Source: Mycolicibacterium goodii
GTDB taxonomy: Bacteria; Actinomycetota; Actinomycetes; Mycobacteriales; Mycobacteriaceae
Length of the DNA stretch: 64,000 nucleotides
Direction of reading: 5' to 3'
Assembly (NCBI RefSeq): GCF_022370755.2
Contig: NZ_CP092364.2
Span: 620,001-684,000, forward strand
The position numbers were made by a program, and so were the translations under genes. Below, in pieces: positions 1 through 64,000 of this stretch (its first letter is position 1; each line of letters opens with the position of its first letter). The notes beneath the pieces were generated by a model. The model saw nothing but the letters and a program-made list of their open reading frames with translations, did not search any database and was not told the DNA's origin.

Positions 1-2032
1 CGACGACAGCGGACCGAAGCAGGACTCGACGCCGTCGGCCACGCAGAAGAATCCGGACAAGCCGCAGCGCGGGCCGCGTGCGGTGAAGCAGCGTGAACGC
101 GCCGAGGCCTCGGACACGGCCGATACGAAGGCCGAGGTCAAGGACAAGGTCAAGGACAGGGTGAAAGACAAGGCGAAGGTCAAGGCCGAACCGCCCGCCG
201 CGGCGACCGAGGGTGAGCCGGCGGACGCCACCACCGACAAAGAGAAGGTACGCACCACCGGTCGGGACTCGGCACAGAACCCACGGGACGTGGTGCGCGA
301 GTTTCGCGAGACCGCGCGCAAGGCGTCACAGGAGGCTGTGGAAGCCGCTCGCAATGCCATCGAGGACACCACTCGGGAGGTGAGTGAGCTTGCGGCCCGC
401 GACGTCGCGAAGGCCCCACAACTCGGTGTCCGGCCGGAGCCCACCGAGAAACCCGTCAAGGCTGTGCTGCGCAGGCCCGCGGTCGAAGAGCCTGACGCCG
501 AGAAGGATCCACCTTCGGTCGAGGTCACCCCGTCGGCGACCACTCAGGAGGTCACCCCGTCGGCGACGGCGATGCCTGCCGCGAAGAAGGCGCAGCCCGC
601 GGACCCCGTCGAGGCCATCCACGACGTGCTGCGCAGCCTCGGTGCGCTGGCGCTCAACCCGGAGCCGCAGGACTATCCCGAGCCGTTGTCGCTGCTCGGC
701 GATGTCGTGTTCGACACGCTGGCGACGCTGGAGCGCCTCGTCGGAGGTGACCCCGTCGTTCCTCTCGCACTGCGCGATTCGGTGCAGGTCAGCACCTCGA
801 CCCTGGTGGTGTCGGAAGGCCATGAGGTCGAGTCGAACTGGTATCTGCCCACCAACGCCGAGACCCAGCCCACCCGGCTCATCTATCTGCAGCACGGATT
901 CCTCGCGAACGGCCCGCTGTACAGCTACACCGCGTCATACCTCGCGGCCCAGACCAACAGCGTCGTCGTCACCACCACCTACACGTCGAACCCGTTCGAG
1001 GCCGACGGCATGTGGCTCGGCGGAAACAACCTGCACGAGGCCGTCGCAGGGTTGTTCCTCGACCCGGACCGCGCCGCCCTGAACACCAGCTTGGACGCCG
1101 CGGAAGCCAACGCCGGGCGCACGACTGATATCGATGTGCCCACGCAGTTCGTCCTCGTCGGGCACTCGCTGGGCGGTGGCTTCGCGCCGGGCGTCGCCGG
1201 GTACTACGCCGAGGGCCTGACCCGTCGCCGTGACCAGGGCCTGGATGCGCCCAATGAGCTTGCCGGCGTGGTGATCTACGACGCCGTACCGATGGGGTCC
1301 ATCGTCCCGAACGCGATGGGCCGGTTGCACACGCTGGAAACCAACGGCACCGCCGATCCCGGCGACGACAACCCGAACGACTACATCCCGATCTACGAGA
1401 TCGGCGCCCCGCTGAACTACCTCAACGTGTTCAGCGACGTCAACGACCAACTCACCGAAGCCCGGCCCGGACAGTTCACCGGCGTGGTCCTCGAGGACGG
1501 CGTCCACATGGACCCCATGCTCGGCGGCAACCCGCTGATCCAGTTCACCGCTTACCTGATCGCCGGGTTCCCGCAGCCGCAGAACCCGCTGGCCGTCCGC
1601 GAACTCTCCGCGGGCTGGATCAACGACATGTTCGACGAGAACATCGACCCCGCCACGGGCGCCTGCAAGACCGGTGTCGCGTGCGCCGGGCAGTACGGCG
1701 ACGGGGATGACTCGTTCACGATCACCACGGCCAGGGGTGACGCGGTCGCGGTGCTGATCGGCACGCAGCGCGCGAGAGATCTGACCTCACTGCACGCCAT
1801 CAGCGTGATCGACTTCGTCACCGCCCTGCCCGCCAACGTGCTCAACGGTGTGCGCACCACGTGTGAGCTGTTCTCGGTGTGCCCTGTCGAGTCAGAGGGG
1901 GAATCCGGCCGTGAGACCCGCCTTGAGATTGCACACCTGGCTGTGCCGAACGAGGAATCACGACCGTGGGCGCAATTTCAAAAGCTGAGCTACCAGACGC
2001 GCACCCAGTCCACGAGCATGTCGGCCGGGTAG
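1..2032 (+). CDS. alpha/beta hydrolase with long Lys/Glu-rich N-terminal region (5' partial)
   Basis: The frame is open to the first base, so the true start lies upstream of the window; an internal ATG at 83 is not needed. The visible N-terminal ~200 residues are low-complexity and charged, with short KDKVKDR-type repeats and Ala/Pro/Thr stretches, probably disordered or amphipathic. The C-terminal ~420 residues form an alpha/beta-hydrolase domain: an LQHGF segment where the oxyanion loop is expected and a VLVGHSLGG nucleophile elbow encoded near 1151-1177, typical of lipases or esterases. The substrate is unknown. The stop (TAG 2030-2032) overlaps the 3' end of the convergent GH16 gene by 43 bases. 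Linking a long polar extension to a lipase-like domain resembles large exported mycobacterial hydrolases, but the export signal cannot be checked here. Confidence 0.85.
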   Translation, partial: DDSGPKQDSTPSATQKNPDKPQRGPRAVKQRERAEASDTADTKAEVKDKVKDRVKDKAKVKAEPPAAATEGEPADATTDKEKVRTTGRDSAQNPRDVVREFRETARKASQEAVEAARNAIEDTTREVSELAARDVAKAPQLGVRPEPTEKPVKAVLRRPAVEEPDAEKDPPSVEVTPSATTQEVTPSATAMPAAKKAQPADPVEAIHDVLRSLGALALNPEPQDYPEPLSLLGDVVFDTLATLERLVGGDPVVPLALRDSVQVSTSTLVVSEGHEVESNWYLPTNAETQPTRLIYLQHGFLANGPLYSYTASYLAAQTNSVVVTTTYTSNPFEADGMWLGGNNLHEAVAGLFLDPDRAALNTSLDAAEANAGRTTDIDVPTQFVLVGHSLGGGFAPGVAGYYAEGLTRRRDQGLDAPNELAGVVIYDAVPMGSIVPNAMGRLHTLETNGTADPGDDNPNDYIPIYEIGAPLNYLNVFSDVNDQLTEARPGQFTGVVLEDGVHMDPMLGGNPLIQFTAYLIAGFPQPQNPLAVRELSAGWINDMFDENIDPATGACKTGVACAGQYGDGDDSFTITTARGDAVAVLIGTQRARDLTSLHAISVIDFVTALPANVLNGVRTTCELFSVCPVESEGESGRETRLEIAHLAVPNEESRPWAQFQKLSYQTRTQSTSMSAG

Positions 2033-2790
2033 GTGCCCCCGCTGGGGTCGCCACCGCCCGAGCCCGCCACCGCAAGGTTCAACACCACGAACATCGTGTA
2101 GCCGGGCTGGTTGAACGGCCAGTCGGGCAGTGAGCTCGCGGCAACCTCGAAGTACGGCGTCGCGCCCTCGGTGTAGTCGAGCCAGAAGCGGGCGCCGTCA
2201 CCATCCCACTGGGTGCGCCACGTGTGCCAGGCGTTGTCGACGGCGATGTTGTGCGTCTTCCATTCGCCGCCATTGGATTTCGCGTGCACGGTGGTTGCCG
2301 AGGGCCAGCTGCCGTTGCCGTACCACTCGATGATGTCGAGTTCGCCCTCACCCGTGTTGCCCAGCCAGAACGCCGGCCAGGCGCCCGCGGTGAGGCAGTT
2401 GAACTTGATGCGCGCCTCCCAGGTGTGGCCGGCGCCGCCCTCCCACACGCTGGCCAGCTTGGCGCTGTAGTAGGTGTCGCCGTCCTTCGCCGCGCGGATG
2501 ACGAGATTGGACTTGCCGTCGAGGAAAACGTTCCTGCGGTCGTCGCGGTACTGCCCGATACGGCCGGGCTGCTCCCAGTACGTGGGGTCCTGGATGGTCT
2601 CGCGAGCTTTCGCGATGGTCCACTTCGACGCGTTCGGCGCGGACCCTGCGGGCCCGTCGAACTCGTCGGCGAACACGTACGTCGCCGCCGTCTGGTTCGG
2701 TACGGCGGTCGCTCGTGGCATCGGCAGCACCGCCGCCGTCGCGCCCAACCCTGACAACAGCAGCATCTGTCGACGATCCACGGTGGCCAC
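1990..2790 (-). CDS. Tat-exported glycoside hydrolase family 16 (endo-beta-1,3-glucanase type)
   Basis: The protein carries a twin-arginine signal (DRRQMLLLSGLG followed by a hydrophobic stretch ending in ATAVP), then a GH16 jelly-roll domain. The GH16 catalytic signature E-x-D-x-x-E is seen as GELDIIEW, where the two glutamates act as nucleophile and acid/base. Aromatic residues around WPAFWLGN fit a glucan cleft. Architecture and signal resemble M. tuberculosis Rv0315, a beta-1,3-glucanase. The start is uncertain: GTG at 2790 or 2781 gives a short n-region before the RR pair, ATG at 2853 a longer one, and none has a clear ribosome site. Its tail overlaps the convergent hydrolase. It is probably secreted and acts on environmental or wall glucans. 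Confidence 0.85.
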   Translation of the reverse strand: MATVDRRQMLLLSGLGATAAVLPMPRATAVPNQTAATYVFADEFDGPAGSAPNASKWTIAKARETIQDPTYWEQPGRIGQYRDDRRNVFLDGKSNLVIRAAKDGDTYYSAKLASVWEGGAGHTWEARIKFNCLTAGAWPAFWLGNTGEGELDIIEWYGNGSWPSATTVHAKSNGGEWKTHNIAVDNAWHTWRTQWDGDGARFWLDYTEGATPYFEVAASSLPDWPFNQPGYTMFVVLNLAVAGSGGGDPSGGTYPADMLVDWVRVW

Positions 2791-2899
2791 GATAACCGCG
2801 GGACACCGCGACCGCCCAAATCGGGACTCGGAGCCGATTCGTAGCTTTTCCATAGGAAACGCTTCGAAACTGCTCAGATGCCGCCGGAACAGTGGATTC

Positions 2900-3130
2900 A
2901 TGACCACGCTGTTCCGATCCCCGCGGGGAGCCCGGCGAACCCGACTGGTGCTCGCCGGTGCGTTCGCCGCGCTGCTGCTCGGGGCGGCCGCGAGCGCACC
3001 GTGGGGGACCCTGGCGTCCCTGGCCGGTTTCGCAACCGCGATCACGGTGATCGCGGCCGCGGCGATCGGCTGGGAGCACGTCGTCGTCCATGCGCGAACC
3101 GACGGCCTGATCGACTTCCCTGATTCCTGA
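2900..3130 (+). CDS. small two-helix membrane protein, hypothetical
   Basis: This 76-residue ORF starts MTTLFRSPRGARR and has two hydrophobic segments, about residues 16-33 and 36-56, separated by a short turn (APWGT), so a hairpin in the membrane with a basic N-terminus is likely. The tail is short and acidic (IDFPDS). It is divergent from the GH16 gene. The ribosome site is weak. No family is recognised. It is supported mainly by its membrane-like composition. Confidence 0.55.
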   Translation: MTTLFRSPRGARRTRLVLAGAFAALLLGAAASAPWGTLASLAGFATAITVIAAAAIGWEHVVVHARTDGLIDFPDS

Positions 3131-3209
3131 GGCTCCGGTCACCCGATGTTTCGCGAGTTCCGGGGATGGCTATCGCTTCGTCTGAGTCGATGAGTTCGAG
3201 GAGACGAAG

Positions 3210-3557
3210 ATGAGCACCGATGACAGCGTGAGCGCCAACGATCTCGGTGGCGCCGACGACATGCTGAGCCCGATGGAAGCCACGGATTCCGATGACGTGC
3301 TCAACGACGACGGCGACGAGGTCGTGGACCCGCCGGAGGACTGGAGTGCAGCGGACAAACACGGCATGTCGGCCGACGAGGAACGTGAAGGCGAATCACT
3401 CGACGACCGGTTGGCTGCGGAGGAGCCCGACGTCACCGACGCTGTCGTCACGCCGGACGCCGACGTCGAACGCGCCGAGGGGGCCGGGCGCCATCGCGGG
3501 CAGGTGGACGGCGCACCGGAAGACGGCGAATCGCTGTACACCGTGGTCGAGGAGTGA
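3210..3557 (+). CDS. DUF5709-like acidic protein
   Basis: This 115-residue, very acidic protein probably has little fixed structure. It contains the GESLDDRLAAEEPDV stretch and a preceding PPEDWSAADKHG segment that I associate with the actinobacterial DUF5709 family, whose function is unknown. The start is preceded by GAGGAGACGAAG, a strong ribosome site. The next gene begins just past its stop, so the two are probably cotranscribed. Stress-related expression is common for such proteins, but nothing here proves it. Confidence 0.8.
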   Translation: MSTDDSVSANDLGGADDMLSPMEATDSDDVLNDDGDEVVDPPEDWSAADKHGMSADEEREGESLDDRLAAEEPDVTDAVVTPDADVERAEGAGRHRGQVDGAPEDGESLYTVVEE

Positions 3558-3559
3558 GC

Positions 3560-3889
3560 ATGTCCGACGAACTGCCCCTTCCCAACTACGACGAGATGTC
3601 ACTGGGCGACATTCAGCACAAGGTGCGGTCACTGACCCGGGCCGAGGTCGAGACGATCTTGACCTACGAGGCCGGACACGCCGCGCGCGTGCCGGTGCTC
3701 GAAGTGGTGGAGGCGCGCCTGCACCAGTTGGAGAACGGCGCCGAACCAGCCCCGGGTGATCCACGGCGCGCACCGGATATCGCGTCGACTCCCGGCGGTT
3801 CGCAGGTTCAGGAATCGACTGCGGCCGAGGCGAATACGCCGTTGCGCCACGGCGTGGCAGGCCAGACCCCCAAACGCGGCAAACCCTGA
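3560..3889 (+). CDS. small conserved actinobacterial protein of unknown function
   Basis: The protein has 109 residues starting MSDELPLPNYDEM. The first ~65 residues are predicted helical, with the pattern YDxMxLGDIQHKVRSL followed by LTYEAGHAARVPVLEVVEARL. This looks like a small helical actinobacterial domain found as a short stand-alone protein or at the N-terminus of longer ones. The rest is Pro/Ala-rich and probably disordered. An in-frame GTG at 3554 overlaps the previous stop, but the GAGGAG motif just upstream suits ATG 3560 better. It sits directly downstream of the DUF5709 gene. Function unknown. Confidence 0.7.
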   Translation: MSDELPLPNYDEMSLGDIQHKVRSLTRAEVETILTYEAGHAARVPVLEVVEARLHQLENGAEPAPGDPRRAPDIASTPGGSQVQESTAAEANTPLRHGVAGQTPKRGKP

Positions 3890-3901
3890 GCGTTTCAGCG
3901 A

Positions 3902-5098
3902 CTACGCGCCCACGAGTTCGTCGAGCCAGTCGAACACGACCTGATGGGCCCGGTGCACCGCACCGAGGTGACAGTGTTCGCCTGCGCCGTCGGCTTCGTA
4001 GAGCGTCACCAGAGTTGTCTTCGAGTTGACCATCGCCGCAGCTGCGCGCTCAGGTTCGCCTTGGAAAAACTGGTCGTTCTCGGCGTCGAGCACCAGCACC
4101 GGTGCAGTGATCCGGTCGGCGACGCCGGCCAGCGTGTAGGCGCGGAAAGCTCGCGCCAACTCGGCGGGGGAGTCGAGTCCGAAATTCCACATGCCGTTCC
4201 GCATGATCCATCGGATTCCGGTGCTGTTTGACATCATCAGTCCGAAAACGGCATTCGCGTAGTCGTCGTTGCCCTGCTCGACCCACTCGGCGAGGAACGG
4301 CGGCATGACGTTGGTCATGGCCGAGCGGAAGTCATAGACCCCGTCGTCGACGATGACACCGGCGAAGCGGTCCTCGAAGGCGGCTGCTCGGGCCACCAAG
4401 AAACCGCCCATGCTGTAGCCGAACACCGCGACGGCGTCCGGTGCGATCTCGGGACGTGTGAGCGCGTAATCCATCACGGGCGTCAGCACGGCTTCCCAAT
4501 CGGGACGGAAGGTCAACCGCTGCTCGCGCAGCGCCGCGCCCTGTCCGGGACCGTCGAACGCCAGTACGTGGTACCCGCGGGCCAGGGCGGCCGCGGCCAG
4601 CGCGACATAGGACTCTTCGAGGGTTGAGTCGTACCCGCCGTTGAAGATCACGGTCGGCCGAGGGCGGTCGTCCACCAGGTAGAGATAGCCCGGCAGGGTG
4701 GTGCCCTCGTACGGTATCGCCACCGGCTCGAATCCGAAGTCGAACAGTGCCATCGCGTCGAGGAACGTGGCGCGGGATCGCTCGAAGGCGTCCCTCGCTT
4801 CGGCGTCGTCCCAGGGGTTTTCGCGACGGTAGAACTCCGCGGTGCGGTAGTAGTTCGAAGCCCGCAGCAACGCCTCCCGTGCGCTCACCGTGTGACCCGC
4901 CGCTTGTGACCGGCGACCCAGCGCCTCGACGCGTTCGGCCGTCGCTTTCCACTCCCTAAACCAGGCCGTCTCGTCACCCTCAGGGATGGCCCTGGCGGTG
5001 ACCAGGACGTCGCCCAGATCTGCGCCGCCGTAGTTTGCGTATCCGGCTGCGCGGAGAGTTTCGAACGAGAACGACTCGTCGTCGAACAGAAATTTCAT
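3902..5098 (-). CDS. alpha/beta hydrolase, dipeptidyl-peptidase / FrsA-like
   Basis: This 398-residue cytoplasmic hydrolase has a helical N-terminal region (about residues 1-130) and a catalytic domain. The nucleophile elbow is VFGYSMGGF, the acid is probably in VLDAENDQF, and the histidine lies in GAGEHCHLG. The layout matches the family that includes 2,6-dihydroxypseudooxynicotine hydrolase and acyl-peptidase-like enzymes, so C-C or ester hydrolysis are both possible. AAGGAGC lies just before the ATG. It is divergent from a TetR gene with a palindromic site between them, which suggests local repression released by an aromatic or heterocyclic compound; the ligand is inferred only. Confidence 0.85.
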   Translation of the reverse strand: MKFLFDDESFSFETLRAAGYANYGGADLGDVLVTARAIPEGDETAWFREWKATAERVEALGRRSQAAGHTVSAREALLRASNYYRTAEFYRRENPWDDAEARDAFERSRATFLDAMALFDFGFEPVAIPYEGTTLPGYLYLVDDRPRPTVIFNGGYDSTLEESYVALAAAALARGYHVLAFDGPGQGAALREQRLTFRPDWEAVLTPVMDYALTRPEIAPDAVAVFGYSMGGFLVARAAAFEDRFAGVIVDDGVYDFRSAMTNVMPPFLAEWVEQGNDDYANAVFGLMMSNSTGIRWIMRNGMWNFGLDSPAELARAFRAYTLAGVADRITAPVLVLDAENDQFFQGEPERAAAAMVNSKTTLVTLYEADGAGEHCHLGAVHRAHQVVFDWLDELVGA

Positions 5099-5162
5099 AA
5101 TGCTCCTTCAACGAAACGAAACGGAACGGGACCGTCTCGATTGAGTATGCGCGTGGAACAAA

Positions 5163-5180
5163 CGGAACGCAATCGTTCCG
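5163..5180. promoter_or_regulatory. palindromic operator between hydrolase and TetR gene
   Basis: A perfect inverted repeat CGGAACG-CAAT-CGTTCCG lies in the 99-base divergent promoter region. A second copy of the CGGAACG half-site occurs at 5122-5128. Position and symmetry fit autoregulation and control of the hydrolase by the adjacent TetR protein; binding is inferred. Confidence 0.65.
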
Positions 5181-5197
5181 CCTTATAGGATCGACTT

Positions 5198-5803
5198 GTG
5201 GCCAAGAAAACCGCACCACAGCGCACATCCGGGGGGCCGGTGCTGCTCGACGACGTCACAGCCGCAATCGAGTCGGCGTTCTTCGAAGAACTGGCCGCCG
5301 TCGGCTACGGCCGACTGTCCGTCGACGCAGTGGCTCGACGCGCCGGTGTGGGAAAGGCCGCGATCTACCGCCGCTGGAAATCGAAGGAGGCGCTGGCAGC
5401 CGATCTCATAGCCAACGTCGCCGTCGCGGCGATCGCAGTCCCCGACACAGGAACGTTGCGCGGTGACATCCGCGAGTATCTCCGCAACGGCAGGGAAGCG
5501 CTCTCGCATCGCTTGGCGCGCACCATCATCCCGGACCTGATCGCAGAGGCATCCCGCAATCCCGCGTATGGCGCGATGGTGTCGGACCTGATCCGAGAAC
5601 CCCGGCGCGGCAAGGCAGCTACCCTCTTCCGGCGCGCCGGGGAACGCGGCGAGATCGCCCAGGACGTCGACGTCGACGTCGCACTCGACATCCTCGCCGG
5701 CGCGCTGTACTGGCGACAGTCGGTGATGCAGGCCGGCGCCGACGACGACTATCTCGACCGGCTCACCGAAGCCATTCTCACAGTGGTCGGCGCCGCCAAG
5801 TGA
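5198..5803 (+). CDS. TetR/AcrR family transcriptional regulator
   Basis: The protein has 201 residues and a GTG start. The N-terminal helix-turn-helix is typical of TetR: LSVDAVARRAGVGKAAIYRRWKSKEAL. The C-terminal part is the ligand-binding and dimerisation domain, including an LTRTIIPDLIAEASRNP-like helix seen in TetR C-terminal domain families. It is divergent from the hydrolase at 3902-5098 and separated from it by a region with a perfect palindrome, so it most likely represses that gene and itself. Ligand unknown. Confidence 0.92.
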   Translation: MAKKTAPQRTSGGPVLLDDVTAAIESAFFEELAAVGYGRLSVDAVARRAGVGKAAIYRRWKSKEALAADLIANVAVAAIAVPDTGTLRGDIREYLRNGREALSHRLARTIIPDLIAEASRNPAYGAMVSDLIREPRRGKAATLFRRAGERGEIAQDVDVDVALDILAGALYWRQSVMQAGADDDYLDRLTEAILTVVGAAK

Positions 5804-5810
5804 CGCGTTC

Positions 5811-6890
5811 TCAGTCGCGAGCGCCGACCGGACTCAGCGTGTCGAGGATGTCGAAGTCGTAACCGTCGGCGCTGGCGATGTAGACCTGCTGGTCGAATTC
5901 GCTGTGCCGCATGGTCATCGGGCCGCGTGGTCCGTCGAAGCCCGCTTCGCCGGCAGACACCATCAGATCCGGGATGGCGGAGGAGCGGGCCCGCTGGAAG
6001 ACCGCCTCGAGCGCGAGGAGCCCCTCATAGCAGGATTCGGCCATCGCGTTGAGCGGCGGCGCGTCCACACCGTAGCGGGCCACGTAGCTGCCCATCAGGT
6101 CCATCGCGCCCGCGGTGGCCAGTGAGCTGAAGTATGCCGCTGCGACGTAGAGGTTCTCGGTGGAACCGGCACCGCTGGCCAGCAGCATGTTCTCCTCCAT
6201 CAGCGGGCTGAACCGGGCCATCCGGTCATGGCCGCTGGCGCGCGCGAACTCGCGGTTGAACAGCACGGCGTCTTGGCCCACGAGCAGCATGAGCACGGCC
6301 TGTGCACCGGATGCGATGGCCTTGCGGACCGGGGCGCGGAAATCGTCCGACCCGTAGGGGACGTAGATCTCCTGTTTCAGGTCCAGTTGCAGATCCCGGC
6401 AGTAGGCCCGGGCGGCGGCCGCCGAGCGCCGTGGCCAGACGTAGTCGTCCCCGACCAGGCACCAGGAACGGATCCCGAAGTGGTCGCGCAGCCAGGCGAG
6501 GGCGGGTGCGATCTGGATGCGCGGTGTCTCGCCGGTGCAGAACACGCCGGGTGTGCGCTCACCGCCCTCGTACAGCGAGGTGTACACGTACGGAATCCGA
6601 TCCCTGACCACCGGCGAGAGCCGGTTGCGCACCGCCGAGATGTGCCACCCGGTCACCGCGTCCAGCCCGTGGCCGCGCAGCCGGTCGGCCACGGTTCGGG
6701 CGACCTCGTCGCCGGGCGCCCCGCCGTCGAGCACCTCGATGGTGACCTTGCGGCCCTGTAATCCGCCGCGGTCGTTGACCTCTTTGGCCGCGAGCTCGGC
6801 CACCGCCTCGCATGAGGGCGCGAAGATGCCAGCTGGTCCCTGAAGCGGAATCACCAGCCCGACGCGGAACTCAACCTCGCCGTCCTGCAC
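5811..6890 (-). CDS. amiC: AmiC-type amide sensor, type I periplasmic-binding fold without signal peptide
   Basis: This 359-residue protein has the type I binding-protein fold of the amide/urea family (FRVGLVIPLQGPAGIF near the start; YVYTSLYEGGE and DDYVWPRR in the ligand region). The GTG start leaves no signal peptide or lipobox, so it should stay in the cytoplasm, as the Pseudomonas amide sensor AmiC does. It is divergent from the MarR gene of the acetamidase operon, the arrangement expected of the mycobacterial amiC regulator. The inferred role is to sense short amides and modulate the operon. An orphan transporter binding protein is the alternative, but the missing export signal argues against it. 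Confidence 0.82.
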   Translation of the reverse strand: MQDGEVEFRVGLVIPLQGPAGIFAPSCEAVAELAAKEVNDRGGLQGRKVTIEVLDGGAPGDEVARTVADRLRGHGLDAVTGWHISAVRNRLSPVVRDRIPYVYTSLYEGGERTPGVFCTGETPRIQIAPALAWLRDHFGIRSWCLVGDDYVWPRRSAAAARAYCRDLQLDLKQEIYVPYGSDDFRAPVRKAIASGAQAVLMLLVGQDAVLFNREFARASGHDRMARFSPLMEENMLLASGAGSTENLYVAAAYFSSLATAGAMDLMGSYVARYGVDAPPLNAMAESCYEGLLALEAVFQRARSSAIPDLMVSAGEAGFDGPRGPMTMRHSEFDQQVYIASADGYDFDILDTLSPVGARD

Positions 6891-6995
6891 TCCAGATCAC
6901 CGTCGATCCCGTGTAGTCTGCGCTTCAAAGCTTTCTAGCAGAAATAATCCAATCTGAATAGACTTTCGCAAACAAGCCTCGAGGAGACCCGCATC

Positions 6996-7424
6996 ATGGC
7001 CGCCGGACAGCAGCGCAACGCCAACCTCTTGCTGCCGTTGGTGCGCCTGACCCAGCACGCGGAGTCCGCGATCGAGCGCGTGCTGGCGGATGCGTCACTC
7101 AAGATCGAGGACTGGCGTGTGCTCGACGAGTTGACGGGCCGTCGCACCGTCCCGATGACCGATCTGGCGCAGGCCACCCTGATCACCGGTCCCACGCTCA
7201 CGAGGACCGTGGATCGCCTTGTCTCGCAAGGAATCATCTACCGCACCGCTGACGCGCACGACCGTCGCCGCGTCCTCGTCGCCCTCACGCCCAGGGGGCG
7301 GACGCTGCGCAACCGGCTCGCCGACGCGGTGGCCGAGGCCGAACGTGCCGCCTTCGAGTCCTGCGGACTCGACATCGAGCAGCTGCGCGAACTGGTCGGC
7401 AACACCACGCATTTGACTTCGTAA
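6996..7424 (+). CDS. amiA: MarR family regulator of the acetamidase operon
   Basis: The protein has 142 residues with a winged helix-turn-helix: MTDLAQATLITGPTLTRTVDRLVSQG recognition region and a wing with DAHDRRRVLVALTPRGR, a textbook MarR signature. GAGGAGACCC precedes the ATG. By position it corresponds to amiA, reported as the negative regulator of the M. smegmatis acetamidase. It is the first gene of the rightward operon and diverges from amiC across 105 bases. The next gene follows after 81 bases that contain a good promoter, so the structural genes can be transcribed separately from amiA. Confidence 0.88.
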   Translation: MAAGQQRNANLLLPLVRLTQHAESAIERVLADASLKIEDWRVLDELTGRRTVPMTDLAQATLITGPTLTRTVDRLVSQGIIYRTADAHDRRRVLVALTPRGRTLRNRLADAVAEAERAAFESCGLDIEQLRELVGNTTHLTS

Positions 7425-7453
7425 CGATCCGCCGGAGGGCCGGTCCTTCACCC

Positions 7454-7481
7454 TTGACTTTTACTTTCATCTGGATATATT
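7454..7481 (+). promoter_or_regulatory. SigA-type promoter upstream of amiD-amiS-acetamidase
   Basis: TTGACT (7454-7459) and TATATT (7476-7481) are separated by 16 bases, a near-consensus housekeeping promoter and unusually AT-rich for this genome. A TTCAT...ATGAA inverted repeat (7466-7470 and 7490-7494) brackets the -10 region and could be an operator. Known acetamide induction of this locus in M. smegmatis makes regulation here likely. Confidence 0.7.
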
Positions 7482-7505
7482 TCGGGTGAATGAAAAGGGG
7501 TGACC

Positions 7506-7790
7506 ATGCCGACCTACACATTTCGTTGTTCGAACTGCGGTCCCTTCGATCTGACGCGGGCGATCGCTGAGCATTCATCGACACCGGCGTGCCCGGAGTG
7601 CCAGACGCCCGCGCGGCGGGTGTTCGGATCAGTACCGCTGACGACGTTCACCGCCGGACACCACCGGGCGTTCGACGCGGCGGCCGCGAGTGCGGAGAGC
7701 CCGACGGTGGTGAAATCGATACCCGCCGGCGCGGATCGTCCGCGGGCACCGCGACGCAATCCGGGCCTGCAGAGTCTGCCGAGGTGGTAG
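7506..7790 (+). CDS. amiD: FmdB-like zinc-ribbon protein
   Basis: This 94-residue protein begins MPTYTFRCSNCG and has two CxxC pairs (RCSNCG, ACPECQ) forming an FmdB/CxxC-CxxC zinc ribbon, followed by a basic, probably flexible tail. FmdB proteins are encoded next to formamidase and acetamidase genes and are thought to be regulatory. By order this is amiD of the acetamidase locus. AAAAGGGG precedes ATG 7506; the in-frame GTG at 7500 is too close to that site. The amiS gene starts four bases after the stop. Confidence 0.85.
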   Translation: MPTYTFRCSNCGPFDLTRAIAEHSSTPACPECQTPARRVFGSVPLTTFTAGHHRAFDAAAASAESPTVVKSIPAGADRPRAPRRNPGLQSLPRW

Positions 7791-7794
7791 CGAC

Positions 7795-8433
7795 ATGGGC
7801 GGAGTCGGACTCTTCTATGTCGGGGCAGTGCTCATCATCGACGGGCTGATGCTGCTCGGTCGCATCAGTCCACGCGGGGCAACGCCGCTGAACTTCTTCG
7901 TCGGCACGCTGCAGGTGGTCACCCCGACCGTGCTCATCCTCCAGTCCGGCGGCGACGCGGACGTGATCTTCGCGGCCTCAGGGCTCTACCTGTTCGGCTT
8001 CACCTACCTGTGGGTGGCCATCAACAACGTGACCGACTGGGGCGGAGAAGGTCTCGGCTGGTTCTCGCTGTTCGTCGCGATCGCCGCACTCGGCTATTCG
8101 TGGCACGCGTTCACCGTCGAGGCCGACCCGGCGTTCGGGGTGATCTGGCTGCTGTGGGCCGTACTGTGGTTCTTGTTCTTCCTGCTGCTCGGTTTGCGAC
8201 GCGATGCGCTGGGACCGGCCGTCGGCTTCGTCGCCGTGGTCGACGGCGTGCTCACCGCCGCCATCCCCGCCTTCCTGATCGTCTCCGGCAACTGGCAGAC
8301 CGGACCATTGGCGGCGGCTGTCATCGCCGTGATCGGTTTCGCCGCAGTCATTCTCGCGTTCCCCATCGGGCGGCGGCTCGCCGCGCCGCCAGAGACCACC
8401 GCGACACCGGCCGCAACCGCGGCCGGCAAATAA
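7795..8433 (+). CDS. amiS: AmiS/UreI family amide transporter
   Basis: This is a 212-residue integral membrane protein with six or seven hydrophobic helices. Family features include the LGWFSLFVAIAALGYSWHAF segment and acidic or aromatic residues along the pore-lining helices. AmiS/UreI proteins are channels for urea or short-chain amides across the inner membrane. The coupling with amiD (four-base gap) and the acetamidase 18 bases downstream makes amide uptake for hydrolysis the clear role. The Ala/Thr-rich C-terminal tail is probably disordered. Confidence 0.92.
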   Translation: MGGVGLFYVGAVLIIDGLMLLGRISPRGATPLNFFVGTLQVVTPTVLILQSGGDADVIFAASGLYLFGFTYLWVAINNVTDWGGEGLGWFSLFVAIAALGYSWHAFTVEADPAFGVIWLLWAVLWFLFFLLLGLRRDALGPAVGFVAVVDGVLTAAIPAFLIVSGNWQTGPLAAAVIAVIGFAAVILAFPIGRRLAAPPETTATPAATAAGK

Positions 8434-8451
8434 GAGAAAGGGAGTCACCGC

Positions 8452-9699
8452 ATGCCCGAAGTAGTTTTCAGCGTCGATCAATCGAAATCGATGCGGGATC
8501 AGGCCGTCCCCGGCCACAACCGCTGGCACCCCGACATCCCGGCAGCCGCAACGGTCAAGCCCGGCAGTGAATTCCGGATCGAATGCAAGGAGTGGACCGA
8601 CGGCCAGATCGGGAACAACGATTCGGCCAACGACGTTCGTGACGTCGACCTCGCCCCGTGCCACATGTTGTCCGGACCCATCAAGGTCGAAGGCGCCGAA
8701 CCCGGTGACCTGCTGATCGTCGACATCCTCGACATCGGTCCGGTGCCGCAGACCAATGGGCCGAACTGCGGTGAGGGATGGGGTTATTCGGGCATCTTCG
8801 CCAAGGTCAACGGTGGCGGCTTCCTCACCGACTACTACCCGGACGCCTACAAGGCGATCTGGGATTTCCACGGCCAGCAGTGCACCTCACGGCATGTGCC
8901 CGGCGTTCGTTACACCGGCATCACCCACCCGGGCCTGTTCGGCACGGCGCCGTCGCCGGACCTGCTGGCGAAATGGAACGAGCGCGAACGCGCGCTGATC
9001 GCCACGGATCCGGACCGGGTGCCGCCGCTGGCGTTGCCGCCGCTGGTGGACGGGACGCTCGGCGGCACCGCCTCGGGTGACCTGCTGCAGGCGATCTCCA
9101 ACGACGGGGCCCGCACGGTGCCGCCCCGGGAGAACGGCGGCAACCACGACATCAAGAACTTCACCCGGGGCAGCCGGATCTTCTACCCGGTGTTCGTCGA
9201 GGGTGCCATGCTGTCCGGCGGCGACCTGCACTTCTCACAGGGTGACGGCGAGATCAACTTCTGCGGGGCCATCGAGATGGGCGGCTTCATCGACATGCAC
9301 GTCGACCTCATCAAGGGCGGCATGGAGACCTACGGCGTCACCACCAACCCGATCTTCATGCCGGGCCGGGTGGAGCCGCTCTACTCCGAATGGCTCACGT
9401 TCATCGGCATCTCGGTGGACCACGCCGAGAACCGCAACGCCTACATGGATGCGACGATGGCGTACCGCAACGCCTGCCTCAACGCCATCGAGTACATGAA
9501 GAAGTGGGGCTACACCGGTGAACAGGCCTACCTGATCCTCGGCACCTCACCGATCGAAGGCCGCATCGGCGGCGTCGTGGACATCCCGAACGCGTGCTGT
9601 TCGGTGTTCCTGCCGACCGAGATCTTCGACTTCGACATCCGCCCCGGCGGCAAGGGGCCGCAGAAGGTCGACCGCGGTCAGGTCGCAGTCACCTCCTAG
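8452..9699 (+). CDS. amiE: acetamidase/formamidase
   Basis: This 415-residue FmdA_AmdA-family enzyme hydrolyses short aliphatic amides to the carboxylate and ammonia in the cytoplasm. The N-terminal VFSVDQSKSMRDQAVPGHNRW and the central GGNHDIKNFTRGS and LHFSQGDGEI blocks are highly conserved in the family. The sequence closely matches what I recall of the inducible M. smegmatis acetamidase. GAAAGGGAG precedes the ATG. It is the last gene of the operon, followed by a 15-bp perfect hairpin. Expression is expected to be induced by acetamide through AmiA, AmiC and AmiD. Confidence 0.95.
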   Translation: MPEVVFSVDQSKSMRDQAVPGHNRWHPDIPAAATVKPGSEFRIECKEWTDGQIGNNDSANDVRDVDLAPCHMLSGPIKVEGAEPGDLLIVDILDIGPVPQTNGPNCGEGWGYSGIFAKVNGGGFLTDYYPDAYKAIWDFHGQQCTSRHVPGVRYTGITHPGLFGTAPSPDLLAKWNERERALIATDPDRVPPLALPPLVDGTLGGTASGDLLQAISNDGARTVPPRENGGNHDIKNFTRGSRIFYPVFVEGAMLSGGDLHFSQGDGEINFCGAIEMGGFIDMHVDLIKGGMETYGVTTNPIFMPGRVEPLYSEWLTFIGISVDHAENRNAYMDATMAYRNACLNAIEYMKKWGYTGEQAYLILGTSPIEGRIGGVVDIPNACCSVFLPTEIFDFDIRPGGKGPQKVDRGQVAVTS

Positions 9700-9710
9700 A
9701 ACGCACGACA

Positions 9711-9744
9711 CAGTGGGCCGGGATCGGCGGATCCCGGCCCACTG
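9711..9744 (+). terminator. hairpin terminator after acetamidase
   Basis: A perfect 15-bp inverted repeat (arms 9711-9725 and 9730-9744, loop GGCG) starts 11 bases after the stop. There is only a weak T-rich tail (CTGTTG), as is common in mycobacteria. Confidence 0.8.
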
Positions 9745-9839
9745 CTGTTGCCGCACCGTACTTTCAGCCTCCGCACAGTCACATCCCAGGTACGGATCGT
9801 CTTACCGGGTAAAGCGTCTGTGGTTTTGGAGGTGGTGAC

Positions 9840-11642
9840 GTGACGGGCACGCCGAGAATTCAACGCACGACCACGGTGGGGCAGTTTCATGCGCTCCTCG
9901 ACCACCATGTGCCCAAGCCAACGCTGCAGCAGCGCGTCGACGTCGACGAATTCTGCGGCGGTATCCCCCAGGTGCCCGCGCGCGTGCCGTCGGTGCGGAT
10001 CGGTCGACGATGGGTCAGCCTGCTGTGGCTCGCCGTGCTGGCACTCGCGGGGCTCGCCGTCGTGGTCGCGGTCGCCATGCAGCTGCGCACCTTCGGCTGG
10101 GTGCAGCATTTCATCGCGGACTATCCCGGCACGTCGCCGACCTACGCCCAACCCGTCACAACGGGATTCCCGGCATGGCTGCGCTGGCAGCACTTCTTCA
10201 ACATCGTGTTCATGATGTTCATCATGCGGTCGGGTCTGCAGATCCTCGCCGACCATCCGCGGCTGTACCTCAACGCCGGATGCCGTCCGGGTTCGGAGTG
10301 GTTCCGGATGAGTCACCCGGTGCCCGCCGACCGTACCGACAAGAGCGACCCGCCGCGGGTGTGGACCTCGAAGGACGATGCGGTCTCGTTGCCGAAATGG
10401 TTGGGAATCCCTGGTCTTCGGCACTCGGTCGGCTTGGCGCGCTGGTGGCATTTCGGGTTCGACCTGCTGTGGCTGATCAACGGTGTCATCTTCTATGTGC
10501 TGTTGTTCGGCACCGATCAATGGCACCGCCTGGTGCCCCAGTCCTGGACGGTGTTCCCCAACGCGTTGTCGACGGCCATTCAGTATGCGTCGCTGAACTT
10601 CCCGGCCAACGAGGGTTTCGCCGAGTACAACGGTCTGCAGATCCTGGCCTACTTCATCACGGTGTTCATCGCCGCACCGCTGGCTGTCGTCACCGGTCTG
10701 CTGCAGGCGCCCGCCGTCGCCGCGCGACTCGGCACGGGCCGCGGGCCGTTCAACCGTCAGGTCGCCCGCACCGTGCACTTCGCGGTGTTGGCCTGGATGC
10801 TGATCTTCGTCGTCAGTCACGTCGCGATGGTGTTCGCAACGGGTGCGCTCGGCAACCTCAACCACATCGTGCTGGGGACTGCCAGCCACTCCTACCGGGC
10901 TCTGGTGATCTTCGCGGCCGCCGCGGTCGTCGTCGCGGTGCTGTGGGGCATCGCCACGCCGCTGACGCTCCGTTACCCGCGGGCCGTCCAGCACACCGGC
11001 CGGTTCATGGTCGGCTGGGCCAAGGCCTGGATGGAGCGCACCCACCCGAGGGCGTCCTACACGGACAACGACATCTCGCCCTATCACTGGGCCAACGGCC
11101 GGCCACCGTCCTCCGCGGAATACCAACGGCTGCGGGCCGACAACTGGGCGGACTACTCGCTGCGCATCGCCGGTCTGGTGGAGAACCCGACCGCCCTGTC
11201 CTACCGCGAACTGCTGGCGTTGCCCAAACACGAACAGATCACCCAGCACTACTGCATCCAGGGCTGGTCGGGTGTCGCCAAATGGGGCGGGGTCCGCGTG
11301 CGCGACATCCTCGACATCGTGCGTCCGCTGCCGACGGCGCGCTGGGTGGTGTTCTATTCGTTCGGCGACGGCGCCGAACCCGGCACCGGCCGGTACTACG
11401 ACTGCCACCGCATCGAGCACATGCGTGAGCCCATGGCACTGCTCGCCTACGAGATGAACGGCGAACCACTGCCCGAAATGCACGGTGCCCCATTGCGTCT
11501 GCGCAACGAACTGGAACTCGGGTTCAAACAGGTCAAGTGGATCGCGGCCATCGAGTTCGTCGAGAGCATCGCCGACGTGGGCTGGGGACACGGCGGCTAC
11601 AACGAGGACCACGAGTACTTCGGATACCGCATGCCGATATAG
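9840..11642 (+). CDS. membrane cytochrome b fused to sulfite-oxidase-type molybdopterin domain
   Basis: The 600-residue protein has an N-terminal membrane part of about five helices (residues ~55-390) with heme-ligand-type histidines (LRWQHFFN, RWWHFGFD, RTVHFAVL, VVSHVAM), followed by a cytoplasmic-type molybdopterin-binding domain (residues ~440-595). The latter has QHYCIQGWSGVAKWGGV, where the cysteine is the expected molybdenum ligand, as in MsrP/YedY and sulfite oxidase. It looks like MsrP and MsrQ modules in one chain. The substrate may be a sulfoxide or another S/N-oxide. No Tat signal precedes the Moco domain, so its side of the membrane depends on topology. GTG start with GGAGG upstream; the next small gene starts 12 bases downstream. 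Confidence 0.85.
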   Translation: MTGTPRIQRTTTVGQFHALLDHHVPKPTLQQRVDVDEFCGGIPQVPARVPSVRIGRRWVSLLWLAVLALAGLAVVVAVAMQLRTFGWVQHFIADYPGTSPTYAQPVTTGFPAWLRWQHFFNIVFMMFIMRSGLQILADHPRLYLNAGCRPGSEWFRMSHPVPADRTDKSDPPRVWTSKDDAVSLPKWLGIPGLRHSVGLARWWHFGFDLLWLINGVIFYVLLFGTDQWHRLVPQSWTVFPNALSTAIQYASLNFPANEGFAEYNGLQILAYFITVFIAAPLAVVTGLLQAPAVAARLGTGRGPFNRQVARTVHFAVLAWMLIFVVSHVAMVFATGALGNLNHIVLGTASHSYRALVIFAAAAVVVAVLWGIATPLTLRYPRAVQHTGRFMVGWAKAWMERTHPRASYTDNDISPYHWANGRPPSSAEYQRLRADNWADYSLRIAGLVENPTALSYRELLALPKHEQITQHYCIQGWSGVAKWGGVRVRDILDIVRPLPTARWVVFYSFGDGAEPGTGRYYDCHRIEHMREPMALLAYEMNGEPLPEMHGAPLRLRNELELGFKQVKWIAAIEFVESIADVGWGHGGYNEDHEYFGYRMPI

Positions 11643-11653
11643 GAGGTAGAGAG

Positions 11654-11902
11654 ATGAAGATCCGACCTGTCGTAGGAGTTGCCGTTGCCTGCAGCGCGGT
11701 GGCGGTGGCGTTCGCTCCGATCGCACAAGCCGCCGAGCCGCACGCGCAGCCGGTCGGCGAGCACATCGCGCCCACACCGTTGAAGTGCACGACGGTGAAC
11801 ACCGGCAGCGAGTGCATCTCCCCGGGCAACGCCCAGATCAACGACGCCCCTCCGTTCGTCGAGAACTATCCGATGTATGGCGCGTTCCCCTGGATCCTGT
11901 AG
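11654..11902 (+). CDS. small secreted protein of the CxSPGN family
   Basis: This 82-residue protein has a Sec signal (MKIRPVVGVAVACSAVAVAFAP, cleavage near AQA-AEP) and a short mature part with two cysteines in TPLKCTTVNTGSECISPGN, probably a disulfide. The ECxSPGN motif recurs in the secreted protein at 36987-37310, so they are paralogues. AGGAGGTAGAGAG gives a strong ribosome site. It lies 12 bases after the molybdopterin oxidoreductase and is likely cotranscribed with it. Function unknown. Confidence 0.8.
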   Translation: MKIRPVVGVAVACSAVAVAFAPIAQAAEPHAQPVGEHIAPTPLKCTTVNTGSECISPGNAQINDAPPFVENYPMYGAFPWIL

Positions 11903-11964
11903 GCGGCTGACCGCCTCACCGAGGCTGTGGTTGTCGAGCGCCTCACCCGAAAAAGTGCTCGACA
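11901..11964. terminator. tandem hairpins between convergent genes
   Basis: AGGCGG-CTGA-CCGCCT at 11901-11916 and TGTCGAGC...GCTCGACA (11932-11939 with 11957-11964) lie between the stops of convergent genes and could terminate from both sides. There is no strong T-tract. Confidence 0.5.
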
Positions 11965-11983
11965 CCTACAGTTTCGTGGGGAA

Positions 11984-12325
11984 TCAGTAGTCGGGCGTGC
12001 TGACGTCCTGGAGTTCTTCCTCGGGTCCTGTCTGTTCGACCTGCCCGGGCATCTGGGGCATCACCGGTCCCGCCTCGTCGCCGGTGGAGGGCTGGCATTC
12101 TGCGCCGGTGACCCCCGGCGGGCATTCGTTCGCCGGCGGCAGGCCGGCCGGCGCGGGGGAGTTGGGGACGAGGACCGGCGTGCAGGTGCCGGTGTAGAGA
12201 TCGCCCTCCTCACCGTGTGGGCATTCAGCGGCACCGGCCTGGACCGGCATGGCGACAGGGGCCATGGTGGCGGCCACGAACGCCGCGGCGATCAGGACCC
12301 GTCGAGCAGACAGCAGGGTCGGCAT
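11984..12325 (-). CDS. small secreted cysteine-containing protein
   Basis: This 113-residue protein has a Sec signal (MPTLLSARRVLIAAAFVAATMAPVAM, cleavage near QAGA-AEC) and a mature region with four cysteines (AECPHGE, TGTCTP, NECPPG, AECQPS), then an acidic tail. The spacing suggests two disulfides. Several mycobacteria encode similar short exported proteins of unknown role. GAAGGGAG precedes the start. It is divergent from the TetR gene at 12472. Confidence 0.75.
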   Translation of the reverse strand: MPTLLSARRVLIAAAFVAATMAPVAMPVQAGAAECPHGEEGDLYTGTCTPVLVPNSPAPAGLPPANECPPGVTGAECQPSTGDEAGPVMPQMPGQVEQTGPEEELQDVSTPDY

Positions 12326-12471
12326 CCCGTTGCACTCCCTTCAAGATCTGTATCCGGATTCAGGAAAGCGTATCGCCGCGCGTGAGCGCACGTTGTAAAA
12401 GCTGGATGAAAACTGCATCGAAGTTCAGGAAAACGCGCGCGGCGGTCGCGGATCGTTGGCAGCATGGCGCT

Positions 12472-13080
12472 GTGCCCGTCAGCCGAGCCGAACGTCGCGA
12501 GAAGTTGCTGCGTGCCGCCCAGAGCGCGGTGATGAAGTACGGCGTCGACGTCCAACTCAAGCAGGTGGCAGCCGAGGCCGGGCTGACCCCGGGCGCGGTG
12601 CTCTACCACTTCCCAGACATCCAGACACTGCTGATCGAGGCCAACCGTGCCGGTATCGAGCGCTTCTACGACGCGCGACTTCGCGTGATCGAAGGTGATG
12701 CGCCACCGGACCGGAAACTCGTGACCACCATCGAGTCAGGGCTTCCGGTCGACGCCGACGACCCCGACGTCAAGCTCATGTGCGCGCTCGGCGGAGCGGC
12801 CGCTCGCCACCCCGCCTATGCCGTCATGCTGACCGCGCTGTACGACCGGCAGGTGGCGATGTATCAGGTGATCCTCGAATCCGGCGTTGCCAAGGGCATT
12901 TTCGCGCTCACATCGTCGTCACTGGCCATCGCCCGCAACATCGTGGCCCTCGAAGACGCCTACGGCTACCGAATGGTGGCACGCCACCCCAGCCTGGACG
13001 TCGACACCGCGGTCGACCTGATCTGTGACTACGCGCGGGTGGCCACCGGCCATCCGCTTCCCCGACCCGTCCGCACCTGA
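12472..13080 (+). CDS. TetR family regulator preceding the glycosyltransferase operon
   Basis: The protein has about 202 residues from the GTG at 12472 (VPVSRAERREKLLRAAQ); an ATG at 12406 would add 22 basic residues and cannot be excluded. The HTH is VQLKQVAAEAGLTPGAVLYHFPDIQTLLIEA, followed by a TetR ligand domain. It ends 10 bases before the glycosyltransferase gene in the same direction, so it is probably the operon's first gene and local regulator. Ligand unknown. Confidence 0.85.
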   Translation: MPVSRAERREKLLRAAQSAVMKYGVDVQLKQVAAEAGLTPGAVLYHFPDIQTLLIEANRAGIERFYDARLRVIEGDAPPDRKLVTTIESGLPVDADDPDVKLMCALGGAAARHPAYAVMLTALYDRQVAMYQVILESGVAKGIFALTSSSLAIARNIVALEDAYGYRMVARHPSLDVDTAVDLICDYARVATGHPLPRPVRT

Positions 13081-13090
13081 AGGGGCTTTC

Positions 13091-14416
13091 GTGACCGACC
13101 CGAATGTGACCACCTCCGCCAAGCTGACCATCATGTTCTGGCCCGAATCCGCCTACGGCCCCACCAATCAGTGCATCGGGCTGGCGGCCGTCCTGCGCGA
13201 GCGCGGTCACACGATCGTGTTCGCCGCGGAAAGCTCGTGGGCCGGCAAGCTCGCGCCGTACGGATTCATCGAGGAACTCGTGGACCTCGCCGAACCGGCC
13301 GCGGGCGCCGAGGACGAGGACCCGGGAAAGTTCTGGGCCGACTTCATCGCCGAAACCGCACCGGAGTTCCGCAAGCCGACCGTCGAACAGCTGGAGACGT
13401 TCATCCAACCGACCTACCAGGCGCTGATCGACGGCGCCAAGTACTGCGAACCACGGCTACGCCAGATCATCGAGACGCACCGGCCCGACGTCATCGTCGA
13501 GGACAACGTGGTGCTGTTCCCGGCGCTGGCCACCGCGGGTGTGCCGTTCGTGCGCATCGTCTCGTGCAGCCCGCTGGAGATCACCGGACCGCAGGTGCCG
13601 CCGCCGTTCTCCGGCCTGCCGAGCGCCGACGACTCCGAATGGGCTTCCTACCGTGCAGAATTCGACCGCACCCACCGCGCCATGTGGACCGATTTCGACG
13701 AGTGGGTGCGGGCACAGGGCGCCGAGCCGCTACCCGACCTGGAGTTCATGCCGCGCGCCAACGCCGCGAACCTCTACGTCTACCCGGCCGAGGCCGACTA
13801 CACCCAGACCCGGCCGCTCGACGGCACGTGGATCCGCATGGACTCCAGCGTGCGCGAGACCGACGAGGACTACACCGTGCCCGACCAACTCGCCGACCGT
13901 GGGGACGAATGCGGCCTCGTCTACCTGTCGCTGGGATCTCTCGGCGGCGCCGATGTCGAGCTCATGCAACGGCTGGTGGACGTTCTCGGCAAGACCCGGC
14001 ATCGGTTCATCGTCAGCAAGGGGCCGCAGGCCGACCGCATCACGTTGGCCGACAACATGGTCGGCGCGCAGATGCTGCCGCAGACCAAGGTGATCCCGCA
14101 GGTCGACCTCGTGATCTCGCACGGCGGCAACAACACCGTCACCGAGACCCTGCATTTCGGCAAACCGTTGATCGTGCTGCCGTTGTTCTGGGACCAGTAC
14201 GAAAACGCCCAGCGCATCGACGAACTCGGGTTCGGCATCCGGCTGGACACCTACCGGTTCACCGACACCGAGCTGACCGATGCCGTGGACCGCCTGCTCG
14301 CCGACACCGAGTTGCGCGCGAAGCTCGACGGCATCGGCGCCGCGATCCGATCGCGAGACGGCCTTCGGGTGGGAGCCGACGCCATCGAACGCGTCGGGCT
14401 GGAACAGCGGGCGTGA
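13091..14416 (+). CDS. GT1 (UGT/macrolide-type) glycosyltransferase
   Basis: This 441-residue GT-B enzyme has an N-terminal acceptor domain (PESAYGPTNQCIGLAAVLRERGH) and a C-terminal nucleotide-sugar domain with LVISHGGNNTVTETL (His344) and PLFWDQYENAQRIDELGFG, the donor-binding signature of UGT-like transferases. These transfer a sugar from a nucleotide donor to small lipophilic acceptors. The GTG start follows AAGGGGC. Its stop overlaps the start of the kinase gene by four bases, so translation is coupled. The context suggests an aminosugar- or sugar-decorated small molecule, or detoxification by glycosylation. Confidence 0.9.
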   Translation: MTDPNVTTSAKLTIMFWPESAYGPTNQCIGLAAVLRERGHTIVFAAESSWAGKLAPYGFIEELVDLAEPAAGAEDEDPGKFWADFIAETAPEFRKPTVEQLETFIQPTYQALIDGAKYCEPRLRQIIETHRPDVIVEDNVVLFPALATAGVPFVRIVSCSPLEITGPQVPPPFSGLPSADDSEWASYRAEFDRTHRAMWTDFDEWVRAQGAEPLPDLEFMPRANAANLYVYPAEADYTQTRPLDGTWIRMDSSVRETDEDYTVPDQLADRGDECGLVYLSLGSLGGADVELMQRLVDVLGKTRHRFIVSKGPQADRITLADNMVGAQMLPQTKVIPQVDLVISHGGNNTVTETLHFGKPLIVLPLFWDQYENAQRIDELGFGIRLDTYRFTDTELTDAVDRLLADTELRAKLDGIGAAIRSRDGLRVGADAIERVGLEQRA

Positions 14417-15618
14417 TCGAACTCGACCACCTCGATCTCGGCGACGGCCGCCGTTTGGTGATCACGTCGGGCCCGGATGGTCCGGCCGCGACACCGTCGC
14501 GGCGCGACGCCGACGGTCATTGGCGGCGCGCCGAACCCGGCGACGGGGTCGCCGAGGCCATGCTCGACGTCCTGTCCGGCAATCCGGGCACCACCGAACA
14601 CGGGAACTTCACGCTGATCTCGTGGGCCCCGCAGACCGCGAGGGGAGAGCGGCCGATCACCGTCGACCAGACCAACGAATCGGTGATCGTCGGCGACCGC
14701 GCCGTCGTCAAGTGGGCCACCCACCTGCAGGAGGGGCCGCACCCGGCACCCGCGCGCATCAGCGCGTTGCGCGGCGCCGGATTCCGCGGGATGCCCACGC
14801 CGTGGGGACTGGTCATGTGGCAGCCCCCGGGGCAGGCCGAGACCCTCGTCGTCACGGTCGATGAATACCTGCCGCACGCCGAGGACGGCTGGACGTGGGC
14901 CGTCGCGCTCGTCACCGATGCCGCACAGCACCGTGCAGCCGTGCCGGCGCTGCTCGACGCGATCACCGCCGTCGGGTTCGTCGTCGCGGAACTTCATGCC
15001 GCGCAAGCGGTAACGGTCAACACGGCCACTGCCGCCGACGCACGGGCCTGGCGAGAGGCGGCCCTGGAGACCGTCGAGACGGCCGCGACGCTGGGTAGGT
15101 CGGTCAGCGGCGATTTGCTGCGGGCGCGTCGAACCGAGATCGAGACGATCCTGCGCGGGCTCGGCGACCTCGCCGGCAGCCCGGTGCTCGCGGGGCACGG
15201 TGACCTGCACGTCGGGCAGGTGCTGCGCGCTGGGCGTCGTTTCGTCATCACCGATTTCGACGGCAACCCGGTGCTACCCGCCGAGGCGCGGGTCAAACCC
15301 GTCCCCGCTGCGCTCGACGTCGCCGGCATGGCGCAGTCGCTGGTCCACGTCGCGATCGTGGCGCGCAAGTACACCGATCTCGACCTCGCGGTGCTTGCCG
15401 ACATCGACCGCCTGTCCCGCGATACGTTCATCGGCGCCTATACCGACCGACTCGCGGCGCTCGGCCACAGTGCCGTCTACGATCCGGCGCCGCTGCGGGC
15501 TCTGCGACTACAACAGGTGCTGCGGGAGATGATCTATGCGGCACGGCATCTCCCACGCTGGATGTACGTGCCCGATGCGGCGCTGCCCGCGCTGCTCGAC
15601 GAAGGGACCACCACGTGA
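14413..15618 (+). CDS. maltokinase-like / glucosamine-kinase-like phosphotransferase
   Basis: The protein has 401 residues with an aminoglycoside-phosphotransferase fold. The catalytic loop is AGHGDLHVGQVL (His262, Asp264) and the Mg-binding motif VITDFDGNP (Asp281). This GDxHxGQ...DFDGNP pattern is shared with mycobacterial maltokinase (Pep2) and the actinobacterial glucosamine kinases, rather than true aminoglycoside-resistance enzymes. The N-terminal ~110 residues form the cap region. The GTG start overlaps the transferase stop, and its own stop overlaps the SIS gene start. Pairing with a SIS sugar isomerase favours glucosamine or another amino sugar as substrate; maltose is less likely because trehalose/maltose genes are absent. 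Confidence 0.82.
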   Translation: MIELDHLDLGDGRRLVITSGPDGPAATPSRRDADGHWRRAEPGDGVAEAMLDVLSGNPGTTEHGNFTLISWAPQTARGERPITVDQTNESVIVGDRAVVKWATHLQEGPHPAPARISALRGAGFRGMPTPWGLVMWQPPGQAETLVVTVDEYLPHAEDGWTWAVALVTDAAQHRAAVPALLDAITAVGFVVAELHAAQAVTVNTATAADARAWREAALETVETAATLGRSVSGDLLRARRTEIETILRGLGDLAGSPVLAGHGDLHVGQVLRAGRRFVITDFDGNPVLPAEARVKPVPAALDVAGMAQSLVHVAIVARKYTDLDLAVLADIDRLSRDTFIGAYTDRLAALGHSAVYDPAPLRALRLQQVLREMIYAARHLPRWMYVPDAALPALLDEGTTT

Positions 15619-16592
15619 ACCCCGACGCGTTCGTCGCGGATCTGGAACGCAAACCGGATGTGCTGAGCCGGCTCGCGGTCACCCTCGCCGAGGGGAACCC
15701 GTGGGCGGACGTGGCCGGACCGGGTGTCGGCCGGGTCGTTCTGCTCGGCATGGGATCGTCGGCCTACGCCGGTGGGGTGGCCGCCGCACGCATGCGGGCC
15801 CGCGGTCTGGTCGCGGTGTCGGATCTGGCGTCGTCGTCGCTGTTGCCGCGCTGGGATGCGGGCACTCTGGTGGTCGCGACCTCGGCGACGGGCGGCTCGG
15901 TGGAAACCCTCGACGCGCTCGAGCGCATGCAGGCCGCCAGCCCCGCCGCGACGTTCGTCGCGCTCACGAACACGCCTGGCTCGGCCCTCGCGCAACGGTG
16001 CGGTGCGGTTGTCGATCTTGCCGCCGAGACCGAGGAGGGCGGCGTCGCCTGCCGCACCTACCAGCACACCGTCGCGATGCTGATCGCCCTCGAACAACAA
16101 TTGGCCGGCGGTGACACCACGATGCTGGCCGCTGCCGTGGCCGCGGCGGCAACTGCCAGCGCGCATCTGCTCGACACCGAGGATTCGTGGCGGCCGCGCG
16201 CCACCGAACTGCTGCTCGGACCCGCGGGCACGCATCTCGCGGCTCCGGCGCATCGGTTCTCCTCGGCGCAGCAGGGTGCACTCATGCTGCGGGAAGGGCC
16301 CCGCCTGGCCGCGGTGGGCTGTGAGACCGGCGACTGGAGCCACGTCGACGTGTACCTGACCAAGACCACCGACTACCGGCTGCTCGTGTTCGCCGGATCG
16401 CCGTGGGAGCCGCAACTCGCCGAGTGGACGACGATGCGGGGCGCCACGGTCGTCGGGGTCGGTGGCGCGGTCCCCGGCGCACAGTTCACGGTGCGCTATC
16501 CGGGGGACGACGACGATCTCGTGCGGCTGCTGACCGAGGTGCTGGTGCCCGAACTCGTCGCCGCGAGGGCGTGGCAGAAGCAGCAGCGTTAA
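15615..16592 (+). CDS. SIS-domain phosphosugar isomerase (GlmS/AgaS-like)
   Basis: This 325-residue protein has tandem SIS folds. The first has VVLLGMGSSAYAGGVAAARM and ATSATGGSVETL, phosphosugar-binding Ser-rich loops like those in the isomerase half of glucosamine-6-phosphate synthase. There is no glutaminase domain, so it would act as a deaminase or isomerase on a phosphorylated aminosugar, plausibly the product of the upstream kinase. GTG start overlaps the kinase stop by four bases. It is the last gene of the coupled trio; a 351-base gap with a riboswitch follows. Confidence 0.85.
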   Translation: MNPDAFVADLERKPDVLSRLAVTLAEGNPWADVAGPGVGRVVLLGMGSSAYAGGVAAARMRARGLVAVSDLASSSLLPRWDAGTLVVATSATGGSVETLDALERMQAASPAATFVALTNTPGSALAQRCGAVVDLAAETEEGGVACRTYQHTVAMLIALEQQLAGGDTTMLAAAVAAAATASAHLLDTEDSWRPRATELLLGPAGTHLAAPAHRFSSAQQGALMLREGPRLAAVGCETGDWSHVDVYLTKTTDYRLLVFAGSPWEPQLAEWTTMRGATVVGVGGAVPGAQFTVRYPGDDDDLVRLLTEVLVPELVAARAWQKQQR

Positions 16593-16751
16593 CCGCACCG
16601 CTTAGGTGGAAGGGTTGCCACATCGAAAATGTCGGCTACCCGAAACTTTACGTTTGATGGCTCTGACCAGCAAACTTGCCAACGCCGCGCGATGAATTTG
16701 AGCCACTAAACAAGTTGCTGCGCGAGTGGGGTAGTGGGTAGCCTGGCGGTT
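16593..16751. other. leader region before riboswitch, no gene seen
   Basis: The stretch after the SIS stop is relatively AT-rich around 16630-16720 and holds no credible ORF. It must contain the promoter of the riboswitch transcript. I cannot place a convincing -35/-10 pair, nor a clear terminator for the upstream operon. Confidence 0.4.
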
Positions 16752-16870
16752 ACGAAGGGGAGTAGTTCCTGCCCGCCACATCCGGTGGCGGATGCGGCTG
16801 GTCGACATACTGGCGCCACATGAGCGCCCGGCCAGCCACCGAATGCGTTCGGCGAGCGAGACCTTCGGCC
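16752..16870 (+). ncRNA. yybP-ykoY manganese riboswitch
   Basis: The conserved elements of the Mn2+-sensing yybP-ykoY RNA occur in order: GAAGGGGAGTAG at 16754-16765, GTCGACATACTGGC at 16801-16814, and GCGAGACCTTCGGCC at 16856-16870. The closing stem P1 pairs CGAAGG (16753-16758) with CCTTCG (16862-16867). It lies 70-80 bases upstream of a TMEM165/GDT1-type transporter gene, a class this riboswitch often controls. Downstream, GGCTGCC near 16887 can pair with GGCAGCC near 16920, close to the ribosome site, a possible expression platform. The assignment is by motif and context. Confidence 0.9.
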
Positions 16871-16943
16871 GTATCAGCCGTCAGCGGCTGCCGGTCGGAG
16901 GCTGTCGATCTCCCCGGCGGGCAGCCCCACGAGAAGGAGCCTC

Positions 16944-17684
16944 ATGCTAGCCGCTCTGGCACTGAGCTTCGGAGTCATCTTCATCGCCGAACTCGGGGAC
17001 AAGTCCCAGCTCATGGCGATGACGTTCGCGCTGCGCCACCGCTGGTGGGTGGTACTCGGAGGCATCACGGCCGCGACCACCGCCGTGCACCTGATCTCGG
17101 TAGCGGTCGGCCACTACCTCGGCGCCGCGTTGCCGACGCACCTGTTGGGCATCGTCGCCGGGGTCGCATTCGTGTTCTTCGGACTGTGGACGCTGCGCGG
17201 CGACCGGCTCTCCGACGACGAGGCCACCCGCGCCCAACGGACCACAGCTCCGGCATTCTTCGCCGTCACGTCGGCGTTCCTGCTGGCCGAGCTCGGCGAC
17301 AAGACCATGCTCGCCACCATCACGCTGGCCGCCGACAACGACTGGATCGGCGTCTGGATCGGGTCGACCCTCGGCATGGTCGCCGCCGACGCGCTGGCCA
17401 TCGTGGTCGGTGCGATCGCGGGCAAGCACCTGCCCGAACGGTTCATCCAGATCGCCGCGGCGGCGCTGTTCCTGGGCTTCGGGTTCTACATGTTGCTGGA
17501 GAGCATGTGGCCGGCGTCGGCCGTGATTCTCGTGGCGACCTCGACGGGCCTCATCGCGCTGCTGGCCGCACTGGTTGTCGCGCTGCCGCAGCGGTGGCGG
17601 CCCCAGGTGTTGCGCACCCAGCCGCCGACGGTGGACGAAAACGAAGACACCGGTCGGCGAGAGCCGGCCCAACGCGAGGCGTGA
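16944..17684 (+). CDS. TMEM165/GDT1 family (UPF0016) cation transporter, putative Mn2+ exporter
   Basis: This 246-residue membrane protein has two homologous halves of three helices. Each carries the family motif ExGDK[ST]: IAELGDKSQLMAM near residues 14-26 and LAELGDKTMLATI near 111-123. These acidic motifs form the cation site in Gdt1/TMEM165 and bacterial Mn exporters such as MneA. The leader carries a yybP-ykoY riboswitch, so induction by Mn2+ and export of excess Mn2+ is a strong inference. GAGAAGGAGCCTC precedes the ATG. The C-terminal tail is charged and probably cytoplasmic. Confidence 0.92.
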   Translation: MLAALALSFGVIFIAELGDKSQLMAMTFALRHRWWVVLGGITAATTAVHLISVAVGHYLGAALPTHLLGIVAGVAFVFFGLWTLRGDRLSDDEATRAQRTTAPAFFAVTSAFLLAELGDKTMLATITLAADNDWIGVWIGSTLGMVAADALAIVVGAIAGKHLPERFIQIAAAALFLGFGFYMLLESMWPASAVILVATSTGLIALLAALVVALPQRWRPQVLRTQPPTVDENEDTGRREPAQREA

Positions 17685-17753
17685 CGTTCACACGTCCTTC
17701 GCTCGGACCTGATCTCGCCGACCGGTGTCGGCCGGATCGAGGGTCGGTACCGT

Positions 17754-18047
17754 CTAGACGCAGTCGACGCAGAGCTGCTCGTTGCCGCGCTGCAGCGCCA
17801 ACCGGTTCTGATGCTGCACCAAAAAGCAGCTCGAGCAGGTGAACTCGTCAGCCTGCTTCGGCACCACCCGAACCGTGAGCTCCTCACCGGTGAGGTCCAC
17901 GTCGGGCAGATCGAACGAGTCGACGACCTCGTCCTCGTCGATCACCGCGGTGTCGGCGGACGCGCGTCGGGCGGCAAGGTCTTCCAGTGACTCGTCGGCA
18001 ACCTCGTCGACCTCTTTGGTGCGAGGTGCGTCGTAATCGGTGGCCAT
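17754..18047 (-). CDS. DUF4193 zinc-ribbon-like protein
   Basis: This 97-residue protein starts MATDYDAPR. It has an acidic helical N-terminal half and a C-terminal FTCSSCFLV...LCVDCV segment with two CxxC pairs that should bind zinc. This matches the DUF4193 family found across actinobacteria; function unknown. AGGGAGG lies six bases before ATG 18047, so that start is preferred over the ATG at 18053. It is convergent with the transporter gene. Confidence 0.88.
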   Translation of the reverse strand: MATDYDAPRTKEVDEVADESLEDLAARRASADTAVIDEDEVVDSFDLPDVDLTGEELTVRVVPKQADEFTCSSCFLVQHQNRLALQRGNEQLCVDCV

Positions 18048-18053
18048 GGTCAT

Positions 18054-18378
18054 CCTCCCTTTCTAGGCCGGTGCTAGGGCAACGTCGCCGGAGCGCCCGT
18101 TGTTCCCCGTCTGGTTACTGCATAAACGTGTTCTGTCTGAAGAACGTCTGGTGACCCGCTCAGGGTCATAAGTCGGGTTCGGCTCGCCGTATTCCGGGCG
18201 GCTTGGTCATGGAGGCGTGATCACGGAGCACACCGTAGGGCACGGGTGCGTGTGACGCGGGCGCAGGGGAGCTTTCGGCGCGGGCGTGTCGCCGACGCGG
18301 GCACGAAAAAGTGACCGGGAGCACGAAATGGCAGCCAAAGCTGTTGTTTCGGCCAACTATTCATCGCGCCGGACGTCC
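18054..18378. other. intergenic region without a supported gene
   Basis: No ORF with credible codon use and ribosome site is seen. A short imperfect dyad GTTCT-GTCTGA-AGAAC occurs near 18130-18147, and the DUF4193 promoter must lie here. The 3' end of the leftward small gene is at 18379. Confidence 0.4.
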
Positions 18379-18693
18379 CTACAGCCGGTCCATCTCCCGG
18401 GACATCGCCGCCTGCTCCATGAAGGTCATCCGCGGCGGCGGGTAGTGGCGGACCAAGGTCCGCCGGCGCCGCCGGAACACCACACGCGATGGGGCCGACG
18501 CGATATGCCGCAGAAGAGCCAAGCGGGGTCGCGGCAGCGGCGCAGCCGCCGCGGTGCCGAACAGCACCTGCTGCGGGGTGATCACGATGGGATCGGTCCG
18601 GCGGGCCGGGCCGTCCCGGTGCACCGTGTGCAGGTGCCGCGCGGGACGTGCGCACGGCACAGCGGGCATGGAAGGCACTGGGTGCTTGCTCAT
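18379..18693 (-). CDS. small basic protein, hypothetical
   Basis: This 104-residue ORF starts MSKHPVPSMPAVPCARPARHLHTV and is rich in Arg and Pro, with TPQQVLFGTAAAAP in the middle and an Arg cluster (FRRRRRTLVRHY) near the C-terminus. GGAGG lies nine bases before the chosen ATG. No domain is recognised; the basic character could reflect nucleic-acid binding or membrane association. The sequence around the start is more AT-rich than neighbouring genes. Confidence 0.5.
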   Translation of the reverse strand: MSKHPVPSMPAVPCARPARHLHTVHRDGPARRTDPIVITPQQVLFGTAAAAPLPRPRLALLRHIASAPSRVVFRRRRRTLVRHYPPPRMTFMEQAAMSREMDRL

Positions 18694-18969
18694 GTCGGGT
18701 TCCTCCGTCACTGCGTCGCGGGCGGTCGACGCTTCTGAAGAAGAAAACTATGGCGACGGCCATTTCTATTCACGCGTAGTGCACTACCTCTGTGGGCAGC
18801 TATATCGAACGCCGATCTCGCGGCAGGTTGGGGACGAAAGTGGCGATCGAGGCAAAGCTCTCGACAGGTGCTGTGCCGCGCGTCCCATGCCGAAGTGCGG
18901 GACGCGGCGCACGTAGCAGGTAGTGCGGGGTGCGCGCTGAGTACAGTCGTCGGCGTGCACGAGGATTCC

Positions 18970-19248
18970 ATGGGACCGGACGCAGACGACTTCGAGTTGG
19001 ACGAGTTCGAGGCGGAACTCGACGACGAGGAAGCCAATGGCCAGGTGATCTCGATCCGCCGTGCCAACGGCGACGAGATCGTCACGATCGTCGCGCAGGC
19101 CGACGAGTGGAACGTCGACCTGCAACCCGGCGGCGCGGTGATCGGCGCGTTCCTCGGGTCGCGGCGCGAAACCCCGGTGTGGGTCAACGCACTCGAGAAC
19201 GAGATCGAACGCGACGAGGACGGCACGTACGTCATCCGCATCGACTGA
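18970..19248 (+). CDS. small acidic conserved protein, hypothetical
   Basis: The 92-residue protein starts MGPDADDFELDEFEAELDDEE, a strongly acidic N-terminus, followed by a region with beta-like alternation (VISIRRANGDEIVTIVAQADEWNVDLQPGG; TPVWVNALENEIERD). GAGGA sits just upstream of ATG 18970; the in-frame GTG at 18955 is weaker. It is probably soluble and cytoplasmic. No family recognised. Confidence 0.65.
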   Translation: MGPDADDFELDEFEAELDDEEANGQVISIRRANGDEIVTIVAQADEWNVDLQPGGAVIGAFLGSRRETPVWVNALENEIERDEDGTYVIRID

Positions 19249-19561
19249 ACGACGCGGTCGGCGAACACGGTCTGCACCTCCTCGTCGGTGACGACGCGCC
19301 CCGAACTGTGGTGAGCGGCTACCCGCTATGCGTCAGCCGCAGTGGGGTGATCGGCGAAGGCGCTGTCTGGCAACGGGTTCCGACACCTCGGTGCTGCACC
19401 CCATTCGGCTGGCCGCCGAGGCACGCGGAAACCCGGACGGTGTCCCCCGATCGGGGGACACCGGATTCATCCGACCCACCGTCCGATCGCCCGACGGCGA
19501 CCGACTGTGTTGTGCGCCAGAGTGATCCAAGGTTGAAAGCTCGTTCGACAGGAGGATCGCG
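19249..19561. other. intergenic region with perfect palindrome upstream of the acyltransferase gene
   Basis: There is no credible gene. The main feature is the 24-base perfect palindrome at 19439-19462, about 100 bases upstream of the acyltransferase start; the rest is unremarkable except for the AGGAGG ribosome site at its end. Confidence 0.5.
19439..19462. promoter_or_regulatory. 24-bp perfect palindrome, candidate operator
   Basis: The left arm GGTGTCCCCCGA is followed directly by its exact reverse complement TCGGGGGACACC, with no spacer. There is no T-tract, and the zero-length loop makes a terminator unlikely, so a dimeric repressor or activator site is the best reading. The target would be the acyltransferase gene starting at 19562. 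Confidence 0.6.
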
Positions 19562-20338
19562 ATGGCCACCACGGTGACTGAGGTGCAGGCCGGGCCTATG
19601 GCGGTCGGGCCCCGCTACAGCGTGTTGTCGTCCACCGACAGCGAGGCCGTCGAGGCTGCTCAACGTCTGCGCCGCGAGGTGCTCACCGACGAGTGTGGAT
19701 ACGCCGCGGCCGGAAGCCGATTCGACGCCGACCACTTCGACGACCATTGCGTGCATGTTCTCGTGCGCGACAACCGGACCGAGGAGCTGGTGGGCTGTGC
19801 CCGCATGCTGCCGACCGGTGGGGTGTTCGCCACCGGCGGCATGTATGCCGCGAAGTCCTTCGACCTCACGGCCCTCGACCCCCTCCGGTTGTCCCTGCTC
19901 GAATGGGGGCATGCCGTCGTGCGTGCCGATCACCGCAATGGTGCGGTGCTGTTGATGATGTGGTCGGCCATCCTCGACTACGCCGACCGGTACGGCTACG
20001 ACCACATCTTCGGGTGCATCACGGTGCCGACGCATCCGCTGGGCAGCGCACCCGGCGCGCAGGTACGTGCGGTGCACGAGTTCATGCGGCACGACTACGC
20101 CGGCGCGGACTGCTACACCGTGCGGCCACACCGGCCCGTCGTGATCGACGGCGTGCCACTCGGCGACATCACACCGCTGTCCCACTCGCCCATTCCGGCG
20201 CTGGTGCGTGGATACCTGCGTCTGGGGGCCTGCATGTGCGGCGAGCCCGCGCACGATCCGCTGTTCCGGGTGGCGCATTTCCCGACGCTGCTCGGGACCG
20301 GCCGGTTCGACGGCGGTGCTGTGCTGAACCGACTCTGA
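19562..20338 (+). CDS. GNAT N-acyltransferase, ornithine acyl-ACP acyltransferase (OlsB)-like
   Basis: The 258-residue protein has a GNAT fold of the type used for long-chain N-acylation: an N-terminal YSVLSSTDSEAVEAAQRLRREVLTDE segment, then LVGCARMLPTGG and LLEWGHAVVRADHRNGAVLLMMW, as in OlsB and acyl-homoserine-lactone-synthase-like proteins. OlsB attaches a 3-hydroxyacyl chain to the alpha-amine of ornithine, the first step to ornithine lipids. There is no OlsA neighbour, so the lyso-lipid acylation would need a gene elsewhere. ACAGGAGG precedes the ATG. The substrate assignment is by similarity only. Confidence 0.8.
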   Translation: MATTVTEVQAGPMAVGPRYSVLSSTDSEAVEAAQRLRREVLTDECGYAAAGSRFDADHFDDHCVHVLVRDNRTEELVGCARMLPTGGVFATGGMYAAKSFDLTALDPLRLSLLEWGHAVVRADHRNGAVLLMMWSAILDYADRYGYDHIFGCITVPTHPLGSAPGAQVRAVHEFMRHDYAGADCYTVRPHRPVVIDGVPLGDITPLSHSPIPALVRGYLRLGACMCGEPAHDPLFRVAHFPTLLGTGRFDGGAVLNRL

Positions 20339-20829
20339 GACCGCCGAGACGGAATCCGAGCTTTACAGATCCGCGGTTTTAGACAGCGAACTGGACAACT
20401 CGTGTGTTTTGTACAAGAAGTGTTGCTGGCTCTGTCGCGATGACGCGCGGCGAGGCTTAGCTGACGCGGTCCAAATGTGAGGACCGTCATTCCGGGGCCG
20501 CGAAGTGACACACGACATACGCCGGAAACTTACTCCGTGGTAAGTATGCGTTTCGCGCGCGGGGGGCGCAACGGATCTCGCGCCGCCCGCCGGGTCGGCT
20601 GTGGGCTCGGCGGACATTTGCCGGCGCGGGTGGCACTTGCGAAGGCAACAAGGTTGCGGAGAGCGTCCTCCCGCACATCGGTTAGCAAACTTCGAATTGG
20701 GTACCTATGCGTGCCGAGCTTGTCGGAACCTTCATTCATTCGCCGCTTGACTAGCGATTTTCCCTTGCAAAAAACCTACTTGGGAGTAAGTTCTCCGCCC
20801 GGGGGTTTCATTCAGCAAAAGGAGAATCG
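20339..20829. other. long AT-richer regulatory region before the secreted protein gene
   Basis: These 491 bases hold no supported gene. Two related sites, AACTTACTCC-GTG-GTAAGT (from 20527) and, on the minus strand, AACTTACTCC-CAA-GTAGGT (20773-20792), look like operators of one regulator. A SigF-type promoter candidate sits between them at 20680-20703. The last 70 bases before the gene form its leader with AAAAGGAGAATCG as ribosome site. Confidence 0.5.
20680..20703 (+). promoter_or_regulatory. SigF-type promoter candidate
   Basis: GGTT at 20680-20683 and GGGTA at 20699-20703 are separated by 15 bases, matching the mycobacterial SigF consensus GGTTT-N15-17-GGGTA except for one base of the -35 element. 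It lies about 125 bases upstream of the secreted protein gene. Confidence 0.5.
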
Positions 20830-22215
20830 ATGCAACAAGCTGTTCGCTCCTACCTTGCCGCGGGCGTGGCATTCGCGGGAGCAGGCGTCATCGCGATCAG
20901 TCCGGTCGCGCCGGTGCCGCCGGACATCACCGAGCGCGCCCAGTCATCTGCCGGCGTCGCGCTGTCCGCGCTGGCCAACCCGATCGACGGCTATGCGGCG
21001 GCATTCACCGCGGCCCTCAAGAACGCCGAGGCGCTCACCGCACGCATTGCCGCCGATCCCGCGCCGATCCTGTCGAACATCGTGCGCAACCAGGTGAACA
21101 GCGTCGCCGGTATCGCCACCTTTGCCGAGGTCTTCGGCGCCGGTGTCATCAATGCCCTTGCCGAAACCCCTGAGCAACTGCAGTCCGCGGTCGACAAGTT
21201 CACCGCAGGCGACGTCTCCGGTGCGCTGGAGACCGTGCTCCAGACCGTCCTCGGTCCGGTCGTCAACGGTGTCGTCGACACCTTGCTGTTCAACCCCGAG
21301 GTGTGGACCGGTCTGCAGAACGCGATACGTCAGCCGATCGCCAATGCGCTTTCGGTCATCGACCTGCTTGCGGTACCCGACGTCTACAACGTGCTCGGCC
21401 CGGTCCTGGCTCCCGTCCAGCTGCTCACCGACGTGACCGCCGCGTTCGGCGAAGCGGGAGATGACGTGTTCGCGGGCTTCAAGAGCGGAGACCTGGAGAA
21501 GGTTGCGAACGCGGTCATCAACCTCGGACCCAACGTCACCTACGCGCTGCTCAACGGAGATCCGGACTTCGTCGGCTTCGGCGCAGGCCTGCTCGGCGAC
21601 CAGGGGGTCATCGCCGGGTTGCTCACGCTGCGCGACCTGGTTGCCGAGGCGATCGCCCCGGCAACCACCGCCAAGACGACGGCCGTGGCCGAACCCGCCG
21701 CGCTCACCAAGGTCGCTTCGGTGACCCTTGACGTTCCGAAAGCGATCGAGGCGCCTGCGGGCACCGACGCCGAAACGACTGCCCCGGCGCCCTCGGCCGA
21801 GCCCGCGGCCGGTGTGCCCGCGGACGCGGGAACCCCGGCGAAGCCGGTCGCGTCGGCGGACGAGGCCACAACAGACGCGACCGCGACCGACGGGACCGCG
21901 ACCGACGGGACCGCGACCGATGGGGCCGAGACGCCCGATGCCAAGGATGCGAAGGCAGACGGGAAGACAGTGGTCGAGGACGGCCCGAAGACCGTCCCGG
22001 CCAAGTCCTCGACCACAGCGAAGCCCAAGAAGGTCAATCCGATCAAGGAGGTCCGCAACGGCATTCGCGGTGCCATCAAGAATGTGCGCAACGGGGTCAA
22101 GGACGCCGTGGCCGGGTTGAGCGGCAAGGCGGCGAAGCCGGCCAAGCAGGACGCCTCGGGCAAGTCGGGTGGTTCGGATTCCGACGGCGGCGGCTCCGGC
22201 GGGGGCGCGGAGTAA
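20830..22215 (+). CDS. large exported alanine-rich mycobacterial protein
   Basis: This 461-residue protein has an N-terminal export-type segment (MQQAVRSYLAAGVAFAGAGVIAISPVAPVPP) and an Ala/Val/Leu-rich helical region to residue ~280 (NPIDGYAAAFTAALKNAEALTARIAADP; GAGVINALAETPEQL). A low-complexity linker follows, including three TATDG repeats encoded near 21889-21923, and a basic C-terminus (KKVNPIKEVRNGIRGAIKNVRNGVKDAVAGL). This kind of protein is frequent in mycobacteria and thought to sit in the cell envelope, but no function is established. It has its own long promoter region and a downstream terminator. Confidence 0.8.
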   Translation: MQQAVRSYLAAGVAFAGAGVIAISPVAPVPPDITERAQSSAGVALSALANPIDGYAAAFTAALKNAEALTARIAADPAPILSNIVRNQVNSVAGIATFAEVFGAGVINALAETPEQLQSAVDKFTAGDVSGALETVLQTVLGPVVNGVVDTLLFNPEVWTGLQNAIRQPIANALSVIDLLAVPDVYNVLGPVLAPVQLLTDVTAAFGEAGDDVFAGFKSGDLEKVANAVINLGPNVTYALLNGDPDFVGFGAGLLGDQGVIAGLLTLRDLVAEAIAPATTAKTTAVAEPAALTKVASVTLDVPKAIEAPAGTDAETTAPAPSAEPAAGVPADAGTPAKPVASADEATTDATATDGTATDGTATDGAETPDAKDAKADGKTVVEDGPKTVPAKSSTTAKPKKVNPIKEVRNGIRGAIKNVRNGVKDAVAGLSGKAAKPAKQDASGKSGGSDSDGGGSGGGAE

Positions 22216-22224
22216 GAACTGTCC

Positions 22225-22259
22225 TGGGCGCCAGTGGTCCGTCGGGCCGCTGGCGCCCA
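22225..22259. terminator. hairpin terminator between convergent genes
   Basis: Ten-base perfect arms TGGGCGCCAG (22225-22234) and CTGGCGCCCA (22250-22259) with a 15-base loop lie 10 bases after the secreted protein stop and before the convergent small gene. Confidence 0.7.
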
Positions 22260-22278
22260 CTTCTGTTGTGCGCCAATC

Positions 22279-22599
22279 TCATCGCCGCGAGCAGTCGAGC
22301 GACACCGTGATGCTGCGCTGCACGACCACGGGAACCAGCCGGTCCCGCCCGCCCGGGCCGTCGAACCGCACGACCCTGGTGCGCTCGCGCGGGTTGCGGA
22401 CCCCGGTGACGACGCACTGTTCCAGCGGTGCGCTTCCCACGCGGTCGACCCGCACATCGAAGCCCTGTGCCTCGAGCTGACCGATGGTCAGAGCGGCGGA
22501 CTCCGCGTGTGCCGGGGTGGCGAATGCCAGAAGTGCGGCCAGCGCGGCCGCGCCGGCTCCCGCCGCCGCGACGGCCTGGCGCGTCGTGGTGAACTTCAT
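22279..22599 (-). CDS. small secreted protein of the DRVGSAPL..CVVT family (copy 1)
   Basis: The 106-residue protein has a Sec signal (MKFTTTRQAVAAAGAGAAALAALLAFATPAHA) and an ~75-residue mature domain: LTIGQLEAQGFDVRVDRVGSAPLEQC, then VVTGVRNPRE and a C-terminal ITVSLDC. Two cysteines are positioned to pair. Two further copies are at 36668-36982 and 41229-41540, sharing the GSAP, CVVT.VRNP and VSL.C blocks. GAGGAGTTCATC precedes the ATG. These are exported proteins of unknown role, present in many mycobacteria. Confidence 0.85.
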   Translation of the reverse strand: MKFTTTRQAVAAAGAGAAALAALLAFATPAHAESAALTIGQLEAQGFDVRVDRVGSAPLEQCVVTGVRNPRERTRVVRFDGPGGRDRLVPVVVQRSITVSLDCSRR

Positions 22600-22750
22600 G
22601 ATGAACTCCTCGGTTCGGTGAGCCGGGATGACTGGCTCGAAGGCTCGCGTTTCGGTATGTATCGATCGTGTCGTCGCGCCGGCCCCGGCGCTTGAAGGCT
22701 GTGTGGAGATCCGCTGGAGATCGGCGGTAGGTCATTTCAGGGAGGAACGC

Positions 22751-23196
22751 ATGTCCAGTCGCCCGGCGCTCAACACCGCGCTACCCGACGCGTACAAGTC
22801 GGTGATCACGCTCAACGACCAGTGCGAGAAGGCCGCCGCCGATGCGGGAATCAGCCCGCTGGCGGTGGAACTCGTCCGGATCCGCGCATCGCAGATCAAC
22901 GGCTGCGCGTTCTGCCTTCGCATGCACGTGCGCGACGCGCTCGCCAAGGGCGAGAGCACAGACCGGATCGCCGTGATCCCGGCCTGGCGGGAAACCGCGT
23001 ACTTCACCGACGAGGAGCGCGCGGCCTGGCGATCGCCGAGGAGATCACCGAGATCTCGAACACCCCCCGCGCGTCGGACACCGAACTGCTGGCCGCGTTG
23101 ACCCCGCAACAGATTGCGGCGCTGAGGTGGCTGGCGGTGACCATCAACGCGTTCAACCGCATCGCGATCAGCAGTCACTACAAGGTCGGTCCCTGA
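22751..23196 (+). pseudogene. AhpD-like carboxymuconolactone decarboxylase family gene with a one-base frameshift
   Basis: The ATG at 22751 (after AGGGAGGAACGC) opens a protein with the AhpD-type active site INGCAFCLRMHVRDA (Cys52, Cys55, His59). The family pattern continues to FTDEERAA at about 23023, where the frame goes off into Arg/Pro-rich nonsense ending at 23101. The expected continuation, AIAEEITEISNTPRASDTELLAAL...TINAFNRIAISSHYKVGP, is in the +2 frame and ends at 23196. One extra C after GCGGCC (around 23024-23026) would restore a full ~148-residue alkylhydroperoxidase-like protein. This is either a true mutation or a sequencing error. Confidence 0.88.
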
Positions 23197-23282
23197 CGCG
23201 CCACGCCCGCCAAAACTCCCCGACTCCTCCCGCGGTAGCGATACGGTGAAAGTCCCGTGTCGCCACCAGGAGGGGTCCGAAC

Positions 23283-24758
23283 ATGAGAGCCGGATGGTCA
23301 CAGCGCGTTCACAGCCGAAGCTCGGGACGGCGCAATCCCATCCGCCTACTGCTGCTCACCGTCGCCGCGGTCCTGGGTCTGTTCCCGATGCTGGCCCCGG
23401 CGACCGCGTCGGCCGAGGGCGAAACGTATGTCATCGCAACCGACATCACGTTCGCGCCGTTCGAATTCCAGGATGCCTCGGGTAAATTCGTCGGCATCGA
23501 CATCGATCTCATCAACGAGATCGCGGCGAACCAGAACTTCAACGTCACCATCAAACCGCTGGGTTTCGACGCCGCCCTGCAGGCCGTACAGGCCAACCAG
23601 GCGGACGGCGTCATCGCGGGCATGTCGATCACCGATGAGCGCAAGAAGGTATTCGACTTCTCCGACCCGTATTTCGAGTCGGGCGTGCAGATGGCCGTGC
23701 TGGACACCAACGACGACATCAAGTCCTACGCGGATCTGCGCGGTAAGCGGGTGGCGGTCAAGAACGGCACAGAAGGGGCCGAGTTCGCCGAGTCGATCAA
23801 GGATCAATACGGTTTCACCACCGTCTATTTCGCCGACTCGGCGTCGATGTTCGACGAGGTCCGCACCGGCAACTCCCAAGCGGTGTTCGAGGACTACCCG
23901 GTTCTGCAGTACGGCATCGCGCAGGGCAACGGGTTCAAGACCGTCACGCCGAAGGAGAAGGGCGCCAACTACGGGTTCGCGGTCAACAAGGGCCAGAACG
24001 CAGAACTGCTGCAGAAATTCAACGCCGGGCTGAAACAACTCAAGGAATCCGGCCGGTACGACGAGATCATCGCCAACTACCTCGGCGAGGACGCCGTCGA
24101 CACCGACAACTCGTTTCTCGGACTGCTCAAGAGCACGTTCCCGATCTTGATGATCGGTCTGAGGATGACGCTGATCCTGACCGTGGTGTCGATCGCCATC
24201 GCATTGGTGCTCGGTGTCATCTTCGGCCTGCTGCGGGTGTCGCGCTCCGTCGTGTTGCGTGCGATCGGTACCACCTACGTCGATATCTTCCGCGGCACAC
24301 CGCTTCTGGTGCAGGCGTTCTTCATCTACTTCGGCATCCCTTCTGCACTGGGCTTCCAGATGTCTGCGCTGACCGCGGGCATCATCACGCTGTCCCTCAA
24401 CGCGGGCGCGTACATGACCGAGATCGTTCGTGGCGGTATCCAATCAGTGGACAAGGGCCAGATGGAGGCCGCGCGCAGCCTCGGCATCGGATATCTGCCC
24501 ACCATGCGGAAGGTGATTCTGCCGCAGGCCATCCGGACGATGATCCCGTCCTACATCAACCAGTTCGTCATCACCTTGAAAGACACCTCGATCCTGTCGG
24601 TGATCGGCATCGCTGAGCTCACCCAGACCGGGCGCATCATCATCGCTCGCAACTTCCAGTCGTTCACCATGTGGTTGATCATCGGCATCATCTACTTCGT
24701 CGTCATCATGGCGTTGACCAAGCTGTCGGATCGCGTTGAGAAGAGGCTCGTGAAATGA
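23283..24758 (+). CDS. polar amino-acid ABC transporter: substrate-binding protein fused to permease
   Basis: The 491-residue protein has a signal peptide or anchor (residues ~20-42, ending ATASA), then a family-3 solute-binding domain ([29 protein letters not shown]; ~45-270) and a permease domain with about five helices (~285-490). The permease carries the EAA loop [24 protein letters not shown] that contacts the ATPase. A fused GlnH-GlnP arrangement delivers substrate directly to the pore. The substrate is probably glutamine, glutamate or another polar amino acid. The stop overlaps the ATPase start by four bases. Confidence 0.93.
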
Positions 24759-25528
24759 ACCAGCTCGTACCGGAATCCGCGGCCGCCGAGCCGGAGGGCA
24801 CGGTCAAGATCCGCATCGAGAACCTCAAGAAGTGCTTCGGTGACCTCGTGGTGCTCGACGGCATCACGACCACGATCAGCAAGGGCGAGGTGGTGTGCGT
24901 CATCGGGCCGTCCGGTTCCGGGAAATCCACCTTCCTGCGCTGTCTCAACAAACTCGAGGACATCACCGACGGCAAGGTCGTGGTCGACGAGTTCGATCTG
25001 ACCGACCGCAAGATCGACCTGGACAAGGTCCGTCAGCGCATCGGCATGGTGTTCCAGCATTTCAACCTGTTCCCGCACATGACGGTGATCGACAACATCA
25101 CGCTGGCCCCGCTGCTCACCAAGAAGATGGACAAGGCCGCGGCCGAGAAACGCGCGATGGAACTGCTCGGTCAGGTCGGTCTCGCCGAGAAGGCCCACGT
25201 CAAACCGGCGACGCTGTCCGGCGGGCAGAAACAGCGCGTCGCGATCGCGCGGGCGCTCGCGATGAACCCGTCGATCATGCTGTTCGACGAGGCCACAAGT
25301 GCACTGGATCCCGAGATGGTCGGCGATGTCCTCGAGGTGCTGCGCGAGCTCGCCGAGGGCGGCATGACCATGGTCGTCGTCACGCACGAAATGGGGTTCG
25401 CGCGCGAGGTCGCGTCCCGGGTGATGTTCATGGCCGACGGCAACATCGTCGAGGACGACACCCCGGCGGAGATCTTCGACAACCCGAAACACCCTCGGCT
25501 GCAGGACTTCTTGTCCAAGGTGCTCTAG
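24755..25528 (+). CDS. amino-acid ABC transporter ATP-binding protein (GlnQ-like)
   Basis: This 257-residue ATPase has Walker [11 protein letters not shown], the ABC signature [19 protein letters not shown], Walker [15 protein letters not shown] and the switch histidine in VVVTHEMGF. It is typical of the polar amino acid uptake family. ATG overlaps the previous stop (ATGA). It is convergent with the DUF3060 gene, whose stop lies two bases away. Confidence 0.95.
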
Positions 25529-25530
25529 CG

Positions 25531-26232
25531 TCACCCCTTCTCGACCGCGTTGTCCATGCCGGACTTCGCGATATCGGGTTCCCCCGACAGGTATGTGACA
25601 CGGTTCTCGAACCCTGAGACACCTATTGTGTCGACCTCATCGACCGTGATGGTGTTGCGGACACCCGAGACGGTCACCGCTGCGCAGTGCCCGCTGATGG
25701 TGATGGTGTTCTCGACGCCGCTGACCACCACCGTTCCGCCGTCGCACACCACGTCGCGCTGGTAGCTCGCACCGGCCACGTTGACCGTCTGGCCGGGACC
25801 CGCGACCTCCGGTCCGGCGACCGGAGGTGCTGCAGGGATCGGCGGGACGTACGGGCTGGGCTGCGACGGCGGATCATCCGCGATGGTCTGGATGCCGCTG
25901 GTGACCGCGCCGGTGAACATGACGAACGCCGCAACGCCCGCGGTGATGAGGACCGCCACCACACCGGCCAGCACGAGAAGGACGCGTCCGGTGTGCACAG
26001 GAGGTGGTGTGTGTGGCATGGGAACCGGGGTGGGGAGGTCCTCGGCGTAACCCGGCCACGGTGCCGGCGGCCCCGGCGGTGGCGGGGGAAACACGTTGCC
26101 ATGGGTCCACGGTCGGGTCGGTGGCGGCGGCGCGTCGTGGTGGGCCGCACCGGTGCCGAGCTCCTCGGCGCGGTCGGCGAGTGGGCGTTCGAGTTCGCGG
26201 ATGCGGGCCTCGGGGTCGTCCTGAGGATCCAT
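25531..26232 (-). CDS. DUF3060 membrane-anchored protein
   Basis: The 233-residue protein starts MDPQDDPEARIRELERPLADRAEELG, an N-terminal motif seen in several mycobacterial proteins, followed by a Pro-rich cytoplasmic segment. One membrane helix follows (VLLVLAGVVAVLITAGVAAF, about residues 84-103), then an external DUF3060 region with repeated short beta units (VVVSGVENTITISG, VTVSGVRNTITVDE, IGVSGFENRVTY), which suggests a small beta-helix. The conserved cysteines VVCDGG and GHCAAV may pair. Function unknown. An alternative start at 26250 would add six residues. Confidence 0.85.
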   Translation of the reverse strand: MDPQDDPEARIRELERPLADRAEELGTGAAHHDAPPPPTRPWTHGNVFPPPPPGPPAPWPGYAEDLPTPVPMPHTPPPVHTGRVLLVLAGVVAVLITAGVAAFVMFTGAVTSGIQTIADDPPSQPSPYVPPIPAAPPVAGPEVAGPGQTVNVAGASYQRDVVCDGGTVVVSGVENTITISGHCAAVTVSGVRNTITVDEVDTIGVSGFENRVTYLSGEPDIAKSGMDNAVEKG

Positions 26233-26335
26233 GCGCAGATGCTCGCACATCTCGCGGCCGTCGGTGAGAAAAGCGCGATGGCCCGCGTAACATCGGGTGT
26301 GGCTGAAGGTTGGGGGAGGACCGAGGGGGCAGTCG

Positions 26336-27163
26336 GTGCCGCAGACGGGGCCGTGGACCGGTGATCCGGTGTGGCTTGCCGACGTCCTACGCGCCGAGGG
26401 GGTGAACCTCGTCGAGTATCCCGGTTGGCGCAACCGCGGGCACGGCGATTTCAAGGACATCCGCGGGGTCATGGTGCACCACACCGGATCTGACACCGCG
26501 ACCGCGGCCTCGATCGCCGACGGCAGGCCGGATCTGCCCGGGCCGCTGTCGCAACTGCACATCGCGCGCGACGGCACCGTCACGATCGTGGCGGTGGGCG
26601 TCGCATGGCACGCGGGTGTCGGGATGTACCCGTGGATTCCGGCCAACATGGGCAACTGGCACCTGATCGGCATCGAGTGTGCGAACTCCGGTACCAGCCC
26701 GACCGCACCACATCGCCAGAACTGGCCCGACGCACAGTATTTCGCGTTGGTGCAGTGCTGCGCGGCGATCAACCGACGGCTGGCGCAGACATCGGCGCGG
26801 ACCATCGGCCACAAGGAGTACGCCGGTCGCGCACAGGGCAAATGGGATCCCGGCGCCATCGACATGGACATCTTGCGCGCGGACGTCCAGAACCAGATCG
26901 GTGATCTCGGTGCCCCCGCGCCCACACCCCGGCCGCCGGTGCCGGTGGGGGAGTACATCGACGTGCTGCTCTACCGGCCCATGGAAGGGCCGGAGGTGGC
27001 CGAGCTTCAGCGTCGGCTCAACGAGGCCGGGGCATCGCTGGCGGTCGACGGGATCTTCGGGCCGCTCACCGAGGCGGCGGTCCGCGCGTTCCAGCGTCGT
27101 ACCCCCGGGCTCAAGGTCGACGGCATCGTCGGCCCGGCGACCGCTGCCGCCCTGAATCTCTAG
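26336..27163 (+). CDS. N-acetylmuramoyl-L-alanine amidase with peptidoglycan-binding domain
   Basis: The protein has about 275 residues. Amidase_2/PGRP domain (residues ~5-180): the zinc ligands are expected in VMVHHTGS and in GHKEYAGRAQGKWDPG; WHAG is also conserved. The domain cuts the bond between muramic acid and the stem peptide. After a Pro linker comes a PG_binding_1 domain (PEVAELQRRLNEAGASLAVDGIFGP...VDGIVGPATAAALN). It resembles Rv3594 of M. tuberculosis and some mycobacteriophage lysins. No signal peptide is visible, which is odd for a wall hydrolase. GTG 26336 has GAGGGGG upstream; GTG 26297 is possible. Confidence 0.85.
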   Translation: MPQTGPWTGDPVWLADVLRAEGVNLVEYPGWRNRGHGDFKDIRGVMVHHTGSDTATAASIADGRPDLPGPLSQLHIARDGTVTIVAVGVAWHAGVGMYPWIPANMGNWHLIGIECANSGTSPTAPHRQNWPDAQYFALVQCCAAINRRLAQTSARTIGHKEYAGRAQGKWDPGAIDMDILRADVQNQIGDLGAPAPTPRPPVPVGEYIDVLLYRPMEGPEVAELQRRLNEAGASLAVDGIFGPLTEAAVRAFQRRTPGLKVDGIVGPATAAALNL

Positions 27164-27618
27164 GGCCGCGGGCATCAGAACGGCGACACGACTCGCAGCG
27201 ACCAGCTGTCACGCGCCGACTCATCCTTCACAGGCGTAACATTGTTGCCCAAGCGCACCACCCTGACGACGCTGAAAGTTTGCTGGCGTGTCGGGGTGTG
27301 ATTTACCGCTCATTTTTGTCGGGAATGGTAAGAATCGGCGCGCTCGGGTGTGTTCTTGATCTCTTCAAGAAACATTGCCGTTTGTGTCATACGTCCTGGT
27401 AATGGCCATTTAACGTATTGCGACAAAAACATAACAAATGGGTAACGAAGAATTTCCTAAGTGAGTTCTGAGAGACTGTCGTGAATGTCGCAGGATTCGC
27501 TGTCAACCCATTCGGGTACTCCGAATTTCGTCGCTAGACTCGGTTCAAGCGCGTCGTTCCCGGCGCAGACTGAACCTGGAATCTAGTGCCGGTGTGAGCC
27601 ATGCCGGCGGAGGTGCCG
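27164..27618. other. AT-rich intergenic region upstream of the beta-propeller gene
   Basis: These 455 bases carry no credible ORF and are clearly AT-richer than the surroundings, especially 27300-27480. A perfect dyad TTCTTGA-TCTCT-TCAAGAA sits at 27353-27371. The region looks like an extended promoter for the stress-related gene downstream, with possible remnants of rearrangement. Confidence 0.45.
27353..27371. promoter_or_regulatory. 7-bp dyad in AT-rich leader
   Basis: TTCTTGA and TCAAGAA are exact complements with a five-base spacer; no T-tract follows. It could be an operator or, less likely, the terminator of the amidase gene. Confidence 0.4.
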
Positions 27619-28728
27619 ATGACCATGGCAAAGAACATCCTGCGCGCGATCAACGCAATCGTGCGGCGCGATGCAAAAGCTCCCGACGTCGAGGAATCGG
27701 CCGCGGGCAGCGTCACGTTCGACGGCGCGCTGGATGATCTCGACGTCGCAGGCCTCGTCGATGTCGGACGCGGCCCGATCGCCGACATCGCGATCGACGC
27801 GGATCGCGAGACCATCGTGGTCACCAACTCGGCGGCCGACTGCGTGACCGTGATCAACCCGTACACGCTTGCCCCGATCGGATCGGTGCGGCTGAACGGT
27901 GAGCCGTTCGTGGTCGCCGCTGCCGACGACCGTGCCTATGTGTCCGTTGCCGGCGCCGGTCACGACGCCATCAAGGTCGTCGACACCGTCACCGGCTCGG
28001 TGCTCGCCGAGTACCCGCTGGCCATGACGGTCACCGCGCTCGCCATGAGCCCCGACGGCAAGCGCGTCTTCGCCGGCCGCAGCGGACACGATCGCATCGA
28101 CATCGCAGTCATCGACACCGCCGCCGAGCGCGTCGGAACCATCGACCTCGCGCGCGGCGCGGGCGCCGGAGTCGATGCGATGCGCGTCGATCCCACCGGA
28201 AAACGTCTGTACGTGGCGATCACGGACCCCCGTGGCAGCCGCATGGTCACGGTGAACACCGAGACGGCCCAGATCGAGTCGACGGTGTGGATCGGTGCCC
28301 CGATCCGCGATCTCGCGCTCGGTGCGGACGGCAAGGCCTTCGTCCTGACATCGGACCGGCAGCGCCGCGGTGTCGTGCACATCGTCGATCTGTCCGCCGC
28401 GGCAGTCGTCGGCGCCATGGAGATCGGGGGAGCGCCAACGCAACTGGTGCTCAGCCCGGACGCCACCCGCGCCTACGTCGTCGACTACGACCGGGTGATC
28501 GTCATGTGCACGTTGACCAATGAGATCCTCGGCGGCATCGACGTGGGTGTGCAGCCCGCCGCTGTCGCCGTGCGTCGTGACGGTGCGCGCCTCTACGTCG
28601 CCGATTACAGCGGTCAGGTCAACGCGTTCGACGTCGCCGCCGAACTGCCCGCGCTGTACTCGCGGCTGGTCGCCTCCGAGCCCCGGCAGACCGCCTCGCC
28701 GGTGCTGGCATCGCTGCAGACCGCCTGA
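27619..28728 (+). CDS. seven-bladed beta-propeller, MmpL3-accessory type (MSMEG_5308/Rv1057-like)
   Basis: The 369-residue protein has YVTN/YncE-type blade repeats throughout (VVTNSAADCVTVINPYTL; AYVSVAGAGHDAIKVVDTVTG; LYVAITDPRGSRMVTVNTET; AYVVDYDRVIVMC; LYVADYSGQVNAFD). No signal peptide is visible. Position next to the fadD14 region and architecture match M. tuberculosis Rv1057 and M. smegmatis MSMEG_5308, which was reported as an accessory factor binding the trehalose-monomycolate transporter MmpL3 and rising when that transport fails. GGAGG lies five bases before ATG 27619, which is preferred over the ATG at 27601. A long AT-rich promoter precedes it. Confidence 0.85.
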   Translation: MTMAKNILRAINAIVRRDAKAPDVEESAAGSVTFDGALDDLDVAGLVDVGRGPIADIAIDADRETIVVTNSAADCVTVINPYTLAPIGSVRLNGEPFVVAAADDRAYVSVAGAGHDAIKVVDTVTGSVLAEYPLAMTVTALAMSPDGKRVFAGRSGHDRIDIAVIDTAAERVGTIDLARGAGAGVDAMRVDPTGKRLYVAITDPRGSRMVTVNTETAQIESTVWIGAPIRDLALGADGKAFVLTSDRQRRGVVHIVDLSAAAVVGAMEIGGAPTQLVLSPDATRAYVVDYDRVIVMCTLTNEILGGIDVGVQPAAVAVRRDGARLYVADYSGQVNAFDVAAELPALYSRLVASEPRQTASPVLASLQTA

Positions 28729-28734
28729 GCCGAA

Positions 28735-29448
28735 TCACGCCTGATCGGCGAGCCGGTTCAGCCACTCGGCGAGCAGGCTCTGTTCGGCCGCGCTGAGTCC
28801 CGACGCCCCGGATTCGGGCAGCACTTCACGTAACGCCACCGCGCGTGCCCGCACGTCGTTTGGCTTGCGGCCGCGCACGCGCCCGCCGTCGGTGCTGATG
28901 GCGGCGAGGGTGTTCTCGAAGAGGATCCTCGACAGGTCCGGATCACGTTCCTCAGGCGGCAGACTCAGCTGGGTCGTCACGAATCCCGCTCCGGTAGATC
29001 GAAAATAGTTGGTGGCGCGGCCCACGCTCATGGTGAGCCGGCCCGCCGCACCGAGGCGGCTGATCACCTCCGTGAGGATCGCGACGGTCTCGTCCGCGGC
29101 CGATGTCCGCTTGCCCTGGCCATAGGTCAGCAGATAGCAGTGTGGTTGCTGCAAACCGAATTCGACGTGCAGGTCCCACAATTCGCGCAGGACGACGGCC
29201 GGATCCTCGTCGGGGTCGGTCAACAACCGCTTCCGGTCGATGTAGTGCTGCAGAACATGCCGGGTGACGGCATCGAGGAGCCCGTCCTTGTCGCCGAACT
29301 GGCGGTAGATGGTCGGAGGCTGCACACCGGCCTCGGTGGCAACCGCGCGTGTTGACACGGCGTCGATGCCGCCGCGACGCAACAGGTCCGCCGCCGCCGC
29401 CAGAATCCGCTCGGCTGGGGGATGCGCCGGTGTGGTCGCCTCTGCCAT
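28735..29448 (-). CDS. TetR family regulator
   Basis: The 237-residue protein has an HTH of ERILAAAADLLRRGGIDAVSTRAVATEAGVQPPTIYRQFGDKDGLL, a clear TetR domain, and a long C-terminal ligand domain with a C-terminal WLNRLADQ helix. It is convergent with the beta-propeller gene. The upstream region has nested inverted repeats (AACGAC-GTTGTA-GTCGTT at 29475-29492) that are probably its own operator. Target genes beyond itself are unclear. Confidence 0.9.
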   Translation of the reverse strand: MAEATTPAHPPAERILAAAADLLRRGGIDAVSTRAVATEAGVQPPTIYRQFGDKDGLLDAVTRHVLQHYIDRKRLLTDPDEDPAVVLRELWDLHVEFGLQQPHCYLLTYGQGKRTSAADETVAILTEVISRLGAAGRLTMSVGRATNYFRSTGAGFVTTQLSLPPEERDPDLSRILFENTLAAISTDGGRVRGRKPNDVRARAVALREVLPESGASGLSAAEQSLLAEWLNRLADQA

Positions 29449-29474
29449 GTTTCCAACGTTAACACCGGAACTGT

Positions 29475-29492
29475 AACGACGTTGTAGTCGTT
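29475..29492. promoter_or_regulatory. inverted repeat upstream of TetR gene
   Basis: Arms AACGAC and GTCGTT with six-base spacer GTTGTA; an outer pair ACACCG/CGGTGT (29463-29468 and 29495-29500) extends the symmetry. It is a likely autoregulatory operator 27 bases before the start codon. Confidence 0.5.
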
Positions 29493-29540
29493 GACGGTGT
29501 CGTGCTCCGACAACCGCCCGAACGGCTCGGGCGCCGAGGG

Positions 29541-30233
29541 TCAACGCCACTGGTAGCGGGTGCGGGGTCGGCCGGCCTTGCCGTACTCGGTGATGCGGAC
29601 AACGGTGTTGTCGTCGGCGAGGCGTTCGAGGTAACGCCACGCCGTGACGCGTGACACGCCGACGCGTTTGGCGACCTCGTCGGCGGTGAGACCGTGGGGA
29701 TCGTCGCGTACGGCCCGCGCGATCTCGTCGGTGGTCTGTGGGGCCGCGCCCTTGGGCGAGGTGGATCTGTCGGTGGCGACGCGCAATTCGGCCAGTGCGC
29801 GGTCGACCTCGACCTGGCTGGCCGCCGCGGTGCCTGCGGGCAGCGCCTCACGGTAGCGGCGGTAGCGTTCGAGCCGGTCGCGGAACGCCGCGAACGTGAA
29901 CGGTTTGAGCAGGTACGCCAATGCGCCGTGTGCGACCGCGGCGCGCACCATCTCCAGATCGCGTTCCGATGTGATCGCGATGATGTCGGGCGCGGGCCGC
30001 AGCCCGGACAGCGCCGACGCCAACGAGATCCCGTTCGCGTCGGGCAGACCGATGTCGAGCAAGACCAGATCGATGGGCCGCTCCGAGGCCGCGGCCTCCG
30101 ACGCGGCCCGCATGGCGTCGCGCGCCGTGTGGGTCACCGCGGCGACCGAAAAGCCTGCCAGCCGAGCCAGATACGCCTGATGTGCCTCCGCGATCAGCGG
30201 TTCGTCCTCGACGACGAGCACCGTGATGGTCAC
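29541..30233 (-). CDS. response regulator, CitB/DcuR family
   Basis: The 230-residue protein has an N-terminal receiver domain (VLVVEDEP acidic pocket, phospho-acceptor Asp60 in LVLLDIGLPD, Lys110 in YLLKPF), a linker, and a C-terminal HTH (LTADEVAKRVGVSRVTAWRYLERLADD) typical of the CitB/DcuR group. The GTG start overlaps the kinase stop by four bases (GTGA). It should control genes for C4-dicarboxylate or citrate uptake; the nearest candidates are the DctA gene at 33703 and the symporter at 31919. Confidence 0.92.
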   Translation of the reverse strand: MTITVLVVEDEPLIAEAHQAYLARLAGFSVAAVTHTARDAMRAASEAAASERPIDLVLLDIGLPDANGISLASALSGLRPAPDIIAITSERDLEMVRAAVAHGALAYLLKPFTFAAFRDRLERYRRYREALPAGTAAASQVEVDRALAELRVATDRSTSPKGAAPQTTDEIARAVRDDPHGLTADEVAKRVGVSRVTAWRYLERLADDNTVVRITEYGKAGRPRTRYQWR

Positions 30234-31816
30234 GTACCACCACCGCCGACGCGCTCGGGGATCGGCACGGTCACCGTCACCACCGACCCGTACGTGAGGT
30301 CGGCGTGCAGCGTGCCGCCGTGCTTGTTGACCACCTGTGCGACCAGCGCCAGACCGAGACCGTGGCCGGAGGTGTCCCCGGCCTTCGTGGAATATCCCCG
30401 CTGCGTTGCCTTCTCGAAGGTGTCCGGATCCATGCCTGGACCGCTGTCGGCCACCCGGATCAGCAACTCATCGTCGTCGGAGGTCACCGTGACCTCGATC
30501 CACGGATCGTCGCGGTCGCAGGCGTCCATCGCATTGTCGATCAGGTTACCCAGCACCGTCACCAGTTCCGGTCCGGACAGCACGGTGTCGTCGGACAACT
30601 GCGTGTCCTCGGTGACCGTGAGCGCGATGCCACGCTCGTCGGCCTGCGCGGTCTTGCCGAGAAGCAGCGCCACCAGCGCGGGTTCGCCGACCGCCTCGGA
30701 CAACCGGTCGACGAGCCGCTGGGAGAGCTCGAGCTCGCTTGTCGCGAAACGGACCGCGTCCTGCGGTCGGCCCATCTCGACCATGGTGACCACGGTGTGC
30801 AGCTTGTTGGCGGACTCGTGTGCCTGGGCCCGCAACGAATCGGTGAGCACCTGCAGGGAGCTGAGTTCGCCGAGCGCGCCCTGTAATTCGGTGCGGTCGC
30901 GGATCGTGACAACCTCGGATCCGGTGTCGGCGACCCGGGCCCGGTTGACCACGAGCACGCGCTCGTCGGTGACGTGCAACTCGTCGCGCGCACCAGGGTC
31001 GTGGCTGCGCAGGAACTCGGGCAGATCGTCGAGGCGCACCGGCCCCGGTGGCAGGCCCAACAGCCGGCGAGCCTCGTCGTTGACCAGGGCCACTCGGTTG
31101 CGGTCCAGCACGATGAGCCCTTCGGACACCGAATGCAGGATCGCGTCGTGATGGTCGTACATCACGCGCAGCTCGTCGGGTCGCAGGCCGTGGGTCTGCC
31201 GCAGCAATCGGCGTCGGATCGCCCACACTCCGACCAGCGACAGTGCCAGCGCAACCGCGGTGATCGCGGCGATCGTGCGGAGTTGCGCGCGCCATCGCTG
31301 TGCGAGCGTCTGCGTCGTGATACCCGCCGACACCAGCCCGACGATGCGTCCGTCGGCGCCGCGCACCGGCACGATGGCCCGCACCGACGGGCCCAGGGTG
31401 CCGGTGTAGATCTCGGTGTAGGTCTCGCCGCGCAGCGCCGGAGCGATGGTGCCCAGATAGTGGCCGCCGATCTGGCTCGGATCGGTGTGGGTGAATCGGA
31501 CGCCGTCGGGCGACATGATGGTGATGAACGCGATGTCGGTGCCGGTGCGTACCGCCTCCGTCACCGGCTGCAGGACCTCGGTCGCGCGGCCCGACTCGAT
31601 CGCCCCGGCCGTCGAGGGCGAGGCGGCGAGCGCGGCGGCGATCCCGATCACCTGGTCGCGCGCATTCTCCTCACCGTCGCGGCGCGCGTCGTACACCGCC
31701 AGCACACTGCCCGCGAGCACGACCACCGCGACCACGATGACCTGCAGGGCGATCGCCTGACCGGCCAGCGATCGCGGCCATGGCCGGGCCAACAGCTCAG
31801 GCCGCCAGCGTGACAC
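30230..31816 (-). CDS. sensor histidine kinase, CitA/DcuS family
   Basis: The protein has about 528 residues. Membrane helix 1 (~20-42) and helix 2 (~178-200) frame an extracytoplasmic PAS-like sensor (SPDGVRFTHTDPSQIGGHYLG; GETYTEIYTGTLGPSVRAIVPV). A cytoplasmic PAS (HSVSEGLIVLDRNRVALVN) follows, then a kinase with the CitA/DcuS-type H-box AHESANKLHTVV and ATP-binding N-box (LGNLIDNAMDAC) and G-boxes (DSGPGMDP, GHGLGLALV). DcuS and CitA sense C4-dicarboxylates or citrate. GTG 31816 has GGAGG four bases upstream; ATG 31840 lacks a ribosome site. Confidence 0.92.
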   Translation of the reverse strand: MSRWRPELLARPWPRSLAGQAIALQVIVVAVVVLAGSVLAVYDARRDGEENARDQVIGIAAALAASPSTAGAIESGRATEVLQPVTEAVRTGTDIAFITIMSPDGVRFTHTDPSQIGGHYLGTIAPALRGETYTEIYTGTLGPSVRAIVPVRGADGRIVGLVSAGITTQTLAQRWRAQLRTIAAITAVALALSLVGVWAIRRRLLRQTHGLRPDELRVMYDHHDAILHSVSEGLIVLDRNRVALVNDEARRLLGLPPGPVRLDDLPEFLRSHDPGARDELHVTDERVLVVNRARVADTGSEVVTIRDRTELQGALGELSSLQVLTDSLRAQAHESANKLHTVVTMVEMGRPQDAVRFATSELELSQRLVDRLSEAVGEPALVALLLGKTAQADERGIALTVTEDTQLSDDTVLSGPELVTVLGNLIDNAMDACDRDDPWIEVTVTSDDDELLIRVADSGPGMDPDTFEKATQRGYSTKAGDTSGHGLGLALVAQVVNKHGGTLHADLTYGSVVTVTVPIPERVGGGGT

Positions 31817-31918
31817 CGCACCTCCGCATCCGATGGACATCTACGGACTACATCGTGACGTGTCCACCGTCTTCGCGGAACAATCTGGCGGTCTTCGACG
31901 CGGATCCCGCGTGCCGGG

Positions 31919-33463
31919 TCAGGCAGAAGCCGCGTGTTCGCCCGCGGTTTGGCCCGCGGGTTCGCTCGCCTTCTCGGCCATCTCGGTGAACTCGCGCTGG
32001 ATGTCGTCGTCCTCGCGGGCGGTCATGAGCGAAGCGACGACCGCGACGACGAGGCACGCGACGAAGCCGGGAACGATCTCGTACATCGCGCTCGACAGCG
32101 CCTCGGTCTGACCCCAGATGCCGACCACCACGGCACCGGCGATCATGCCGGCGATCGCACCGGCCGAGGTGAGCCTGCGCCAGAACAGCGACAGGAGGAT
32201 CAAGGGTCCGAACGCGGCGCCGAACCCGGCCCAGGCGAACCCGACGAGGTCGAGGATCGTGCCATCTGGGTTGAGCGCCAACAGGATCGCGACCACGGCG
32301 ACCGTCAGCACCCCGAGGCGGCCGTAGGTGACCAGCCGAGTGGGGCTGGCCTCCTTGCCGAACGCGCGGTAGATGTCCTCGACCAGAGCCGACGAGCACA
32401 CGATCAGTTGGGACGAGATCGTCGACATGATGGCGGCGAGCACCGCGGCGAGCACGACACCCGCGATGAAGGGGTGGAACATGACCTGCGCCAGGCGCAG
32501 GAACACCGTTTCGGGATTGTCGAGCGTGACACCCTCGCGGAAGAAGTACGCCAGGCCCGCGAACCCGGTGGTGATCGCACCCAGGGCGGTGAGGACCATC
32601 CAACTGATGCCGATGCGTCGGCCCGCCTTGGCATCGGCCGAGGAACGCATCGCCATGAACCGCACGATGATGTGGGGCTGACCGAAATACCCGAGTCCCC
32701 AGGCGGCCGCGGACACGATGGCCAGGATTCCGCCGCCGAAGAACAGTGACGTGCGGTGGATTTCATCGCCGGCGTCGGCGGCGTTGTGCGCGGCGTCGGC
32801 GGCCTGCACCAGATTGATCACCTCGCCCGGGCCACCGGTGGTGATGATCGTGACGACGGGGATGGTGACGAGCGCGGCGAACATCAGGAGCGCCTGCGCG
32901 ACGTCGGTGAGCGACGCGCCGAGGAAACCGCCGAACAGTGTGTAGCACAACGTGACTCCGGCGACCAGCAGCATGCCCACCAGGTACGACGAGCCGAACG
33001 ACGTTTCGAAGAACACGCCACCTGCGACCATCCCGGAGGACACGTAGAACGTGAAGAAGACCAGGATGATCGTGCCCGCCGAGATGCGCAGGACATGCGA
33101 ATGGTCACGCAGCCTGTTCTCGAAGAAACTCGGCACCGTGATCGAGTTGTTGGCGATCTCGGTGTATGCCCTCAACCGCGGTGCGACGAACTTCCAGTTC
33201 AGCCAGGCGCCGATCACCAGGCCGATCACGATCCACGACTCGAACAGGCCCGAAGCGTAGATGGCGCCCGGGACACCGAGGAGCAGCCAGCCCGACATGT
33301 CCGATGCTCCCGCGGACAGCGCCGCGACCCCCGGCTTCAGTTTGCGACCGCCGAGCATGTAGTCATCGAGGTCGCTGGTTCGCCGGAAGGCGTAATAACC
33401 GATCGCGAGCATCATGGCGAAATACAGCCCGATCGCCGCCATCTGGAACGTGAGGTCGGTCAT
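31919..33463 (-). CDS. sodium:solute symporter, PutP-type proline transporter
   Basis: This 514-residue membrane protein has about 12-13 helices. The start, MTDLTFQMAAIGLYFAMMLAIGYYAFRRTSDLDDYMLGGRKL, and the GASDMSGWLLLGVPGAIYASG block are typical of PutP, which imports proline with sodium. The C-terminal tail is acidic and hydrophilic. It is divergent from the DctA gene and lies upstream of, and in the same direction as, the kinase/regulator pair, with 102 bases between, so one transcript with them is possible. Substrate proline is by family; other amino or organic acids are possible. Confidence 0.9.
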   Translation of the reverse strand: MTDLTFQMAAIGLYFAMMLAIGYYAFRRTSDLDDYMLGGRKLKPGVAALSAGASDMSGWLLLGVPGAIYASGLFESWIVIGLVIGAWLNWKFVAPRLRAYTEIANNSITVPSFFENRLRDHSHVLRISAGTIILVFFTFYVSSGMVAGGVFFETSFGSSYLVGMLLVAGVTLCYTLFGGFLGASLTDVAQALLMFAALVTIPVVTIITTGGPGEVINLVQAADAAHNAADAGDEIHRTSLFFGGGILAIVSAAAWGLGYFGQPHIIVRFMAMRSSADAKAGRRIGISWMVLTALGAITTGFAGLAYFFREGVTLDNPETVFLRLAQVMFHPFIAGVVLAAVLAAIMSTISSQLIVCSSALVEDIYRAFGKEASPTRLVTYGRLGVLTVAVVAILLALNPDGTILDLVGFAWAGFGAAFGPLILLSLFWRRLTSAGAIAGMIAGAVVVGIWGQTEALSSAMYEIVPGFVACLVVAVVASLMTAREDDDIQREFTEMAEKASEPAGQTAGEHAASA

Positions 33464-33564
33464 CTGGAGGTTTCTCGTTCCGTCGAAGGGACCATGTGAT
33501 GGTTCTGATCATGAAAGCAGGACGGCGGTCTGAACCTTTTGGCCGATCGTATGGGAATTGCCGC

Positions 33565-33579
33565 ACCGGATTGTCCGGT
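33565..33579. promoter_or_regulatory. dyad between symporter and dicarboxylate transporter genes
   Basis: ACCGGA-TTG-TCCGGT is a perfect 15-base dyad in the 239-base divergent region. It is a candidate binding site for the nearby CitB-type regulator; this is inference from position only. Confidence 0.45.
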
Positions 33580-33702
33580 ACGACAGAACCGCCCCTGGTG
33601 CGTCTCGTGAAACTAATGAACTAAAACGTGACCTGGCTCACCTCGTGATCGAACCTACTTCCATAACCGCACGAGATGTCGAACCTTGGAGGTAGTCCGC
33701 TC

Positions 33703-35076
33703 ATGAGCGTCACCCTGGACCGTCAACCGGAGCCGGCGCCGCCGCGCAGGCGCGACCGCACCCACTGGCTCTACATCGCGGTCATCGTCGCCGTTGTGGC
33801 AGGTGTCGCCGTCGGGCTCCTGTCGCCCGAGGTCGGCAAGAGCGTCGGCGTGCTCGGCACGATGTTCGTCAACCTGATCAAGATGATGATCGCGCCGGTC
33901 ATCTTCTGCACGATCGTCCTGGGCATCGGGTCGGTGCGCAGGGCCGCCACGGTGGGCAAGGTCGGCGGGTTGGCATTCCTCTATTTCCTGGTGATGAGCA
34001 CATTCGCGCTCGCGATCGGCCTGGTGGTCGGCAACGTGCTGCACCCGGGCACCGGTATGCACCTGACCGAGAGCGCCGCGGGCAAGGGCGCCGAACTGGC
34101 CGAGACCGCCCACGAGGCAGGCGGTCTGCTGGACTTCGTGCAGGGCATCATCCCTGACACCCTGTTCTCGGCGCTGACCGCGGGCAGCGTTCTGCAGGCC
34201 CTGTTCGTCGCGCTGCTGGTGGGTTTCGCGTTGCAGGCGATGGGCAGCGCCGGTGAGCCGATCCTGCGCGGCATCGAGCATCTGCAGAAGCTCGTGTTCA
34301 AGATCCTCGTGATGATCCTGTGGCTGGCCCCGATCGGCGCCTTCGGTGCGATCGCGAACGTGGTCGGCCAGACCGGCTGGTCGGCGGTGACGCAGTTGCT
34401 GGCGCTGATGTTCGGCTTCTACATCACGTGCGTGGTGTTCGTGTTCGGCGTGCTCGGCGTGCTGATGCGCACCGTGTCGGGGGTGTCGATCTTCAAGCTC
34501 GTGCGCTACCTGGCGCGCGAGTACCTGCTGATCGTGTCGACGTCGTCGTCGGAATCCGCGCTGCCGCGCCTCATCGCCAAGATGGAGCACCTCGGCGTCG
34601 ACCGCAGCACCGTGGGTGTCGTGGTGCCCACCGGCTACTCCTTCAACCTCGACGGCACCGCGATCTATCTGACCATGGCGTCGCTGTTCATCGCCGGCGC
34701 GCTGGGCGACCCGTTGTCGGTGACCGAGCAGATCGGTCTGCTGGTGTTCATGATCGTCGCCTCCAAGGGTGCGGCCGGGGTCACCGGCGCGGGGCTCGCG
34801 ACGCTGGCCGGTGGACTTCAGGCCCACCGCCCCGACCTGCTCGACGGCGTCGGCCTGATCGTCGGCATCGACCGGTTCATGTCCGAGGCGCGGGCGCTGA
34901 CCAACTTCTCGGGCAACGCGGTGGCGACGATCCTGGTCGGGTCGTGGACCAAGACCATCGACAAGAACAAGGTCGACGCGGTGCTCAGCGGCAGCGATCC
35001 GTTCGACGAGCTGACCATGGTCGACGACCACCGAACCGCGGCGCACGACAAGGAGCCCGTCGCCGCACCCGCCTGA
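33703..35076 (+). CDS. dctA: C4-dicarboxylate:cation symporter, DctA/GltP family
   Basis: The 457-residue DAACS-family transporter has eight helices plus two re-entrant hairpins: the serine-rich loop STSSSESALPRLIAKMEHLG (hairpin 1) and VVPTGYSFNLDGTAIYLTMA, with the NLDGT substrate site. These import succinate, fumarate and malate with H+ or Na+. GGAGG lies upstream of ATG 33703; an ATG at 33676 lacks a ribosome site. A CitA/DcuS-type system nearby is its likely regulator. A strong hairpin terminator follows. Confidence 0.92.
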   Translation: MSVTLDRQPEPAPPRRRDRTHWLYIAVIVAVVAGVAVGLLSPEVGKSVGVLGTMFVNLIKMMIAPVIFCTIVLGIGSVRRAATVGKVGGLAFLYFLVMSTFALAIGLVVGNVLHPGTGMHLTESAAGKGAELAETAHEAGGLLDFVQGIIPDTLFSALTAGSVLQALFVALLVGFALQAMGSAGEPILRGIEHLQKLVFKILVMILWLAPIGAFGAIANVVGQTGWSAVTQLLALMFGFYITCVVFVFGVLGVLMRTVSGVSIFKLVRYLAREYLLIVSTSSSESALPRLIAKMEHLGVDRSTVGVVVPTGYSFNLDGTAIYLTMASLFIAGALGDPLSVTEQIGLLVFMIVASKGAAGVTGAGLATLAGGLQAHRPDLLDGVGLIVGIDRFMSEARALTNFSGNAVATILVGSWTKTIDKNKVDAVLSGSDPFDELTMVDDHRTAAHDKEPVAAPA

Positions 35077-35118
35077 CCGGCGTCGAGCGCCCCTTCCGGC
35101 GCTCGCGCCCGATGGGCC

Positions 35119-35154
35119 AGAGGCCCGGCCGTACCCGCTCACGGCCGGGCCTCT
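35119..35154. terminator. bidirectional hairpin terminator
   Basis: Perfect 14-base arms AGAGGCCCGGCCGT (35119-35132) and ACGGCCGGGCCTCT (35141-35154) with an 8-base loop lie between the convergent dctA and TetR genes. Confidence 0.85.
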
Positions 35155-35166
35155 TCCGTGTGTCAC

Positions 35167-35757
35167 TCAAGTGCCGATGCCGCGAAACAGGTTGTCGACC
35201 AAACCGTCCACGAACCGCTCGGTGAGCGGGTGATCGGGGATCAGCAGCCGGTGGTAGCAGGCACCCCACAACTGGTCGATGACCGTCTCCGGGTCGACAT
35301 GCGCGGCGAGCTGACCACGTTCCTGCGCGCTGCGCATCGCCGCCACCGCGAGCCGGCGTCGCGGCCCTGAATAGCGTTGCAGAAAGGCGGCTTTGAGTTC
35401 GGGATCGACCTGGGCCTGCCCGATGAGCTCGGCGATCACGATCCCGGCCGCAGTGTCACGCACGACGTGCAGGAAGGCGTGCAGCTGCGAGCGCAGATCG
35501 GCTTCGATGTTGCCGGTGTCGGGAAATGCCAACTGCGGCTCCACCTTTGCGAAATACCCGTCAAGCGCCAGCGCGCCCTTCGACGGCCACCACTTGTAGA
35601 TCGTCACCTTGCTCACCCCGGAGCGCGCGGCGACCTTGTCGATGGTGAAACCCGCCATGCCCGCGGTGAACAGCAGTTCGGCGGCGGCCGTCAGGACATC
35701 GCGACGTACGTCCTCGGCCGGCCTGCGTCCCCGGCCGCGGCGTGAACCGGTCACCAT
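35167..35757 (-). CDS. TetR family regulator of the adjacent SDR gene
   Basis: The 196-residue protein starts MVTGSRRGRGRRP. HTH: DVLTAAAELLFTAGMAGFTIDKVAARSGVSKVTIYKWWPSKGAL, a TetR domain, followed by a TetR_C-type ligand domain. GGAGGAGACAC precedes the ATG, so the longer upstream reading is rejected. It is divergent from the SDR gene with a 23-base operator between them, so it most likely represses the SDR and itself. Confidence 0.93.
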   Translation of the reverse strand: MVTGSRRGRGRRPAEDVRRDVLTAAAELLFTAGMAGFTIDKVAARSGVSKVTIYKWWPSKGALALDGYFAKVEPQLAFPDTGNIEADLRSQLHAFLHVVRDTAAGIVIAELIGQAQVDPELKAAFLQRYSGPRRRLAVAAMRSAQERGQLAAHVDPETVIDQLWGACYHRLLIPDHPLTERFVDGLVDNLFRGIGT

Positions 35758-35798
35758 GTGTCTCCTCCGGAATATCTCGCGGCACCGTGCGCTTGAGG

Positions 35799-35821
35799 TA
35801 TATGTACTGATCGTACATATA
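35799..35821. promoter_or_regulatory. operator shared by TetR and SDR genes
   Basis: Perfect nine-base arms TATATGTAC and GTACATATA flank TGATC. It lies 16 bases from the SDR start codon and 42 from the TetR start, so a bound repressor would block both promoters. Confidence 0.75.
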
Positions 35822-35836
35822 TGAACGGAGGACGAC

Positions 35837-36565
35837 ATGACCGATCGGGTAGCCATCGTCACGGGGGCATCGGGAGGTATCGGCCACGACGTCGCGGTCC
35901 GGTTGGCCCGTGCGGGAATGGCCGTGGCCGTGCACTACGCGGGTAATCGGGACCGCGCACAGGAGGTCGCCGACGAGATCACGGCCCTCGGCGGCACCGC
36001 GATCGTGGTTTCCGCCGACGTCGCCGACGAGCACCAGGTCACCGCGCTGTTCGATCAGGTGGAAAACGACCTCGGTGGCGTGGACGTGGTGGTGAACACC
36101 GCGGGCATCATGACGCTCGCGCCGTTGGCCGAACTCGACCTCGACGACCTCGACCGCATGCTGCGGACCAATGTTCGCGGTACGTTCGTCGTCAGCCAGC
36201 AGGCCGCGCGGCGTGTCCGAGCCGGCGGAGCCATCATCAACTTCTCCACGTCCGTCACCAAGATCGCCGCACCCACCTACACCGGCTACGCGGCCACCAA
36301 GGGCGCCGTCGACGCCATGACGCTGATCCTCGCCAAGGAGATGCGCGGGCGCGACGTCACGGTCAACGCGGTCGCGCCCGGACCCACCGCGACCGCGCTG
36401 TACTTCGAGGGCAAGACCCAGGAGGTCATCGACCGCGCCAAGGCAGCCCCGCCCTTGGAACGCCTCGGTGAACCCGCCGACATCGCCGAGATCGTGGCCT
36501 TCCTCGCCGGACCGGCACGCTGGATCAACGGGCAGGTGATCTACGCCAACGGCGGCGTCGTCTGA
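35837..36565 (+). CDS. short-chain dehydrogenase/reductase
   Basis: The 242-residue SDR has a TGASGGIG cofactor motif (NADP(H)-type Rossmann), NTAGIM, catalytic Ser in INFSTSV, and YxxxK in YTGYAATKGAV, plus the C-terminal WINGQVIYANGGV typical of FabG-like reductases. It would reduce or oxidise a keto/hydroxy substrate in the cytoplasm; the substrate is unknown. CGGAGGACGAC precedes the ATG. The TetR-bound operator upstream implies induction by a small molecule, perhaps the substrate. Confidence 0.92.
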   Translation: MTDRVAIVTGASGGIGHDVAVRLARAGMAVAVHYAGNRDRAQEVADEITALGGTAIVVSADVADEHQVTALFDQVENDLGGVDVVVNTAGIMTLAPLAELDLDDLDRMLRTNVRGTFVVSQQAARRVRAGGAIINFSTSVTKIAAPTYTGYAATKGAVDAMTLILAKEMRGRDVTVNAVAPGPTATALYFEGKTQEVIDRAKAAPPLERLGEPADIAEIVAFLAGPARWINGQVIYANGGVV

Positions 36566-36667
36566 CGCCCCGATCCGAGTGGTTGAACCGCTGCGCCCCG
36601 ACCGCCGTGTCATCGGTAACGACGGTGAGCCGATCACCGAAAAACACTGCGGAAGAAAGGCGCAGCC

Positions 36668-36982
36668 ATGCGAACATCGCTCGTCATGTTGGCCGCGTCG
36701 GGGGCGGTACTGGCAACCATCGTGGCACCGGCCGGGCCGGCATCGGCCGAGACGGCCATAAGCACGATCGGTCGCCTCGAAGCAGAGGGTTACTACGTCA
36801 ACATCGATCGGGTGGGGAGCGCGCCGCTGGAGGACTGCGTCGTCACCAGCGTGCGCAACCCGCAGACGCAGACCCGGCTCATCCGGGTCGAGCGGTTCGG
36901 CAAGAACGGCAAGAAGGACGTCGACTACATCCCGGTCGTCGTGCGCCGCACCATCACGGTGTCACTCGACTGTGCGAGGTAG
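36668..36982 (+). CDS. small secreted protein of the DRVGSAPL..CVVT family (copy 2)
   Basis: The 104-residue protein has a Sec signal (MRTSLVMLAASGAVLATIVAPAGPASA) and a mature domain of ~77 residues: ISTIGRLEAEGYYVNIDRVGSAPLEDC, VVTSVRNPQTQ, then VVVRRTITVSLDCAR. It aligns over its length with the copy at 22279-22599. GAAAGGCGCAGCC precedes the ATG. The stop is four bases from the stop of the convergent secreted protein gene. Role unknown. Confidence 0.85.
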   Translation: MRTSLVMLAASGAVLATIVAPAGPASAETAISTIGRLEAEGYYVNIDRVGSAPLEDCVVTSVRNPQTQTRLIRVERFGKNGKKDVDYIPVVVRRTITVSLDCAR

Positions 36983-36986
36983 CTGC

Positions 36987-37310
36987 TCAGCGGTGGCCCC
37001 CACCACCGTGCGCGCCACCTCCGAATCCGTGCGCCCCGCCGCCGAAGCCATGCCCCTCGAACCCGGGACCGACGGGACCCAGTCCGAACAGCCCGAAGGC
37101 CGGGTACTGCGATTCGAAGTCCGGTGGGAGCGAAGCGTTGAGCTCGACGTTGCCCGGTGACTGGCATTCGGTGCCCGGTCCGATGCTCGTGCAGTTGGGC
37201 ACCACGGACGTACCGGTGGGCTCCGCGGCGGCGACGGGCGCGAGCGCGACCGCGACCGCGCCTGCTCCGGCGGCCAGCAAGGGCGCGAGGTAGCGATTGA
37301 CTTTACCCAT
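36987..37310 (-). CDS. small secreted CxSPGN protein with Gly/His-rich tail
   Basis: The 107-residue protein has a signal peptide (MGKVNRYLAPLLAAGAGAVAVALAPVAAA). The mature part contains NCTSIGPGTECQSPGN, the same two-cysteine motif as the protein at 11654-11902. A tail follows with repeated GFGGGAH units ending GGGGHR, which could bind metal ions through histidines. AAGGAGTAGTTCA is a strong ribosome site. Function unknown. Confidence 0.8.
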   Translation of the reverse strand: MGKVNRYLAPLLAAGAGAVAVALAPVAAAEPTGTSVVPNCTSIGPGTECQSPGNVELNASLPPDFESQYPAFGLFGLGPVGPGFEGHGFGGGAHGFGGGAHGGGGHR

Positions 37311-37345
37311 TGAACTACTCCTTTTTCATTGGGACTGAAGACGTT

Positions 37346-39076
37346 TCAGTTTGTCCCAGCCAGGCCGGTCGGATTGAGATGGGTCAGGTGGCCGCTCTCG
37401 GTGCCGTCGGTGGGGTCGATCACGCAGTCGATGACGGCGGGCCCGCCTGAGGTGAGCGCCTCGGTCAGGGCGGTGCCGAGTTCGGCGGGTGTGGTGACGT
37501 GGTAACCCGTCCCACCGAAGGCCTCGATCAGCCGGTCATGGCGTGCCGCCGGCATCAGCGTCGTGGGTGACGGGTCCGGGGAGACCGGGTTCTGCCCGTC
37601 ACCGCGGTACACCCCGCCGTTGTTGAGCACGACGACAACCACGGGCAACCGGTAGCGGCAGATCGTCTCCAACTCCATCGCGCTGAACCCGAACGCACTG
37701 TCGCCCTCGATCGCCACGACGGGTCCACCACCCTCGACTGCGGCCGCGATCGCGTAACCCATCCCCACACCCATGACACCCCATGTGCCGCTGTCGAGTC
37801 GGTGCCGCGGCACCGACATGTCGATCACATTGCGCGCCAGGTCGAGTGCGTTGGCACCCTCGTTGACGACGTAGACGTCCCGGCGGTCACGGAGCACATC
37901 ACGGATCGCGCGCAGCGCGCCGTAGAAACGCATCGGCTGTGAATCCGCGGCCAGTCGCTTCGCCATGGACTCGGCGTTGCGTGCTCTGCGTTCGCCCAGT
38001 TGTTCGCGCCACCGAAACGGGGCGTCGATGAACTGGGCCCGTTCGTTGAGCGCCTCCATCACCGACGCGATGTCACCGACCAGCGGAGCGGCGATCGGCG
38101 CGTTGCTGTCCAGTTCGCCAGGGTCGATGTCGATCTGGATGAACTTGACGCCGGGAGCCCACTGCGGCGGTTCGCCATGCCCGAGAAGCCAATTCAACCG
38201 TGCTCCGACCAACAGCACCACATCGGCATCACGCAGCGCCATCGAGCGGGCCGCCGCAACCGACTGCGGATGCGTGTCCGGCAGCAGCCCCTTGGCCATC
38301 GACATCGGCAGGAACGGCAACCCGGTGGCCTCGAGGAACCGGCGAATCGTGCTGTCCGCCTGCGCGTATGCCGCCCCTTTGCCGAGCACCACCAACGGGC
38401 GTTCGGCCCCGGCGAGCAGCGCGACGGCGCGGTCCACGGCCGCAGGCGACGGCGACTGCTCGGGGGCGGCGTCGACGACGGTGCGCAACGATGCCGCGGC
38501 CGCATCGGCGTCGATCACCTCACCGAGGACCGCCGCAGGGATGTCGAGGTACACCCCGCCGGGCCGCCCCGACGATGCGGTGCGGATCGCCCTGGCGATC
38601 GCCAGGCCGATGTCGGTGACACGGTTGACCCGGAAGGCCGCCTTGACGAAGGGTTTTGCCGCGGCGAGCTGATCCATCTCCTCGTAGTCGCCGCGCTGTA
38701 GGTCGACGATGTGCCGTTCACTGGATCCGGAGATCTGCACCATCGGAAAGCAATTCGTGGTTGCGTTCGCCAGTGCGACCAGACCGTTGAGGAATCCGGG
38801 CGCAGAGACCGTCAGACAGAACCCTGGTCTCTTCGTCAGGAAACCTGCCGCGGCGGCGGCATGCCCGGCATCGCTCTCGTGCCGGAATCCGATGTAACGC
38901 AGGCCCTGGGCCTGCGCCACCCGCGCCACATCCGTGACGGGTATCCCGACGACGCCGTAGATCGTCTCGACTCCGTTTCGCTTGAGTGCATCGACCACAA
39001 CGTGATACCCGTCGGTGCGAGCCGAGGCAGTGCTCGGCGCAGGCCCGTCGATCAGCGGTGTGGTGTTCACGTTCAT
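37346..39076 (-). CDS. oxc: oxalyl-CoA decarboxylase
   Basis: The 576-residue thiamine-pyrophosphate enzyme converts oxalyl-CoA to formyl-CoA and CO2. The N-terminal PYR domain has the catalytic glutamate context (VVGIPVTDVARVAQAQGLRYIGFRHESDAGHAAAAAGFLT); the C-terminal domain has the ThDP motif GDSAFGFSAMELETICRYRLP...LNNGG. The family is resolved from acetolactate synthases by overall pattern (RHESDAGHAA) and by the divergent CoA ligase, as in M. tuberculosis oxcA (Rv0118c)-fadD7 (Rv0119). Start at MNVNTTPL; the longer open frame upstream is antisense to the ligase gene. Confidence 0.9.
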   Translation of the reverse strand: MNVNTTPLIDGPAPSTASARTDGYHVVVDALKRNGVETIYGVVGIPVTDVARVAQAQGLRYIGFRHESDAGHAAAAAGFLTKRPGFCLTVSAPGFLNGLVALANATTNCFPMVQISGSSERHIVDLQRGDYEEMDQLAAAKPFVKAAFRVNRVTDIGLAIARAIRTASSGRPGGVYLDIPAAVLGEVIDADAAAASLRTVVDAAPEQSPSPAAVDRAVALLAGAERPLVVLGKGAAYAQADSTIRRFLEATGLPFLPMSMAKGLLPDTHPQSVAAARSMALRDADVVLLVGARLNWLLGHGEPPQWAPGVKFIQIDIDPGELDSNAPIAAPLVGDIASVMEALNERAQFIDAPFRWREQLGERRARNAESMAKRLAADSQPMRFYGALRAIRDVLRDRRDVYVVNEGANALDLARNVIDMSVPRHRLDSGTWGVMGVGMGYAIAAAVEGGGPVVAIEGDSAFGFSAMELETICRYRLPVVVVVLNNGGVYRGDGQNPVSPDPSPTTLMPAARHDRLIEAFGGTGYHVTTPAELGTALTEALTSGGPAVIDCVIDPTDGTESGHLTHLNPTGLAGTN

Positions 39077-39307
39077 GCCGTCAATGCTGTCGCCGGGCGC
39101 CTGCCGATGTCTGCACCGCTGGCGTCCATGGTGACGTCCGGCCATCACGACCATGACCCCCCTGCCAGCTGGAAAAAGCAGGTCACGGGGCTGCTTGCCG
39201 GAGCATCGCGGCCATAGCATGCGGACGGGACGGACGTGCTCACAGCCGAGAACCGGCTCGGGCACCGAGCATTTCGCGATCAGAACGCTATTGAGAGAAG
39301 GTGGGCC

Positions 39308-40801
39308 ATGACATCTCCCATGACATCGATGACGGGGCTGTTCGATGTGCTCGATCACCACATCCGGACCCGGCCCGATGCGACCGCGCTCGTGGCGACG
39401 GGGCAGCGGGTTCCTGCGACGTACGCGACGCTCGGCCGGTGGGTCGGCGACGCCGCGGCCGATCTCGCTGCCGCAGGGCTGCGGCCAGGCGATGTGGTCG
39501 CGCTCGTGGAACTGAACACAGCCGAGTTCGTCGTCGCGCTGCTCGCGGCGGCACGCTGCGGGCTGATCGTCGCACCACTGGACCCCGCACTCGCCGAGGC
39601 CGAGATGGCCGACCGGCTGACACGTCTGGGCGCCAGGGCCGTGCTCACCGGTCCGGGCGCACTCGCCGACGGATCCCACCGCGTGCACGCGACCGGGACC
39701 CGAGCCACCGTCGAGGCCACCGGCCACGGTGCCCCGCGAGCAGCGGCCGATCTGGGCCTCGGACCCGACGACGCCATGATCCTGTTCACGTCGGGCACCA
39801 CCGGCCGGCCGAAGATGGTGCCGTGGACGCACACCAACCTCGCGGCGTCCGTGCACGCGATATGCGCGACCTACCACCTGGGCGGCGACGACGCGACCGT
39901 CGCCGCGATGCCGTTCTTCCACGGTCACGGCCTGGTGGCGGTGCTGCTGTCCACGCTGGCCAGCGGCGGGAAGGTCCTGCTGCCCGCCGGCGGGCGATTC
40001 TCGGCCCGCACGTTCTGGGCCGACATGAGGGCCGCGCAGGCGACCTGGTTCACCGCCGTTCCCACGATCCACCAGATCCTGCTGCAGCGTCCCGACGAGG
40101 AACACCCCCCGCTGCGGTTCGTGCGCAGCTGCAGTGCACCGCTCGACGCGGCCACCGCTGAGCAGGCCGAACACCGGTTCGGCGCGCCGATACTCGAGGC
40201 GTACGGCATGACCGAGACAACGCACCAGGCCGCAAGCCGGCGCGCGCACCGTCACGACCCGCGCGCGTCGGTGGGCCCGGCGTCCGGGGCGGCCAGGCTA
40301 CGGATCGTCGGCGCCGAGGGCAGGGAATGCGCGCCCGGCGAGACCGGCGAGGTCTGGGTCAGCGGGCCGGCCGTCGTGCGGGGTTATCTCGCCGATCCCG
40401 AGCACACTGCGGAGGCCTTCATCGAGGGCTGGTTCCGCACGGGTGATCTGGGTGCGCTCGACCGCGACGGCAATCTGCAGCTGACGGGCCGCATCAAGAA
40501 CATCATCAACCGCGGTGGCGAGAAGATCTCACCCGAACATGTCGAAGGCGTCCTGACCGGGTGTGACGGGGTGTTCGAGGCCGTGGTCTTCGCGATCCCG
40601 GACGCCACCTACGGCGAGCAGGTCGGCGCCGCGGTCGTGCCGTCGGACCTGCGCGCCTCGGCAGACGACATCGTGGCGGAATGCCGCACCAAACTCGCTC
40701 CGTACGAGGTCCCGTCGCGGCTCGACATCGTCGAATCGCTGCCGCACACCGCCAAAGGCGCGATCGACCGCCAGGCCGTCACATCGCAACTCGCACACTG
40801 A
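39308..40801 (+). CDS. acyl-CoA ligase, oxalyl-CoA synthetase / FadD7-like
   Basis: The 497-residue adenylating enzyme has AMP-binding motif LFTSGTTGRPKMVPWTH, the YGMTETTH motif, GWFRTGDLG and the C-terminal GRIKNIINRGGEKISPEHVE with the catalytic lysine near TAKGAIDR. It is closest in pattern to plant/yeast oxalyl-CoA synthetases and M. tuberculosis FadD7. Divergent from the oxalyl-CoA decarboxylase gene, it should make oxalyl-CoA from oxalate, CoA and ATP. A medium-chain acyl ligase function is the alternative. GAGAAGGTGGGCC precedes the ATG. Confidence 0.87.
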   Translation: MTSPMTSMTGLFDVLDHHIRTRPDATALVATGQRVPATYATLGRWVGDAAADLAAAGLRPGDVVALVELNTAEFVVALLAAARCGLIVAPLDPALAEAEMADRLTRLGARAVLTGPGALADGSHRVHATGTRATVEATGHGAPRAAADLGLGPDDAMILFTSGTTGRPKMVPWTHTNLAASVHAICATYHLGGDDATVAAMPFFHGHGLVAVLLSTLASGGKVLLPAGGRFSARTFWADMRAAQATWFTAVPTIHQILLQRPDEEHPPLRFVRSCSAPLDAATAEQAEHRFGAPILEAYGMTETTHQAASRRAHRHDPRASVGPASGAARLRIVGAEGRECAPGETGEVWVSGPAVVRGYLADPEHTAEAFIEGWFRTGDLGALDRDGNLQLTGRIKNIINRGGEKISPEHVEGVLTGCDGVFEAVVFAIPDATYGEQVGAAVVPSDLRASADDIVAECRTKLAPYEVPSRLDIVESLPHTAKGAIDRQAVTSQLAH

Positions 40802-40948
40802 GCCGCGGGCCGGTCAGGTTCGGGGTATCACTGTCGCTGACATTGAAGCTGGCGGGGGTGCGGGATGGAGGGCAGCCCCAAGGGCGCGAAGCGGTGCGCG
40901 CGCCATGCTGAAAGGGTAAGAACAGCAACATCTTCGAAGGAGATGGTC

Positions 40949-41206
40949 ATGCGCACAGCGTTCAGGCGCATCCTCCCGGCACTCGCCGCAGGCGCCGCCG
41001 TCGTCACGATCGGACTCGCCCCCGCGGCGTCCGCGCAAACCGAGGCGCCCGCACCGGCGCCCGTCGTCGCCGACGTCGTGCAAGCCGGCTACCACGGTTT
41101 CCACGGCGGATACGGCCACGGCTTTCGTGGCTACGGCTTTCGCCACGGCGGCTGGGGACCCGGTTACGGCTGGGGCCCGGTCCGGCCCTGGTGGCGTTGG
41201 TGGTGA
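40949..41206 (+). CDS. small secreted Gly/His/Tyr-rich protein
   Basis: The 85-residue protein has a signal peptide (MRTAFRRILPALAAGAAVVTIGLAPAASA) and a mature part rich in Gly, His, Tyr, Phe and Trp: AGYHGFHGGYGHGFRGYGFRHGG then GPGYGWGPVRPWWRWW. The composition suggests a metal-binding or phase-separating envelope protein. GAAGGAGATGGTC precedes ATG 40949. It follows the CoA ligase by 148 bases. Function unknown. Confidence 0.7.
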   Translation: MRTAFRRILPALAAGAAVVTIGLAPAASAQTEAPAPAPVVADVVQAGYHGFHGGYGHGFRGYGFRHGGWGPGYGWGPVRPWWRWW

Positions 41207-41228
41207 ACGCTGACCGGGCGACCGGTGC

Positions 41229-41540
41229 TCAGCGCTGGCAGTTCAGCGACACCGACACCGTCTGACTCGTGACCGTGTTGATCAGGACGCTGTCGGTGTT
41301 CAGCCCGGGGCCCACGTACGGCAGCCACTGACGGACCTGCTGTGGGTTGCGAACGCTCGTCACCACGCACTTGTCCATCGGTGCGCTGCCGATGCGGTCG
41401 ATCTGCACCGTGTAACCCTCGGACTGCAGACGGTTGATGGTCTCTTGTGCGGTCTCCTCGGCGGATGCCAGACCCGCGGGTGCGCCCACCACCCCGATCA
41501 CAGCCGCGGCGACCGCCACCAAGGACCTTTTCATGCGCAT
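41229..41540 (-). CDS. small secreted protein of the DRVGSAPL..CVVT family (copy 3)
   Basis: The 103-residue protein has a signal peptide (MRMKRSLVAVAAAVIGVVGAPAGLASA) and a mature domain INRLQSEGYTVQIDRIGSAPMDKC, VVTSVRNPQQ, then a ten-residue longer loop, VNT-like strands and VSLNCQR. It is the most divergent of the three copies: the loop between VRNP and the C-terminal strand is replaced by QWLPYVGPGLNTDSVLINT. ATG 41540 has AGAGG eight bases upstream. Convergent with the Gly/His/Tyr-rich gene. Confidence 0.83.
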   Translation of the reverse strand: MRMKRSLVAVAAAVIGVVGAPAGLASAEETAQETINRLQSEGYTVQIDRIGSAPMDKCVVTSVRNPQQVRQWLPYVGPGLNTDSVLINTVTSQTVSVSLNCQR

Positions 41541-41671
41541 CAACCGCACCTCTTTCACATCACACCGGGTACTTCACCGGGCTACACCAACATCTTCCCC
41601 CTGGATACATCGTTTCGGAAACTCATTTCGTTCCCGCCTCGGGGACAGATGTTGCCGCTAGCATCGCGCCC

Positions 41672-43300
41672 GTGGACAGCACGATGCAGCAATGGCCGTT
41701 GACGATCACCGCGATCCTGCGCCACGCGTGCGGTGTCAACGGGGACCGGACAGTCACCACCGCCACCGGCCAGGGCAGCTGTCGCAGCACCACCTACCGC
41801 GAGCTCGGGGAGCAAGCTGCCCAGCTGGCGCACCTGCTGCGCGAGGTCGGCATCGAAGGAGACGAGCGCGTCGGCACCTTCATGTGGAACAACACCGAGC
41901 ACCTCGCCGCCTACCTCGCGATCCCCGCCATGGGGGCGGTGCTGCACACGCTCAACCTCCGGCTGTCGCCCGAACAGATCGGCTTCATCGCCGGGGAGGC
42001 GCAGGACCGCGTGATCATCGCCGACGCGTCGCTGATCCCACTGCTGGCCCCGGTGCTGCCGCTGGTCGACACCGTGCACACGGTGATCGTGGCCGGCGAC
42101 GGCGACCTGGAGCCGCTGCGCGGACCGAATCGCACGGTGCTGCGCTACCACGAGGCGCTGGCCGGACGGCCCACACAGTTCGACTGGCCGGACATCGACG
42201 AGAACTCCGCCGCGGCAATGTGTTACACCAGCGGCACCACCGGCAACCCGAAAGGTGTTGTCTACAGCCACCGGTCGAGCTACCTGCACTCGCTGAACAC
42301 CTGCACGGCCAACGCGCTCGACGTCAGCTGCGGTGACGTGGTCCTGCCGATCGTGCCGATGTTCCACGCCAACGCGTGGGGCCTGCCGTACGCCGCGCTC
42401 ATGGCCGGCGCCGGGCTGGTGATGCCGGACCGCTTCCTCGACGGCGCGTCGCTCGTCGGGCTCATCGAATCGCAGCGGCCGACGCTTGCCGGCGCCGTGC
42501 CCACGATCTGGAACGACGTGCTCAACTGCCTGGAAAAGGCTCCCGGACACGATATCTCGTCGCTGCGCCTGGTGGCCTGCGGCGGGTCGGCCGTGCCGTT
42601 GTCGCTGATGCAGGCGTTCCAGGAACGCCACAACGTCTACATCCAGCAGGCCTGGGGGATGACCGAGACGTCCCCGGTGGCCACGGTCGCCAAACCCCTG
42701 CCCGGCGTCTCCGACGAACAACACTGGTCGATGCGCGCCACGCAGGGCAGGCCCATGTGCGGCGTCGAGGTACGCATCGTCGACGACGCGGGAAACCCGC
42801 TGCCCAACGACGGCAAGGCGGTCGGCGAACTCGAGGTGCGCGGACCGTGGATCACCGGCGGCTACCACCTGGGCCGCGACGCCGAGAAGTTCGACTCCGG
42901 ATGGCTGCGCACGGGTGACGTCGGGGTCATCGACGACCTCGGCTACGTGACGCTGACCGACCGGGCCAAAGACGTCATCAAGTCGGGCGGCGAGTGGATC
43001 TCATCGGTCGAACTCGAGAACCACCTCATCGGCCACCCCGCGGTGCTGGAGGCTGCCGTCGTCGGCGTTCCCGACGAGCGGTGGCAGGAGCGTCCTCTGG
43101 CGGTGGTGGTGTTGCAGGAGGGCGCCTCCGCCGATCCCGAGGAGCTCCGCGAGTTCCTCGCCGACAAGGTCGTGCGGTGGTGGCTGCCCGAGCGCTGGGC
43201 CTTCGTCGACCAGGTACCGCGCACCAGCGTCGGGAAGTACGACAAGAAGACCATCCGGGCCCGCCATGCCGATGGCGCCTACGAGGTCATCACGCTCTAG
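41672..43300 (+). CDS. fadD14: fatty-acid-CoA ligase FadD14
   Basis: The 542-residue enzyme starts VDSTMQQWPLTITAILRHA; ATG 41684 is an alternative. It has CYTSGTTGNPKGVVYSH, WGMTETSP, GWLRTGDVG, DRAKDVIKSGGEWIS and the terminal VGKYDKKTIR lysine region, all typical of medium/long-chain acyl-CoA ligases. Size and synteny (beta-propeller left, DapB-like gene right) match M. tuberculosis FadD14 (Rv1058, 543 residues). It activates a carboxylic acid to its CoA thioester; the exact chain is unknown. Confidence 0.9.
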   Translation: MDSTMQQWPLTITAILRHACGVNGDRTVTTATGQGSCRSTTYRELGEQAAQLAHLLREVGIEGDERVGTFMWNNTEHLAAYLAIPAMGAVLHTLNLRLSPEQIGFIAGEAQDRVIIADASLIPLLAPVLPLVDTVHTVIVAGDGDLEPLRGPNRTVLRYHEALAGRPTQFDWPDIDENSAAAMCYTSGTTGNPKGVVYSHRSSYLHSLNTCTANALDVSCGDVVLPIVPMFHANAWGLPYAALMAGAGLVMPDRFLDGASLVGLIESQRPTLAGAVPTIWNDVLNCLEKAPGHDISSLRLVACGGSAVPLSLMQAFQERHNVYIQQAWGMTETSPVATVAKPLPGVSDEQHWSMRATQGRPMCGVEVRIVDDAGNPLPNDGKAVGELEVRGPWITGGYHLGRDAEKFDSGWLRTGDVGVIDDLGYVTLTDRAKDVIKSGGEWISSVELENHLIGHPAVLEAAVVGVPDERWQERPLAVVVLQEGASADPEELREFLADKVVRWWLPERWAFVDQVPRTSVGKYDKKTIRARHADGAYEVITL

Positions 43301-43373
43301 CGCGAACACGGGCACAGCGTCTGCGGTCGGTCCTGGCCTGCGGCGTTTTGTGGTCTCGCGCGCCGCCAGATGG

Positions 43374-43387
43374 TAGAACCTGTTCTA
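43374..43387. promoter_or_regulatory. KstR-type operator
   Basis: TAGAAC-CT-GTTCTA exactly matches the KstR consensus TnnAACnnGTTnnA and closely resembles the canonical half-site TAGAAC. It lies 21 bases before the start codon at 43408. KstR represses cholesterol-catabolism genes in mycobacteria. Confidence 0.75.
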
Positions 43388-43407
43388 GTTCTGCAGAGAG
43401 GCGCGCG

Positions 43408-44457
43408 ATGGCGTTACGAGTGGTGCAATGGGCGACCGGTGGCGTCGGAGTGGCAGCCATCAAGGGTGTGCTCGGACACCCCGACCTCGAACTCGTCGGC
43501 TGCTGGGTGCACTCGGAGAGCAAGGCGGGCCGCGACGTCGGCGAGATCGTCGGCACCGAACCGCTCGGGGTGCGCACGACCCGCGACATCGACGCCGTCC
43601 TGGCGCTGAACGCCGATGCGGTGATCTACGCGCCCCTGCTGCCCGATCCCGACGAGGTCGCCGCGTTGCTGCGGTCGGGCAAGAACGTCGTCACCCCGGT
43701 CGGGTGGGTGTACCCGAGCGCCAAGCAGGCCGCACCGCTGCGGGAGGCCGCGTTGGCCGGAAATGCGACGCTGCACGGCACCGGCATCGCCCCCGGCGGG
43801 ATCAGCGAGAAGTTCCCGCTGCTGTTCTCGGTCATGTCGACGGATGTGACGTTCGTTCGGGCCGAGGAGTTCTCCGATCTGCGCACCTACGACGCGCCCG
43901 ACGTCCTGCGCCATGTCATGGGTTTCGGCGAGGTCCCCGAAAAAGCACTGAGCGGCCCCATGCAGAAGCTCCTCGACGGCGGGTTCATCCAGGCTGTGAA
44001 GATGTGCGTCGACGAGTTCGGTTTCGCCGCCGACCCGAAAATCCGTTCGCGCCAGGAGATCGCGGTCGCAACCGCACCGATCGACTCGCCGCTCGGCCCG
44101 ATCCGGCCCGGGCAGGTCGCGGGCCGCACATTCCACTGGGAGGCGCTCACCGGCGAGCAGGTGGTGGTCCGGGTGACCGTCAACTGGCTGATGGGGGAGG
44201 AAAACCTCGACCCGCCATGGACGTTCGGTCCAGGTGGGCAGCGCTACGAGATGGAGGTCCGCGGCAACCCCGACTTCTCCGTGACCATCAAGGGATTCCA
44301 AGGGGAAGTCGGCGGATCCGGGCCAGAACCCGGTGTCGTGGCCACCGCGGCGCACTGCGTGAACTCCATCCCGGCGGTGTGCGCCGCAGAACCGGGGATC
44401 GCCACGTACCTGGACCTGCCGCTGTTCAGCGCGAAGGCCGCCCGGCACCTGCGCTAG
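43408..44457 (+). CDS. DapB-like NAD(P)-dependent oxidoreductase (Rv1059-like)
   Basis: The 349-residue protein has an N-terminal Rossmann domain (VVQWATGGVGVAAIKGVLGHPDLELVG) similar to dihydrodipicolinate reductase and 2,4-diaminopentanoate dehydrogenase, and a C-terminal alpha/beta domain with GTGIAPGGISEKFPLLF. It matches M. tuberculosis Rv1059 by position and length. A consensus KstR box covers its promoter, so it likely belongs to the steroid-responsive regulon, although its reaction is not known. AGAGAGGC precedes the ATG. Confidence 0.85.
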   Translation: MALRVVQWATGGVGVAAIKGVLGHPDLELVGCWVHSESKAGRDVGEIVGTEPLGVRTTRDIDAVLALNADAVIYAPLLPDPDEVAALLRSGKNVVTPVGWVYPSAKQAAPLREAALAGNATLHGTGIAPGGISEKFPLLFSVMSTDVTFVRAEEFSDLRTYDAPDVLRHVMGFGEVPEKALSGPMQKLLDGGFIQAVKMCVDEFGFAADPKIRSRQEIAVATAPIDSPLGPIRPGQVAGRTFHWEALTGEQVVVRVTVNWLMGEENLDPPWTFGPGGQRYEMEVRGNPDFSVTIKGFQGEVGGSGPEPGVVATAAHCVNSIPAVCAAEPGIATYLDLPLFSAKAARHLR

Positions 44458-45497
44458 GGCCGCACCAGGATCCGGATCGGATTGCCTTCCTGGCGTTCGA
44501 GTTTGTCGATGCCGAGCGCGATGTCCTCCAGCGGCACGATCTCGCTGACCGACCGCGACAGATCCAGCCGGCCCAACGAGACGAGCGTCGCCAGCGTCGC
44601 GATGTCGACGTTCTGGTAGCCCAGATGACCCAGCACCTGCTTCTGGGTCAACCCGAACATCGACGTCGGCCCCACCGTCGGCGCCTCGGCGCTCATCCCG
44701 ACCGCGACCAGGCGCCCGCCGATCGTGAGCCGGTCCAGCGCCTGCTCGAACGTCGACGCCAGACCCACCGCGTCGAACGCCACATCCAGGCCGCGTCCGC
44801 CCGTGACCTCCGCGATCTTGTCGGCGAGGTGCTCGTCGCGCGCGTCGAACGCGTAATCGGCACCCACGGCGAGCGCCCGCTCGAGCACCTCGGGCTTGAT
44901 GTCGACCGCGATCACCGGCACGGCCCCGACCAGACGCGACAACTGCACGATGTGGGTGCCGACGCCACCCACGCCCCACACGCCGACGGACTCGCCGATA
45001 CCGACCTTGCCGGTGCGTACGACCGCGCCGTACGGCGTCGACACCGCGTCGGCGAGGATCGCGGCCTGCTCCAGCGGCACGTTGTCGGGAACCCGGGTGA
45101 GACCCACGGCCTGCGCGACGGTGTACTCGGACCACGCGCCGTCGTACGCGAACGCCATCAGCTGGATACGCAGACAGTTGCCGATGTCACCGCGGCGGCA
45201 GTTGGCACAGCTCATGCACGGCCTGCCGGCCGCCACGATCACGCGGTCACCCTCGGTCCATCCGGTGACCTCCGGCCCAAGCTTCGCGATGACGCCCGAG
45301 GCCTCGTGCCCCTGCGTCACCACGGGCACCTGTGCCGGGAACGTGCCGTTGATCAAGCTCAGATCCGAATGGCAGATGCCGCAGAACGCGACCTTGACCA
45401 GCACCTCGCCGGGACCGGGTTCGGGGATCGGAACATCCTCCACGACAACCTGTTTGGTCTCGGCATAGAAGCGTTGGGCACGCATGGTGGCGGTCAT
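44454..45497 (-). CDS. zinc-dependent alcohol dehydrogenase
   Basis: The 347-residue MDR enzyme has catalytic-zinc motif CGICHSDLSLINGTFPAQVPVVTQGHEASG, structural-zinc cysteines CMSCANCRRGDIGNC, and a cofactor motif GVWGVGGVG followed by VIAVDIKPE, whose aspartate favours NAD(H). It oxidises alcohols or reduces aldehydes; substrate unknown. AAGGG lies six bases before ATG 45497. Its stop overlaps the convergent oxidoreductase stop by four bases. It is divergent from the patatin gene. Confidence 0.92.
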   Translation of the reverse strand: MTATMRAQRFYAETKQVVVEDVPIPEPGPGEVLVKVAFCGICHSDLSLINGTFPAQVPVVTQGHEASGVIAKLGPEVTGWTEGDRVIVAAGRPCMSCANCRRGDIGNCLRIQLMAFAYDGAWSEYTVAQAVGLTRVPDNVPLEQAAILADAVSTPYGAVVRTGKVGIGESVGVWGVGGVGTHIVQLSRLVGAVPVIAVDIKPEVLERALAVGADYAFDARDEHLADKIAEVTGGRGLDVAFDAVGLASTFEQALDRLTIGGRLVAVGMSAEAPTVGPTSMFGLTQKQVLGHLGYQNVDIATLATLVSLGRLDLSRSVSEIVPLEDIALGIDKLERQEGNPIRILVRP

Positions 45498-45573
45498 GGG
45501 CATCCCTTCGTCGGGCGCGCAGCACACTCGCGCAGGCTCGGAACCGAGGGTAGTCCTGGCACACTGGATCAAC

Positions 45574-46443
45574 GTGGAAGCGAAACGTGCGCTCGTACTC
45601 GCCGGCGGCGGGATCGCGGGAATCGCCTGGGAGACCGGAATTCTGCGCGGCATCGCCGACGAATCGCCGGACACGGCCGAGGCCCTGCTCACCAGTGACG
45701 TCCTCGTGGGCACCTCGGCGGGCTCCACGGTGGCCGCACAGTTGAGCAGCGGGCTGAGCCTGGACGAGTTGTACGAGCGCCAGGTGGCCGGAACCTCTGC
45801 CGAGCTCGACCCGGGTGTCAGCATCGGATCGATCAGTGAACTGTTCGTCGACGCGATGCTCACCGCCGGTGCCACCAAGGCGCAAAAACTGCAGCGCATC
45901 GGGCAGATCGCGGCCGAGACCCCGACCGTGCCCGAGGCCGTGCGCCGCGAGGTGATCGCCGCGCGCCTGCCGTCGCACGACTGGCCGGACCGAACCCTGC
46001 GGATCGCGGCGATCGACATCGCCACCGGTGAACTCGTCGAGTTCGACGGTGACTCCGGTGTCGATCTCGTCGACGCGGTCGCCGCCAGCTGCGCCGTTCC
46101 GGGGGCGTGGCCGCCGGTGACGATCGGCTCCCGGCGCTACATCGACGGCGGCGTGAGCAGCACCATCAACCTGGAGCTCGCCGCGGACTGCCAGAGCGCC
46201 GTGGTGCTGGTGCCGTCGGGACAGTCCGTCCCGTCGCCGTTCGGCCACGGCGGAATCGCCGAGGAGATCTCGGAATTCGCCGGTGCCGCGCTGGGCATCT
46301 TCGCCGACGACGAGTCGCTCGGTGCCTTCGGCATCAATCCGCTCGATCCGGCGTGCCGTGTGCCGTCGGCGCGGGCCGGACGCGCCCAGGGGCGTCGCGA
46401 GGCCCGCGCGATCGCCGAGTTCCTCGCAGAACTCGCGCCCTGA
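45574..46443 (+). CDS. patatin-like phospholipase (Rv1062-like)
   Basis: The 289-residue protein from GTG 45574 has the patatin signature: oxyanion loop LVLAGGGIAGIAWETG, nucleophile VGTSAGST and the acid in DGGVSS. It is a Ser-Asp dyad lipid acyl hydrolase. M. tuberculosis Rv1062 has the same place and size. No signal peptide is seen. Its stop codon (46441-46443) directly abuts the stop of the convergent second patatin, so there is no room for a terminator. Confidence 0.9.
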   Translation: MEAKRALVLAGGGIAGIAWETGILRGIADESPDTAEALLTSDVLVGTSAGSTVAAQLSSGLSLDELYERQVAGTSAELDPGVSIGSISELFVDAMLTAGATKAQKLQRIGQIAAETPTVPEAVRREVIAARLPSHDWPDRTLRIAAIDIATGELVEFDGDSGVDLVDAVAASCAVPGAWPPVTIGSRRYIDGGVSSTINLELAADCQSAVVLVPSGQSVPSPFGHGGIAEEISEFAGAALGIFADDESLGAFGINPLDPACRVPSARAGRAQGRREARAIAEFLAELAP

Positions 46444-47424
46444 TCAGCTGTCGAGTGCCTGGGCGGCCAGCTGTTGGCCCGTGGCGATCACCTCGGCCGC
46501 GCGGTTGAACTCCAGGCTGCGGCACACCGTGCGGGGCACCTCGATGAGCAGATCCGGCGGATACGCCGCGAGGGTGTGCCGCGCGAGCGCGGCCTGCGCG
46601 ATGTCGATCGTGCGGTACATGACCTCGAAGCTGCCGAGCCGTGGAACGCCCGCGGGCTCGACCGGTGGGTCCGCTTGGGAGGTGTCCTCGTCGGAATCGG
46701 TGATCGACGCCCCGAACCTGCTGAGCACGGCGCGCGCGGTCGGGCGGTCGAGCACGCTGCGCACCGCGGCGGTGTCGAGCACCGCCGACGTGCTGCGCAG
46801 CATCCGGTTCAGCCACTCGGTGCTGGGCTTGGTCCCGATCTCGGTTCCGGTGTCAGCCTCGGAGGCGGCTTCTGGCGGAGTCTCGCTGCCCGAGACGCTG
46901 ACCGCGATGGTCAGATCGGCGTTGACGGCCGCGATCGGCGCCATCGGCAGCGGGTCGAGGATGCCGCCGTCACCCAGCAGCCGGCCGTCGAGCACATGTG
47001 GCGCGATCACGCCGGGGATCGCGATCGACGCGCGGATGGCCGCGTCGACGCGGCCCCGCTGCAACCACACCGACTTTCCCGTGATCAGATCGGTCGCGAC
47101 CGCGGTGTAGGGGATGGGCAACTCCTGGATGGTGACGTCACCGAGGATGTCGCGCACGGCGTCGAGGATCTTCTCGGCGCGCAGGATGCCCGCAGCCGAC
47201 AGCGACGGATCCAGCAGCCGCAGCACCGCGCGCTGCGTCAGTGTGCAGGCCCATTCGGCGAACTCGTCGAGCTTGCCTGCCGCGTACAACCCGCCGACCA
47301 GTGCGCCCATCGACGATCCGGAGATCCCGACGATCTCGTAGCCACGGGCCCGTAGCTCGTTGATCACCCCGATGTGGGCATAACCGCGGGCGCTGCCACT
47401 ACCGAGAGCCAAGGCGACGCGCAT
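46444..47424 (-). CDS. patatin-like phospholipase, RssA type (Rv1063c-like)
   Basis: The 326-residue protein has glycine-rich oxyanion loop LALGSGSARGYAHIG, nucleophile GISGSSMGA and catalytic DGG in LLGDGGILDPLP. The extra C-terminal ~110 residues include an acidic insertion (ETPPEAASEADTGTEIG). It corresponds to Rv1063c. It is tail-to-tail with the other patatin and 14 bases upstream of the S15 hydrolase stop, in the same direction as that gene. Membrane phospholipid remodelling is the likely role, by family. Confidence 0.9.
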   Translation of the reverse strand: MRVALALGSGSARGYAHIGVINELRARGYEIVGISGSSMGALVGGLYAAGKLDEFAEWACTLTQRAVLRLLDPSLSAAGILRAEKILDAVRDILGDVTIQELPIPYTAVATDLITGKSVWLQRGRVDAAIRASIAIPGVIAPHVLDGRLLGDGGILDPLPMAPIAAVNADLTIAVSVSGSETPPEAASEADTGTEIGTKPSTEWLNRMLRSTSAVLDTAAVRSVLDRPTARAVLSRFGASITDSDEDTSQADPPVEPAGVPRLGSFEVMYRTIDIAQAALARHTLAAYPPDLLIEVPRTVCRSLEFNRAAEVIATGQQLAAQALDS

Positions 47425-47438
47425 GCGTTCATTGTGCG

Positions 47439-49136
47439 TCAGGACGCGCCGATCACCGGGACCAGCAGCCGGGCCCGGCGCTCCGCACCCCAGTGCAATG
47501 TGCAGGTGCCGCGCGACCGCTGCTCGTACGCGGCGGGGAACTGGCCCGTGAGCGGGTTGCGCGGCCACAGCCAGCGGCCTGCCACCACCAACCGCAGCTG
47601 TTCCCCCGCGCGGAACAACGTCGACGACGGTCCGAGCGGAATGTCCACCGGCACAACCTCAAGCGGCCGCAGCGGCCGGTTCTCGGTGTATGCGGGAACC
47701 GGCTCGAAGGGCCGGGATCTCGACTCGTCGAGAGCCCGCATCGATGCGCGCAGCCAACCCGTGGTGACCCGGTCACGGCCGAAACCGTAGGAGCCCTCGA
47801 ACGGGACGTAGCGGTTGCCGTCCCACTTCTCGACACCGACGAACAGGTCCACGTCGGCGGCGTCGGCGCCGATGTAGAGGCGAAGCGCCATCGGGCCGCT
47901 GAGCTCGGTGTCCTCGGGCACGGTCCACCCGAAACGTGCTGCGGCTCTTCGGGTGTCGAAGGAGATCGATGAGTCGTCGGTAGCAGGTGTCGCGCGCAGT
48001 CCGGCGTCGTGCAGGTACAGCGGAGTCCAGCGTGTCGACACCAGCGGCCACTCGGGCTCGTCGCGCACCGCGACGACGCGGTCGCGGCTCTCCCGCACCT
48101 CCAGGCGCACGCGGGGGAGACCCTGCTGGGTTCCGCCGCGCAGGTGCCGGTCGAGGAACGCCAGTTGGGTCTGCAATGCGTCATCGGAATAGAACGTCGC
48201 CCACTTACCGCCTCTGTGGGTGTAGAGGTGGCGCTCGGTTGACCCGATCTGTTCGAAGGCTCGGATGGACCCGCGGCTGTGCAGGTTGTTGTCGGAGAAG
48301 CTCCCGCAGATCAGGGCGGGCACGTCGATGCGGTCGAGGGCGGGCACCAGCGCGCGCCACCAGTCGTCGTAGTGGCTGCGCGACGAATTCTCCTTGCCGA
48401 GATCGTATTTCAGTCTGGTTTCCCTGAGGCTGCGGCTCCACATCTTGATGAATCCGGTCTCCTGGATCCCGCCCGGGTGCAACAGATCGCGGTAGGGGTC
48501 CGTCATGCCTTCCCACGGGACGATCGCGCGCAGATGCGGTGGGCGCAGCGCCGCGGACTTCCACTGGGAGATCGCCAGGTAAGACACGCCGATCATGGCG
48601 ACCGCGCCCGTGCTCCACGGTTGCGCGGCCGCCCACTCGACGAGGTCGTAGACGTCCTCGCCCTCCTGATCCGACAGTGGCGACCCGACTCCGCCCGATT
48701 TCCCCGCACCGCGCAGATCGCAGTTCACCACGGCGAAGCCCTGTGTGGTCCACCAGGCCGGGTCCGGGGCCTCCCACGTGGTCAACGAGGAGAACCGCAC
48801 GCGGGCGGGTTGGCGCAGCACGCGGTACTGGAACGGCAGCGCATAACCGTCACCGCGCTTCTTGCGCACCGGCACCTTGTCCTTGCCGTAGGGGTGTGCA
48901 CACAGCAGCACGGGCACCGGCGTTGTGTTCGCGGGCAGATGCACGTTGACGCGCAGCACGGTGCCGTCGCGCGTCGGCACCGCCACGTCGCGCTGCACGG
49001 ACACGGTTCCGGCGACGGGTTCGTAGACCTCGACCGGGGCGCGGACGAAGCCGCGCAGCCGGGACAGCGCATAGCGCGCCGCGCCAGGTCGCCGCCAGGG
49101 GCGGTCCAGCGCCGCGGCGTCCGGATTGGTGGGCAT
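47439..49136 (-). CDS. CocE/NonD (S15) family hydrolase
   Basis: The 565-residue protein has an alpha/beta-hydrolase domain (AVPTRDGTVLRVNVHLP; GFAVVNCDLRGAGKSGG; nucleophile IGVSYLAISQW) and a C-terminal jelly-roll (X-Pro dipeptidyl-peptidase C-terminal domain, from ~residue 370, ending near RLVVAGRWLWPRNP). Members cleave X-Pro peptides, cocaine-like esters or acyl side chains. It diverges from a TetR gene across a 79-base region with a dyad, so it is probably inducible. TGGAGGAGAC precedes the ATG. Confidence 0.9.
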   Translation of the reverse strand: MPTNPDAAALDRPWRRPGAARYALSRLRGFVRAPVEVYEPVAGTVSVQRDVAVPTRDGTVLRVNVHLPANTTPVPVLLCAHPYGKDKVPVRKKRGDGYALPFQYRVLRQPARVRFSSLTTWEAPDPAWWTTQGFAVVNCDLRGAGKSGGVGSPLSDQEGEDVYDLVEWAAAQPWSTGAVAMIGVSYLAISQWKSAALRPPHLRAIVPWEGMTDPYRDLLHPGGIQETGFIKMWSRSLRETRLKYDLGKENSSRSHYDDWWRALVPALDRIDVPALICGSFSDNNLHSRGSIRAFEQIGSTERHLYTHRGGKWATFYSDDALQTQLAFLDRHLRGGTQQGLPRVRLEVRESRDRVVAVRDEPEWPLVSTRWTPLYLHDAGLRATPATDDSSISFDTRRAAARFGWTVPEDTELSGPMALRLYIGADAADVDLFVGVEKWDGNRYVPFEGSYGFGRDRVTTGWLRASMRALDESRSRPFEPVPAYTENRPLRPLEVVPVDIPLGPSSTLFRAGEQLRLVVAGRWLWPRNPLTGQFPAAYEQRSRGTCTLHWGAERRARLLVPVIGAS

Positions 49137-49180
49137 GTCTCCTCCAGAATTTTCACGATCCGTTGAAACTCACGCTACGA

Positions 49181-49194
49181 TGAAACTAGTCTCA
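49181..49194. promoter_or_regulatory. near-palindromic operator between S15 hydrolase and TetR genes
   Basis: TGAAACT-AGTCTCA is a 14-base dyad with one mismatched pair; another TTGAAACT half-site occurs at 49163-49170. Placed in the divergent promoter, it is the likely TetR site. Confidence 0.5.
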
Positions 49195-49215
49195 ACGCAA
49201 GGAGAAATTCACGCC

Positions 49216-49860
49216 ATGGTGAAACGTTCTGCGCGCACCACACCGGGCCCCCGCGACGACCGCGGCGTCCTGGCCGCACGCATCCTCGCCGCCGCACGCG
49301 AGACGTTCGCCGAGAGCGGTTGGGCCGGCACCACGATCCGCGCCGTCGCACGCGCCGCGGACGTCGACCCTGCGCTGGTCTACCACTACTACGGCTCGAA
49401 AGAAGGCCTGCTCGACGCCGCGACCGACCCGCCCCAGCGCTGGCTCGACGGCGTGGCCGCGACGTGGCAGGCCGAGGCCGCCGACACCGGCCGGGCCGTG
49501 CTGCGGCTACTGCTCGACAGCTGGGCGGACGAGGAGGTGGGCCCGGTGCTGCGCGCGATCCTGCAGACCGCCGCGCACGAGGCGACCACCCGCGAGAAAC
49601 TGCGGATGGTCGTCGAACGGAGCCTGCTCGGAGTGTTCGCGGCGATGGGCGACGACGAACACGAACGCCTCACGCGGGCGGGGCTGGTCGCGTCGCAGAC
49701 CATCGGGTTCGCGCTCATGCGGTACGTGTGGCGCATCGAACCCGTCGCGTCGATGACGGAGGACGAGGTCCTCGACGCCATCGCCCCGACGTTGCAGCGC
49801 TACATCGACGGCGACATCGGACCCGCGGGACGGGTTTTGACGCAGCGTGATTCGAACTAG
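49216..49860 (+). CDS. TetR family regulator
   Basis: The 214-residue protein has an HTH of AARILAAARETFAESGWAGTTIRAVARAADVDPALVYHYYGSKEGLL and a C-terminal ligand domain with LVASQTIGFALMRYVWRIEPVASMTEDE. AAGGAG lies upstream of the ATG. It is divergent from the S15 hydrolase and probably regulates it. Its TAG stop shares a CTAG with the stop of lpqV on the other strand. Confidence 0.92.
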   Translation: MVKRSARTTPGPRDDRGVLAARILAAARETFAESGWAGTTIRAVARAADVDPALVYHYYGSKEGLLDAATDPPQRWLDGVAATWQAEAADTGRAVLRLLLDSWADEEVGPVLRAILQTAAHEATTREKLRMVVERSLLGVFAAMGDDEHERLTRAGLVASQTIGFALMRYVWRIEPVASMTEDEVLDAIAPTLQRYIDGDIGPAGRVLTQRDSN

Positions 49861-50327
49861 CCGCACAGATCGTCGGCCGCGGCCTGCACCGCCACGATGA
49901 CCGCGGCCTGACGGGCCGGTTCGAGTTCGGCCCACGTCGTGTCGTAGGTGCCGGGACCGGGCGCGGCGTCGGGCGCCTGAAGGCTCGCGAGATAGGGCTC
50001 GATCTGAGCCTTCGGGTCGCCACCCTTCTCGTCCATCCACACCTTGGCGGCGTGACAGGCCTGGAAGTACTCCTCCTCGGTGGACTGCGCGGGGGCGCCG
50101 ACCGCGGTCGTGACCCCGCCAGGGGACACCGCCACCTCGCCCGGTGCGGCCGTCGGCGTGGGGGTCTCCGAGCTCGTCGCGGAAGTCGGGCCAGGAGAGG
50201 ACGGCTCGGCCGGCGGGCCGCCCTCCTGGGTATCTGAGCCACATGCCGTCAGCAGGCTCAGTCCGGCGGCCACCACCACCGCAGCGACTCTTGCGGCTCT
50301 GGTCGAGGGCCAGGGGTAACTGCGCAT
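49857..50327 (-). CDS. lpqV: lipoprotein LpqV
   Basis: The 156-residue protein has a lipoprotein signal with lipobox LLTAC (Cys29), a Pro/Ser/Thr-rich linker and a conserved domain with STEEEYFQACHAAKVWMDEKGG...IEPYLASLQA and ARQAAVIVAVQAAADDLC; two cysteines could form a disulfide. It matches M. tuberculosis LpqV (Rv1064c), also next to cysteine dioxygenase and rhodanese genes. It should be anchored to the outer face of the plasma membrane. Function unknown. Confidence 0.9.
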   Translation of the reverse strand: MRSYPWPSTRAARVAAVVVAAGLSLLTACGSDTQEGGPPAEPSSPGPTSATSSETPTPTAAPGEVAVSPGGVTTAVGAPAQSTEEEYFQACHAAKVWMDEKGGDPKAQIEPYLASLQAPDAAPGPGTYDTTWAELEPARQAAVIVAVQAAADDLCG

Positions 50328-50448
50328 GCAGCCAATCTATGCAACACTGGCGGCCGTGATGGTACGGACCCGGATACAGGAGTGTTGTCGCGCTCAGTAG
50401 AGCCGCGCACCCGTTTTCTGCCATTCACCCATCCCCGGAGTCCTCCCC

Positions 50449-50982
50449 ATGCTCACCACTGCTTCTTTCGGCGCATCCACGACCGTCCCCGCCGTCTCGG
50501 CGCCCACCCGGTTGCGGCTGCCTGACCTGCTCAACACCACCGACCGTGCGGCAGACGACGTGCTGTCGGGCCGCTACGACCGACTGCTGCGCGACCTGCC
50601 CTCCGACGAGCGCTGGTACACGCGGCTCGACGGCAACGACGAACTCGACGTGTGGCTCATCAGCTGGGTTCCCGATCGCTCGACCGAACTGCACGATCAC
50701 GGCGGTTCGCTCGGTGCCCTCACCGTGGTGTCCGGCGCGCTGACCGAATCCCGTTGGGACGGTAGGGTGCTGCGGCACCGGCGGCTGTCGGCGGGCAGCC
50801 AGGCCGCGTTCCCGCTGGGCTGGGTGCACGACGTCGTGCGTGCCCAGGGGCCTGTCGTCGGCCCGACACTGAGCGTGCACGCCTACTCGCCTCCGCTCAC
50901 CGCGATGTCGTACTACGAAGTGACGCAGCAGAACACGCTGCGCCGTAGTCGCACCGAACTGACCGACGCGCCGGAGGGCTGA
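50449..50982 (+). CDS. cysteine dioxygenase family protein (Rv1065-like)
   Basis: The 177-residue cupin has iron ligands His82 and His84 in ELHDHGGS and His127 in GWVHDV, as in type I thiol dioxygenases. These oxidise cysteine or mercaptopropionate to the sulfinate with O2. Position equals Rv1065. The stop is one base from the next gene, a rhodanese, so they are cotranscribed. Together they suggest thiol/sulfur catabolism in the cytoplasm; substrate choice is not resolved by the motif. Confidence 0.88.
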   Translation: MLTTASFGASTTVPAVSAPTRLRLPDLLNTTDRAADDVLSGRYDRLLRDLPSDERWYTRLDGNDELDVWLISWVPDRSTELHDHGGSLGALTVVSGALTESRWDGRVLRHRRLSAGSQAAFPLGWVHDVVRAQGPVVGPTLSVHAYSPPLTAMSYYEVTQQNTLRRSRTELTDAPEG

Positions 50983-50983
50983 C

Positions 50984-51352
50984 ATGAGCCGCATCGACGA
51001 CATCCTGGAAGCCGCCCGGGCGCGGCTCGACCGGCTCCCGGCCGAAGACCTGCCCGGCGCGCTGGACGACGGTGCAGTGCTCGTCGACATCCGGCCCGCC
51101 GCGCAGCGCGCGCACGAGGGCGAGGTGCCCGGCGCGCTCGTGATCGAGCGCAACGTGCTGGAGTGGCGGTGCGACCCCACCAGCGACGCGAAACTGCCCC
51201 AGGCCGTCGACGACGACGTGTACTGGGTGATCCTGTGCTCGGAGGGCTACACGTCGAGCCTGGCCGCGGCGGCACTGCTCGATCTCGGGTTGCACCGGGC
51301 CACCGACGTGATCGGCGGCTACCACGCGTTGGTCGCCGCGGGGCAGGTCTGA
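50984..51352 (+). CDS. rhodanese-like sulfurtransferase (Rv1066-like)
   Basis: The 122-residue single-domain rhodanese has LVDIRPAAQRAHEGEVPGALVIERNVLEWR and the active-site loop ILCSEGYTSSLAA with Cys85. It transfers sulfane sulfur to acceptors. It starts one base after the thiol dioxygenase stop and corresponds to Rv1066. A role in clearing sulfite or persulfide from thiol oxidation is inferred from the pairing. Confidence 0.9.
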   Translation: MSRIDDILEAARARLDRLPAEDLPGALDDGAVLVDIRPAAQRAHEGEVPGALVIERNVLEWRCDPTSDAKLPQAVDDDVYWVILCSEGYTSSLAAAALLDLGLHRATDVIGGYHALVAAGQV

Positions 51353-51361
51353 GCTTGGCGC

Positions 51362-53104
51362 TCAGGCGCTTTCGTTGTTGTTGAGAAGCGGGCGCAGCCG
51401 CTCGGTCTTCTCCGGCGTCCAGCCCGGCGGCTGCATGATCGCCGCCCACGCGTTGGCCACGTCCTTGACATAGACGTGCCCGTGCCCGTCGGGAACGTCC
51501 ACCGCCACGGCCATGTCCGCCGACACCTGGAGGAACGTCACGACGGGAATCCACTCGGTGTGCGGGGACACGTCGTAGCCGCGCGGCTCTCGCAGCCAGT
51601 CCGGCTTGGAGAACAGCAGATCGGTGTTCCACCACGCGATCGGGTCCGACGCATGCTGCAGGTACACCACCCTCGGCGTCGACCACGGATCCTCGGGACG
51701 GACGAGATCGGCTGCCTCGGCGACGAATCGGACGTTCTCGCCCTTGTCGTAGATCGGGAGCCACTCAGGTGAACCGGGGTCGCGGTTGCGCGTGAGGTCG
51801 GCCCAGATGGTGTTGTTGAACGTGGGGCCCGAGAACAGCGCGCCGTCGGTGCGGGCGACCAGGTTGTTGAGCGCCAGGAACGGCGCCTCACCGCCGAACG
51901 AGCCGAGGCTCTCGCCGAACACCACGAGCTTGGGCCGCCGGGCTTCCGGACGTTCGCGGATCAGTTCGTCGACGGCCTCGAACAACGCCTGGCCGGCCTG
52001 CCGCGCGTTCTCCTTGTCCACCAGGAACGACAGCCAGCTCGGCAGATACGAGTACTGCATGGACACGATCGCCGTGTCACCGTTGTACATGTACTCCAGC
52101 GCGGCGGCTTCGGCGTTGTTGATCCACCCGGTTCCGGTGGTGGTGGCCACCGCGACCACCTGGCGGTCCAGGCCGCCGGTGCGCTCCAGCTCACGCGCCG
52201 CGAGTTCGGCGGTGGCCTTGATCCCGTCCGCCGACTGCAGCCCGGCGTAGGCGCGGATCGGCTCGACCGCCGGTGCGCCGTTGAACGCCGAAAGCTGTTC
52301 CGCCGTTGGTGCGCTCGCGACGAACACGCGGCCCTGATGGCCCAGCGACTCCCAGCTGACAAGTGAGCCGGGGCCACCCGAGCGCAGCGGTGATGTCGGC
52401 GCCGAGAAGTCCGGGCTGTCCTCGTCGTTGACGGACGCGAACGTCTTGTTGGCCGCGTCCATCGCGAAGCGGACCACCACGCCGTTGAGCAGCGCGATGC
52501 TCAACGCGAGCAGCAGCGTCACCACGACCACCGCGGAAACCCGGGGCGGCGCAACACGATCGAGCTGGCGGACCAGAAACCGCACGAGCTTGCCGATCAA
52601 CTGGCCGATCTCGACCAGGACGTAGAGCACGACGATCGACAGGACCGCGGTGAGCGGGTGATCCCAGAACCTCAGGCGCGGTACACCCATGAAGTCGCGG
52701 ATCTGGTCCTGCCACACATGGAAGTAGACGATCATCAGGATCTGACCGACGATGCCGACGGCGACCAGCGCGATCCAGGCCCACCGCGGGGCCTTGGGAC
52801 TGGAATCCGCCGAGCGCATGTAGCGCACCAGCCACACCGCGAAAACGCCGATGCCGTAGCCGATCGCCCCCGCGCCGCCGCTCACCAGCCCCTGGAACAG
52901 CGGGCCGCGCGGCAGCAGCGACGGCGTCAGCGACAGCCAGATGAACACCAGACCCACCGCGGTGCCGAAGAACGTGTAGTGGCGGATCCACCAGGCGGGC
53001 TTGGCCGCAGCTTCGTCCTGCCCGGTGGCCTTCCCCTCGTCCCGCCCGGGCCCGGGCTCGCCGCCCGGTTTGTCGACGCCCTCGGTGGTGTCGGTGTCGG
53101 TCAC
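51362..53104 (-). CDS. alpha/beta-hydrolase membrane protein (Rv1069c-like)
   Basis: The protein has about 580 residues: an acidic N-terminal tail, five or so membrane helices (residues ~35-210), then an exposed hydrolase domain with nucleophile VVFGESLGSFGGEAPF, in the Abhydrolase_9-type family (N-terminal membrane part plus C-terminal catalytic part). The LQHASDPIAWWN and VTFLQVSADMAVA segments are characteristic. It matches Rv1069c. GTG 53104 is chosen from the position of the VTDTDTTEG start; the ribosome site is poor. Probably an envelope lipase or esterase. Confidence 0.85.
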   Translation of the reverse strand: MTDTDTTEGVDKPGGEPGPGRDEGKATGQDEAAAKPAWWIRHYTFFGTAVGLVFIWLSLTPSLLPRGPLFQGLVSGGAGAIGYGIGVFAVWLVRYMRSADSSPKAPRWAWIALVAVGIVGQILMIVYFHVWQDQIRDFMGVPRLRFWDHPLTAVLSIVVLYVLVEIGQLIGKLVRFLVRQLDRVAPPRVSAVVVVTLLLALSIALLNGVVVRFAMDAANKTFASVNDEDSPDFSAPTSPLRSGGPGSLVSWESLGHQGRVFVASAPTAEQLSAFNGAPAVEPIRAYAGLQSADGIKATAELAARELERTGGLDRQVVAVATTTGTGWINNAEAAALEYMYNGDTAIVSMQYSYLPSWLSFLVDKENARQAGQALFEAVDELIRERPEARRPKLVVFGESLGSFGGEAPFLALNNLVARTDGALFSGPTFNNTIWADLTRNRDPGSPEWLPIYDKGENVRFVAEAADLVRPEDPWSTPRVVYLQHASDPIAWWNTDLLFSKPDWLREPRGYDVSPHTEWIPVVTFLQVSADMAVAVDVPDGHGHVYVKDVANAWAAIMQPPGWTPEKTERLRPLLNNNESA

Positions 53105-53114
53105 CCGTGAAACT

Positions 53115-53891
53115 CTAGCGATGGGTGAAGTTGGCGGCGCGTTTCTCGGCGAACGCGGCCATGCCTTCCTTCTGATCTGCGGTGGCAAACGCGGAGTGGA
53201 ACAACCTGCGCTCGTAGAGCAGCCCCTCCGAAAGAGACGATTCGAACGCCCGGTTGACGGCCTCCTTCGCCATGCGCGACGCCGACAGCGACATCCCGGC
53301 GATGGTCTGCGCGACCGCGAGTGCCTCGTCGAGCAGCGTATCCGCGGGCACCAGACGCGAGACCAGCCCGGCTCGTTCGGCTTCTACGGCATCGATGGTG
53401 CGCCCGGTGAGGATCAGGTCCATGGCCTTGGCCTTGCCGATCGCGCGGGTGAGCCGCTGCGAGCCGCCCATGCCGGGGAGCACGCCGAGCTTGATCTCGG
53501 GCTGCCCGAACTTGGCGGTGTCGGCCGCGATCAGGATGTCGCACATCATCGCGAGTTCGCAGCCGCCGCCGAGGGCGTATCCGGCGACCGCGGCTATGGT
53601 GGGCGTGCGCGTGGCGGCGAACTCGGACCACAGTTCGAAGAAGTCCGCCTCGAAGACGTCGGCGAACGACAGCTCCGCCATCTCCTTGATGTCGGCGCCT
53701 GCGGCGAAGGCCTTCTCGTTGCCCGTGACGATGATCGCGCCGACGCCCGGATCCCTGTCGAGTTCGGCTGCGGCCGTGGTCACTTCCTTCATCACCTGGC
53801 TGTTGAGCGCGTTGAGCGCCTTCGGCCGGTTCAGCGTGATGGTGGCGACCCGGTCGGTGCGGGTCACCAGGATCGTCTCGAAGTCGCTCAT
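53115..53891 (-). CDS. echA8: enoyl-CoA hydratase EchA8
   Basis: The 258-residue crotonase has an [13 protein letters not shown] start, oxyanion loop [15 protein letters not shown], and catalytic glutamates in [13 protein letters not shown] and [15 protein letters not shown]. It hydrates trans-2-enoyl-CoA in beta-oxidation. It corresponds to M. tuberculosis EchA8 (Rv1070c). Its ATG overlaps the upstream echA9 stop by four bases, so the two are coupled. The Rv1069c-like gene ends the block downstream. Confidence 0.95.
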
Positions 53892-54937
53892 TTGTTCTCC
53901 TTCTCGAACGTCAGATCCGGGTCTGCGGGAACGAAGTAGGCGTCGATGTCGGCCTGCGTGACATCGGCGATGGAGGCGGGCGACCACTTCGGGTTGCGGT
54001 CCTTGTCCACCAACTGTGCCCGGATGCCCTCGACGAAATCATGTGATTTCACCGCAGCGCAGGAGATTCGGTATTCCTGGCGCAGCGCGTCTTCGAGCGT
54101 GTCCAGGTCGGCGGCCCGACGCACCGCCGCGAGCGTGACCGACAGCGCGACGGGGGAGCGGGTGGCGATCAGATCGGCGGCCGCCCTGGCCTCCGCGGCG
54201 TCGTGGTCCTGCAGCGCGGCGAGGATGTCGGCGACCGTCGCGCCCGCGTAGCACTCGTCGATCCAGCTCCGCTGCTCCAGCAGGGAACTGGCCGGTGGCT
54301 CGACGGCGTAGGTGGACAGGGCCTTCTCGACACCGTCGCCGACGACGGACCCGGTGAAATCGGCGAATTTGTCGTGCGGCACATAGTGATCGGCGAAGCC
54401 CATCGCGATCGCGTCGGCACCCGAGAACGGCGCCCCGGTGAGCGCGGCGTGCAGACCGAGTGCGCCCGGCGTACGCGAGAGCAGGTAGGTGCCGCCGACG
54501 TCGGGGACGAAGCCGATGCCGACCTCGGGCATCGCCATCTTGGTGGTGTCGGTGACCACGCGGATGCTGCCGTGCCCGGCCACACCGACGCCGCCGCCCA
54601 TCACGATGCCGTCCATCACGGCCACATAGGGCTTGGGGTAACTGCCGATGTAGGCGTTGACCCGATATTCGTCGTACCAGAATCGACGCGCGTCCGCGCC
54701 GCCGGCTTTCGCGCTGTGATAGAGCGCCACGACGTCGCCACCCGCACACAGCCCGCGCTCGCCCGCACCGGTGAGCAGCACGGTGTGGACGGAGTCGTCG
54801 TGCTCCCACGCGTGAAGCGCCCTGTCGATCTCCGCGACCATTCCCGCGGTCAGCGAGTTGATCGCCTTGGGGCGGTTCAGCGTCAGGATGCCGACGCCGT
54901 CGCGGACATTTACTAGGATGTCCTCGTTTTCTGTCAC
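53888..54937 (-). CDS. echA9: 3-hydroxyisobutyryl-CoA hydrolase family protein EchA9
   Basis: The 349-residue crotonase-fold protein from GTG ([11 protein letters not shown]) has the HIBYL-CoA hydrolase pattern [65 protein letters not shown]. This group hydrolyses 3-hydroxyisobutyryl-CoA in valine breakdown; it is longer than hydratases by a C-terminal extension ([14 protein letters not shown]...). Corresponds to Rv1071c. Coupled to echA8. The start is the GTG 135 bases from the divergent YccA-type gene's upstream region. Confidence 0.9.
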
Positions 54938-55110
54938 GGTTGCAATGTAGTTCGATACCCGCGAGGCCCGCGCGGCGGGTAGGGTTTGCCCCAAGATCGA
55001 ACCTGGAAGTTTCCTGAGAGTTTTTCCTCGAACGAGGGAACCCGCCGAGATCTTTGATCGTTGACCATGTAGTTCGTACCCCGAACACATCTCATAGGAG
55101 AGGAACCACG

Positions 55111-55953
55111 GTGCGCGAGACCAGCAACCCGGTATTCCGCAGCCTGCCCAAGACGCAGGACGGATACGCAACTTTTGGTACCGGAGCCGCAGGCTTCGGT
55201 GCGCAGCAGGTGCACGCACAGCAGTATGCGCCTGAGTACCTCGACAAGCAGCAGGCCGGCGTCGCCCGTCCGCTGACCATCGACGACGTCGTCACCCGGA
55301 CCGGTATCACCCTGGGTGTGCTGTCGGTCGTGGCCGCGGTCTCGTACTTCCTGGTATCGGGCAACCCCACGCTGGCCGCGCCGTTCACACTGGTCGGTGG
55401 CCTCGGCGGTCTCGTCGTCGTGATGATCGCGATGTTCGGCCGCAAGCAGGACAACCCGGCCATCGTGCTGACGTACGCCGCGCTGGAAGGTCTGTTCCTC
55501 GGTGCGGTGTCGTTCCTGCTGACCTTCAACATCCAGGGCGCCAGCGCCGGTGGGCTGATCAGCCAGGCCGTGCTCGGCACGTTCGGTGTGTTCTTCGGCA
55601 TGCTCGTCGTCTACAAGACCGGCGCGATCCGTGTGACGCCGAAGTTCACCCGCATGATGATCGCCGGTCTGATCGGTGTCGTGGTCCTGGCCCTCGGCAA
55701 CTTCGTCTTCGCGCTGTTCACCGACGGCGCGGGCCCGCTGCGTGACGGTGGCCCGCTCGCGATCATCTTCTCGCTCGTCTGCATCGGTCTGGCCGCGTTC
55801 AGCTTCCTGATCGACTTCGACGCCGCCGACCAGATGATCCGCGCCGGTGCGCCCGAGAAGGCCGCCTGGGGCGTCGCCCTCGGCCTGACCGTCACCCTGG
55901 TCTGGCTGTACATCGAGATCCTGCGACTGCTGTCGTACTTCAACAACGACTAG
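55111..55953 (+). CDS. Bax inhibitor-1/YccA family membrane protein (Rv1072-like)
   Basis: The 280-residue protein has a hydrophilic N-terminus (VRETSNPVFRSLPKTQDGYATFG) and seven helices; the last carries the VCIGLAAFSFLIDFDAAD segment, whose aspartate pair is conserved in BI-1 family Ca2+ leak channels. Matches Rv1072 in place and length. GTG 55111 follows AGGAGAGGAACCACG. It is followed by a classic intrinsic terminator. Role in membrane stress or ion leak is by family. Confidence 0.9.
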   Translation: MRETSNPVFRSLPKTQDGYATFGTGAAGFGAQQVHAQQYAPEYLDKQQAGVARPLTIDDVVTRTGITLGVLSVVAAVSYFLVSGNPTLAAPFTLVGGLGGLVVVMIAMFGRKQDNPAIVLTYAALEGLFLGAVSFLLTFNIQGASAGGLISQAVLGTFGVFFGMLVVYKTGAIRVTPKFTRMMIAGLIGVVVLALGNFVFALFTDGAGPLRDGGPLAIIFSLVCIGLAAFSFLIDFDAADQMIRAGAPEKAAWGVALGLTVTLVWLYIEILRLLSYFNND

Positions 55954-55967
55954 CAGTCATGCCCGAG

Positions 55968-55997
55968 AAAGGCGTCCGCGATCGCGGGCGCCTTTTT
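55968..55997 (+). terminator. intrinsic terminator with T-tract
   Basis: AAAGGCG-T-CCGC pairs with GCGG-G-CGCCTTT and runs directly into TTTTT, one of the few textbook Rho-independent terminators in the window, 15 bases after the membrane protein stop. Confidence 0.85.
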
Positions 55998-56018
55998 CCT
56001 TGTCTCACACGGCTTGTC

Positions 56019-57221
56019 TCACACGGCGCGCGGCTTCACCCGGCCTGCCGCCTCGACGGCATTGCGGCGCGCGACCTCCACATCGGCGTCGTACGCCAGT
56101 GCCACACCCATCCGGCGGGTGACGAAGCTCTCCGGCTTGCCGAACAGCCGGATGTCGGTGTGCGGCACCCGCAGTGCCGCATCCACCCCGTCGAACACCA
56201 CCCCTTCGGCGTCCACACCGCCGTAGATGACCGCGCTGGCGCCGGGGGACCTCAGCGTGGTGTCGACCGGCAGGCCCAGGATGGCGCGTGCATGCAACTC
56301 GAACTCGTTCTGCCACTGGGTCGCCATCGTCACCATGCCGGTGTCGTGCGGACGCGGGCTGACCTCGCTGAACCAGACCTGATCGCCCTTGACGAACAGT
56401 TCGACGCCGAAGACGCCCTGGCCGCCGAGGTCGCCGGTCACCGCGCCCGCGATCTGCCGTGCACGTTCCAGGGCGGCCGCAGGCATCGGATGTGGCTGCC
56501 AGCTCTCGACGTAGTCGCCGCCGACCTGCCGGTGTCCGATGGGTTCGCAGAACCGGGTTTCGACGTTCCCATCGGCACCACGGGCACGCACCGTCAGCAG
56601 CGTGATCTCGTAGTCGAAATCGACGAAACCCTCCACGATGACCCGGGTCTGACTGACCCGGCCGCCCGCCATGGCGTACTCCCAGGCCGGCGCCACCTCG
56701 TCGGGGCCGTTGATCTTGGACTGGCCCTTGCCGGAGCTGCTCATCACCGGCTTCACCACGCACGGGTAGCCGATCTGATCATCGATGGCGGCCCGCAGCT
56801 CGTCGAGCGAATCGCAGAACCGGTACGGGCTGGTCGGCACGCCCAGCGTCTCGGCGGCGAGCCGACGGATGCCCTCGCGGTCCATGGTCAGCCGGGTCGC
56901 GCGGGCGGTCGGGATCACCGTGGCCACCCCCTCGGCCTCCAGCGCTTCGAGGACCGGGGTGGCGATGGCTTCGATCTCGGGCACCACCAGATCGGGCCGC
57001 TCGGCCTCGATGAGCGCGCGCAGCTGATCGGCATCGGACATCGCGATGGTGCGGGCGTGATGGGCGACCTGGTGCCCTGGTGCGTTGTCGTAGCGGTCGA
57101 CGGCGATCGTCTCGACGCCGAGGCGCTGCAGCGCGATCAGCACTTCGCGGCCAAGCTCACCGGAGCCCAGCAGCATGACTTTCGTGGCGCGCGGTGACAG
57201 CGGCGTTCCGATGGTGGTCAT
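56019..57221 (-). CDS. purT: formate-dependent phosphoribosylglycinamide formyltransferase PurT
   Basis: The 400-residue ATP-grasp enzyme has an N-terminal pre-ATP-grasp domain ([41 protein letters not shown]), a central grasp domain ([36 protein letters not shown]), and a C-terminal [37 protein letters not shown]. It makes formyl-GAR from formate, ATP and GAR in purine synthesis. Formate could come from amidase or oxalate pathways elsewhere in the window, an inference. It interrupts the Rv1072-Rv1074c order. Confidence 0.95.
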
Positions 57222-57259
57222 CGGGACGGCATTCTATGGGGTCGCACGGCGGCGAGGGC

Positions 57260-57300
57260 GCGGTGAGGGCGCGGCCGCTGGGGATCCGGGCCCTCACCGC
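57260..57300 (-). terminator. hairpin downstream of fadA3
   Basis: GCGGTGAGGGC (57260-57270) and GCCCTCACCGC (57290-57300) are perfect 11-base complements, just after the thiolase stop on the minus strand. Confidence 0.65.
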
Positions 57301-57318
57301 GGAGTCAGCGTGAAGACA

Positions 57319-58536
57319 TCAGGAGAGGCGCTCCACGACCATCGCCATACCCTGACCGCCACCGACACACATGGTCTCGATGCCGAAGGTCTTGTCGTGG
57401 GTCTGCAGGTTGTTCAGCAGCGTCGCGGTGATGCGCGCGCCGGTCATGCCGAACGGATGGCCGAGGGCGATCGCGCCACCGGACACGTTGAGCTTGTCCT
57501 CGTCCATGCCGAGTGCGCGGGCCGAGCCGAGAACCTGAACCGCGAACGCCTCGTTGATCTCGTAGAGGTCGATGTCGTCGATGGTCATCTTCGCGTTGGC
57601 GAGAGCCTTCTTGACGGCCTCGATCGGCCCGAGCCCCATGATCTCGGGCGACAGACCCGACACACCCGTCGACACGATGCGGGCCAACGGGGTCAGCCCG
57701 AGTTCCTTGGCGCGTACATCGCTCATCACCACGAGGGCCGCGGCGCCGTCGTTGAGCGGGCAGGCGTTGCCCGCTGTGATCGTGCCGTTGGGGCGGAAGA
57801 CCGGCTTGAGCTGACTGATCTTCTCGTAGGTGGTGCCGGCACGCGGGCCGTCGTCCTTGGACACCACGGTGCCGTCGGGCAGCGTCACCGGCGAGATCTC
57901 GCGCTCGAAGAAGCCGTTGTTGATGGCCTCCTCCGCACGGTTCTGCGAGCGCACGCCCCAGTGGTCCTGGTCCTCACGGCTGATGCCGGTGTGCAGCGCC
58001 ACGTTCTCGGCGGTCTGGCCCATCGCGATGTAGACATCGGGCAGCAGGCCGTCCTCACGCGGATCGTGCCACTCCTCGGCACCCGCGGCGGCCTCTTCCG
58101 AACGCTTCATGGCGTCGCTGTATAGGGGGTTCTTGGTATCGGGCCAGCCGTCGGCGCTGCCCTTGGCGAATCGCGACACCGTCTCGACGCCCGCGGAGAT
58201 GAACGCGTGCCCCTCGCCGGCCTTGATCGCGTGGAACGCCATCCTGGTGGTCTGCAGCGACGACGAGCAGTACCGGTTGACCGTCGTACCGGGCAGGAAG
58301 TCGTAACCGAGCTGCACCGCGACCGCACGGCCGATGTTGAAACCGGACTCACCGCCGGGCTGGCCGCAGCCCATGATGAGATCGTCGATGTCGCGCGGAT
58401 CGAGCCCGGGCACCTTGTCGAGTACGGCCTTGACCATCTGGGCGGCGAGATCGTCGGGGCGCATGTCGACCAGCGATCCCTTGTTGGCCCGGCCGATCGG
58501 CGAGCGGGCGGTGGCGACAATTACGGCTTCAGGCAT
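57319..58536 (-). CDS. fadA3: acetyl-CoA acetyltransferase / thiolase FadA3
   Basis: The 405-residue thiolase has nucleophile Cys in [24 protein letters not shown]-type substrate loop residues, [16 protein letters not shown] with catalytic His/Asn context [16 protein letters not shown] and the C-terminal [13 protein letters not shown] cysteine. It cleaves 3-ketoacyl-CoA or condenses acetyl-CoA. Matches Rv1074c. GAGGAG precedes the ATG. The GDSL esterase gene lies 32 bases upstream in the same direction, so they may share a transcript. Confidence 0.94.
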
Positions 58537-58568
58537 GAGAACTCCTCATCGGGTGACTGAAAGAGAAC

Positions 58569-59522
58569 CTAGCTCGCAGCCGATATCACAGGGGCGGGCA
58601 CCCCGGTGGAGCGCCGCCACAACCGGCTCATCCTGCCGACCCTCGACCACAGCGACGAGGTGTCGGCCGCCCCGGTCTGCAGCGCATCGTCACCGTCCCA
58701 CTGGCCCAACGCATTACACAGGGCGGGCAGCAACTGCTTGGCCGCCAGCGCGTAGCCGGCCGCCGACGGGTGGAACATGTCCTCGCTGAACAGCAGTTCC
58801 GGCGTCTTGTGGAACTCGGGGGTCAGCAGGTCCGAGAACGGCACCGGCACACCGCCTGCGGCCCGCACGGCGTGCGCCTGCGCGCGGGCCAACCGGAGCC
58901 CGCGGCTACGGGCGTACGAGCGCAGCGGCTGCGGGATGGCGGTGATGACGCCGAAATCCGGGCACGTGCCCACCACGACCGCAGCCCCTGCCGCCCTCAG
59001 GCGTCGCACCCCGGCGCCGAGTCGGCGCGCCGACGGGCCGATTCCGTTGGGCCTGGTGATGTCGTTGGCGCCGATCATGATGACCGCGGCGTCGGGCGGC
59101 GGACCCGCCACGAACATCGCGTCGATCTGCCCGGACAACCCCTTGGAGGTGGCGCCGACGATGGCTTTGGTGCTCAACCGGATTCGCTGCCCGAACTGCT
59201 CGGCCACACCGCGTGCGAGCAGGACACCGGGCACCTCGTCGGCCGAATGGCAGCCGTAACCGGTCGCGGTGGAGTCACCGAAGATCATCAGGTGCAGGTC
59301 GAACGGGACACCGCGCTCCCAGCGTTCGACAGGACCGCCACCGGGCGCGTAGACGCCGTCGGCGCGCGGGGGAACGGCCCAGGCCTTGGGAATGACCTGG
59401 CGGGCCTGAGCGGCCTGCCCGTTGAGCAGGTTGCGCGCCCCGATGTAGGCGGATCCGGTTGACGCCAGCGTCGCCGCGGCCGCCAGGGCGACGGTCGACC
59501 GGCGCGGTGCACGTGTGCCCAC
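58569..59522 (-). CDS. exported SGNH/GDSL-type esterase (Rv1075c-like)
   Basis: The 317-residue protein begins MGTRAPRRSTVALAAAATLASTGSAYIGA, a signal or anchor with RR near the front. The SGNH blocks are FGDSTATGYG (nucleophile), GATSKGLSG, IMIGANDITRP and SEDMFHPSAAGYALAAKQ with the Asp-His pair. It hydrolyses esters. Matches Rv1075c, a GDSL lipase. The start is GTG at 59522; a 192-base AT-rich divergent region separates it from lipU. Confidence 0.9.
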   Translation of the reverse strand: MGTRAPRRSTVALAAAATLASTGSAYIGARNLLNGQAAQARQVIPKAWAVPPRADGVYAPGGGPVERWERGVPFDLHLMIFGDSTATGYGCHSADEVPGVLLARGVAEQFGQRIRLSTKAIVGATSKGLSGQIDAMFVAGPPPDAAVIMIGANDITRPNGIGPSARRLGAGVRRLRAAGAAVVVGTCPDFGVITAIPQPLRSYARSRGLRLARAQAHAVRAAGGVPVPFSDLLTPEFHKTPELLFSEDMFHPSAAGYALAAKQLLPALCNALGQWDGDDALQTGAADTSSLWSRVGRMSRLWRRSTGVPAPVISAAS

Positions 59523-59714
59523 GAAATCAGTTTAGGTGCGCGCGGGGCGCTGCTCCGCGTGGCGGACGCACGAGGCGATCACAGTGCGGTATCAACTCCG
59601 GTATCAAATCGGCTTGCTTGATTGTTGAACTTGTTAGAAGTGTCAAGCTAAGTTACCCGGGTTGTCTGAAGTGATTTAGCTCACCGTTCTACATCGTCGT
59701 AGGGAGTGGTGGCC
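59523..59714. promoter_or_regulatory. AT-rich divergent promoter region with direct repeats
   Basis: Two CGGTATCAA direct repeats start at 59587 and 59599, twelve bases apart. TTGAACTTGTTAGA (59625-59638) fits the loose KstR pattern TnnAACnnGTTnnA, though the outer bases are less symmetric. The region serves the GDSL esterase and lipU. Confidence 0.45.
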
Positions 59715-60755
59715 ATGACCGCACCGAGCAAGGTAACCAGGTCCGCTCGGGCTGGTATCAGCCCAGGTGGGGCATATCGCGCGCGCAAGTTCCCGGTCGG
59801 TGACTGGGCGCCGGTCGAAGTGGTGGAAGACGGTACGAGCATCGCGGGTCGAATCGCTTCGCTGGCGGCGATGCTGACGATCCGTCCGACCCTGGCAATC
59901 GGTAGCCATGTGCCGCATCTGCCGTGGCCGTTCGGGGCGCTCAATCTCGCGGCTCGCGTGCTGCGGCCGGCCCCTGGCACCATCAAGGCCACCATCGCGT
60001 TGCCGCACTGCACCGCGCAGCTCATCCGGGCCGACGGCGTGCTGCCCGCGGACGGCACCCGCAGCGTCATCCTCTACCTGCACGGCGGGGCGTTCCTGGC
60101 GTGCGGTGCCAACACCCACGGCGGGCTCGCGACGTCACTGTCGGAGTACGCCGACAGCCCGGTTCTTGTGGTGGACTACCGCATGGTGCCCAAACATTCG
60201 GTGGGCACGGCCGTCGACGACTGTTACGACGCCTACCTGTGGCTGCGCCGCACCGGCTACGAGCCCGAGCAGATCGTGGTCGCGGGGGACTCCGCGGGCG
60301 GATACCTGGGGCTCGCGCTGTCGGAACGCCTGCTGCGCGAGGACGGCGAAGTGCCCGCGGCATTGGTCGCGATGTCGCCGCTGTACGAGATCGACAACCG
60401 CGCGCGGGCCGAGCACCCCAATGTCCGCCGCGACGCGATGTTCCCGGCGAAGGCGTTCGACGCCCTGGTCGAGATCGTCGAGGCCGCTGCCGCGCGCAAC
60501 GGCGAAGAGGTCTACGAACCGCTCGACCACATCGAACCAGGGTTGCCGCGCACGCTGATCCACGTGTCGGGCTCGGAGGTTCTCGTCAGCGACGCACGCA
60601 AGGCCGCGCGCATGCTGTGCGCCGCCGGGGTGCCCGTCGAGGTCCGGGTTTGGCCTGGTCAGATGCATGTCTTCCAGATCGCGGGCAACCTGGTGCCCGA
60701 GGCGAAGCGCTCGTTGCGCCAGATCGGCGCCTACATACGTGAGGCGACGTGGTGA
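59715..60755 (+). CDS. lipU: HSL-family lipase/esterase LipU
   Basis: The 346-residue protein has oxyanion motif YLHGGAFLACG, nucleophile VVAGDSAGGYLGLAL, and C-terminal acid and histidine in VSGSEVL and PGQMHVFQ: hormone-sensitive-lipase family. It hydrolyses short to medium acyl esters. Matches Rv1076. AGGGAG lies eight bases upstream of ATG 59715; the GTG at 59706 overlaps that ribosome site. Followed 29 bases later by cbs. Confidence 0.92.
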   Translation: MTAPSKVTRSARAGISPGGAYRARKFPVGDWAPVEVVEDGTSIAGRIASLAAMLTIRPTLAIGSHVPHLPWPFGALNLAARVLRPAPGTIKATIALPHCTAQLIRADGVLPADGTRSVILYLHGGAFLACGANTHGGLATSLSEYADSPVLVVDYRMVPKHSVGTAVDDCYDAYLWLRRTGYEPEQIVVAGDSAGGYLGLALSERLLREDGEVPAALVAMSPLYEIDNRARAEHPNVRRDAMFPAKAFDALVEIVEAAAARNGEEVYEPLDHIEPGLPRTLIHVSGSEVLVSDARKAARMLCAAGVPVEVRVWPGQMHVFQIAGNLVPEAKRSLRQIGAYIREATW

Positions 60756-60784
60756 GCGGATCGCGCGCCTGAGACCATTGACAT

Positions 60785-62176
60785 ATGCGCATCGCCAGGC
60801 ACGTCAGTGAGCTCATCGGTAACACCCCGCTGGTCCGGCTGAACTCGGTGGTTCCCGAGGGGTCCGGTCTGGTGGCGGCAAAGATCGAGTACCTCAACCC
60901 CGGCGGCAGCGCCAAGGATCGCATCGCGGTCAAGATGATCGACGCCGCCGAGGCCAGCGGTGAGCTCAAGCCGGGCGGCACCATCGTCGAACCCACGTCC
61001 GGCAACACCGGCGTCGGCCTGGCCATCGTGGCCCAGCAGCGCGGCTACAAGTGCGTCTTCGTCTGCCCCGACAAGGTCAGCGAGGACAAGCGCAATGTCC
61101 TGCGCGCGTACGGCGCCGACGTCGTGGTGTGCCCGACGGCGGTTCCGCCGGACCACCCCGACAGCTACTACAGCGTCTCCAACCGCCTGGTCACCGAGAT
61201 CGAGGGCGCCTGGAAACCGGACCAGTACTCCAACCAGATGGGCCCGGCCAGCCACTACGAGACCACCGGCCCCGAGATCTGGGAAGACACCGAAGGCAAG
61301 ATCACCCACTTCGTCGCGGGTGTCGGCACCGGCGGCACGATCACCGGCACCGGCCGCTACCTCAAGGAGGTCTCGGGCGGCAAGGTGAAGATCATCGGCG
61401 CCGACCCGGAAGGCTCGGTGTACTCGGGCGGCACCGGCCGGCCCTACCTCGTCGAAGGTGTGGGTGAGGATTTCTGGCCCACCGCCTACGACCCGACGGT
61501 TCCCGACGAGATCATCGCGGTCTCGGACGCCGACTCGTTCGACATGACCCGCCGGTTGGCGCGCGAAGAGGCTCTGCTGGTCGGTGGCTCGTGCGGCATG
61601 GCCGTCGTCGCGGCCATCGAGGTTGCCCGCAAGGCCGGCCCCGACGCCGTGGTCGTGGTGCTGCTACCCGACGGCGGACGCGGCTACCTGTCGAAGATCT
61701 TCAACGACGCCTGGATGTCGTCCTACGGCTTCCTGCGCAACCGGCTCGACGGCAGTGTCGAGAAGACCGTCGGCGACGTGCTGCGTGGCAAGTCGGGTGC
61801 GCTGCCGGATCTGGTGCACACCCATCCGTCGGAGACCGTGCGCGACGCGATCGGGATCCTGCGCGAGTACGGCGTGTCGCAGATGCCCGTGGTCGGCGCG
61901 GAACCGCCCGTGATGGCCGGTGAGGTCGCGGGCAGCGTGTCCGAGCGCGAGCTGCTCTCGGCGGTGTTCGAGGGACGGGCCAAGCTGGCGGACGCGGTCG
62001 CCGAGCACATGAGCCCGCCGCTGCCGCTGATCGGCGCCGGTGAACTCGTCAGCACGGCCGCCAAGACCCTCCGCGAATCCGACGCCGTGATGGTGGTCGA
62101 GGACGGTAAGCCCGTCGGCGTGCTGACCAGGCACGATCTGCTCGGCTTCCTGTCCGAGGGCGGCTACCGGCACTAG
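60785..62176 (+). CDS. cbs: cystathionine beta-synthase
   Basis: The 463-residue PLP enzyme has lysine 44 in NPGGSAKDRIAVKM for the Schiff base, phosphate-binding TSGNTGVGLA and GVGTGGTITGTGRYL loops, and two C-terminal CBS domains (about 335-460) that bind adenosyl compounds in homologues. It condenses serine or O-acetylserine with homocysteine to cystathionine, the first step of reverse transsulfuration, in the cytoplasm. Matches Rv1077. It shares the thiol theme with the cysteine dioxygenase-rhodanese pair 10 kb away. Confidence 0.96.
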   Translation: MRIARHVSELIGNTPLVRLNSVVPEGSGLVAAKIEYLNPGGSAKDRIAVKMIDAAEASGELKPGGTIVEPTSGNTGVGLAIVAQQRGYKCVFVCPDKVSEDKRNVLRAYGADVVVCPTAVPPDHPDSYYSVSNRLVTEIEGAWKPDQYSNQMGPASHYETTGPEIWEDTEGKITHFVAGVGTGGTITGTGRYLKEVSGGKVKIIGADPEGSVYSGGTGRPYLVEGVGEDFWPTAYDPTVPDEIIAVSDADSFDMTRRLAREEALLVGGSCGMAVVAAIEVARKAGPDAVVVVLLPDGGRGYLSKIFNDAWMSSYGFLRNRLDGSVEKTVGDVLRGKSGALPDLVHTHPSETVRDAIGILREYGVSQMPVVGAEPPVMAGEVAGSVSERELLSAVFEGRAKLADAVAEHMSPPLPLIGAGELVSTAAKTLRESDAVMVVEDGKPVGVLTRHDLLGFLSEGGYRH

Positions 62177-62551
62177 CGGTCCCACCCGCACCGTGCGCGC
62201 GGATCCCGCGTGCACGGCGTGGAATGCCGTGCGCTCAGCGCCTTCCCAGGTAAGGTGAGCTCGCTCAGGGCTAGCAAACCCGACCTGGAAGGCGTCATGA
62301 CCGGCCACACACGACCGACCGCGGTCTGGTCGTGCGCGTCCGGAAGGTGGCCCTACCCGCGGGCGACCGTGCCGACGCGGGTCCGGACGGCAGCCCGGAT
62401 GTCACCCCAGAAGTCCATGTCGAAGCAGGTAACAACGGCCACGGCGATGCGTAATCTGCCTGTGGAGTTGTTCGTTCGCGCCGCATCCAGGCGCTGGTAG
62501 AAACGCGCGGCCGTGCCGCGGTCGCTATCCGAGGTGAGGAGAGCTTGCAAC
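62177..62551. other. intergenic region between cbs and proline-rich membrane protein
   Basis: These 375 bases hold no strongly supported gene. A minus-strand frame at 62353-62550 with a TTG start could encode 65 residues with ordinary composition (DRGTAARFYQRLDAARTNN...DMDFWGDIRAAVRTRVG), but its start overlaps the leader of the next gene and no ribosome site is evident. It may be a remnant. The plus-strand promoter of the next gene must lie here. Confidence 0.4.
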
Positions 62552-63712
62552 GTGACTGATCAGCCGTCGGGCAATAACCCGCCGCCGCAGGACGGCGGCT
62601 ATCCACCACCGCCGCCGGACGGCGGCTATCCACCACCGCCGCCGGACGGCGGTTACCCACCTCCGCCGCCGGACGGCGGTTACCCGCCTCCGCCGCAGGG
62701 CGGCTATCCCCCTCCACCGCAAGGCGGTGGCTACCCGCCGCCGCCGTCGCCAGGGGGCTATCCGCCTCCGCCGCAGAGCGGATTCCCGCCGCCGCAAGGC
62801 GGTTTCCCGCCACCCCCGCCCCCGCCGGGCGGTGGTGGTTACCCGCCGCCGCCTCCGCCGGGAGCCGCCGGCTACCCACCGCCGCCCAGCTATCCGGGCG
62901 GACCCGGCGCGGGGTACCCGCCCGCGGGCGGGTACGGGCAGCCCGGCGGTTACGCGCCGGTGGGTGCGCCGAGCTTCGGTGGCGGATATAGCATCGGCGA
63001 CGCATTCTCGTGGGCCTGGAACAAGTTCTCCAAGCACGCCGTCGAGATGATCGTTCCCGCACTGGTGTTCGGGCTGATCTACCTGATCGTGCAGGGCATC
63101 GTCAATGCGGTCACCGGTTCGTTCTCCGCTGCCGGATCGTCGGACGGCTTCGAGCTGTCGATGGGAAGCGGCGACATCATCGCCTCCGTCATCGGTGGCA
63201 TCATCACGCTTGTCGTCACCGCGGTGATCCAATCCGCTTACATCAGCGGTGTTCTGGAGATCGCCAACGGACAACCGGTGACCATCGGGTCGTTCTTCAA
63301 GCCGCGCAACGTCGGTGACGTCATCATCGCGACGGTGATCGTCGGCGTCCTGAACTTCCTGGTTGCCGCCGTCCTGCTGCTTCCCGGACTGTTCGTACCG
63401 GGCTACCTGTTCGTCGGGATCCCGGTGCTGCTGATCGCCTCGGTGATCATCGCCGTGCTCTTCCTGTTCACAACGGTCGCGGTGCTCGATCGCAACCTCA
63501 GCGGTGTCGATGCGGTCAAGACGAGCTTCGAGATCAGCAAGGCCAACTTCGGCACGGTGTTCCTGACCGCCGTGGTGATCTTCCTGCTGATGCTCGCCGG
63601 CGCCATCGCTTGCGGCATCGGCCTTCTGGTGGCCTACCCGGTGGTGGCGCTCATCGAGGTGTACGCGTTCCGTCGCCTCACCGGGGCGCCGGTGGCCCCA
63701 CCCACGCAGTGA
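62552..63712 (+). CDS. proline/glycine-rich membrane protein
   Basis: The 386-residue protein from GTG 62552 has an N-terminal ~140 residues of GGYPPPPPD-type repeats, a flexible collagen-like cytoplasmic arm, followed by about six membrane helices (residues ~160-370) with YSIGDAFSWAWNKFSKHAVEMI before the first. The membrane part looks like the DUF975/DUF4013-type family; M. tuberculosis Rv2560 has a similar build. GAGGAGAGC precedes the start. Role unknown; the Pro-rich arm may bind partners. It lies between cbs and pra. Confidence 0.85.
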   Translation: MTDQPSGNNPPPQDGGYPPPPPDGGYPPPPPDGGYPPPPPDGGYPPPPQGGYPPPPQGGGYPPPPSPGGYPPPPQSGFPPPQGGFPPPPPPPGGGGYPPPPPPGAAGYPPPPSYPGGPGAGYPPAGGYGQPGGYAPVGAPSFGGGYSIGDAFSWAWNKFSKHAVEMIVPALVFGLIYLIVQGIVNAVTGSFSAAGSSDGFELSMGSGDIIASVIGGIITLVVTAVIQSAYISGVLEIANGQPVTIGSFFKPRNVGDVIIATVIVGVLNFLVAAVLLLPGLFVPGYLFVGIPVLLIASVIIAVLFLFTTVAVLDRNLSGVDAVKTSFEISKANFGTVFLTAVVIFLLMLAGAIACGIGLLVAYPVVALIEVYAFRRLTGAPVAPPTQ

Positions 63713-63736
63713 GCCGGTAGGTCCGAGCGTTCTCAG

Positions 63737-63778
63737 CGGCGCCCACGGTGCGAGTTTCACGCAGCGTGGGCGCCGTTT
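63737..63778 (+). terminator. hairpin between proline-rich genes
   Basis: GGCGCCCACG (63738-63747) and CGTGGGCGCC (63765-63774) are perfect complements with a 17-base loop, followed by GTTTCG. Confidence 0.7.
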
Positions 63779-63797
63779 CGCATGGGATCATCTACGC

Positions 63798-64000
63798 ATG
63801 ACCCAGCCGCCGCCGCAGGGCCCACCATCGGCTCCCTATGGCCCCGTCCCCAACCCGGGTCCCTATGCGGGCCCCAACCCGGGACCGGGTGGTTATCCGC
63901 CACCCGCGCAGTGGAATCCCAACCAGGCCCCCGGCCGGTACGGACCGCCCAACGTGCCGAATCCGCAGGCATACACCCCATGGCTCGACCGGGTGATCGC
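63798..64000 (+). CDS. pra: proline-rich antigen Pra homologue (3' partial)
   Basis: The frame from ATG 63798 runs off the window. The first 55 residues are Pro/Gly-rich (MTQPPPQGPPSAPYGPVPN...), then YTPWLDRVIA begins, the opening of an RDD-type membrane domain, as in mycobacterial Pra (Rv1078), which follows cbs in M. tuberculosis. Only about 67 residues are visible. The family is a proline-rich antigen of the membrane. Confidence 0.85.
   Translation, partial: MTQPPPQGPPSAPYGPVPNPGPYAGPNPGPGGYPPPAQWNPNQAPGRYGPPNVPNPQAYTPWLDRVI

Follow-up and report, generated by a model that had tools for sequence, protein, structure and literature searches.

The Puu pathway of E. coli degrades putrescine through gamma-glutamylated intermediates. 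In the isomerase domain of GlmS, a Glu and a His are catalytic. A cluster of a glucosamine kinase, a SIS protein and a glycosyltransferase (GT) was described for SjGlcNK and MsGlcNK and tied to biosynthetic gene clusters (Manso et al. 2019, PMC6520443). That paper gives a Km of 8 mM for glucosamine and states that maltose is not a substrate. The M. smegmatis homologue also phosphorylated glucosamine, with a similar Km. The authors note that what these kinases do in the cell is not backed by experiments, and suggest antibiotic biosynthesis as their role.

The window, the whole stretch of 64,000 nucleotides that we analyzed, runs from 620001 to 684000 on a genome assembled as one contig of 6.74 Mb. 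It carries a member of this published kinase-SIS-GT cluster, so the operon itself is not new. The initial annotation had named no mycobacterial product for the set, but the set was not unknown in mycobacteria: the cluster was drawn and the M. smegmatis kinase assayed in 2019 (PMC6520443). The kinase of the window belongs to the same family and stands with the same three genes, and M. smegmatis is named there as a carrier. The main text of that paper does not contain polyamine, putrescine, spermidine, aldehyde dehydrogenase or TetR. The additions made here are an amine-type locus, a GT that has lost the catalytic His, and a twin operator.

The features are listed in Table 1. The three enzyme genes are joined by two four-base GTGA overlaps (GT/kinase at 14413-14416, kinase/SIS at 15615-15618), and the TetR gene stops at 13080, with 10 bases between it and the GTG start of GT at 13091. 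This is the arrangement first read from the DNA.

Table 1. Positions of the genes, residues and predicted operators in the window.
Feature	Position	Strand	Basis or remark
Predicted TetR operator 1, CTGTATCCGGATTCAG, upstream half of twin operator	12348..12363	+	second-best matrix site
Predicted TetR operator 2, CTGCATCGAAGTTCAG	12413..12428	+	best site upstream of TetR gene
TetR-family regulator, 202 aa	12472..13080	+	PF00440 match
GT1-type UDP-glycosyltransferase (GT), 441 aa, without catalytic His of family	13091..14416	+	
GT codon Pro24, at position of GT1 catalytic His	13160..13162	+	Pro in 117/117 GTs
GT codon Asp138, aligned with putative dyad-partner Asp	13502..13504	+	alignment to UGT203A2
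Glucosamine kinase (NF041273), 401 aa	14413..15618	+	model score, signature
Glucosamine-binding signature Q-x2-RE-x2-YA-x3-LP-x-W, kinase residues 368-383	15514..15561	+	helix 12
SIS phosphosugar isomerase, GlmS isomerase-domain fold, 325 aa	15615..16592	+	
SIS Glu227 (16293-16295) and His243 (16341-16343), candidate catalytic pair	16293..16343	+	

The initial annotation had read the kinase as an aminosugar kinase. Its score of 614.7 bits against the NCBIfam equivalog model "glucosamine kinase" (NF041273, cut-off 550) bears this out. The closest solved relative was the glucosamine kinase 6hwj (E 2.3e-73), with maltokinases next at 4e-16. The kinase had no Pfam match at E 1. HGD at residues 262-264 and DFDGNP at residues 281-286 are present as claimed. 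The published signature is also complete, with D264-L-H266 in the catalytic loop (D-x-H) and Q368 through W383. The full glucosamine-binding signature occurs in 88/96 aligned kinases, that of the window included, and 94/96 retain its Gln, the residue in contact with the amino group. The nearest named kinase is from M. goodii (83%). Clustering within maltokinases had been named as a result that would overturn the assignment, and the maltokinase model TIGR02457 gave only 96.4 bits against a cut-off of 375. The motif and the model scores likewise speak against a resistance APH, as first proposed. A scan with PF01636 across the window's genome (E 0.001) listed 25 places, and this kinase was not among them.

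The SIS protein shares the fold of the GlmS isomerase domain, whereas the N-terminal glutaminase domain of GlmS is missing. As had been noticed, there is no glutaminase half, and SIS is the sole Pfam match. NagB-II deaminase and FrlB deglycase are SIS enzymes of this same fold. Glu227 and His243 are each invariant (109/109 aligned), and in a profile alignment with 3knz and 3g68 they stand opposite a Glu and a His of those proteins, which makes them a candidate catalytic pair. An FrlB-type deglycase gave a poorer fold match than GlmS and is only a possible assignment.

GT bears a UDPGT Pfam match, as expected of the small-molecule family to which it had been assigned, and its GT-B fold resembles solved GT1 enzymes. 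By both profile and fold, the closest solved relatives are two mite enzymes, Tetranychus UGT202A2 and UGT203A2 (GT1; PDB 8sft, 7lvy). In the alignment Pro24 faces the His of their GHVN/GHLN motif. The mite enzymes retain this His, the general base of family-1 GTs, whereas all 117 aligned actinobacterial GTs have Pro. The Asp of the His-Asp dyad is retained in 117/117, and we take the counterpart of Asp138 to be the dyad partner of the catalytic His. Judged by its sequence, GT is thus predicted to be GT1 by fold without the O-transfer base and with an incomplete His-Asp dyad. N-glycosyltransferases are likewise without the His but with the Asp; weak O-transfer by GTs that lack the His is also found in the literature. 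GT also matches antibiotic GTs, more weakly than the mite UGTs. A macrolide GT was rejected, with an NCBIfam score of 122.3 far under the cut-off of 260.

Of the three enzymes GT varies least, with a mean identity to the window of 0.72, compared with 0.63 for SIS and 0.51 for the kinase. In the GT tree the window groups (SH-aLRT 96) with Mycolicibacterium wolinskyi, Mycobacterium aquaticum and Mycolicibacterium brisbanense. To enter the alignments of GT, kinase, SIS and TetR, a hit had to span 85% or more of the query. Six repeats of named loci (L086=L067, L087=L071, L089=L068, L098=L077, L092=L081, L122=L084) were excluded from these alignments and kept in the class counts; L086, L087 and L089 were also omitted when operators and PotD were counted.

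Three samples describe the spread of the set. The glucosamine-kinase cut-off was passed by 82 of 396 genomes in a genus sample. In an even class sample of 394 actinobacterial genomes, the kinase was found at E 1e-60 in 43, six of them above the cut-off, and GT at E 1e-100 in 57. GT was also present in 42 of the 43 kinase genomes. Among 75 named kinase loci, GT occurs in 72, SIS in 72 and both in 70, which is more than chance and counters the possibility, raised at the outset, that the three genes rarely co-occur. GT-bearing genomes range from 1.3 to 11.2 Mb. Class counts are per genome, and the class and named sets overlap. Kinase hits led to 38 of the stretches examined, one of them in the family sample and the other 37 in the class sample; GT hits led to 18, and 5 came from the window's own family. 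L162, L163 and L165, whose contigs are as long as those of L034, L064 and L011, enter the neighbour-gene counts only. Neighbourhood genes were called with ORF scripts and not a trained caller, and the first script missed some, e.g. the window's kinase. L130 (3.2 kb) and some loci at contig ends cannot show neighbours and were scored as misses.

Neighbour clustering revealed amine-type loci. In these, an FAD oxidoreductase (PF01266) and an aldehyde dehydrogenase (ALDH) are divergent from TetR-GT-kinase-SIS, and a spermidine/putrescine-type ABC importer or an amino-acid-type (APC) permease is also present. The ALDH passes the aminobutyraldehyde dehydrogenase model. Counted once per genome, at least two of PotB, PotC and PotD occur in 26 of 57 GT stretches, and ALDH or FAD oxidoreductase (recognised at 45% identity or more) in 29. 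A Pot-type importer, ALDH or FAD oxidoreductase lies beside GT in 32 of the 57 genomes, from 8 of 14 families. Neither kind of gene was found in the other 25 stretches, which include all seven of family f20. Within the 26 Pot-linked stretches, ALDH is present in 21 and FAD oxidoreductase in 12, with neither in L139, L142 and L145. In the 75 named loci, ALDH and FAD oxidoreductase occur together in 20, the APC permease in 12, Pot genes in 8 and UDPGP in 4. An AMP-binding ligase forms another neighbour cluster, in 7 loci.

Most mycobacteria do not have the amine genes beside the set, and the window and five other genomes of its family in the class sample have none adjoining. The nearest FAD oxidoreductase in the window's genome (48%) lies at 2.156 Mb, without an ALDH or Pot-permease neighbour.

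PotB of this type showed the tightest linkage. It was found in 28 of 394 genomes, each of which has GT or the kinase, and in 26 of the 28 it lies within 4.1 kb of GT. GT is present in 27 of the 28 (hypergeometric P 8e-25, shared ancestry uncorrected). The weakest PotB hit had an E-value of 1e-95, and among the six first-look candidates per genome no more appeared down to the limit of 1e-75. The query came from L067, and its self-match (G946) is included. Owing to the shared ancestry of related genomes, these association counts are not independent of one another. On the GT tree the amine-gene label needs 13 changes, 8 of which are forced by well supported branches. In family f19 the Pot genes are located between GT and kinase; gene order thus varies among families, and the linkage outlived a rearrangement.

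The best curated names of these neighbours are partly aminophosphonate names, so "amine" is a safer label than "polyamine". The best names for the FAD oxidoreductase are aminophosphonate oxidoreductase (236.7 bits, cut-off 632.8) and pipecolate oxidase, both with scores far under the cut-off. The top name of the importer ATPase by E-value, aminoethylphosphonate transporter ATPase, is under its cut-off, as are the curated names of the permeases and the binding protein. We infer that the FAD enzyme acts on amines; its substrate may instead be an aminophosphonate.

In PotD, spermidine is contacted by Glu36, Glu171 and Asp257, according to PMC4096761. These amine-contacting acids are only partly kept in the binding protein. 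Asp257 is retained in 33/33, whereas Glu171 is replaced by Trp in 33/33. The place of Glu36 is acidic in 3/33, and an acid stands one place earlier in 20/33. These residues make plain spermidine an improbable ligand, whereas mono-amines or amines that end in a ring on one side would fit.

We tentatively propose, with confidence a little short of even, that the four genes are the sugar-handling half of an actinobacterial pathway of amine uptake and oxidation, in which GT would glycosylate an amine nitrogen and the kinase and SIS protein would recover the sugar. The computed basis of this proposal is the gene families, the co-inheritance with importer and dehydrogenase genes, the loss of the catalytic His, and the twin operators. 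The amine would enter through the PotABCD-like importer or the APC permease. GT would then transfer a hexose or hexosamine from a UDP-sugar onto one amine nitrogen, and the aminobutyraldehyde dehydrogenase, together with the FAD oxidoreductase or, in its stead, a class III aminotransferase, would oxidise the free end to an acid. The kinase would phosphorylate the released amino sugar, SIS would interconvert glucosamine-6-phosphate (or an N-substituted form) and fructose-6-phosphate, and UDPGP could refill the UDP-sugar pool. A broader scheme, which we regard as possible and hold with somewhat less confidence, is a glycosyl-dependent amine catabolism in Actinobacteria: a His-less GT1 would N-glycosylate the imported amine, the sugar would serve as a removable handle during oxidation of the other end to an acid, and a glucosamine kinase and SIS protein would be dedicated to its recovery.

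In this proposal the sugar would play the part of the gamma-glutamyl group in the Puu pathway of E. coli. The shared logic is an importer, an FAD amine oxidase and an aldehyde dehydrogenase acting on an amine, whereas the places of the gamma-glutamyl enzymes are taken here by GT, a sugar kinase and a sugar isomerase. Read by eye, the 45 commonest neighbour clusters include nothing recognisable as a gamma-glutamyl(polyamine) synthetase or hydrolase. Nor was a deconjugating hydrolase apparent among the families recognised. In the literature searched, mostly without subscription papers, no paper found joins polyamine, glucosamine kinase and glycosyltransferase, and none joins putrescine, gamma-glutamylputrescine, Actinobacteria and a glycosyltransferase. 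For glycosylated polyamines with SjGlcNK, only PMC6520443 and a paper on synthetic chemistry were found, and none of the matches listed in a wider search was pertinent. If true, the broader scheme would be the sugar analogue of the gamma-glutamyl pathway, and the glucosamine-kinase cluster would have its first assigned role. The amine-type locus, the exclusive PotB type, the lost base and the twin operator make this role directly testable.

A rather unlikely alternative is the salvage of free glucosamine. Here the kinase would form glucosamine-6-phosphate, SIS would yield fructose-6-phosphate and ammonia, the importer would serve cationic amino sugars, and GT would have a side role. However, salvage gives no account of GT, the most conserved enzyme, nor of the FAD oxidoreductase or the aminobutyraldehyde dehydrogenase, and the 19 kb stretch L128 has GT, FAD oxidoreductase and ALDH without kinase or SIS. 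The Km of 8 mM is also weak.

Detoxification appears improbable. GT would cap a toxic amine or amino-aldehyde, the conjugate would be stored or exported, and the kinase and SIS would only supply the donor sugar phosphate. The importer and the oxidising enzymes indicate nutrient use and not exclusion, and exporter-like neighbours (MFS and two MMPL-like clusters, by reading) occur in just 3-4 of 66 loci each.

We give little credence to the 2019 proposal that the genes tailor sugars of secondary metabolites or feed DasR signalling. According to PMC6520443, the genes lie within predicted biosynthetic gene clusters in all species drawn except M. smegmatis. However, no polyketide or peptide synthetase was recognised, by reading and some family searches, among the 45 commonest neighbour clusters. 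Moreover, the same GT, with both halves conserved, adjoins the importer in 1.3 Mb genomes, which suggests one metabolic acceptor and not diverse antibiotics. A search for a cyclodipeptide cluster (CDPS) in the window's genome gave no match; control genomes were likewise blank, and the search is uninformative. If the amine reading holds, a family that its authors tied to antibiotic production would belong instead with nitrogen and carbon nutrition. Anti-phage defence was rejected, as the four proteins had no PADLOC match at E 0.001.

Because the amine genes are not adjacent in the window's genome, the role proposed there rests on orthology and the shared operator. TetR matches PF00440 with 28.2 bits (cut-off 24) and is 56-88% identical to the TetRs of related loci, save for one hit in L145 (29%). 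Over 46 loci, the highest score for TTGAAT-N4-ATTCAA within the 250 bases that precede TetR averaged 9.9/12, compared with 7.1 after shuffling. Since the pattern was loosened after one site in the window was known, the matrix was trained without the window and L011-L013; it is partly circular for the other 42 loci. With this matrix, the two best sites lie 63-67 bp apart in 37 of 46 TetR loci, whereas shuffled controls reached this spacing in a mean of 1.4 and at most 5 of 46 (200 rounds). The second site is weak in several loci, e.g. L132, L140 and L112. The four held-out loci (window, L011-L013) each have a spacing of 65 bp.

A genome-wide search for a TetR regulon with a stricter pattern gave 8 strand matches (7 places), equal to the 8 of the reversed control, and among these matches none was convincing as a target besides the window's own site. 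One match falls within the gene for a fructosamine-kinase-like protein (by reading), in its coding frame, and was taken as chance. Within the window, the loosened pattern matched twice where 0.08 were expected, and the two matches are predicted operators 1 and 2. Both are palindromes and they are 65 bp apart, with 43 bases from operator 2 to the TetR start. The divergent neighbour in the window is not an amine operon and encodes a small protein whose N-terminus is hydrophobic (11984-12325, minus strand).

Besides the glycosyltransferase–kinase–SIS set, the TetR regulator may have an additional target. The twin operators predicted for it lie inside the gap between the TetR gene and a small divergent gene, and 22 bases separate the start of the latter from the nearer operator. 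Because the predicted operators occupy this gap, TetR may control the small gene as well.

Window genes upstream of the set
Position	Strand	Feature
7795-9699		AmiS/UreI channel gene, then acetamidase/formamidase gene
9840-11642		Fusion protein of 600 aa: cytochrome b561-like membrane part and molybdopterin oxidoreductase domain
11984-12325	-	113 aa protein with a hydrophobic stretch at its N-terminus; divergent from TetR

The channel and amidase genes resemble the mycobacterial acetamidase operon. In the fusion protein, the cytochrome b561-like part scores slightly under the cut-off of its model.

The closest solved relatives of the window glycosyltransferase (13091-14416) are mite UGTs. A bacterial gene is regarded as the origin of these mite enzymes (PMC7738191).

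Other actinobacterial loci carry extra enzymes beside the set. A UDPGP-family gene (UTP-glucose-1-phosphate uridylyltransferase) was found downstream of SIS at four loci (L048, L049, L050 and L052), with the Pfam match shown for L049. In family f27 (L092, L097 and L098), a class III aminotransferase of the PRK06541 type and an ALDH are near the set, and in family f40 (L088, L090 and L095) an ornithine aminotransferase is nearby.

At some loci the set is incomplete or altered. The 1.3 Mb genomes of family f28 (L138 and L142) retained PotABCD, the glycosyltransferase and SIS; their kinases are strongly diverged (32% over one third of the length, and 24%). Kinase locus L018 has only a glycosyltransferase remnant, 9% covered, and no SIS. 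Kinase loci L046 and L085 have no glycosyltransferase; the kinase, SIS, ALDH, FAD oxidoreductase and an APC permease are present. At L134 and L136 the glycosyltransferase occurs in two tandem copies, in a stretch without kinase, SIS or amine genes, and in the genome of L134 one glycosyltransferase copy contains a TGA.
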